29,841 bases of DNA from a virus, in IMG/VR virus record IMGVR_UViG_3300030450_000755, positions 1 to 29,841 of that record. One strand, 5' to 3'. The position numbers were made by a program, and so were the translations under genes. How positions within the stretch are numbered: the first letter of the stretch is position 1; each line of letters begins with the position of its first letter. The notes beneath the pieces are model-generated. The model searched no databases, had not been told where the DNA came from, and worked only from the letters and a program-made list of their open reading frames with translations. This document shows, one piece after another, positions 1-29,841 of this stretch.

Positions 1-31
1 GCAAATACTATATTTTATAAACGATTATTAA
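1..31 (+). CDS. Probable 3' end of terL, if the molecule is circular
   Basis: If the right end of the window is joined to the left end, the open terminase frame continues through bases 1-31 and stops at TAA 29-31, adding a short tail ending in IND-Y after the conserved DHLIDAVRY block. The joined gene would be 1161 bases (386 residues), slightly short of the usual 400-450 but reasonable for this type. The stop lies inside the putative promoter of the next gene. This is inference from frame continuity; a ten-codon open stretch is weak evidence on its own. Confidence 0.45.
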   Translation, partial: QILYFINDY

Positions 32-50
32 CAAATTATATATACTATTA
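16..50 (+). promoter_or_regulatory. Putative late promoter A (bipartite TxxAAAC / TACTATTA motif)
   Basis: Box 1 is TATAAACGA (16-24) and box 2 is TACTATTA (43-50), with 20 bases between AAAC and box 2. A copy with the same layout precedes the genes at 9506 and 13081, and one with a longer spacer precedes 10565. Box 2 ends two bases before the ATG of the tail chaperone. The layout resembles the -33/-7 arrangement of Bacteroidota promoters, but the boxes do not match the housekeeping TTTG/TAnnTTTG consensus. The promoter role is inferred. Confidence 0.5.
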
Positions 51-52
51 AA

Positions 53-640
53 ATGGGAGAAATAAAAAAGAAAGTAGAAGTGCCTAATGATTGGAGTGGT
101 ATTTCAATCAGAATGTACCAAAGGTTTGAGGGGTTAAAAAACAAAAAACTAAACAAAGAAGAATTTAACTTTGAATTATTAGCTATTGTTTGTGGAATAG
201 AAAATGAGATGGCAAAAACGATGGAGGTCAAAAGCCTTAATAAGGTTTTAAAATCTTTGATGTTTTTAGAAAAAGAACCTGAAACAGAGGGTTTGCAAAA
301 AAGGGTAGAATGGGATGGAGTTAAATATGGTTTTATACCTAATCTTAGCGAGATAACAATGGGAGAGTATATTGATATTGAGAACCATTGTAAACAAGCT
401 CATAAGAACCTACATAAGATTATGAGTATACTATATAGACCTATTGTTAAGGAAACTAAAACAAGGTATAGTATAGAGCCTTATAGCCCAAGTGAAGAAA
501 TAGAGGAGTCCTTTTTGGACTTTCCAATACTTCCCTCGATGTCAGCATTGAGTTTTTTTTTTCATTTAGGGAAAAAACTACCAGTAGCTTCCGTCAGATA
601 TTCGAGGGAGGAGAGGGAGAGGTTGAGGAGAAAAGCTTAA
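53..640 (+). CDS. Tail assembly chaperone, gpG-like (zero-frame product)
   Basis: This 195-residue soluble protein is the short form of a lambda gpG/gpGT-type tail assembly chaperone, which coats the tape measure protein and promotes tail tube polymerisation. Visible features are a helical N-terminal half, then VKYGFIPNLSEITMGEYID (about residues 91-109) and HKNLHKIMSILYRPI, a pattern I recognise from Bacteroidota-phage gpG-type proteins. The end is FFFHLGKKLPVASVRYS followed by a basic tail. It is the first gene of the tail module and sits right behind a putative late promoter. A run of ten T in codons 167-170 is the site of a likely -1 frameshift giving a longer product. The chaperone role is inferred from family features and from the frameshift architecture, which is a hallmark of these genes. 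Confidence 0.72.
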   Translation: MGEIKKKVEVPNDWSGISIRMYQRFEGLKNKKLNKEEFNFELLAIVCGIENEMAKTMEVKSLNKVLKSLMFLEKEPETEGLQKRVEWDGVKYGFIPNLSEITMGEYIDIENHCKQAHKNLHKIMSILYRPIVKETKTRYSIEPYSPSEEIEESFLDFPILPSMSALSFFFHLGKKLPVASVRYSREERERLRRKA

Positions 641-816
641 CTGGTAAATGGGGGTGGTATAATATCATATTTGCTTTAGCAAATGAGGATATTACAAAAA
701 TAAAAGAAGTAACAGAATTAGAGTTGTATTTAGTATTGACCTATTTATGTTACCAACAAGATAAACAAAGTACAAAGAAAAATAACTATGGTGACTTTCA
801 AAAACGTAATAGATGA
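53..816 (+). CDS. Tail assembly chaperone, gpGT-like -1 frameshift fusion
   Basis: Slipping back one base in the T run at 553-562 moves ribosomes into a -1 frame that is open from 496 to the TGA at 814-816 and has no ATG of its own. The fusion would be about 254 residues, replacing the last 25 zero-frame residues with about 84 new ones. The extension contains GKWGWYNIIFALANEDITK followed by KEVTELELYLVLTYL, the Trp-rich WGWY...A..DI..V..L block I recognise as the gpT-like half of Bacteroidota-phage chaperones, sometimes encoded as a separate protein. In lambda-like systems the long form is made at low level and is needed for tail assembly. The extension fills the apparent 147-base gap before the next gene and overlaps its start by 29 bases. 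Confidence 0.75.
553..562 (+). other. T10 slippery sequence for -1 frameshifting
   Basis: Zero-frame codons are AGT TTT TTT TTT CAT, giving a T TTT TTT heptamer that allows perfect tRNA re-pairing after a -1 slip. It is the best slippery site inside the window where both frames are open (496-640). A weaker G AAA AAA site follows at 571-577. A sequencing error in the homopolymer could mimic this, but the preserved zero-frame ending typical of gpG argues for real frameshifting. Confidence 0.7.
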
Positions 817-1300
817 TTTTAGCAATATAGCTACTAATCATTATTTAATAAACTCTTTTCATTCAGGTTTCCTAGATGAGGTGGATGTGAACAAACTTGA
901 CCAATCAGATTTTCCTATTCTTTATTGTGAGCCAGGAGTGGCTACTATTGATATGGGTGTACTAACATATTCATTTACCATCTTTGTTTTAGATATGTTA
1001 AAAGAAGATTTATCAAACAGGAATGATGTGTGGACAAACACCCTTGAAATAAGTCAAGATATTATAGCTGAATTTAGACAAAACCTAGCTTTACAAACTT
1101 CAGGAGGAGATAGTGGGAAGAAGTTTAGCTACGTTACTGATGAGGCTGTTTTAGAACTTCCAATAAGTACCGAACCATTTACTGCTAGATTTGCTAATAT
1201 TTTAACAGGATGGAGTTCTAGTATGTCAATACAAGTAAACAATGCTAATAACCTTTGTAATGCTCCTATAGAGCCTTCAGATAATAACCCTAATACATAA
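788..1300 (+). CDS. Structural protein, possible tail terminator
   Basis: This 170-residue protein has no signal peptide or membrane segment. The pattern is an N-terminal helix (IDDFSNIATNHYLINSF), a central beta strand pair around MGVLTYSFTIFVLDML, a helix (VWTNTLEISQDIIAEFRQ), and a C-terminal beta region FTARFANILTGWSSSMSIQV ending near NLCNAPI. I recognise this layout from a family of small virion proteins next to the tail genes of Bacteroidota phages. The alternation of strands and helix and the size fit a tail-terminator (gpU-like) fold, but no diagnostic residue proves it. It overlaps the end of the frameshifted chaperone frame by 29 bases and its stop overlaps the next ATG, so it is translationally coupled in the tail operon. 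Confidence 0.45.
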   Translation: MVTFKNVIDDFSNIATNHYLINSFHSGFLDEVDVNKLDQSDFPILYCEPGVATIDMGVLTYSFTIFVLDMLKEDLSNRNDVWTNTLEISQDIIAEFRQNLALQTSGGDSGKKFSYVTDEAVLELPISTEPFTARFANILTGWSSSMSIQVNNANNLCNAPIEPSDNNPNT

Positions 1301-1941
1301 TGGCTGTAGTATTTAGATTAAGAGGACCAGATGGCAAATATGTAAAAGGAGAGGCTAAAAATGTAGAAAAGGCTATGGCTAGTTTTGGCTCTAATGTTAT
1401 AAAACAAGGTAGAGCTATACTTAATCAAAAAGGAAAAAGAACACAAGGAAACGCTTTATTTAATCAGTATCACTATACAATGAGTGGCACAAATAGTACC
1501 ATAACAATGGGATTTGATTTTGGGGATGCTAATGATTATTGGCAATTTGTAGACCAGGGAGTAGAAGGTACAGGTGGAGCAAAACAAGGAAGAACAGCAA
1601 AAGGAAAACAAAGTGCAAGAGGTGGAACGGGAGTAGCAAGAGGTAAAGGTAGTGATTTTAAATTTAAGTATGACAACCCAAAAGGAGATTTAGTAACTGC
1701 TATTAGAGGATGGATAAAGAACAAGCCAATAAGTATAGGAGATAGCAATGAAATAGGAACAGCTTTTGCAATAGGGTATTCAATTAAAAGGCGTGGTTTA
1801 GAAAGAACTATGTTTTATACTAGACCAGTAACAAAAGCTCTTAAAACGCTTCCTGATGAGCTTACAGAGGCATTTAGATTAGACTTTAGTAAAGTAATAA
1901 ACAAGCTACCAAGTAAGGTATTAATAGAAACAGCAGAATAA
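1300..1941 (+). CDS. HK97 gp10-like neck/tail completion protein
   Basis: This 213-residue protein has an N-terminal helix (KNVEKAMASFGSNVIKQGR), then beta strands around the pattern DYWQFVDQGVEGTGG (about 80-94), a Gly/Lys/Arg-rich flexible loop (about 95-125), and a C-terminal part containing GYSIKRRGLERTMFYTRPV. The Y..fvd.Gv.Gt motif followed by an RG-x-x-x-T-x-F-Y-x-R-P segment is what I associate with the HK97 gp10-like neck family in Bacteroidota phages. Such proteins sit at the head-tail joint. The ATG overlaps the preceding stop (TAATG). A more general virion-protein role is the alternative. Confidence 0.45.
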   Translation: MAVVFRLRGPDGKYVKGEAKNVEKAMASFGSNVIKQGRAILNQKGKRTQGNALFNQYHYTMSGTNSTITMGFDFGDANDYWQFVDQGVEGTGGAKQGRTAKGKQSARGGTGVARGKGSDFKFKYDNPKGDLVTAIRGWIKNKPISIGDSNEIGTAFAIGYSIKRRGLERTMFYTRPVTKALKTLPDELTEAFRLDFSKVINKLPSKVLIETAE

Positions 1942-1942
1942 A

Positions 1943-3385
1943 ATGGGATATACAATAGAACAGAAACCAAATCAACTAGCAGCGACAAATAGCCCTATGG
2001 TATTTGTATTAAAAGAAAGTGATTCAGCTATATACAACGCTACTAAATTTAGATATATAGCCCAAGTCTATATAAGCACAACAGATGAGTCTACTTGGGT
2101 AGAAAAGGCTAAATTAAAAATACATAAAAACGCATCAAATGTAGGTATAGTAGATGTACATAAAATAGTTAGAAGCTATTTAGAAACACAAACAAAAGTG
2201 TCTATTGAAAACCCAGGTGGAACATTCACTGAACAGACAGGAATTACAGGCAACATACATTGTGTCGGAATAGGCTCTACAGCTAGACCTTTCTCATCTA
2301 ACACAAGCCAATTAATAGGAGTTAAATTAGTAGGTGGTTATGAAAAGTCAACATCAGCGACTACTGCACCATCAGAATCATTAACCCTAGCGAACACAAT
2401 AATATATGCAACAAACTCATCCACACCATTTACACAATTAGATTCAAATGTAGGAGGGTTAGATAAAGATGGTACTAACAACCCTATGCAACAATATATA
2501 CCATATAGTAGCACTAGGTCTTTCTTGACAAATGCTCCTACAGCTCAATTTGTAAGAGGAGGAGATGCTCCAGCTGATAATGTAGATAGAGGTACAGTTG
2601 CCTTTATACAAGATGGTAATACAGTTTTAATAACTGATGGTGACCCTGTTGTAAGAATATACATACAATACCATCAAGCAGATGGAACAAGCATTGGTAC
2701 TCATTGGTTTGTTAATGAACTAGCAAATGGTGGTATAGCCACCGCTGATGATGTGAGAAATAGCTTATTGTACTTTGGTTGTGGAACAGCTAATCTAGAA
2801 GCTCAAACAGATAATACAGGTGCTAGACCTAGTGAAAATGATGGTTGGGCGTATTATAGAATATGGGGAGCAAATGGCTCAGGAACTCCTGAAACACAAC
2901 ACTACTATTTTTATAAATATGGTAGTGGAGCAAGTGGAATAGATGATAGGCACCAAAGCTGTACAAGGTTTGATAATATTAGACTTGCTTGGGTAAATAG
3001 ATTAGGAGCTTGGGATTATATGAACTTCAGGGGTAAATCAAAAGAGAGTGTAGATATAACAAGAACCGATATTGCTAAAGTTTCAGGCACTTGGGATAGT
3101 GCTACATTTTCTTATGAAAATCAGGATAGGGGTAAACAAACTTTATATACTGAAGCTAAGAGAAAATTAACTATTAATAGCGATTGGTTAAATGAAGATG
3201 AGGGAGCTTGGTTAGAAGAACTATTCACCTCTACTAATGTTCAAATATTAGGAGATAGTAATATAGTATACCCTGTTATTGTAACGGATAAAGCATACAC
3301 TAAAAAAACAAGTGTAAATAATAAAATCAAAATACAATATACAGTCAATTTAGAGTACGCTAATAAAGTAAGAACAAACAGCTAA
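1943..3385 (+). CDS. Tail/baseplate structural protein
   Basis: This 480-residue protein is rich in Thr, Ser, Asn and Gly and predicted beta-rich. It has no signal peptide, in keeping with a virion component. The C-terminal third holds CTRFDNIRLAWVNRLGAWDY (about 344-363), then a repetitive charged segment, SDWLNEDEGAWLEELF, and a final beta strand pair. I recognise the RLAWVNRLGAWDYMNF block from tail-tip or distal-tail-like proteins of Bacteroidota phages, where it precedes a very large tip protein, as here. It starts two bases after the previous stop and its own TAA overlaps the next ATG. Role at the tail tip is inferred from this context. Confidence 0.5.
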   Translation: MGYTIEQKPNQLAATNSPMVFVLKESDSAIYNATKFRYIAQVYISTTDESTWVEKAKLKIHKNASNVGIVDVHKIVRSYLETQTKVSIENPGGTFTEQTGITGNIHCVGIGSTARPFSSNTSQLIGVKLVGGYEKSTSATTAPSESLTLANTIIYATNSSTPFTQLDSNVGGLDKDGTNNPMQQYIPYSSTRSFLTNAPTAQFVRGGDAPADNVDRGTVAFIQDGNTVLITDGDPVVRIYIQYHQADGTSIGTHWFVNELANGGIATADDVRNSLLYFGCGTANLEAQTDNTGARPSENDGWAYYRIWGANGSGTPETQHYYFYKYGSGASGIDDRHQSCTRFDNIRLAWVNRLGAWDYMNFRGKSKESVDITRTDIAKVSGTWDSATFSYENQDRGKQTLYTEAKRKLTINSDWLNEDEGAWLEELFTSTNVQILGDSNIVYPVIVTDKAYTKKTSVNNKIKIQYTVNLEYANKVRTNS

Positions 3386-6300
3386 TGGATGTAAGATTAG
3401 TAGCATATCGTAGAGAAACAACAGCATCAGGAACTTATGATTTAAAGAACTATGAGTTGGACTTACAAAAGAATCCTAATGTTGTAGTAAATTATAATTT
3501 TCTTGATTTACAAAATCCTGAAAATAGAAAAACTAATTTTAGTCAAACTCTTAAGTTACCATTTTCAGACAATAACAATCAATTTTTTGAAAATTGGTTT
3601 GATGTCAATTTAGATACTTTGGTTTATAATAGCAAGACTAAATTTGAGGCTATTCTTTTAATTGATAGTATTCCACAATTAAAGGGTTTTATTGAATTAA
3701 AATCTATTTATTTAAATGCTAGACTTTATGAAGTTGCTTTATTTGGAGATACTGCAAACTTCTTTACTGAGATAAAAGGCAAGAAGTTAAAAGATGCTTT
3801 TCTAGTAAATGATGAAGATGATGTAGATGTTCAATTATTAAGCCAAACCCTTGACCATAATTTAACTTTACAGAACATTAAAAACAGCTGGACTTCACCA
3901 GGATTAACTGGCGTTTTAGGTAATACCACAAATGATGTAATGTACCCTATCATAGACTGGGGTCATACAATAAATCCTTATAGTAGTGCTATGTTTTGGA
4001 GTCCTAGCGATTTATGGACAATGAATGAAGATGGTGGTGATAATTCTCAAGTATTAGATACCTATGGTTTTGTTCAAGCCTCTCATTTAAAACCTGCTAT
4101 ACGAATACAAAGGTTGTTACATATAATAGCAATAAAAGCAGGTTATCAAATTAAAAGCACATTCTTAGGAATAGATGACACTAATGCTAGTACACCAATC
4201 ACAGATACTCAATGGTTTAGCAGATTGTTTATGACTTTATCTACAGAGACTGAAAGAGTGCAAACCTTACACAATACAAGTGAGGGTAGTGAAGCACCTT
4301 TTGTTGGATTTGAGGTAAATATGAGTAGCCCTCAGACAGATACCATTCCAATACAGGCTACAAGTTTAGCACTATACTTTGACTGGGTAACTACAATGTT
4401 TGATAGCTTTATAGTTAATAATGAAGTATATGACCCCAATAATTTATATAATGACCAGCTACTTGACTGGGGTGTGGCTGGCGTTCCAGGATTTCCTAAT
4501 ACTCCATCTATTAGAATACCTGATAGTAATGGAGATAATGCTTTACTGCCTAGTGGCACAATAACTGTAAGAGCAACTATAGATATAAGTATTGAACCTC
4601 TTTCCACAGTGGAGGGTCAGCAAGTAGACAATGTGACTTTAGCTTTTAGATGCTTTAATCAAGGCACAGGAACATTTGTAGGTTATAGTCCTTTTCTGGT
4701 AGTAAATACAGGAATGGATGAAAACAATGTTTATCAGCAGGAATGGGAGCTAGAAGCTACTCCAGGAACTATATATTATTTTGCGATTGATGTAATTCCT
4801 AATATAGTATCTGAAGAAGTAGGTAATGATTTTGTAGAGATGACTATAAATTCTTGCACAATAAAAACTATAGAAACAGGCGAAGTTGGATTAATGGGGG
4901 GTGGCTTAAATGGTGAGGTGCAAATGTTTCATAATATGCCTGATATAACACAATCAGATTTTATAAAAGATTTGATAAACAGATTTAATTTAGTTATAAA
5001 TACAGACCCTGATAATGAAAAGCTATTATTAATAGAGCCTTACAATGATTATATTACAGCAGGTGACACAAAGTATTGGACTGACAAACTAGATGTGTCA
5101 AAAGAACAAGTAATTAAAAACACAAACAAACTACAATATAAACACTTAAAATTTAGCGACTTAGAAGATAAAGACATTTTAAATCAAAGATATACTGATG
5201 CGTATAAGGTAGTATATGGAGAGTATAATGAATTTAGACAGAATGATTTTGCAGGTAAAGAGTTTAAAAACTTTAGTGTAATGTCTCCTTTTATTGCACA
5301 AGGTATTGGTCAATGGGGTATCGATGGAATACAGGGTTCTTTTCAGGGTGCAAATGTTGCAGTAGCATCTTGCTATGAGGCAGCAGAAGGAGAGGGAGGG
5401 AAGCCTATTGAAGGAATGAAGCCAAAGCTATTTTATTATAGTGGTACTCCTGTGGATGTTGAAGGCTCTAATCCAATAACGGGAACACCTTTTAGTTTTA
5501 ATATACTATCCTCTCAATACCTAGAGGTTCAGACCGATTCAATAAGTACAGACAATAAGTTCCCTTTATGTTTACAATACAACCTAGATACTTTAGGTGC
5601 TGTAGCCACAAACACCAAAATATTAAATTGGACTTATTATACACCAAATTTTAATTCAGGCTTTACTTATAATTTCTTCGGTGATGTTTATAGCACACAC
5701 GGATATTATAATGATTATTGGGCTCAGTATATTAATGAGATATATTCTGATGAGGCAAGGATAATGGAGTGCTATTTAAACTTAACCCCTGAAGACATTA
5801 TGACCTTTTCAGGCTCAGGTTTTCAAAGCACATACTATATAAAAAATACATTATGGAGAATTATAAATATTAATAATTATTTAGTAGGTGGTAATAAATC
5901 TACTAAAGTTACTTTATTGAAAGTAATAGATAAATTAGTATATGATTGTGGAGCTGAACCTACTTTTTTGGCTACAGGTCAAATAACCTTTACAGATACT
6001 GCTACAGGCTCTCCTACTCAAATTACAAACCAATGTTGTGAGAATGTAAATGATAGTTGGGTTTTTACAGAAACCAATAACACAACAGGAACAGGTACTT
6101 GCTGGGCTTTTAATCCTCAAGCAAATGTGTTTAATGAGGTTGATGTAAATGGTAATACCCCTACTCAATTACCAATGCCTTCTTTAATGCCTAATTTAGA
6201 AACAAACTTTAATATACAGAGTACGATGGGCAGTGGTAATAGTACCACATTTTACTTACAGGCTATAACAGCAGATTCTAGTACAGCAAATAACTTTACT

Positions 6301-6735
6301 TATAGTGGAATACAAAGTCAAATTTTAGTATTACCACCATCATCAATGAGCTATGTAAAAATATCTTTAATAGGTAGCATAGTGTCAGGCACTAATTCAA
6401 GTAAATGTGGATATTTAGAGTATGATACAGTATTAGTAAGTAGAAATCAGTTCTCATCTTATATTGGTTCAGCAGGTGGAACATTATTAAAAACAAACAA
6501 AGACACTGCTTTTACTACTCCAACAGTTTCTTTTACAAATTTTGATAGTAGGAATTTTTGGTCTCCTACAATTACAGGGGGTGCAAATGAACAAGTAAGT
6601 TGGATAGCTAAAGTAGAGATTATACAACAACCTTTAGGAGACCCTGGAGGCGTTATAGTTCCTACATCTAAAGCGTTATATCAAAACTCAACAGGTATAT
6701 TATTTGAAAATTTAAACAATTTAGAATGGAATTAA
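3385..6735 (+). CDS. Large tail-tip/baseplate protein
   Basis: With 1116 residues this is the largest protein in the window. The N-terminal region (about 1-140) reads as a beta-sandwich hub-like domain with FSQTLKLPFSDNNNQFFENWF at about residues 53-73 and FEAILLIDSIPQLKGFIELK at about 91-110, a pattern I recognise in tail-tip proteins of Bacteroidota phages. The middle contains a segment reading DITQSDFIKDLINRFNLVIN with LLLIEPYNDYI, typical of hub proteins. The C-terminal 250 residues are Thr/Asn/Gly-rich beta sequence and could be receptor-facing. No enzymatic motif is visible. The downstream gene overlaps its last ten bases. The tip role is inferred from order (before the tape measure) and composition. 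Confidence 0.55.
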   Translation: MDVRLVAYRRETTASGTYDLKNYELDLQKNPNVVVNYNFLDLQNPENRKTNFSQTLKLPFSDNNNQFFENWFDVNLDTLVYNSKTKFEAILLIDSIPQLKGFIELKSIYLNARLYEVALFGDTANFFTEIKGKKLKDAFLVNDEDDVDVQLLSQTLDHNLTLQNIKNSWTSPGLTGVLGNTTNDVMYPIIDWGHTINPYSSAMFWSPSDLWTMNEDGGDNSQVLDTYGFVQASHLKPAIRIQRLLHIIAIKAGYQIKSTFLGIDDTNASTPITDTQWFSRLFMTLSTETERVQTLHNTSEGSEAPFVGFEVNMSSPQTDTIPIQATSLALYFDWVTTMFDSFIVNNEVYDPNNLYNDQLLDWGVAGVPGFPNTPSIRIPDSNGDNALLPSGTITVRATIDISIEPLSTVEGQQVDNVTLAFRCFNQGTGTFVGYSPFLVVNTGMDENNVYQQEWELEATPGTIYYFAIDVIPNIVSEEVGNDFVEMTINSCTIKTIETGEVGLMGGGLNGEVQMFHNMPDITQSDFIKDLINRFNLVINTDPDNEKLLLIEPYNDYITAGDTKYWTDKLDVSKEQVIKNTNKLQYKHLKFSDLEDKDILNQRYTDAYKVVYGEYNEFRQNDFAGKEFKNFSVMSPFIAQGIGQWGIDGIQGSFQGANVAVASCYEAAEGEGGKPIEGMKPKLFYYSGTPVDVEGSNPITGTPFSFNILSSQYLEVQTDSISTDNKFPLCLQYNLDTLGAVATNTKILNWTYYTPNFNSGFTYNFFGDVYSTHGYYNDYWAQYINEIYSDEARIMECYLNLTPEDIMTFSGSGFQSTYYIKNTLWRIININNYLVGGNKSTKVTLLKVIDKLVYDCGAEPTFLATGQITFTDTATGSPTQITNQCCENVNDSWVFTETNNTTGTGTCWAFNPQANVFNEVDVNGNTPTQLPMPSLMPNLETNFNIQSTMGSGNSTTFYLQAITADSSTANNFTYSGIQSQILVLPPSSMSYVKISLIGSIVSGTNSSKCGYLEYDTVLVSRNQFSSYIGSAGGTLLKTNKDTAFTTPTVSFTNFDSRNFWSPTITGGANEQVSWIAKVEIIQQPLGDPGGVIVPTSKALYQNSTGILFENLNNLEWN

Positions 6736-6914
6736 AAGAGGTTAAAACAATAGGTGAAACAATACCATTAATATTAAAAATTTTCACAACAAGAGAATTT
6801 CCTGATAGTGATTTTTATTTTGCCTATGGGCAAGAGGAGTACACTAGGGACTTAAAAAAAGTAGTAAAACAATTTAAAAGACAATTTAAAAAAACATTTA
6901 GAGAATGGCAGTAG
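6726..6914 (+). CDS. Small tail-module protein of unknown function
   Basis: This 62-residue basic protein overlaps the preceding gene by 10 bases and the tape measure gene by 10 bases, so it is embedded in the tail operon. The second half is a strongly basic amphipathic helix (DLKKVVKQFKRQFKKTFREW). The first half has REFPDSDFYFAYGQEEY. The tight coupling on both sides supports expression. I do not recognise the family. Confidence 0.55.
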   Translation: MELKEVKTIGETIPLILKIFTTREFPDSDFYFAYGQEEYTRDLKKVVKQFKRQFKKTFREWQ

Positions 6915-9472
6915 GTAAAAAAGAGATGGTATTAGTTTTTAAAGTAGCTGCAGCAAAGGCTCAAAAAACTATAAAATCAGTTGGAACAGGTTTAAAAACA
7001 GTAGGTAGCAGTAGCAAGATAGCAAGGGGTGGTTTAAATATGTTATCGGTAGGTTTTAAAAAAGTGGGAATGGCTTTAAAGGCAGCAGGTATTGGTTTGT
7101 TCATTACTATACTATCACAAATGACAGGGCTTTGGAGTTCCAACCAAAAAGCATCAGACACCTTTTCTAGGATAATGATAAAACTAAAACCTGTTTTTAA
7201 AGCTGTAGGTGATGCTATTGCTTTTGTTGCAGGTATATTAGAAAGTTTAATTGATATGTTCACCAGTGCTGTAGGATGGATAGGAAAGCTAATAGGTGTC
7301 AATATGAGTGCTACAAGTTCTGCGGCAGACTTTGCAGACGCTTTAGTAGACCAAAGGAATAAAGTTAAATTATTAGAAAGTGAGTTAGCATTATTACAAC
7401 TACAATACCAAAGGGATGCAGAGTTAATGCGACAAATAAGGGATGATGAAATGCTTTCTATAGATGATAGAATAAAGGCTAATTTTGAATTGGGTAAAAT
7501 TTTAGAGGAACAATTAAGAGTAGAGAGGGCAGCAGCTGGAGAGATGTTACTCCTTGCAGAGATGGAGTTAAGCATGGATAAGGAGAACATAGATTTACAA
7601 AAAGCTTTACTTGACGCTAAAGTAAAGTTAGCAGAAATAGATGAAAGGATAACAGGGCAAAGGTCAGAACAATTAGTTAATCTAAATTCTTTAGAAAGAG
7701 AGAGAGATGCTCAAAATAAAGAAGCTGCAGCCAAAAGGCAGGAGCAATTAAAGAAGGAACAAGAGATGTTGGAAGGCTTGCTTGAATTACAAAATGAAGA
7801 TATAAAGCAAAAGAAAGAAATTAATAGAACTATTAATGAACAATTTGAAAATGCTGAAGAACAAAACAAAAAAATAATAGAAGAACTAGAAAGGAAAAAA
7901 CAAGTTGAATTAAACAATTTAAAGAACAGCAAGGCTATTGCAGCAGAAAATGTCAAAATACAACAAGAATCAATAGAGCAACAACAAGCTGACCTTGAAG
8001 AAGAAGAAAGAATTAGAAAAATTAAAGAACAACAACTAAAAATTCATCTTAGTATGAGCCAGTCTAGTATGAAATTTCATCTGCAAGAACTAAGGCAACT
8101 GTCAGGCACAGACTTTCTCGGACTTGATGAACGGGCTATTAAAAACCTTCAGAATACACAAATAAATTCTTTAGAAGATTTAGAGGAGTATAAGAAAAAA
8201 TTCAAGGAAGTTATAGAAGAACTCTCTGATAAAGGAAAACAAATAGAGGGTAGTGGTCTTCATTCGGTATTTGGTGAAGCGATACTTAACGAAGTAGGGC
8301 AGGTGCAAAGCGAGTTCACTAAGATGTATGGTGAAATAGGGGAACTTGCAGATGAAATTAATGCCGATGTGGGTAGCAATGCTCAGGGCATAATAGATAT
8401 TTCTCAAGAAAGTCTGAACCAGTCCAACCAAATTATAACAGGCTACAAGTCCTCAGAAGCGGAAATTATAAGTAGGTATGACCAAGAGATTGCAGATGCT
8501 AAAGAAGGTTTAATAGATACAACTACAATACTACAAGAACAAGCGAATGAAAGGTTACTTTTACATTTTGAAACAGCAAAGGAAAAAGAGATACGACTAG
8601 CGAAAGAGAAATACGCTAGCTTGTTAGGAGATGCTGAAAACAACGCAGAAGCTACAGCAGACCTTAAACAAGAGGAGGTGGATGCTTTAGCAGCAATAGA
8701 ACAAAAGTATATAGATGAAGAAGAAAGAAAGAAAAAAGACTTTTATAATTTTAAAGAAACAGAAGAAATAAGTGCAAGGCAAAAAGAGTTAAATGATTTA
8801 ACAGCACACCTAGACCAGATACTAGCACTAGAAGGACTTACTGATGAAGAAAGATTATTAGCACAAGAAGAATTTATAAGAAGGTCTGACGAGATTAATG
8901 ACAACCACGATGCGTTAGAGTTAGAAAAGAAAGAAAACAAACGAAGGGAACTAGAGGATATGGCTTTGCAAGGTATGAATACGATTGTTAAAATATCAGG
9001 AGAGAGTGCTAAAAAAGAAATTGCAGAATTAGAAAAAAAGTTTAAAAATGGAGAGATAAGTGAGGAGGAGTTTAATAAGAAAAAAAATGCAATAGAAAAG
9101 AAACAAGCTAAAAAAGAAAGGAACGCAGCATTAATACAAATTGCAGTAGATACAGCAAGGGGTATCTCGGCAGCTGTGGCAGCAGGTGCAGGATTAACTT
9201 TCCCTGCAAATTTAGGAGCAATAGCATCAGGGGTTTTGGCAGTATTGAGTGGGGTGGCAGGTGCAAAAGCAGCAATGAATGATGCTTCAGGAGTGGATAG
9301 CGTTGACACTGGGGGTGATGATGATACAGAAGATGAAGCAGGAGGAGTTCCAAGAGTAACCTTTGGAGCAGTGACCTCAGATGCTCCACCTGTTCAAGCG
9401 TATGTGGTAGAAAGTGATGTGAGTGGAGCTCAGGCTTTACAATCAGAACTTGATTTACAAAGCACCCTGTAA
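6905..9472 (+). CDS. Tail tape measure protein
   Basis: This 855-residue protein sets tail length and is ejected with the DNA. Evidence: an Ala/Gly/Lys-rich N-terminus with hydrophobic, membrane-like stretches (about 50-75 around MALKAAGIGLFITILSQMTG, and about 95-130); a very long central helical, coiled-coil region of Glu/Lys/Gln (about 150-730); and a C-terminal hydrophobic Ala/Gly segment (about 752-785, containing ARGISAAVAAGAGLTFPANL) followed by an acidic tail. Using the lambda rule of thumb of about 1.5 angstrom per residue, the tail would be roughly 120-130 nm (inference). Its stop codon lies inside box 1 of putative late promoter B. Several long minus-strand frames here are shadows of the low-complexity coiled coil. 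Confidence 0.85.
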   Translation: MAVGKKEMVLVFKVAAAKAQKTIKSVGTGLKTVGSSSKIARGGLNMLSVGFKKVGMALKAAGIGLFITILSQMTGLWSSNQKASDTFSRIMIKLKPVFKAVGDAIAFVAGILESLIDMFTSAVGWIGKLIGVNMSATSSAADFADALVDQRNKVKLLESELALLQLQYQRDAELMRQIRDDEMLSIDDRIKANFELGKILEEQLRVERAAAGEMLLLAEMELSMDKENIDLQKALLDAKVKLAEIDERITGQRSEQLVNLNSLERERDAQNKEAAAKRQEQLKKEQEMLEGLLELQNEDIKQKKEINRTINEQFENAEEQNKKIIEELERKKQVELNNLKNSKAIAAENVKIQQESIEQQQADLEEEERIRKIKEQQLKIHLSMSQSSMKFHLQELRQLSGTDFLGLDERAIKNLQNTQINSLEDLEEYKKKFKEVIEELSDKGKQIEGSGLHSVFGEAILNEVGQVQSEFTKMYGEIGELADEINADVGSNAQGIIDISQESLNQSNQIITGYKSSEAEIISRYDQEIADAKEGLIDTTTILQEQANERLLLHFETAKEKEIRLAKEKYASLLGDAENNAEATADLKQEEVDALAAIEQKYIDEEERKKKDFYNFKETEEISARQKELNDLTAHLDQILALEGLTDEERLLAQEEFIRRSDEINDNHDALELEKKENKRRELEDMALQGMNTIVKISGESAKKEIAELEKKFKNGEISEEEFNKKKNAIEKKQAKKERNAALIQIAVDTARGISAAVAAGAGLTFPANLGAIASGVLAVLSGVAGAKAAMNDASGVDSVDTGGDDDTEDEAGGVPRVTFGAVTSDAPPVQAYVVESDVSGAQALQSELDLQSTL

Positions 9473-9503
9473 ACAAAATATTAACTTTTAATATATACTA
9501 TTA
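9466..9503 (+). promoter_or_regulatory. Putative late promoter B
   Basis: CCTGTAAACAA (9466-9476), then 21 bases from AAAC to TACTATTA (9496-9503). Between them TATTAAC is shared with promoter A at the same distance from box 2. Box 2 ends two bases before the ATG of the protease gene. The 11-base box 1 recurs exactly at 10514-10524. Confidence 0.5.
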
Positions 9504-9505
9504 CA

Positions 9506-10513
9506 ATGGCAGAAAAAAAGATAAAAAAAAGACTGGTGGAATTAATCATAGATGAAGACTCAGAAAGGTTTGGGGTTGAAGCTATAAGTTTAGTTGAGTT
9601 CCCAGCCATCGAAGAAAACTGGGTATTCTTTAATAAAGACAATTTCCTGTCCTTAGCAAAATTAGATGAAGAAAAAAAAACCCTCGTTGGTGCTGTACTA
9701 ATTCCTGAAAAAGAAATACCTAGATACGACCAAGAACTTGATGAAGAGTATGTAGTATACTTTAGTAAGGAAACTATTAAAAAGGCTCAGGAGCTATTTA
9801 TGGGCACTCTAAGGAATAATAACGCTACCTATGAACATAAGACACCTATTGATGGATTGACTGTTGTAGAGAGTTGGATTAAAGAAGATGAAAAATTTGA
9901 TAAGTCATCACAATTTGGATTTGAGAAAATGCCTATCGGAACTTGGTTTGTAAAAATGAAAGTTAATAATGATGAGGTTTGGGATAAAGTAAAGAAAAAA
10001 GAAATAAGAGGATTTAGCATCGAGGGATATTTTACGGATGTTTTAATTGAGGCTTCTAAAAAGAAAGCATATAAAGACATAGAAAGTAATATAGCAGTAG
10101 TAGGAGCTTTAGATGGAGAGCCTTTGTTCGCTACTAAAGAAGAAGCTGAGGCATATGCTAAGTTATTTAAGAATTGCGAAGGTTACCACGAACACGAAGA
10201 AGAAGGAGTAGTAAGATATATGGCTTGTGAAAAGCATTCAGAAGCTACTGAAATGAAAAAAAGAAAATATAAAAAGAAAAAGAAATACACAAAAGAAGAT
10301 AGAATAAGTGATGAGGATTTGTTAGACAGAATAAGAATGATTATAACTCAGGATGAAACAGACCAATTTGAGTTAATGAAAGAATACATTACGAAAAAGG
10401 CTTTAGCTAAATATCCTTGGAAACAATGTATCGCTGATATGAAAAAAAGGTACGGAAAAGAATCTGCTGCTAAAATATGTTCAGCTATAAAAAAGGGTAC
10501 TGTAAAAAGGTAG
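9506..10513 (+). CDS. XkdF-like prohead serine protease
   Basis: This 335-residue protein matches the XkdF-type (S78-like) phage prohead protease, which cleaves scaffold and capsid proteins during head maturation. Evidence: KTLVGAVLIPEKEIPR (about 58-73), YVVYFSKETIKKAQELFM (82-99), the probable catalytic His in ATYEHKTPID (H111), the probable Ser in TVVESWI (S123), and GTWFVKMKVNNDEVWDKVKK with EIRGFSIEGYF (145-176), the family's C-terminal signature. Beyond the protease domain is a Lys-rich stretch (about 251-265) and a helical tail with YPWKQCIADMKKRYGKESAA (about 300-320), a short module I have seen at the ends of other phage proteins. It is the first gene of the capsid module, followed by scaffold and capsid genes. 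Confidence 0.8.
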   Translation: MAEKKIKKRLVELIIDEDSERFGVEAISLVEFPAIEENWVFFNKDNFLSLAKLDEEKKTLVGAVLIPEKEIPRYDQELDEEYVVYFSKETIKKAQELFMGTLRNNNATYEHKTPIDGLTVVESWIKEDEKFDKSSQFGFEKMPIGTWFVKMKVNNDEVWDKVKKKEIRGFSIEGYFTDVLIEASKKKAYKDIESNIAVVGALDGEPLFATKEEAEAYAKLFKNCEGYHEHEEEGVVRYMACEKHSEATEMKKRKYKKKKKYTKEDRISDEDLLDRIRMIITQDETDQFELMKEYITKKALAKYPWKQCIADMKKRYGKESAAKICSAIKKGTVKR

Positions 10514-10562
10514 CCTGTAAACAATATTAAATTAATTATATATAATTATAAAAATACTATTA
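10514..10562 (+). promoter_or_regulatory. Putative late promoter C (long spacer)
   Basis: CCTGTAAACAA (10514-10524) is an exact copy of promoter B box 1, followed by TATTAAA. TACTATTA lies at 10555-10562, again two bases before ATG. The spacer is 32 instead of 20-21 bases, about one helical turn longer, so this copy may be weaker or bound by a separate activator. Confidence 0.4.
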
Positions 10563-10564
10563 CA

Positions 10565-11215
10565 ATGAAAGACACGTTAGAAAAAATCAAAACTTTATTG
10601 TCTATTGATAATAAAGAATCTAAGGAAGTTAAAATGTATGCTGAAATGATATTAGATGATGGCAGAGTTGTAGCTACTGAGGATGAACAATTTATGATTG
10701 GTTCAGAAGTCTTTGTAGTAAATGATGATGGTGAAGCTAGTTCTTTATCAGCAGGTTCATATACTATGGAAGATGGAGCTAAAATGACCATTGATGACAA
10801 TGGCAAAATACTAGATTTAGGCGAAGAAAAAGAAGCTGAGGATGTAGAGGCTGAAGAAGAAGATAAAGAAGAAATGGCTTCAGAAGCAGAAGATACTGAC
10901 TGGGCTAAAACTTTTGAAGAAATGAAAGATAGAGTTGCAGCTTTAGAAAAAGAAGTATTCGGAGATAAAGCTGAAGAAGAAACTGAGGATTTATCTAAAG
11001 AAGAGGTTGTAGAAGAAAAAGTAGAAATGTCAAAAGATATGGTCACTAGCTTAGTAGAAGAAATAGAACATTTAAAAACTAAGCTATCAGAAATGGAAGA
11101 ACAACCAGGAGCTGAGGGTTTTACTCACAATCCTGAAACAAACACTAAATCAAACAAAGTAGATTTAGGTAAAATGTCAATTAATGACAGAGTTAAATAT
11201 TTAATAAATAATTAA
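10565..11215 (+). CDS. Capsid scaffold protein
   Basis: This 216-residue protein is very acidic and mostly helical. A small N-terminal beta domain (about 20-80) holds DDGRVVATEDEQFMIGSEVF and the SAGSYTMEDGAKMTIDDNGKI type pattern seen in scaffold-type proteins of Bacteroidota phages. A Glu/Lys coiled coil follows (about 85-180), then a basic C-terminal helix (KVDLGKMSINDRVKYLINN), the usual capsid-binding end of scaffolds. Position between protease and major capsid gene is the standard order. It is likely removed by the upstream protease. Confidence 0.72.
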   Translation: MKDTLEKIKTLLSIDNKESKEVKMYAEMILDDGRVVATEDEQFMIGSEVFVVNDDGEASSLSAGSYTMEDGAKMTIDDNGKILDLGEEKEAEDVEAEEEDKEEMASEAEDTDWAKTFEEMKDRVAALEKEVFGDKAEEETEDLSKEEVVEEKVEMSKDMVTSLVEEIEHLKTKLSEMEEQPGAEGFTHNPETNTKSNKVDLGKMSINDRVKYLINN

Positions 11216-11220
11216 AAAAA

Positions 11221-12228
11221 ATGGAAAAAGTAAATAAAAATGAAGTTATGAAACTTGCTACCAACAAACGATATGAGTTTGATATTACTGTAAATAGTGA
11301 TACTTATGCAGGTGTTCATAGTTTACCGTATGTAACTGCTGCGTTAAGAAGTCCTGACACAGTTGCTAAAGGATATGTAAGGACTATAGATGGATTAACT
11401 AAATCTGCTGTAATTAATAATATTGCTTCGGCAAATCCTATTGTTTCTGCAGCTTGTTCATTCTCAAGTGGTAATGACACTTCTACTTCAGAGCAAATTC
11501 TTACGCTTACCGACTTAAAAGTAAACGAGGAAATTTGCAGGGGGACAATTTTCCCTACCTGGATGGGGCAAGGAATGGACAGAAATGGAAACTTACCTCA
11601 AAATTTTGGAGATTTCTTATTGCAAGTAATTGCTAGTAAGGCTGCTGCTCAATTAGAGATTGGTATTTGGCAAGGAGCTTCTCCTTTTGGAACAGGTTTC
11701 TTATCAGATGATGGAACACAGGATGAAACAGGAGCAGATGCTTCAGCGTGTAAAGACTTCACAGAAGTTGATTTTGCTGATGCTTTAGCTGCTTCAGACA
11801 TTCTTACAGATATGGCTTCTGTATATAATGCTGCTGCAAGTGACATCTCAGGAATATTAACAAAACCAGGAGTTGGATTCTATATGAATAACAAGACTTA
11901 TGGTTTCTATATTCAAGCTTTAGCTGCTGCAGGTTCTAATCAAGGACAGGTTTCAGGAGCAGGGTTTAATTTGAATGGAGATAATATGACTTACTTCGGA
12001 TTCCCAATTTACAGATGCCCTGGAATGTTCAACGATACTATTCTTTTCACTTATCCTGAGAATTTAGTATTCGGAACTAACCTAGCTACGGACTGGACTG
12101 AAGCAAGGCTGATACCGACATATGAATACGATGGCAGCGATAATGTAAGAGTTGTTATGAACTTCGCTGTAGGTGTACAGACTGCTGTAGCTACAGATGG
12201 TGTTTATGGTTCAACTGTTTGGACTTAA
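11221..12228 (+). CDS. Major capsid protein
   Basis: This 335-residue protein is the probable HK97-fold major capsid protein. It directly follows protease and scaffold genes and is followed by a strong terminator. Composition is balanced and Ala/Gly/Asn/Thr-rich with few charged runs. Recognisable segments include TDLKVNEEICRGTIFPTWMG (about 96-115), FGDFLLQVIASKAAAQLE (long spine-like helix, about 123-140), GFPIYRCPGMFNDTILFTYP (about 260-279) and LVFGTNLATDW, the last two typical of the C-terminal half of such proteins. It starts only six bases after the scaffold stop, so it shares the scaffold transcript. Confidence 0.75.
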   Translation: MEKVNKNEVMKLATNKRYEFDITVNSDTYAGVHSLPYVTAALRSPDTVAKGYVRTIDGLTKSAVINNIASANPIVSAACSFSSGNDTSTSEQILTLTDLKVNEEICRGTIFPTWMGQGMDRNGNLPQNFGDFLLQVIASKAAAQLEIGIWQGASPFGTGFLSDDGTQDETGADASACKDFTEVDFADALAASDILTDMASVYNAAASDISGILTKPGVGFYMNNKTYGFYIQALAAAGSNQGQVSGAGFNLNGDNMTYFGFPIYRCPGMFNDTILFTYPENLVFGTNLATDWTEARLIPTYEYDGSDNVRVVMNFAVGVQTAVATDGVYGSTVWT

Positions 12229-12244
12229 TAGTTAATTAATTAAT

Positions 12245-12273
12245 GAGGGTGCGAAATACCACCCTCGTTTTTT
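12245..12273 (+). terminator. Rho-independent terminator after the capsid gene
   Basis: GAGGGTG (12245-12251) pairs perfectly with CACCCTC (12260-12266) across an 8-base loop and is followed by G and six T (12268-12273). In this AT-rich genome a GC stem of seven pairs is conspicuous. Confidence 0.88.
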
Positions 12274-12304
12274 ATAATGTTTAATAATATAAAATAAAAA
12301 TAAA

Positions 12305-12916
12305 ATGGCTTGTACTTTAACGAAAGGACTGACGGTTGGCTGCAAGGATTCCATCGGGGGATTGAAGGCAATATTTTTTGTGTCTACATATTCTTCTGAA
12401 ATTCGTTCCGCTGCTACATTTAATGGTACCGATGTACTACAAATGGACACAGCAGGATTCACAGGATGGAGTGCTTACGGAGTACCAACAGGTTCAACAG
12501 TAACAGTATTTAAATATACTTTAAGACCTAACCTATCTTCAATGACTGTAAATATCAATAGCGACCCTGCAACAGGAACTACTTGGTTTGAACAAACATT
12601 ATCCCTAACTCTACAAAAATTATCAGTAGCTCAAACAAATGAGTTAAAATTAATTTGTTATAATAGAGCGCAGGTATTTGTTCAGGATGTAAACGACAAT
12701 GTATTCTTACTAGGTATGGATAACGGAGTGGATGTTTCAGGTGGAACAGCTGTGACAGGAGCAGCAAAGAGCGATATGCCAGGTTATACTTTAGAATTAA
12801 GAGCAGAAGAAAAAGACCCTATGATTTGGATTAAACCAACTTCAGGTGGTGGAACGGACTATCCGTTTGACCAATTAGGTGATGCTGATGCTGACTTAAC
12901 TATTGTAGCATCTTAA
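12305..12916 (+). CDS. Major tail tube-like protein
   Basis: This 203-residue beta-rich protein begins ACTLTKGLTVGCKDSIGGLK and ends with an acidic tail. The C-terminal half holds QVFVQDVNDNVFLLGMDNGV (about 121-140) followed by GAAKSDMPGYTLELRAEEKD (about 152-171), the G-x-x-x-x-D-x-x-G-Y-T-L-x-L pattern that I associate with Bacteroidota-phage tube proteins. The length suits a tube subunit. It stands alone between two strong terminators, which fits a highly expressed major virion protein. No sequence like putative late promoters A-D is visible in the 31 bases between the upstream terminator and the ATG, so its promoter is unclear; read-through of the capsid terminator is possible. Confidence 0.65.
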   Translation: MACTLTKGLTVGCKDSIGGLKAIFFVSTYSSEIRSAATFNGTDVLQMDTAGFTGWSAYGVPTGSTVTVFKYTLRPNLSSMTVNINSDPATGTTWFEQTLSLTLQKLSVAQTNELKLICYNRAQVFVQDVNDNVFLLGMDNGVDVSGGTAVTGAAKSDMPGYTLELRAEEKDPMIWIKPTSGGGTDYPFDQLGDADADLTIVAS

Positions 12917-12942
12917 TTAATAAATCGTTACTCAATATTATT

Positions 12943-12973
12943 AAAGGGTAGTCTTAACGGATTACCCTTTTTT
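12943..12973 (+). terminator. Rho-independent terminator after the tail tube gene
   Basis: AAAGGGTA (12943-12950) pairs perfectly with TACCCTTT (12963-12970) over a 12-base loop, and the T run continues to 12973 (six T). The preceding A run would make it partly active on the other strand too, but there are no genes there. Confidence 0.85.
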
Positions 12974-13030
12974 ATTAAATAAATTTTATATTTAACTAAA
13001 TAGTATAAAGTTTTCTTTACAAAACTTACA

Positions 13031-13067
13031 TTTGCAAACGAATTAATTATATTTATATATACTATTA
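13031..13067 (+). promoter_or_regulatory. Putative late promoter D
   Basis: TGCAAACGA (13033-13041) followed 20 bases after AAAC by TACTATTA (13060-13067), within the 164-base gap after the tube terminator. Unlike copies A-C, the ATG is 13 bases further on, so position is not tied to the start codon; this favours a transcriptional over a translational role. A housekeeping-type -7 box TACATTTG (13027-13034) overlaps box 1, without a clear -33 partner. Confidence 0.5.
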
Positions 13068-13080
13068 AAAGACAAATATT

Positions 13081-13284
13081 ATGGCTTGGAAAGTAAAAAA
13101 AGAATATGAAGGCAAAACAGTGCCAAACTTCAGAATACCTTTAGATGAACTAAATCAAAAGACTATCAAAGCATTACCAGAAAGCGTTAGGAATGGGTAC
13201 TTTGAACAAGATGCTCCTAAAGCAAAAAAGAAAAAAAAGGAAATTAAAATAGAAACAGAATCTTATGATACTTATACAGACTAA
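13081..13284 (+). CDS. Small basic protein of the connector operon
   Basis: This 67-residue protein starts the third late operon, behind promoter D. MAWKVKKEYEGKTVPNFRIP suggests a short beta hairpin, followed by a helix and a Lys-rich C-terminal stretch with an acidic Tyr-containing end. Very small proteins of this look sit between capsid and portal genes in other Bacteroidota phages; the function is unknown. Its TAA overlaps the next ATG. Confidence 0.6.
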   Translation: MAWKVKKEYEGKTVPNFRIPLDELNQKTIKALPESVRNGYFEQDAPKAKKKKKEIKIETESYDTYTD

Positions 13285-13424
13285 TGGGAACTAAAATTGA
13301 GTGGATAGAAATAGATGAGGAGCAAAAAAAGGAGTTAGACAAAAAACTTCTAGAGGCTAATAGTGAAGAAGAAGAAAAGCAGTTATATAAAGAGTATTAT
13401 TCTAAAATATTTAAAAAGGTATAA
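13284..13424 (+). CDS. 46-residue charged protein
   Basis: ATG at 13284 overlaps the previous stop (TAATG) and the TAA at 13422-13424 overlaps the next ATG, so the frame fits exactly between two coupled genes. The product (MGTKIEWIEIDEEQKKELDK at its start) is a highly charged helix with Glu runs. No family recognised. The perfect overlaps on both sides are the main support. Confidence 0.6.
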   Translation: MGTKIEWIEIDEEQKKELDKKLLEANSEEEEKQLYKEYYSKIFKKV

Positions 13425-14014
13425 TGTCAGTATATAATTTAAATCTTGAGGGTACTATGCCCCCTACTGTCTTAGGTGGTACTGTTATATTCTATGAAAA
13501 TTTATCTAGTCTTGTAGATATAGCAAACACTAAAAATTTGATAGCTTTATGCAGAGCAAGAAAGACTAATATTACTAGATTTGTTTCTTGCTATCCAAAT
13601 GGTGGAAGCGGTGATGCTGATGACCCTACATACAACTCTAATTCTAGATATTGGCAGTTTGGAATCACGTTTTTATATGGAACTCCTGGAATAGCAGGAA
13701 CGTATGATGTATATGGTTATAGGCAACAAAGTATAACAGTTATGCCTTTTATGGATATAATAGATATAGATTTATATTACGCTGATTCAAATACTTTTGC
13801 AATAGCATCTTTAACTAAAATAGAGGGAACAAGTATAGTTGTTAATTTAACAGTAGATGAAACGTATATACATAAAGGAGATTTACCTATTACTTACTAT
13901 ACAGAATATACTGATAATGATGTTGATGATGTTATTCCAGGGTCTACTGGAGAACCAAGCTCTGCAGATGAAGAATTAGATGCTCAATATGGAACTCAAA
14001 TATGGCAAGTTTAA
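13424..14014 (+). CDS. Virion-associated protein of unknown function
   Basis: This 196-residue protein has no signal peptide and is predicted beta-rich. Segments include LGGTVIFYENLSSLVDIANT, a Gly/Asp loop (CYPNGGSGDADDPTYNSNSR), and strands such as SITVMPFMDIIDIDLYYAD. The C-terminal 30 residues are acidic and Pro/Ser/Gly-rich, likely flexible. It lies between small proteins and the portal gene in a late operon, so a head or head-tail joint role is plausible but unproven. Confidence 0.5.
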   Translation: MSVYNLNLEGTMPPTVLGGTVIFYENLSSLVDIANTKNLIALCRARKTNITRFVSCYPNGGSGDADDPTYNSNSRYWQFGITFLYGTPGIAGTYDVYGYRQQSITVMPFMDIIDIDLYYADSNTFAIASLTKIEGTSIVVNLTVDETYIHKGDLPITYYTEYTDNDVDDVIPGSTGEPSSADEELDAQYGTQIWQV

Positions 14015-14017
14015 ACT

Positions 14018-16213
14018 ATGAAAAAGAAAAATAATACAGAAATATCAGTAATACATTTAGCAGAGTTTAATTTGCCACAAGTTACTGAGGCAGCAAATAA
14101 AGATTGGATTCAATTTGGCACAGATAATATGTACCCTCAATATCTACTTGAATTATACAATGGTAGTAGTATAAACAACGCTATTATAAAAGGTGTTTCA
14201 GCTATGATATACGGAGAGGGATTAGATGCTACTGATAGGCAAGATAGTGATGAGCATAAAGAACAATGGTTGCGACTAACCTCACTACTAGGACATTCAC
14301 AAAAAGACCTTTTAAAGTGTTTAACTTTTGATTTAAAATTGTTTGGAATGTGTTATGTTAATACGATATGGAATAAACCTAGAACAAAGATTGTGGAAAT
14401 GTATCATATCCCTGCACAATATATAAGAAGTGGAAAAGCTGATAGTTATGGTAATGTAAATGAGTATTATTATTCAGCAGATTGGACTAATACTAGAAAG
14501 CACAAACCAAGAACATATAAAGCGTTTGATGAAAAGGACAGAACAAGTGCAAGTCAAGTATTATGCATCAAGGATTACTCTCCTGGAAGTCATTACTATT
14601 CACTACCTGACTATCAGGGTTCAACTTCTTACATACAGCTTGATATGGAAATTGCACAATTTCATCTCAGTAATATCAAGTCAGGAATGTTCCCGAGTAT
14701 GGCAGTAAATTTTACCAATGGAGTGCCGACACAAGAAGAAAGAAAAACTATAGAAAGACAGATTAATAATAAATTTGGCGGTAGTGGGAACGCTGGCAAA
14801 ATACTCATCACTTTCAATGATGGCCGAGACACCTCTCCTGAAATAATTCCTATTAATGCAAATGATAATTCAGACAGCTATCAATTCTTGTCTACTGAAA
14901 CTACTAGAAAAGTGCTGACAGGACACCGTGTGACAAGTCCGTTGCTATTCGGAGTCAAAGGAGATGGTAGTGGCTTCGGTAATAATGCTGATGAGCTAAG
15001 AGATTCTTTTAGTTTGTTTATGAACTCTGTGGTAAAACCAATGCAGAACACAATTTTAGAAGGTTTACGGCCTTTATTTTCTATTAACGATATAGAGCTT
15101 GATTTATACTTTAAATCGCTTAAACCTGCTGATTTCATAGACATTCAAAATGTAGCAAAAGTTAGTGAAGATGAACAAGAAAAAGAAGGAATCACAAGAG
15201 ATGAAGAAGTGCCTGTAGAAGAAGTGGAAGAAATTAAAGAAACCCCTGAAGATACTACTGAAGAAAAAGAAGAAGAAGTTGTGGAAGAACCACTTGAAAA
15301 AGAAGCCTCTTACAATGGTGCACAAATTAGTAGTGCAATAGATATTATCGCAAAAGTTGGAGAGGGTATCTTAACAAAAGAACAAGCTACAGTATTCTTA
15401 ATACAATTCCTACAATTAGCACCTGAAGTTGCTAAAGGATTCTTTAGTGAAGGTGATAGTGCTGTAGAAAAACTAACAGAGTCTATAAATTTAAAAAAAA
15501 GTAAAGGCAAGTCGGTAGACTTAACAGATGATGATGGAAAGGTTATACTATCAAACTTAAAAAGCACAGAGGTTGATGAGAATGAATGGTTTGAATTAGG
15601 GGAAATAGAAGCTGAGGACAGCAGTACAGAAACAGAAGAGAATTTTCAGGCATTTGCGAGTCAGCATTTAAGCAAACATTATGAATTTGCTAGTGCTTAC
15701 AAAATACCTTCTAATCCTGACAGCCCAAGTAGTGATAGTAACGCAGGATTTATAAGGGTTTTATATAGATATTCAAGAAACTTAAAAGCTAACAGCAGAG
15801 AGTTTTGCAAACAAATGGTAGGATTAAGCAGAGCAGGAACTTTATACACAATTAACAATTTAAAACAAGCAAAAAATCTAACAGTAAACAAAGGATTTGG
15901 AAAAAACGGAAGTTCAACATACGATATTTTTCAATGGAAGGGGGGCGTTTATTGTCATCATTATTTTGTTAGAAAGTTTTATATGAGAAAAAGAGTTCCT
16001 AAAGGAAGCGAGGTGACAATAGGTGGAAAGACCTACAAGGGTGGAACATACCTTCCAAATGGCAGTTTAAATATGTTTAGAAATAGCTTCTTAGCAGAGG
16101 TTAATAGTGGCAGATTTGCTTCAAGTTGGAAAAAGATTAAAGACCAAGAGCCAAGAACTCCTGCCCCAACTATAGCTCCTATTAATACTCCAACAAGAGG
16201 TAAATACAATTAA
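14018..16213 (+). CDS. Portal protein with C-terminal MuF-like domain
   Basis: The first ~375 residues read as a portal protein, the dodecameric ring through which DNA enters and leaves the head: QFGTDNMYPQYLLELYNGSS (about 29-48), INNAIIKGVSAMIYGEG, GHRVTSPLLFGVKGDGSGFG and ELRDSFSLFMNSVVKPMQNT are typical portal blocks. An acidic Glu-rich linker (about 390-430) follows, then a helical segment, then a C-terminal domain (about 580-690) with NSREFCKQMVGLSRAGTLYT and GGVYCHHYFVRKFYMRKR. That Arg-x-Phe-Cys and Cys-His-His pattern resembles the MuF (head morphogenesis) C-terminal region. At 731 residues it is far longer than a simple 400-500-residue portal, supporting a fusion. It starts four bases after the preceding stop. 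Confidence 0.75.
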   Translation: MKKKNNTEISVIHLAEFNLPQVTEAANKDWIQFGTDNMYPQYLLELYNGSSINNAIIKGVSAMIYGEGLDATDRQDSDEHKEQWLRLTSLLGHSQKDLLKCLTFDLKLFGMCYVNTIWNKPRTKIVEMYHIPAQYIRSGKADSYGNVNEYYYSADWTNTRKHKPRTYKAFDEKDRTSASQVLCIKDYSPGSHYYSLPDYQGSTSYIQLDMEIAQFHLSNIKSGMFPSMAVNFTNGVPTQEERKTIERQINNKFGGSGNAGKILITFNDGRDTSPEIIPINANDNSDSYQFLSTETTRKVLTGHRVTSPLLFGVKGDGSGFGNNADELRDSFSLFMNSVVKPMQNTILEGLRPLFSINDIELDLYFKSLKPADFIDIQNVAKVSEDEQEKEGITRDEEVPVEEVEEIKETPEDTTEEKEEEVVEEPLEKEASYNGAQISSAIDIIAKVGEGILTKEQATVFLIQFLQLAPEVAKGFFSEGDSAVEKLTESINLKKSKGKSVDLTDDDGKVILSNLKSTEVDENEWFELGEIEAEDSSTETEENFQAFASQHLSKHYEFASAYKIPSNPDSPSSDSNAGFIRVLYRYSRNLKANSREFCKQMVGLSRAGTLYTINNLKQAKNLTVNKGFGKNGSSTYDIFQWKGGVYCHHYFVRKFYMRKRVPKGSEVTIGGKTYKGGTYLPNGSLNMFRNSFLAEVNSGRFASSWKKIKDQEPRTPAPTIAPINTPTRGKYN

Positions 16214-16218
16214 AAAAT

Positions 16219-16791
16219 ATGGCAATACAACACACACTTTTCATAAGTACGGACAGATTAAAAAAAGATTCAGCTTTGGGTGGCTCGGTAGACGACAACA
16301 TTTTACTACCATACATACTAATGGCACAAGATAGGTATATACTACCTGTACTTGGAACTGATTTAAATGATGCTTTAGTTACTAAAATACAAGGTAGTAG
16401 TTTAGCAGGGGCATATCTTACACTTTTACAAACTTATATCCAACCTGCCTTAGTTCAGTACGCCTTTGCTACTTGTTTACCCTTCCTACGACTTCGTATG
16501 GTAAATAATTCTATAGTAACTATGAATAGTGAGCAAGGCTCTAGCGTTTCTCATAGCGATTTAAAGCCTTTAATTAATGCAAGTATAGACCAAGCTGAGT
16601 TCTACAGAGAACGATTGATAGATTACATAAGAAACAACACAAGCAGCCTACCTGAATACCAAACAAACACAGGTGCTGACTTACAGCCGACTGCTCAAAA
16701 CTATTACGCAGGGCTAAATCTTGATGTTGCCCCAATGAGTAATAAAACAAAATCCTTTTTACAAGGAGCTGATATAACAATATGTTGCTAA
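16219..16791 (+). CDS. Head-tail connector, DUF6712-like
   Basis: This 190-residue helical protein has the layout of the DUF6712-type connector found next to portal genes in Bacteroidota phages: SVDDNILLPYILMAQDRYIL followed by PVLGTDLNDAL (about 22-52), a middle helix AYLTLLQTYIQPALVQYAFA, then a basic segment LPFLRLRMVNNSIV and a helix with YRERLIDYIRNN. Such proteins sit under the portal as adaptor. It starts six bases after the portal stop. The assignment rests on pattern memory and position. Confidence 0.6.
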   Translation: MAIQHTLFISTDRLKKDSALGGSVDDNILLPYILMAQDRYILPVLGTDLNDALVTKIQGSSLAGAYLTLLQTYIQPALVQYAFATCLPFLRLRMVNNSIVTMNSEQGSSVSHSDLKPLINASIDQAEFYRERLIDYIRNNTSSLPEYQTNTGADLQPTAQNYYAGLNLDVAPMSNKTKSFLQGADITICC

Positions 16792-16864
16792 GAGATGCTG
16801 ACAAAACAAAAAGAAAAACAAAGGAAAAATAACGAACAAAAATTAAAAAAATATTTAGATAGTT

Positions 16865-17395
16865 ATGGCAAACCAAAAACTGACAGACAAAACAGAACTA
16901 GCCGAGCAGGTCGGTAGTGGCGATTTACTTATGGTGGTCGATGTAAACGATACCACAGGTAGCTCAAGCGGTACCTCAAAAAAGATGGATTTTAAATACT
17001 TAATGCAAACAGATAAGTTTTCATTAAACAACACAGAGGTACAAGCGTTACATACTACGCCTAAAACCTTAGTAGGAGCTTTAAGTGGCTATATGGTAAC
17101 AGTATATAATGTTACTCTGTTAGTAACTTATGCCTCTAGTACAGAAAGCTCAAATTCTAATTTAATATTTGGCTACGACCCATCACAAGACTCTCAATAC
17201 TATGGTATATCTTCAAGGATTATGGGTAGCCAAACTTCTTCTAATACCTATATGTATGGTGGAAACCAAGCTACTCATGGAGTAAAAGGTTCAAGTATAA
17301 TTAATTCAGCTTTTTCTATGTGGAGTAATGCAGCTTTTAATGGTGGCTGGTCTTGTGATGTTTATGTTACTTACGCTTATACAAAAGTATTATAA
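16865..17395 (+). CDS. Small fibre-like virion protein
   Basis: This 176-residue protein opens with QKLTDKTELAEQVGSGDLLM (about 4-23) and MVVDVNDTTGSSSGTSKKMD, the kind of N-terminal motif (KLTD.TEL......DLL.VVDV.D...G.S..I....L) seen at the start of phage fibre and decoration proteins. The remainder is a Ser/Asn/Tyr-rich beta sequence with YGGNQATHGVKGSSIINS, consistent with a small receptor-binding or decoration tip. There is no signal peptide. Its TAA overlaps the ATG of the outer-membrane-like protein gene. Confidence 0.55.
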   Translation: MANQKLTDKTELAEQVGSGDLLMVVDVNDTTGSSSGTSKKMDFKYLMQTDKFSLNNTEVQALHTTPKTLVGALSGYMVTVYNVTLLVTYASSTESSNSNLIFGYDPSQDSQYYGISSRIMGSQTSSNTYMYGGNQATHGVKGSSIINSAFSMWSNAAFNGGWSCDVYVTYAYTKVL

Positions 17396-18426
17396 TGAAG
17401 ATAAACGAAAAACACTTATATTTCTTTTTGATAGTTCTTATTCTAGGAGTAGGAACTTGTAAAGCTCAATTCTTTAAGTATGCTACTTTCTATTCATCAG
17501 GAAGTATTAATACAAGTATGATTGAAGACCAAGACTATATAGCAATAAACAAAGGTTATGAAGAAACAACTCAAATCAACCCCTATGATTATAATTTTCA
17601 AATCGGAATCCGTAAGGTGGCTCGTTTCAATTATGAACAAAAGCTGGAAACTTGGTATACAGGCTCTGAAAAAAGCGTTGCTGACAATACTACCATTGGT
17701 AATAATAACGGTTGGGAGTATTTGTTTAATTATTCTTTTATCCGTAATCGTAGTGAAACATTTAATAATAGAGATTTTTGGATAAGATACTTAGGGAATA
17801 GATGTGTTACTAAAATACAGGCTAAGAATGATGAAAGAAGAAACTTAGAATACATATCTTTTGATACAAGGTTTAGAGTTAATAAAGGAGCATTTGATTT
17901 CACTATCGGAGCAGTTGGAAGAAACCATCCTGTCTACGGAATAACTCCTATTGAAGACTTTTGGGTAAGTGGAGAGAGTTCATTCCAAGAATTAGCAGAA
18001 GATTTTGGATATTCAACTCAATTTGTACAGGGTCAATGGCACTGGTTTAATGATGATGAATTAATAGCAACTTCAAATGATGAGTTTTTTAAGCACTATT
18101 TTGGCTCAGCTATAGCTCAATATAACCAAGACCAATTAAATGCTTTAGGGAGCGTTACAGAGCTTTCTGTGGCTATTGGCACAGCTTACTATTACTATAG
18201 TGATAAGTATTGGATTCATGGATGGCTAAATGTAATGCCTTTTCACTATGGATTAGATGATTATTCTTACAACTATGAGGGGGTTTCTACGGATGTTGAT
18301 TTTGGATTGGTTGCAGGATGGAGAATTACAAAAAATTTAGGTGTGTTTGTAGAGGGTACTTATTTAGAATACTGGGAAAAGCCTATACAGGAGTTCAAAT
18401 TTGGTTTTAATTATTTAATATTTTAG
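17395..18426 (+). CDS. Outer membrane beta-barrel-like protein with signal peptide
   Basis: Residues 1-24 form a clear signal peptide (charged N-terminus, hydrophobic FFLIVLILGVG, then TCKA before QFF). The mature protein is Tyr/Phe/Trp-rich with alternating short strands and Asn/Asp/Gly turns over ~310 residues, and the last residue is Phe (FKFGFNYLIF), the classic end of an outer-membrane barrel strand. I recognise close relatives, with YSSGSINTSMIEDQDYIAIN and QINPYDYNFQIGIRKVARF, from uncultured marine phage genomes. A secreted barrel could change the host surface, exclude other phages or ease exit; alternatively it could be a virion protein. It starts the group of exported proteins upstream of the lysis genes. 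Confidence 0.6.
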   Translation: MKINEKHLYFFLIVLILGVGTCKAQFFKYATFYSSGSINTSMIEDQDYIAINKGYEETTQINPYDYNFQIGIRKVARFNYEQKLETWYTGSEKSVADNTTIGNNNGWEYLFNYSFIRNRSETFNNRDFWIRYLGNRCVTKIQAKNDERRNLEYISFDTRFRVNKGAFDFTIGAVGRNHPVYGITPIEDFWVSGESSFQELAEDFGYSTQFVQGQWHWFNDDELIATSNDEFFKHYFGSAIAQYNQDQLNALGSVTELSVAIGTAYYYYSDKYWIHGWLNVMPFHYGLDDYSYNYEGVSTDVDFGLVAGWRITKNLGVFVEGTYLEYWEKPIQEFKFGFNYLIF

Positions 18427-18427
18427 T

Positions 18428-18910
18428 ATGAAGAAATTAATATTTTTGTTTTTAATTGTTAGCTATGGATTTAGTCAAACGAATTGTGAATTATGCGTTG
18501 AGCAAAATGGGTTTTATTGTGGGGATGATGAAGCTAATTGGACACAGTATTCTCCTCTTGGTTGTGTACCTAATGGCTTTAATAATCTCTTATATCTTAA
18601 CGATGGTTGGTTAGACTGTGTAGATGGAAGCGATGAGGATGGTGCTGTGCCCACAACTTTAGAGGATTGTTCAGCATATGACTATGTTCCTTGTGACACT
18701 ATTTATGTAGAAGTTCCTATTATAGACACTTTATATGTTACTGAATATATTGATTGTGCCACAGGTTTACCTTGTGGAAATACAGGCATCTTAGAGCTAC
18801 TCCAAAAAACGAAAAACGAAAATAAAATATATAATCTAAATGGAAAGGAAATATACAAAAGAGAAAATGTATACATAGAGAATGGGAAAATTAACTTTAA
18901 AATAAAATAA
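18428..18910 (+). CDS. Secreted LDL-receptor-A-like protein with T9SS-like tail
   Basis: This 160-residue protein starts with a signal peptide (MKKLIFLFLIVSYGFSQ, cleavage near residue 16). The mature protein is Cys-rich: C20, C23, C31, C46, C64, C81, C89, C110, C116. The stretch from C31 to C81 contains WLDCVDGSDED (61-71), the calcium-binding hallmark of LDL-receptor class A modules; the Cys that normally precedes DG is replaced by N58, so the module is divergent. The last 30 residues (IYNLNGKEIYK, then VYIENGK) resemble the C-terminal sorting domain of Bacteroidota type IX secretion substrates. If so, it would pass the outer membrane and be released or surface-anchored by host machinery. 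Starts one base after the barrel gene. Function unknown. Confidence 0.55.
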   Translation: MKKLIFLFLIVSYGFSQTNCELCVEQNGFYCGDDEANWTQYSPLGCVPNGFNNLLYLNDGWLDCVDGSDEDGAVPTTLEDCSAYDYVPCDTIYVEVPIIDTLYVTEYIDCATGLPCGNTGILELLQKTKNENKIYNLNGKEIYKRENVYIENGKINFKIK

Positions 18911-18913
18911 AAA

Positions 18914-19102
18914 ATGAAGGAATTAATTTTAAAATTTGTAAAAAGTAGAAAATTTTGGTACGGATTTGTAACTGTTATGCTGATATTATTCTCAGATAGC
19001 TTTGGAATTAGCGATACTAAAATGAATACGTTAGTTATTATTACTGTAGCCATGATTATTGGTCAAGGATTAGCAGACAAATCTTGTAATATGAAAAGCT
19101 AA
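18914..19102 (+). CDS. Small two-helix membrane protein, holin-like
   Basis: This 62-residue protein has two hydrophobic segments (about 15-29, YGFVTVMLILFSDSF, and about 38-53, MNTLVIITVAMIIGQGL) between a basic N-terminus and a short polar C-terminus. Size and topology fit a class II holin or antiholin; the lysis region lies just downstream. It starts three bases after the LDLa-like gene and its TAA overlaps the next ATG. Confidence 0.5.
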   Translation: MKELILKFVKSRKFWYGFVTVMLILFSDSFGISDTKMNTLVIITVAMIIGQGLADKSCNMKS

Positions 19103-19392
19103 TGGCAACAGAGGTGTCTGAAAATAGCAAATTTACTCTAAGCCTTAAAACAATAATGGCTTTAATTGCTATTGTTGCGAGTTTTATTGGTATGTACTAT
19201 TCGTTAAGTATGGAAATAGAGGCAGCAAAGAAATTACCAGTTGTAGAAATTCCTGAGCCTGAAGTAACAGCTACTGAATTTGGTTTGCGAATTGATTTAA
19301 TTACACAGACGGTAATGAGTAATGCTGAAAAATTAGATAAAATAGAAACGCAGGTAGAGAAAATAGAGGAGAGAGTTTACGAGCTTAAATGA
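19102..19392 (+). CDS. Small membrane protein with coiled coil
   Basis: This 96-residue protein has a single membrane segment (about 15-35, IMALIAIVASFIGMYYSL) with a short polar N-terminus, followed by a Pro-containing linker and a C-terminal coiled coil (about 60-96, with heptad-like EKLDKIETQVEKIEERVYEL). The layout is like a membrane-anchored spacer protein, such as an inner-membrane spanin or holin partner, but no signature proves it. It overlaps the preceding stop by one base and the next gene by four bases. Confidence 0.5.
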   Translation: MATEVSENSKFTLSLKTIMALIAIVASFIGMYYSLSMEIEAAKKLPVVEIPEPEVTATEFGLRIDLITQTVMSNAEKLDKIETQVEKIEERVYELK

Positions 19393-19766
19393 GATACCTT
19401 TTTTACATATTATTGTGGGTAATGCCCTCTAAAAGTCTGAGCCAATCGCTTATAACAACTACTCAATTGAAAGATGCGCAACAGTCCAATGTACCAATTG
19501 TCATTGAGTTTTGGGCAGATTGGAACGACAGTAACAAATGTCAATTCTTAAGTGGTCTAAAAGACTGTAGGAAATACAGAATATGTATTAAGGACAATCC
19601 TGACTTGGCAGAATCTTACAAGATTAAAGTGTTACCCACAATAATAGTTTTCAACAAAACAGAAGTAATAGCAACATTTAAAGGTAATCTAATGTTTGAG
19701 CTAGATGTTGAAAAAGAAGAAATCCAAGCTGTAATAGACAGCATAACAATCTCTAAATTTAGATAA
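19389..19766 (+). CDS. Exported thioredoxin-fold protein lacking the CXXC motif
   Basis: A probable signal peptide (about 1-19, hydrophobic YLFYILLWVMP, then SLSQ) precedes a thioredoxin fold: strand PIVIEFWADWN (36-46), helix from about 50, strand YRICIKD, and the conserved cis-proline strand VLPTIIVF (81-88). The WCGPC active site is replaced by W45-N46-D47-S48-N49-K50-C51, so both redox cysteines are Asn and only C51, C60 and C66 remain. It cannot act as a standard disulfide oxidoreductase; it may be structural or a binding protein. I recall similar proteins in marine phages. It ends at the start of the endolysin gene. Confidence 0.65.
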   Translation: MRYLFYILLWVMPSKSLSQSLITTTQLKDAQQSNVPIVIEFWADWNDSNKCQFLSGLKDCRKYRICIKDNPDLAESYKIKVLPTIIVFNKTEVIATFKGNLMFELDVEKEEIQAVIDSITISKFR

Positions 19767-20233
19767 TGGTACTTTCAAAGAACTTTACATTAAACGAATT
19801 TACAAAAAGCGTGTCAGCAATTAGAAACGGAATTGATAATGAACCAACGAAAGAGCATATAAGAAATATACAACTATTGGTAAAATTCGTTCTACAGCCA
19901 CTTAGAGAGGCTTTAGGAAGCCCAATTAGAATCACTAGTGGTTATCGTTCAGAGTCGTTAAACAAGTTTATAAAAGGCTCTAAAAGAAGCCAACATTGTA
20001 GAGGACAGGCATCAGACATACAATTTAAAGTAGATGGAGTAATGAATAATAAAATAATTTGGGATAAGGTTATAGAATTAGGATTACCATTTGACCAAAT
20101 GATAAATGAGTTTGAGTATTCTTGGATTCATATTAGCTACAATCACGAGCATAACAGAAGGGCTTTGCTAGAGGCTTACAAAGAAAATGGAAGAACTAAA
20201 TATAAATATCATACAATACAAAAAGGATTATGA
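19766..20233 (+). CDS. Endolysin, M15-type zinc peptidase
   Basis: This 155-residue protein is an M15_3-like zinc peptidase that cuts peptidoglycan peptide cross-links for lysis. It starts with the domain's NFTLNEFTKS, then IRITSGYRSESLNK (54-67), and the zinc-binding set H77 and D84 in SQHCRGQASDI with H122 in SWIHISY; E117 is the likely catalytic acid. The length is that of a single catalytic domain without a wall-binding domain. There is no signal peptide, so it needs the holin downstream. Overlaps by one base with the upstream stop and by four with the holin gene. Confidence 0.85.
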   Translation: MVLSKNFTLNEFTKSVSAIRNGIDNEPTKEHIRNIQLLVKFVLQPLREALGSPIRITSGYRSESLNKFIKGSKRSQHCRGQASDIQFKVDGVMNNKIIWDKVIELGLPFDQMINEFEYSWIHISYNHEHNRRALLEAYKENGRTKYKYHTIQKGL

Positions 20234-20622
20234 AAATACTTAAAACAATATTTGGAGATGGAGCAGGTAAGCTAGTAGAGTCTGTAGGTGGTGTATTAGA
20301 CAATCTAAGTACATCTAAGGAAGAAAAATTAGAAGCTAAAAGAAAAATAAAAGAATTAATGGTAAGCCATCAGGTAGAGGTGGAAAAGAATGTAACAGCA
20401 AGATGGCAATCTGATATGAATAGCGATAGTTGGTTGTCTAAAAATGTAAGGCCACTTGTATTAGTGTTTACTATTGCTTGTACTATGCTACTTGTATTCA
20501 TAGATAGTGGCAGTATTACCTTTCAGGTAGAAGAAAAATGGACTGATTTGTTACAATTAACATTGATTACAATCATTGGGGCATACTTCGGTGGCAGGTC
20601 GGTTGAGAAACTTAAAAAATAA
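20230..20622 (+). CDS. Holin (3TM-holin-like)
   Basis: This 130-residue protein has an amphipathic N-terminus (FGDGAGKLVESVGGVLDNL), a charged helix (about 28-58), the segment SWLSKNVRPLVLVFTIACTM (about 67-86) leading into the first membrane helix, and a second helix (about 104-122, LTLITIIGAYFGGRS) before a short basic tail. The W-x-x-K-x-x-R-P-L entry to the first helix is characteristic of the GTA/3TM holin family. It overlaps the endolysin stop (ATGA), consistent with lysis partners. Role: forms the membrane lesion that lets the endolysin out. Confidence 0.75.
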   Translation: MKILKTIFGDGAGKLVESVGGVLDNLSTSKEEKLEAKRKIKELMVSHQVEVEKNVTARWQSDMNSDSWLSKNVRPLVLVFTIACTMLLVFIDSGSITFQVEEKWTDLLQLTLITIIGAYFGGRSVEKLKK

Positions 20623-20682
20623 ATTATCAAAAAAGACTATAGACTTAGATTAACTAAAACAGAACACGATTTAATAAAAGAA

Positions 20683-21357
20683 ATGAGAATTTCTGAAGGT
20701 GGTGTTGTTAATAATGTTTTAGTAATTGGAGATTTGCACGAACCATTTTGCCTTGATAAGTATTTAGAGTTTTGTGTATCTAAATATGAGCAATATGATT
20801 GTACAGAAGTAGTATTTATTGGCGATATTATTGACAATCATTATTCTAGCTACCACGAAACAAATGCAGATGGAATGGGTGGAGCTGATGAGTTAGAATT
20901 AGCTATAGAAAGAATAGCAAGGTGGTATAAAGAGTTTGGAAAAGCTACAATAATCATTGGAAATCACGATAGAATGATTTTCCGTAAAGGGCAAACATCA
21001 GCTATTCCTAGTAAATGGATTAAGTCTTATAAAGAAGTTTTAGAAGTTCCTAATTGGAACTTTGTAGAACGATATGAAAAAGATGGAGTTCAATATTTAC
21101 ACGGAGAGGGTGGTACTGCAAGAACTAAATGTAGGGCAGATATGATGAATACAGTACAAGGGCATTTACATACTCAGGCATATTGTGAGCATTACGTTGG
21201 AATGAACTTTAGAATCTTTGGCATGCAAATTGGCTGCGGTATTAATCACGAAACTTATGCAATGGCTTACGCTAAGTATGGAAAGAAACCTGCTATTGGT
21301 TGTGGCGTAGTCTTAAACAATGGTAAACTTCCTATTAATCTCCTTATGGAACTATGA
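20683..21357 (+). CDS. Calcineurin-like metallophosphoesterase
   Basis: All five motifs of the calcineurin-like fold are visible: VIGDLHEPF (about 14-22), FIGDIIDNH (about 46-54), IIGNHDRM (about 90-97), YLHGEGG (about 144-150) and VQGHLHTQ (about 164-171). These residues bind two metal ions. Phage members are usually annotated as phosphatases or nucleases acting on DNA, RNA or nucleotides; the substrate here is unknown. The frame is also open upstream to the TAA of the holin gene (20620-20622), and the extra 20 codons read like coding sequence, so the true start may be a non-ATG codon at about 20623. It is the last gene before the 118-base gap to the presumed early region. Confidence 0.8.
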   Translation: MRISEGGVVNNVLVIGDLHEPFCLDKYLEFCVSKYEQYDCTEVVFIGDIIDNHYSSYHETNADGMGGADELELAIERIARWYKEFGKATIIIGNHDRMIFRKGQTSAIPSKWIKSYKEVLEVPNWNFVERYEKDGVQYLHGEGGTARTKCRADMMNTVQGHLHTQAYCEHYVGMNFRIFGMQIGCGINHETYAMAYAKYGKKPAIGCGVVLNNGKLPINLLMEL

Positions 21358-21358
21358 T

Positions 21359-21378
21359 ATTAACATTTTCTTGTTAAT
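21359..21378 (+). terminator. AT-rich hairpin, possible terminator of the late block
   Basis: ATTAACA (21359-21365) pairs with TGTTAAT (21372-21378) over a 6-base loop. It immediately follows the last late gene and precedes the early promoter candidate. The stem is almost all AT and no T run follows, so efficiency is doubtful. Confidence 0.35.
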
Positions 21379-21402
21379 AAACTTTATTAAATATTTTATA
21401 AC

Positions 21403-21428
21403 TTTGTAAAAATAATTATATATATTTG
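21403..21428 (+). promoter_or_regulatory. Putative early promoter (TTTG / TATATTTG)
   Basis: TATATTTG (21421-21428) matches the Bacteroidota -7 consensus TAnnTTTG exactly. TTTG (21403-21406) lies 14 bases upstream, shorter than the usual 19-21, so it may not be the true -33 box. A closely similar block, TTTTG then TATATATTTA, precedes the gene at 23097. It heads the presumed early region in the longest gap apart from the one after the tube gene. Confidence 0.5.
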
Positions 21429-21435
21429 TGTAAAG

Positions 21436-21452
21436 CAATACACGAAGTATTG
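21436..21452 (+). other. Perfect 6-bp hairpin in the early leader
   Basis: CAATAC (21436-21441), loop ACGAA, GTATTG (21447-21452). If transcription starts some bases after the -7 box, the hairpin would sit at the very 5' end of the early mRNA, where it could protect the transcript; alternatively it is an operator for one of the HTH proteins. No T run follows, so it is not a terminator. Confidence 0.4.
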
Positions 21453-21475
21453 TAATAATTTAAACTAATTGAGAA

Positions 21476-21904
21476 GTGAAAAATATTAATAAAATGTTAA
21501 ACGATATGAAAAAAGAATTAACACAATTACAAAAGGAGAAAGATAGTATTAGTGAGTTTGACAAGTATATGGAAGAATATAGAAAAAGGTCAGCTCGTTC
21601 ACAAGAACTAAGTAAGCCTGAATACTATAATACTATTAAAGCTAAATGGCAAATAGACTATATAGGTTATATAAATACTGAGGTTGTGCAAGACCATGTT
21701 TTAGGGGATTACTATTCTGATTCAGGTAGGGGTAAATATGAAAGTGCTATATTTCAAGGCACTAAAAAACAACTTGATGATATGTTAAGTGTTTTATACA
21801 CAAAGCCACATAACGAACTAAAAATAATAGGTTCATCATTTTTAGAAGAAGTGGGTGTAGACCACGACCAAGTAATGCAGGACTATTTAAAATCTAAAGA
21901 GTAA
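21476..21904 (+). CDS. Early-region protein of unknown function
   Basis: This 142-residue protein uses GTG at 21476; an ATG six codons later (21494) is an equally good start. The N-terminal 45 residues form a charged coiled coil (NDMKKELTQLQKEKDSISEF), followed by a domain with KAKWQIDYIGYINTEVVQD and GKYESAIFQGTKKQLDDMLS. No membrane segment or catalytic motif is visible. It is the first gene after the early promoter candidate, with a short leader, so it is probably made early. Family not recognised. Confidence 0.55.
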   Translation: MKNINKMLNDMKKELTQLQKEKDSISEFDKYMEEYRKRSARSQELSKPEYYNTIKAKWQIDYIGYINTEVVQDHVLGDYYSDSGRGKYESAIFQGTKKQLDDMLSVLYTKPHNELKIIGSSFLEEVGVDHDQVMQDYLKSKE

Positions 21905-22062
21905 TGGAAAAAGAGATTGAAGTTTATGTAGATTGGTTTTTACAAGATTGTTCAGACCAAAAAGCTGAGATAGAGTGGTTGGTATATAGTATGCTAAATA
22001 GTATATACAAAGAAGATATGGAGCAAGTTTTAAAAGACACTTATAAATATAATAAAAAATAA
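21904..22062 (+). CDS. 52-residue early protein
   Basis: The ATG at 21904 overlaps the preceding stop (TAATG). The product starts MEKEIEVYVDWFLQDC and is an acidic helical protein with two Trp and a Lys-rich end. It is followed closely by the next start at 22067. Function unknown; the overlap supports expression. Confidence 0.55.
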   Translation: MEKEIEVYVDWFLQDCSDQKAEIEWLVYSMLNSIYKEDMEQVLKDTYKYNKK

Positions 22063-22066
22063 AATT

Positions 22067-22213
22067 ATGGATATAGAAAAATTTATAGAGAAACACATAT
22101 TACCATACGAAGATGATAATTTAGAATTAGAATATCGTAGGGGTAATATAGATTATGATATGGATTACTTAATAGAAAAATCAACAGAATTAGGAATTAA
22201 ATTAAATAAATAA
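22067..22213 (+). CDS. 48-residue acidic early protein
   Basis: Starts four bases after the preceding stop. The product begins MDIEKFIEKHILPYEDDN and is very acidic with a Lys-containing end. The next gene starts five bases after its stop. Small acidic early proteins can be DNA mimics or host-takeover factors, but nothing here proves that. Confidence 0.5.
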   Translation: MDIEKFIEKHILPYEDDNLELEYRRGNIDYDMDYLIEKSTELGIKLNK

Positions 22214-22218
22214 AAGTT

Positions 22219-22428
22219 ATGGCAGTAAACTATATAGAAACAGCAGAACTACATACATTTAGCTGTGATGGACAAATAACGTATATAGGAGGCATAGATG
22301 CTAGTGGTAATGAAATAGTAATAGAAGTTTGTACATATCAATTATTGCATACTTTGGATATACCTTATATGAAAGAAAAGTTAAACGATTACATTAATAA
22401 ATTAAATGAGAATACAAATGAGAAATAA
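22219..22428 (+). CDS. Small early protein of unknown function
   Basis: This 69-residue protein looks like a compact beta domain (HTFSCDGQITYIGGIDASGN, then EIVIEVCTYQLLHTLD) with a C-terminal helix of alternating Lys, Asn and Glu. Two Cys are present. It overlaps the next gene. Family not recognised. Confidence 0.5.
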   Translation: MAVNYIETAELHTFSCDGQITYIGGIDASGNEIVIEVCTYQLLHTLDIPYMKEKLNDYINKLNENTNEK

Positions 22429-22783
22429 ACAGGAAATTATAGAATACTTTGACAAAATATCAGCAGACCTTGAGTTTGATATTATGGAACACTTAACAGA
22501 AGATGATTTAGATGAGATGGAAACCTTTGATGATTTAATGGATATATTAAGAAATGATGGTGCTTTTGATATTCAGATTATTTATTATCATAAAGCAATG
22601 AAATACTTAATGGCTAATGATACATCATTAACTGAAAGCCTTAATATTGCCAACGAGTATGGATATAAAACTTGTGATTTGAATTCTGAAATGTTAGCAA
22701 GTTTATTAGCAAGTGAAAAAGCTCAAGAAGAGTTTTTTGATTATGAGGCACAAATAAATGAACTATTAACTAAAAAATTATAA
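22406..22783 (+). CDS. Conserved Bacteroidota-phage early protein
   Basis: This 125-residue acidic helical protein contains IYYHKAMKYLMANDTSLTES (about 54-73), then LNIANEYGYKTCDLNSEMLA and SLLASEKAQEEFF. I recognise the pattern of a Tyr-rich helix, D-x-S-L-x-E-S-L, Gly-Tyr and L-N-S-E-x-L-A-S-L-L as a family of small proteins recurrent in Bacteroidota phages and mobile elements; its function is unknown. The real start may be the second ATG (22418), which reduces the overlap with the preceding gene. Confidence 0.6.
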   Translation: MRIQMRNKQEIIEYFDKISADLEFDIMEHLTEDDLDEMETFDDLMDILRNDGAFDIQIIYYHKAMKYLMANDTSLTESLNIANEYGYKTCDLNSEMLASLLASEKAQEEFFDYEAQINELLTKKL

Positions 22784-22785
22784 AG

Positions 22786-23049
22786 ATGAGTTACAAAGAT
22801 TTAATTATAGACCAAATGAATAATGATAATGTAAAGCCTAATACTCACGAAGGTAGGTTATTAGACTATTTAGAAAAGTTCGGCAGTATAACGAGCTTAC
22901 AAGCGATACAGGACTTGGGTAATACTAGACTATCAGGAACTATTTATACACTTAAAAGAAAGGGTTATATTTTTAACACGGAATCTGTTTCTGTGCCTAA
23001 TCGCTTTGGTGGAAAGACTAAAGTTGCTAAGTATTATTATATTAAATAA
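22786..23049 (+). CDS. Winged-helix DNA-binding protein (HTH_39-like)
   Basis: This 87-residue protein has the layout of a small winged helix: helix LLDYLEKFGSITSLQAIQDL (about 25-44), then recognition helix LGNTRLSGTIYTLKRKGY (about 44-61), then the wing IFNTESVSVPNRFGGKTKVA ending YYYIK. This pattern is common in phage proteins found beside replication genes. It may act as a regulator or as an accessory of replication. It starts two bases after the preceding stop. Confidence 0.65.
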   Translation: MSYKDLIIDQMNNDNVKPNTHEGRLLDYLEKFGSITSLQAIQDLGNTRLSGTIYTLKRKGYIFNTESVSVPNRFGGKTKVAKYYYIK

Positions 23050-23056
23050 TAAATGC

Positions 23057-23081
23057 TTTTGTAAAAAAATATATATATTTA
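23057..23081 (+). promoter_or_regulatory. Putative early/middle promoter before 23097
   Basis: TTTTG (23057-23061) followed by TATATATTTA with TATATTTA at 23074-23081; the last base differs from the TAnnTTTG consensus. The block from TTTG through TAAAAA to TATATATTT is shared with 21403-21428, with a slightly different spacer. It sits in the 47-base gap before the ATG at 23097. Confidence 0.4.
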
Positions 23082-23096
23082 TAAAAAGAACTTATT

Positions 23097-23315
23097 ATGG
23101 TAAATATAAACTTAAAAGAATTGGCTGAACATCTAGCCTTAGAAGAATGCAAAAGAGTCTATGGTGATGAACACGAAACTCTATATAAAAACAACTATCA
23201 CGAATTTAGAGGTTATGTTATGCGACCTGCGGTAAGGGTTACATTTAACAAGATGTATAATAAATATTATGATATGATTACGGAATTAATTAAAAAAAAA
23301 GACAATGAAATATAA
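23097..23315 (+). CDS. Small early-region protein
   Basis: This 72-residue helical protein (LKELAEHLALEECKRVYGDE, then RPAVRVTFNKMYNKYYDM) has many Tyr and basic residues and no recognised domain. It has its own putative promoter and overlaps the XRE-like regulator gene by 11 bases, so the two are probably co-expressed. Confidence 0.5.
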   Translation: MVNINLKELAEHLALEECKRVYGDEHETLYKNNYHEFRGYVMRPAVRVTFNKMYNKYYDMITELIKKKDNEI

Positions 23316-23529
23316 AGTATTAAGTACAAGTCAAGACATTAGAGAGTCTATATATAGGCTAATGATTAGAAATAAAATCAGAAAGGTAGAACTTGCTGAT
23401 AAAATGGAGCTGTCTTATCCAAGTATATTGAACAAGATTGAGAACCCTGGAACATTTAAAGTTTCTGAGTTGCTTAATTTATGTAATATATTAAATGTGG
23501 ACATTAACGAATTATTAATTAAATACTAA
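23305..23529 (+). CDS. XRE/Cro-type HTH regulator
   Basis: This 74-residue protein is a single helix-turn-helix domain: IRESIYRLMIRNKIRKVELA (about 12-31), then DKMELSYPSILNKIENPGTF with recognition helix around SYPSILNKIE, and the usual closing LNLCNILNVDINELLI. It binds DNA as a dimer in related phages. No prophage module accompanies it, so a role in timing of early and late transcription is more likely than lysogeny control. Confidence 0.72.
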   Translation: MKYKVLSTSQDIRESIYRLMIRNKIRKVELADKMELSYPSILNKIENPGTFKVSELLNLCNILNVDINELLIKY

Positions 23530-23535
23530 ATAAAA

Positions 23536-23916
23536 ATGACAAAAAGTAAATTAAAAAATATTCAAGCTAATGGTAATTGGAAAGACTTTTACAAGTTTGA
23601 TTTAGAATTTGAAGATGGAACTATGGGTACTATCTTTAAAAAGAGTGATAATCATAGATTAGAAATAGGAAAAGAGTACAACTATTCTAAGAATGAGAAA
23701 GGCTCTATTAAAATCATTCCAGAAGGTGGGGGTTTTACTACTAACTATACTAATAATGATGATAGACAGAAGTATATTATCAGACAGAGTATGTTAAAAG
23801 CTGCTGTGGACTTTCATTCGGGCTCTAGTTGTACTACATCACAGGTTATTGGTACAGCAGAGGAGTTTGAGGAGTGGGTTTTAAACAAAAAGAAACCTGT
23901 TGAAGTACCTTTTTAA
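23536..23916 (+). CDS. Possible ssDNA-binding or recombination-associated protein
   Basis: This 126-residue protein has a beta-rich N-terminal half (WKDFYKFDLEFEDGTMGTIF, DNHRLEIGKEYNYSK), as in an OB-like fold, then a helical segment with DDRQKYIIRQSMLKAAVDFH (about 75-94) and IGTAEEFEEWVLNKK at the end. I have seen this DRQ-x-x-I-x-R-Q-x-x-x-K-A-A segment in phage proteins placed next to recombination and replication genes. The SSB-like role is a guess from layout and from its position just before the initiator-like gene. Confidence 0.45.
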   Translation: MTKSKLKNIQANGNWKDFYKFDLEFEDGTMGTIFKKSDNHRLEIGKEYNYSKNEKGSIKIIPEGGGFTTNYTNNDDRQKYIIRQSMLKAAVDFHSGSSCTTSQVIGTAEEFEEWVLNKKKPVEVPF

Positions 23917-23973
23917 CAACATTATGTTAATAACTACTATATAATATACTTAACAATTATATAAGAAATATTA

Positions 23974-23981
23974 TATATTTA
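23974..23981 (+). promoter_or_regulatory. Early-type -7-like box before the replication initiator
   Basis: TATATTTA (23974-23981) lies seven bases before the ATG at 23989, in a 72-base gap that is extremely AT-rich and also has an AACA-TTA-TGTT inverted repeat (23919-23929). The gap could also belong to a replication origin, but no iteron-like repeats are visible. No good -33 partner is seen. Confidence 0.3.
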
Positions 23982-23988
23982 ACACACA

Positions 23989-24780
23989 ATGAAAAAATCA
24001 ATATTAGCATCTACTCCTTTTCTTATCTTAAACAAATCTCTTTTAGTTGCCTTTGGAATAGATGCTAATGTTGTGTTGTCACATTTATATCAGCAACAAA
24101 ATTACTTTAAAGAACAAGGACAACTAGATAATGGAATGTTTTTTTGTACTACAGAAAACATCAGCTGTGTAACTACTCTTTCGTACTATCAAATTAAACA
24201 AGCAATTGCTACACTTACAAAATGGGGCATACTAAAAGTAGTACGAAAGGGTGTTCCAGCTAAACTATACTTTAAAATAGATGAATCTCAGATATTAAAA
24301 AACTTAAACTCTAGTATTCAAAAAACTTCAATACTAGATTGTCAAAATTTTAATAACAAGATGTTAAAAAACTCTAACACTATTAATAATAATAAAGAAA
24401 TAATATTAAAGAATAATAATAGTATATCCCCAAAGGACAAATTTTTAAATGATGTTAAAGAATTAAGTCCTAAAGAATTTATAGAAGATTTTTTAGACTA
24501 CTGGACTGAAGAAAATAATAAAGGAAAGATGAGATGGGAGCTAGAAAAAACTTGGAATACATCATTAAGATATAAAAGATGGGTAAGAAACAATGCTAAG
24601 TTTGAAAAGACCACTAAAACTACTGAGCCTAATTTCCCAGATTATTATGACATACATTTTGCTAAAAGGTTAGAACAAGACCAGACAGCTCTTAGAAGTT
24701 ATTACAAGCATTTAGAGAGCTTGGGTTATAAAAAGAAAGTAAATCATTATGACGGTAAAATTAAATGGATTAAAAGATGA
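23989..24780 (+). CDS. Replication initiator-like protein
   Basis: This 263-residue protein starts with a winged-helix region (about 15-100: NKSLLVAFGIDANVVLSHLY, SYYQIKQAIATLTKWGILKV and VRKGVPAKLYFKI), followed by an Asn-rich linker (about 101-150) and a C-terminal helical region with EFIEDFLDYWTEENNKGKMR (about 164-183), the FIxDFLDYWxE...G.MRWE pattern of phage replication proteins of the RepO/DnaD-like type. No polymerase, primase or helicase is visible in the window, so it probably loads host replication proteins. It is preceded by an AT-rich gap. The tail gene at 24777 overlaps its stop by four bases. Confidence 0.62.
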   Translation: MKKSILASTPFLILNKSLLVAFGIDANVVLSHLYQQQNYFKEQGQLDNGMFFCTTENISCVTTLSYYQIKQAIATLTKWGILKVVRKGVPAKLYFKIDESQILKNLNSSIQKTSILDCQNFNNKMLKNSNTINNNKEIILKNNNSISPKDKFLNDVKELSPKEFIEDFLDYWTEENNKGKMRWELEKTWNTSLRYKRWVRNNAKFEKTTKTTEPNFPDYYDIHFAKRLEQDQTALRSYYKHLESLGYKKKVNHYDGKIKWIKR

Positions 24781-24920
24781 ATATTGTAGTATCAGTAATA
24801 TGGAATGGGTTAATGCTTGGGGTACGACACTTTGAAGCAGACAAAAACCATCCTTATTTTGAAATGAGAATATATTTACTACTAATACAACTAACAATAT
24901 TTATAGACAACAGAAAATGA
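24777..24920 (+). CDS. 47-residue protein, possibly membrane-associated
   Basis: ATG at 24777 overlaps the preceding TGA (ATGA), and the TGA at 24918-24920 overlaps the next ATG in the same way. The product starts MNIVVSVIWNGLMLGVRHFE and has a second hydrophobic stretch (MRIYLLLIQLTIFI). The double coupling supports translation. No family recognised. Confidence 0.55.
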   Translation: MNIVVSVIWNGLMLGVRHFEADKNHPYFEMRIYLLLIQLTIFIDNRK

Positions 24921-25267
24921 AAGAAATAGATTTACAAAATAGTATAGTTACATACTTAGAATATACAGGAATGTTATTTACTTGTACGCTTGGGGGGGTG
25001 TTTTTGGGCAAGTCTAATTGGAAACAAAAGAGAATGTTATCTAAACACTACTCAAAAGGTGTTCCAGATGTGCTTATTTTTGAACCATCTAACAACGATA
25101 AATACAATGGCTTAATGGTAGAACTTAAAGTAAAAGGAAACTATCCTACAAAAGAACAGAAAGAATGGATAGCGAAATTAAATGCAAGGAATTATAAAGC
25201 TGTAGTGTGTAGGTCATTAGAAGAATTTATAGAAATAATTAATGCTTATAAAAATGAAGAAATATAA
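24917..25267 (+). CDS. VRR-NUC domain nuclease
   Basis: This 116-residue protein is a stand-alone VRR-NUC nuclease of the PD-(D/E)xK superfamily. Visible: E3 and Q7 in the first helix (KEIDLQNSIVTYLE), the core GVPD (48-51), ELK (69-71) and Q81 in YPTKEQKEWIAKL, ending in a VCRSLEEFIEIINAY helix. Stand-alone phage members are thought to act on branched or flapped DNA during replication or recombination. Coupled to the neighbours by short overlaps. Confidence 0.82.
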   Translation: MKEIDLQNSIVTYLEYTGMLFTCTLGGVFLGKSNWKQKRMLSKHYSKGVPDVLIFEPSNNDKYNGLMVELKVKGNYPTKEQKEWIAKLNARNYKAVVCRSLEEFIEIINAYKNEEI

Positions 25268-25523
25268 AAATATAGAAAGACCTAAACACATGGTATATAC
25301 TCACTGTTTTTTATTTTGTGTAGATGATGGAAGGTCAGGAGAAACATTTGTGCTTAGAGATTTAGAAACAGACTTTGAGGGTTTAGATTATGATAAATAT
25401 ATAGATAGAAAAGTACAAGAGTTATATTCTAAATACAATACGAATGTAAAAATAGAGGGTAGCAGGTTGGGGCTTTGGGAGTATGATGAACTTATTAAAT
25501 TGGGTGTACCTAAATTGTGTTAA
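25242..25523 (+). CDS. Hypothetical early-region protein
   Basis: This 93-residue protein probably starts at the second ATG (25254), which avoids most of the 26-base overlap with the nuclease gene. It contains HCFLFCVDDGRSGETFVLRD, and WEYDELIKLGVPKLC at the end, with four Cys. No recognised domain. Its stop overlaps the GTG start of the sigma-like gene. Confidence 0.5.
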   Translation: MLIKMKKYKNIERPKHMVYTHCFLFCVDDGRSGETFVLRDLETDFEGLDYDKYIDRKVQELYSKYNTNVKIEGSRLGLWEYDELIKLGVPKLC

Positions 25524-26050
25524 GTCTTAATGTATATATAGACAAAAAGTATACCAAACTAAATGAGATTAGTAGGAAATTAACATCAGACAAATATCCT
25601 GATTATGAAGATTTGCTACACGAAGTTATTTTAGAATTATATAGTAAAAATGAGGAGTTGATTAATGGTCTAATTCAAAGGGGAGAATTATTGTATTATA
25701 TCGTAAGAATTATGATTAATCAGTATCATTCTTCAACTTCTCCTTTTTATTCTAAATACAAAAGACATTATAAACTAAGAAAACAATATAAAGAAAATTA
25801 TATATTTAATAAAGAGGGTGGTATTGGTATAGAGAATTGGGAAGAACTAAAAGAAATGGAAAGAAAGTTGAACTGGATAGATAAAAAATGCCAAAATCTA
25901 AATTGGTTTGATGTACAGATATTTAAAATTTACTATTTAAATGGTTTTAGTTTAACCACAATGCAGATGGCCACAAAGATAAACAGAAACACTTTAGGAA
26001 AATCAATAAGAATCGTTAAAAAGTATTTAAAAAATGAAAGAAAAAAGTAA
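25517..26050 (+). CDS. Sigma-70-like (ECF-type) transcription factor
   Basis: This 177-residue protein starts with GTG (25517), as no ATG lies in a suitable place. The N-terminal half has YPDYEDLLHEVILELYSKNE (about 27-46), matching the region-2 DLxQEVxLxLY pattern. The C-terminal 60 residues hold WFDVQIFKIYYLNGFSLTTM (about 129-148), then QMATKINRNTLGKSIRIVKKYLK, a region-4-like helix-turn-helix. The middle is basic. This is the size of an ECF-type sigma. If active it could recognise the TxxAAAC/TACTATTA late elements. Alternative: a general phage HTH protein of the sigma-like fold without promoter recognition. Its last 17 bases overlap the next gene. Confidence 0.6.
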   Translation: MLSLNVYIDKKYTKLNEISRKLTSDKYPDYEDLLHEVILELYSKNEELINGLIQRGELLYYIVRIMINQYHSSTSPFYSKYKRHYKLRKQYKENYIFNKEGGIGIENWEELKEMERKLNWIDKKCQNLNWFDVQIFKIYYLNGFSLTTMQMATKINRNTLGKSIRIVKKYLKNERKK

Positions 26051-26402
26051 AGGTCTGGGAGATACTATAGCAAAGATTACAAAGGCTACAGGAATAGACA
26101 AAGTAGCTAAGGCAGTATTGGGTGATGACTGTGGGTGTGAAGAAAGAAGAAAGAAACTGAATCAAATGTTTCCAAACTTTAAAAACATCAGACAGTTTAC
26201 AGAAGATGAGATAAAAATATATGATGAAGTTATACCTACTGTAGACAAAAAAGGTATGCTCACTCCTGCTGAAAGACAAATAGTATCTGCTTTATATGTT
26301 GGAGTGTTTGGAGCTAATCCTGAATGGAAAAGCTGTAGCCCTTGTAATAAAAGGATAATGGATAACCTAAAAAAAGTATATGAAAAGTCTTGTAAGATAT
26401 GA
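26034..26402 (+). CDS. Cys-pair protein conserved in Bacteroidota phages
   Basis: This 122-residue protein starts GLGDTIAKITKATGIDKVAK (about 7-26), then DDCGCEERRKKLNQMFPNF (31-49) and, near the end, SCSPCNKRIMDNLKKVYEKS. The two CxC/CxxC pairs could bind a metal. I recall this start and DCGCxxRxxxLN block from Bacteroidota phages, where the function is unknown. It overlaps the sigma-like gene by 17 bases and the HNH gene by four. Confidence 0.6.
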   Translation: MKEKSKGLGDTIAKITKATGIDKVAKAVLGDDCGCEERRKKLNQMFPNFKNIRQFTEDEIKIYDEVIPTVDKKGMLTPAERQIVSALYVGVFGANPEWKSCSPCNKRIMDNLKKVYEKSCKI

Positions 26403-26689
26403 GAAATCATACTAAGGTATATATGACATTCTTTTGGTTAGATGAAAGCGATTATATTGCTTGTGAAATGTGTGGCAGTCAAGGGCAAGACATCCATCAT
26501 ATAAAGCCACGTGGTATGGGTGGCAGTAAATGTGTAGATTATATAGAGAATTTGATTTGTTTATGTAGAGATTGTCACACACAAGCAGAAAGCAATAAAG
26601 AATTTAACACATATTGCAGAATAAAACATTTAGAAAACATTAATAAATATTTATATGAAAATTACATTAGTAAGTATAAGCAGTCTTAA
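26399..26689 (+). CDS. HNH endonuclease
   Basis: This 96-residue protein is a single HNH domain: zinc pair C22-x-x-C25, catalytic His pair in DIHHIKPRGMGG (31-42), N51 and the second zinc pair C56-x-x-C59 followed by H60 in NLICLCRDCHTQ. Stand-alone HNH proteins next to terminase genes can cut cos sites or assist packaging, which would fit the terminase gene located 1.7 kb downstream; it could equally be homing-type or act in recombination. Its start overlaps the previous stop. Confidence 0.82.
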   Translation: MRNHTKVYMTFFWLDESDYIACEMCGSQGQDIHHIKPRGMGGSKCVDYIENLICLCRDCHTQAESNKEFNTYCRIKHLENINKYLYENYISKYKQS

Positions 26690-27395
26690 TCCTGCTGAAT
26701 ACAATCCAAGACAGATAACTAATAAACAATACTTAGACCTAAAATCAAGTATGGAAAAGTTTGGTTGTGTTGACCCTATAATAATAAACATTAATCCTGA
26801 ACGCTTAAATGTAGTTGTAGGTGGTCATCAGAGGCTAAGAATACTAAAAGAGCTTGGAGCAGAGAAAGTGCCTACAGTAAGTGTAAATCTAAGTGAAGAA
26901 GATGAGAGAGAGTTAAATGTAAGGCTTAATAAATCAGGTGGAGATTGGGATATGGATATACTAGCAAATGAATTTGATATAGTAGACCTGAAAGAATGGG
27001 GTTTTAAAGACATTGAGCTTGGTTTTAATATAGACAAAATAGAAGATGATTCTTATACTAAGAAAATAGACACCCCAATCTATGAACCAAAAGGAATAAA
27101 GCCAAAGGTGTCAGAATTGTACAATGAAGATAAGGGGTTTGAGCTTTTGGAAAAGATTAGAAAGTCTAAAGTCAGTAAAGCTGAAAAGGAGTTTTTAACA
27201 ATAGCATCATTTAGACACGTTGTATTTGATTATAGTAAGATAGCTGAATACTATGCGCATTCTAATAAAGAAATGCAGGAACTTATGGAAGATAGTGCAT
27301 TGGTAATAATAGATTTTAAAAAAGCCATAGAAGATGGATATGTAAAACTTGCAGAACAAATATCTAACGAATATAATGAGGAGTATGGAAAATAA
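26655..27395 (+). CDS. ParB-like domain protein, probably linked to DNA modification
   Basis: This 246-residue protein starts with a ParB/sulfiredoxin-like domain: ISSLNPAEYNPRQI (8-21), VDPIIINI (39-46), and VVGGHQRLRILKELG (54-68), the box normally G-E-H-R-R but here G-G-H-Q-R, then LNVRLNKSGGDWDMDILANE (87-106). The C-terminal part (about 183-235) has ASFRHVVFDYSKIAEYYAHS and EDSALVIIDFKKAIEDGYVK, a segment I recall from marine phage proteins placed near DNA-modification enzymes. The ParB domain in such phages is not for plasmid partition; it may be a nucleotide-using or DNA-recognition unit. It overlaps the HNH gene by 35 bases and the TAGT-like gene by 11. Confidence 0.65.
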   Translation: MKITLVSISSLNPAEYNPRQITNKQYLDLKSSMEKFGCVDPIIININPERLNVVVGGHQRLRILKELGAEKVPTVSVNLSEEDERELNVRLNKSGGDWDMDILANEFDIVDLKEWGFKDIELGFNIDKIEDDSYTKKIDTPIYEPKGIKPKVSELYNEDKGFELLEKIRKSKVSKAEKEFLTIASFRHVVFDYSKIAEYYAHSNKEMQELMEDSALVIIDFKKAIEDGYVKLAEQISNEYNEEYGK

Positions 27396-28245
27396 AAAAA
27401 AAGAGTTTTGTATTTTTATATTAACACATGGCAGACCAAACAATGTTATAACATATAATACATTAAAAAAAGCCAAATGTAAATATCCAATATATTTAAT
27501 AATTGATAACGAAGATAAGTATGGTGAAGATTATATAAAAAAATTTGGAAAAGAAAATGTAATAATTTTTGACAAACTAAAAGAAAGTAAAACATTTGAT
27601 GCTGCTGATAATTTTAATAATAGAAAAACAATAGTATACGCAAGAAATGCCTCATTTAATATTGCAAAAAAACTAGGTTATAAATATTTTTTACAATTAG
27701 ATGATGACTATACACAATTCTTATTTAGAATTAATAATAAAATGCAACATCCAAAATCTTTTTATTTAATTAGAACAAGATTAAATAATATTATAAAACA
27801 TACTTTAGAATATTATAAAAGTATAGATGTAAAATCAATAGCTTTTTCACAGGGTGGAGATTGGTTTGGTGGTAAAGATAATTTTGGTAAGTTTAAAAGA
27901 AAGGCTATGAATAGTTTTTTTTGTTCTACAGAAAGGCCATTCAAATTTATAGGCAGAATAAATGAAGATGTTAATACTTATACAAATTATCAAAGTAAAG
28001 GAAATGTTTTTTTCAGCATACCATTTGTACAACTAAATCAACTGCAAACACAATCTAATGAGGGTGGAATGACAGACGTTTATTTATCAAGTGGCACATA
28101 TATAAAAAGTTTTTATACAATTATATTTTCTCCAAGTTGTTGTAAAATATCATTAATGGGAAGAACGAATAAAAGATTACATCATAAAATTAATTGGAAT
28201 AATGCAGTACCTAAAATCCTAAATGATAAATATAAAGTAAAATGA
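27385..28245 (+). CDS. TET-associated glycosyltransferase (TAGT)-like enzyme
   Basis: This 286-residue protein (start chosen at 27385; upstream ATGs at 27349 and 27376 would overlap the ParB-like gene more) matches what I know of the TAGT family, glycosyltransferases that modify oxidised bases in phage DNA. Evidence: ILTHGRPNNVITYNTLKK (12-29), the IDNEDKYG block (40-47), YARNASFNIAKKLGYKYFLQ (85-104) leading into LDDDYTQ (105-111), which holds the DxD metal site, IGRINEDVNTYTNYQSKG (189-206), EGGMTDVYLSSGTYIKSFYT (226-245), and RLHHKINW near the end. It probably transfers a sugar to hydroxymethylated cytosine or thymine-derived bases, but no TET/JBP oxygenase is visible in this window. The next tiny gene overlaps its stop (ATGA). 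Confidence 0.68.
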   Translation: MENKKKEFCIFILTHGRPNNVITYNTLKKAKCKYPIYLIIDNEDKYGEDYIKKFGKENVIIFDKLKESKTFDAADNFNNRKTIVYARNASFNIAKKLGYKYFLQLDDDYTQFLFRINNKMQHPKSFYLIRTRLNNIIKHTLEYYKSIDVKSIAFSQGGDWFGGKDNFGKFKRKAMNSFFCSTERPFKFIGRINEDVNTYTNYQSKGNVFFSIPFVQLNQLQTQSNEGGMTDVYLSSGTYIKSFYTIIFSPSCCKISLMGRTNKRLHHKINWNNAVPKILNDKYKVK

Positions 28246-28370
28246 AAAAAGCAAAAATTACAATAGAAATAGAAAATATAAATAATGCTATCTCTTTATA
28301 TAATGCAATAAGAGTTTTGAAAGATAAGTATAAAATAACAAAACTAGAAATACAACAAGACATAAAATAA
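28242..28370 (+). CDS. 42-residue protein between TAGT-like and terminase genes
   Basis: ATG at 28242 overlaps the preceding stop (ATGA); the frame ends at TAA 28368-28370, ten bases before the small terminase start. The product begins KKAKITIEIENINNAISLYN and is a basic, beta-then-helix small domain. Function unknown; coupling supports it. Confidence 0.55.
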   Translation: MKKAKITIEIENINNAISLYNAIRVLKDKYKITKLEIQQDIK

Positions 28371-28380
28371 ATTTAATAAA

Positions 28381-28761
28381 ATGAGCAAAAAAGAACACAT
28401 AAAGAAAAAAATGTTAATAGAGAGTTTAGAGAATTCATTAGGAATAGTATCTACAGCTTGTACTAAAGTGAATATAAGTAGAAGTAGTTTCTATAAATGG
28501 TATAAAGAAGATGAAGAATTTAGAAAGAAAGTAGATGAAATAGACAGCGTTAAATTAGACTTCGTTGAAAGTCAACTATTTAAGAATATACAAAACCTAA
28601 AAGAAAAAAGCATTATATTCTATCTACAACATAAAGGGCATAAAAGAGGATATATACAAAAGCAGAATATAAACCTTACCTCTAATGAAGAAAAAATAAA
28701 TAAGATAGAAATTGAAATCGTTAAACCTACAAGGAACAGTAGTACTACAGAAGAATCTTAA
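28381..28761 (+). CDS. Small terminase subunit
   Basis: This 126-residue basic protein directly precedes terL. The N-terminal half holds a helix-turn-helix (LENSLGIVSTACTKVNISRS, then SFYKWYKEDEEFRKKVDEID, about 15-55), the DNA-recognition region of small terminases, which bind the packaging site. The middle helix (DFVESQLFKNIQNLKEKSII) would form the oligomerisation part, followed by FYLQHKGHKRGYIQ, a motif frequent in small terminases of this type. The C-terminal tail is flexible. It overlaps the large subunit by 50 bases. Confidence 0.78.
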   Translation: MSKKEHIKKKMLIESLENSLGIVSTACTKVNISRSSFYKWYKEDEEFRKKVDEIDSVKLDFVESQLFKNIQNLKEKSIIFYLQHKGHKRGYIQKQNINLTSNEEKINKIEIEIVKPTRNSSTTEES

Positions 28762-29841
28762 TGCGACCACTAGAATCGTTGTAAATCAAGGTGGTACTAG
28801 AAGTAGTAAGACATATTCTTTAGCACAGTTAATAATCCTGAAAGCTCTACAGGAACAGGGTAAGGTATATACAATATGTAGAAAGACCTTACCAGCTTTA
28901 AAGGGTACTGCTTATCGTGATGTAATGTCTATTCTTGAACAACATAATTTATATAATCCTGACAATCATAATAAGTCAGAACTAACCTACAGGCTTAATA
29001 ATAATGACATAGAATTCATATCTGTTGATATGCCTCAGAAGATTAGGGGGCGTAAGAGAAATGTATTATGGCTTAATGAGGCTAATGAGTTTAGCTTTGA
29101 AGATTGGGTACAGCTATCATTAAGAACAACAGAAAATATCTATTTAGACTTTAATCCTTCAGACCCATATAGTTGGATATATGATAATGTAATGAACAGA
29201 GAAGATTGTACATTTATTAAATCTACTTATTTAGATAATCCTTTTTTACCTGAGGAAACAATTAAAGAGATAGAAAGGCTTAGAGATTTAGATAGTAATT
29301 ACTGGAAGATATATGGACTTGGGGATATGGCACAGCCTACGGAAACTATATTCAGGCAATTTGAGATTTGTAATAACATACCTAGTGAAGCAACCCTAAT
29401 AGCTATTGGAATGGACTTTGGTTATTCTAACGACCCTACAGCAATAGCAGAGGTGTATAAATTAAATGATGATTTGTACATTAATGAGCTTATATATAGT
29501 AAAGGGTTAACAAACCAAGATATAGCTGAGAAGTTAAGAGAATTAAACATCACAAGGCAAACAGAAATAATAGCAGATAGTGCAGAGCCTAAATCTATTG
29601 AAGAACTGCATAGACAAAATTTCAATGTAAAGGGAGCAAAGAAAGGTGCTGATTCTATAAATATGGGAATAGATATTTTAAGGCGTTTTAAGCTACATAT
29701 AACTAAGAATAGTATAAATACACTAAACGAGTTTAAATATTATAAATGGCTTACGGATAAGAACGGACACATAGTAAATAAACCAGCCACTAACCAGCAA
29801 GACCACTTAATTGATGCTGTTAGATATGTTGCTTTAAATAA
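28712..29841 (+). CDS. terL: Large terminase subunit (partial at window end)
   Basis: An open frame runs from 28709 to the window end without stop. No ATG opens the conserved N-terminus; the best start is TTG at 28712, giving KSLNLQGTVVLQKNLNATTR before the Walker A motif NQGGTRSSKT (about 24-33). The ATPase domain continues with RKTLPALKGTAYRDVM, Walker B VLWLNEANEF (about 112-121), and LDFNPSDPYSWIYD. The nuclease domain has IAIGMDFGYSNDPTAIAEVY, IIADSAEPKSIEEL, and DHLIDAVRYVAL at the end. This is the motor and nuclease that cuts and packages DNA. The missing part is probably only about 10 residues, continuing at the left end if the genome is circular. Confidence 0.9.
   Translation, partial: MKSLNLQGTVVLQKNLNATTRIVVNQGGTRSSKTYSLAQLIILKALQEQGKVYTICRKTLPALKGTAYRDVMSILEQHNLYNPDNHNKSELTYRLNNNDIEFISVDMPQKIRGRKRNVLWLNEANEFSFEDWVQLSLRTTENIYLDFNPSDPYSWIYDNVMNREDCTFIKSTYLDNPFLPEETIKEIERLRDLDSNYWKIYGLGDMAQPTETIFRQFEICNNIPSEATLIAIGMDFGYSNDPTAIAEVYKLNDDLYINELIYSKGLTNQDIAEKLRELNITRQTEIIADSAEPKSIEELHRQNFNVKGAKKGADSINMGIDILRRFKLHITKNSINTLNEFKYYKWLTDKNGHIVNKPATNQQDHLIDAVRYVALN

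Follow-up and report, generated by a model that had tools for sequence, protein, structure and literature searches.

A TAGT-family glycosyltransferase paired with a ParB-like protein: a candidate DNA-glycosylation module of phages

Described relatives of the gene pair

In phage T6, a glycosyltransferase of the TAGT family adds a second glucose to glucosyl-hydroxymethylcytosine, which is made by dCMP hydroxymethylase and an alpha-glucosyltransferase, and TET/JBP-linked TAGT hypermodification pathways were reportedly laid out by Iyer in 2013. The T2/T6 enzymes glucosylate DNA and are the only characterised members of Pfam family PF20691 that we found described (PMC13216743). Solitary TAGTs from 288 of 753 phages were counted in the same work (May 2026), whose text does not mention ParB, as potential novel transferases. 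Fusions between a ParB domain and a DNA methyltransferase (phrog_498; ParB + PF01555) have been surveyed together with other ParB-fold proteins, a survey that in turn makes no mention of glycosyltransferases (PMC12704722). Finally, CmoX/CmoY loci for carboxymethylcytosine modification of phage DNA often carry a ParBc protein, and what ParB does in the vicinity of DNA-modifying enzymes of phages was stated to be unknown (PMC12783734).

The DNA stretch that we analysed (hereafter the window) is a virus record 29,841 nt (29.8 kb) long, plausibly a complete virus genome, although a terminal repeat was looked for and not found. It contains a ParB-like gene (26655-27395, + strand) and a TAGT-family gene (27385-28245, +) that overlap by 11 nt (27385-27395), which confirms the observation we started from. 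Like the beta-glucosyl-HMC-alpha-glucosyltransferase of T2/T6, the window TAGT is a phage-encoded PF20691 protein with a GT-A fold. The T6 enzyme (YP_010067197.1; confirmed as PF20691 at 37 bits versus 103 for the window TAGT), however, has neither a ParB nor an HH motif, while the window TAGT has both, and T-even hydroxymethylcytosine glucosylation needs a PF00303 enzyme, which is absent from the window. TET/JBP-linked pathways use the same glycosyltransferase family but differ from the window, where no methylase or oxidase step is seen and where a TET/JBP enzyme was found neither in the window nor in related records (67 in total, with no control matched). The ParB-methyltransferase fusions share with the window a homologous ParB_N domain, the same genome slot and, in one case, a radical-SAM neighbour, whereas the window effector is a separately encoded glycosyltransferase whose partner has a TAGT-specific C-terminal domain. 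CmoX/CmoY pathways start from a C5-carboxymethyltransferase, and none is seen in the window. The same module as ours is present in Rac-like E. coli prophages, where ynaK and its neighbour, a 'GREB1-related protein' with 54% TAGT identity, lie upstream of terminase in an enterobacterial host; these genes are annotated, yet we found no functional study. The window resembles ParB-associated DNA-modification modules in its ParB_N protein and pre-terminase slot, but the partner is a TAGT, a putative DNA-modifying enzyme, rather than a DNA methyltransferase.

As for the proposal that this is an undescribed system, we found no description of a ParB-TAGT module in the literature (with an earlier mention by Iyer in 2013 being possible), which speaks for it. 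Against it, solitary TAGTs have already been counted (PMC13216743) and the module is not confined to the window. It would be categorically new only if canonical bases were glycosylated directly.

The glycosyltransferase and its ParB-like partner

HMM searches with the TAGT and ParB families matched both ORFs and bear out that the downstream gene encodes a TAGT-like enzyme. Its 286-aa product (starting at ATG 27385; a TTG at 27349 is a mechanical ORF start only) matches PF20691, 'TET-Associated Glycosyltransferase', in a Pfam scan at 2.3e-29 and 103 bits, above the curated cut-off of 27.5 bits, and phrog_842, 'beta-glucosyl-HMC-alpha-glucosyltransferase', in a PHROG scan at 8.6e-66. The AF2 model (pLDDT 90.7, pTM 0.90) adopts a GT-A fold with relatives in the PDB and retains a predicted DxD-type metal/donor-binding motif (DDD106-108, 27700-27708, +), of which D107 and D108 are invariant in 96 relatives. 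Invariant among them, too, are D72, N88, Q156, RK172-173, Q219, G228, K241, R264 and H267 as well as D195, which is part of a candidate catalytic or acceptor motif (NED193-195, 27961-27969, +). In the TAGT tree, very long branches lead to ParB-less TAGTs and T6, and a single origin is not firmly resolved.

Foldseek returned AvpGT as the best match of the TAGT model (E 1e-5, 14% identity, TM-score about 0.5), a nucleoside 3'-O-glucosyltransferase that acts on the nucleoside 3'-OH (PMC11959488). VIA-align placed GnT-I and polypeptide GalNAc-transferases at Z 13-14 among GT-A matches of Z 12-14 overall, and the TAGT profile, run against PDB sequences, reached E 0.29 at best. While the AvpGT match may hint at a TAGT that modifies RNA (e.g. 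tRNA) or free nucleotides, we dropped it as proof of nucleoside chemistry, given an identity and a TM-score at which many GT-A folds look alike. With both the place beside terminase and the swap with methylases (see below) pointing to DNA, such a target is, to our minds, highly improbable. The structural neighbours also include protein-acting enzymes (polypeptide GalNAc-transferases, GnT-I), and GREB1, the relative found in animals, is a protein glycosyltransferase according to the literature. Both count for another scenario, in which TAGT glycosylates a protein (the ParB partner, terminase, capsid or a host protein) and not DNA, and to which we return with the genome position.

The ParB-like partner (246 aa) combines an N-terminal ParB/Srx NTP-binding fold (ParB_N, 26655-27050, +; Pfam ParB_N 4e-9, phrog_620 8e-45) with a TAGT-specific C-terminal helical domain (27051-27392, +). 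In the AF2 model (mean pLDDT 84.5), the N-domain resembles CTP-bound ParB/Noc, SerK and sulfiredoxin structures, and the NTP-pocket residues N17, G57, R60 and N92 are kept, with G57 found in 78/78 and R60 in 72/78 aligned ParBs. In related ParB-fold proteins, substitution of the P-motif arginine abolishes nucleotide binding (PMC12704722). Judged from its presence in 72 of 78 sequences, the pocket arginine makes nucleotide binding plausible and strict catalysis, with ParB as a universal kinase, less so. Better conserved than the N-domain is the C-terminal domain (P141, Y143, R187, H188, A197, Y200, E212, D220 and G228 are invariant, n=78), which has no annotated function and, taken from the full-length model, no separate fold match. 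Since TAGTs are basic (median pI 9.0) and ParB partners acidic (median pI 4.7), a complex of both would fit, whereas a role of ParB as a plain DNA-binder is disfavoured.

Databases label the gene a ParB partition protein, and if this were its role, pairing with TAGT would be incidental. A canonical partition ParB combines the ParB/RepB/Spo0J architecture of TIGR00180 with a ParA; the window ParB, however, scores 28.7 bits against TIGR00180, far under the cut-off of 58.45 bits, its C-terminal domain is distinct and there is no ParA among the PHROG matches of the window. Moreover, the TAGT pairing is near-absolute, and chance pairing was checked in unbiased genome sets with the opposite result (see below). 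In view of the TIGR00180 score and the pairing, we rejected a plasmid-partition protein and attach next to no probability to this reading.

Pairing, distribution and genome position

That TAGT is coupled to a ParB-like protein, as claimed in the initial annotation, proved stronger and wider than had been anticipated. Among 296 related (ParB-clade) loci pooled from several queries, 290 have both genes adjacent to each other, and the six ParB-less exceptions are all cut by contig ends. When the ParB C-terminal domain served as sole query, a TAGT was found beside every match. In genome sets that are unbiased, i.e. not chosen for resemblance, the same 3 of 393 Bacteroidales genomes carry TAGT and the ParB domain, adjacent to one another, and 4 of 395 Enterobacterales genomes have a TAGT match, with the ParB C-terminal domain only in the two that match strongly; never did these unbiased searches yield the ParB C-terminal domain without a TAGT. 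Stop/start overlaps of 4, 8 or, as in the window, 11 nt join the two genes in 156/184 loci.

Using tblastn, relatives were identified in 48 phage records, including Rac-like phages of E. coli and Salmonella (54% TAGT identity), Lactobacillus phages, Nocardia phage NTR1, archaeal virus HHTV-2 and large Vibrio phages as well as, more distantly, Porphyromonas and Aeromonas phages. An IMG/VR search gave 523 stretches with relatives, and a genome collection 31 loci from Bacteroidota, Bacillota, Pseudomonadota, Verrucomicrobiota, Actinomycetota and candidate phyla. At a threshold of at least 80% of module length, 885 of 5,426 complete E. coli genomes (~16%, about one in six) carry the module. All that is left of the ParB gene, ynaK, in E. 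coli K-12 and B strains is a short remnant, and these strains are therefore clean hosts in which the module can be directly tested. TAGT is intact in Lactobacillus phage c5 (L084) but matched in pieces or truncated in its relatives LL-Ku, Ld17, Ld25A and phiLdb, which suggests that some hosts do not require the module and makes these phages a natural set for comparison. TAGTs of the Aeh1 and Vibrio 1.124 types mostly lack a ParB. Among smaller phages, ParB-less TAGTs with an N-terminal extension occur in Vibrio phage 1.124.O (L090), L246, L250 and L251, a second kind of orphan TAGT; PF00303 was not found in the three records of this group that were searched, and in L090 the TAGT adjoins Dam and dUTPase genes.

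Usually, the module is located just upstream of terminase. In the window it precedes a small subunit gene (28381-28761, +; weak terminase-small/HTH matches) and a large subunit gene (28760-29841, +; Terminase_3 1e-29). Of 152 non-redundant loci, 68 have the large subunit gene in second place downstream of the module, and 90 have it no more than 5 kb away. Frequent terminase adjacency adds to the case for a protein target. Yet the module goes with no particular family of terminase or mode of packaging, being present in cos phage c5 and circularly permuted HHTV-2, it sits among replication genes in Vibrio phage pv27, the ParB gene is the most constant companion of TAGT with no other gene equalling it, and the slot is common to DNA methylases. 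On balance, a protein target seems unlikely to us. No third gene is constantly linked to ParB-TAGT among the 152 non-redundant loci. This bears on the HNH nuclease that had been counted as part of the system: its ORF (26399-26689, +; PF01844 2e-7) is genuine and overlaps the ParB start, but the same HNH cluster occurs in only 6/152 loci and, hence, is a neighbour rather than a conserved module component. On the other side of the pair, a 42-codon ORF (28242-28371) overlaps the TAGT stop by ATGA, and short ORFs 3' of TAGT are also seen in phage c5 (L084:1710-1808) and a Rac-like phage (L083:20914-21123).

The window ParB_N is closest to two siblings and then to methylase-fused ParBs. It is 45% identical (99 bits) to ParB_N of the Streptococcus phage Javan124 adenine methyltransferase, as opposed to 65-82 bits with other TAGT-linked ParBs, so methylase-fused ParBs are closer than most TAGT-linked ones, and a quick tree puts it into one group with seven members of the methylase set (support 0.45-0.80). 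Furthermore, a ParB-methyltransferase fusion occupies the same slot directly upstream of terminase in FP_Epona, others lie a few genes upstream of terminase in Javan124 and phiFL3B, and one is directly followed by a radical-SAM gene, as in some TAGT modules. From this kinship and the shared slot, it appears that the ParB N-domain has been exchanged between methylase and TAGT modules with the C-domain staying with TAGT. A locus in Bacillus phage 035JT001 (L382:4001-7290) with a ParB-like gene, a PAPS-reductase-domain gene, a methyltransferase and a second ParB-like gene is possibly another ParB-linked DNA-modification set.

Base preparation, acceptor and accessory genes

Pfam and PHROG scans of nearly all window ORFs detected structural, lysis and replication genes, with TAGT being the sole recognisable base-modifying enzyme; oxygenase, hydroxymethylase, kinase and DNA methyltransferase were not found. 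A PHROG match to 'DNA methyltransferase' (4e-20, 9506-10513) was rejected as it lies inside a head-maturation-protease-like gene. Dedicated searches of the window record with PF00303 (thymidylate synthase/dCMP hydroxymethylase) and PF00145 (C5-methyltransferase) were empty while their controls (T6 and other T4-like phages for PF00303, control genomes for PF00145) matched. PF12851 (TET/JBP) had no match in 67 distinct records including the window (two sets of 28 and 43 records), but absence of TET/JBP is weakly shown by this because no positive control matched either. So the earlier statement that no recognisable base-preparing enzyme is present holds, with this reservation for PF12851. In other records, PF00303 is missing from all ParB-TAGT records tested except 191-kb pv27 and present in all five large T4-like phages tested with a ParB-less TAGT. 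This contrast is only partial, since large phages often encode thymidylate synthase anyway and since small ParB-less TAGT records (G029-G031) lack PF00303, too. PF00145 is absent from nearly all ParB-TAGT records tested. Also in the window (19389-19766), directly before the endolysin, there is a gene for a thioredoxin-like protein (PF00085 1e-6).

Could a host enzyme, or a phage enzyme that escaped recognition (oxygenase, C5-transferase), nevertheless prepare the base, with TAGT then sugaring a hydroxymethyl-like group? Many window ORFs lack a family match and a related record (G032) does carry a C5-methyltransferase, both of which would allow for it. The lack of a constantly linked third gene and the near-complete absence of PF00303 and PF00145 argue against it, and with the same pair found in hosts as different as Haloarcula, E. 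coli and Bacteroides, a single host enzyme is unlikely. We therefore give this option little credence.

The explanation we lean towards is a two-gene DNA-glycosylation module in which TAGT sugars DNA and ParB is an obligate, possibly nucleotide-gated partner. We infer DNA as the target, the ParB role and a protective purpose; the DNA target is favoured, albeit circumstantially, by the slot and ParB domain common to methylase fusions and by T6 TAGT acting on DNA. In such a late, terminase-linked module, TAGT would stand in for the methylase, take a sugar from a host nucleotide-sugar through its intact DxD-type active site and transfer it to phage DNA, probably to a nucleobase, without a phage-encoded oxidation or hydroxymethylation step. 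The acidic ParB would bind nucleotide via its ParB/Srx fold, while its C-terminal domain may hold, gate or target TAGT, and the likely purpose would be protection from host restriction. A bolder version, which we regard as possible though doubtful, has ParB-TAGT glycosylate an unmodified canonical base in one step, with ParB and nucleotide being needed for catalysis or base access. The acceptor might be an exocyclic amine, which is suggested only by analogy to the amino-methyltransferases that occupy this slot.

Several points count against a DNA-glycosylation module. We know of no precedent for direct glycosylation of a canonical base, and the TAGT acceptors known to us are sugar or hydroxymethyl groups, which are apparently missing here as far as seen. 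Also, the strong acidity of ParB would be unusual for a DNA-binder.

No usable information on sensitivity to restriction came from the literature on HHTV-2 and the Lactobacillus phages. Serratia phage eta, for which TAGT carriage is not established, has a ParB gene and no modified base by HPLC (PMC3918226). All in all, the earlier interpretation is partly supported. If DNA is indeed sugared without a prepared base, the path to glycosylated DNA would be shorter than all those known, would already exist in some 16% of the complete genomes of E. coli and in viruses that infect archaea or members of several bacterial phyla, and would provide a function for the ParB-like proteins found time and again next to DNA-modifying enzymes of phages.

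Some modules contain additional genes, which look like optional sugar extension and tailoring. In 13 loci, TAGT has a radical-SAM gene as its neighbour; further additions are a SAM methyltransferase gene and a heptose/glycerol-phosphate-type nucleotidyltransferase, either alone or fused to a phosphatase. The histidine-phosphatase/cytidylyltransferase fusion lies between ParB and TAGT (L167:837-1768, L169:5717-6648, L172:2654-3585) and is perhaps a dedicated nucleotide-sugar donor enzyme. Other modules have two to five TAGT copies. According to our proposal, extra copies would extend the sugar in some phages and tailoring genes would alter donor or product. In this context, the HH motif (HH266-267 in the window, 28180-28185, +) is kept by 274/275 single-copy TAGTs and 60/60 ParB-less Aeh1-like TAGTs. 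It is missing from T6 TAGT, which transfers sugar to sugar, and from most accessory tandem copies, with an HH-less copy in 20 of 22 tandem loci, every one of which keeps at least one HH copy. Purely as a hypothesis, HH-less tandem copies may be sugar extenders and HH may mark the first-sugar enzyme; alternatively, HH may bind a metal and have disappeared from copies that diverged. In one locus (L123:5255-8626), three tandem TAGTs precede a radical-SAM gene of QueE-like type, a hint that this locus may be linked to deazaguanine. The largest array that we saw comprises five tandem TAGT genes within 5 kb of one viral contig (L328:3874-8849).
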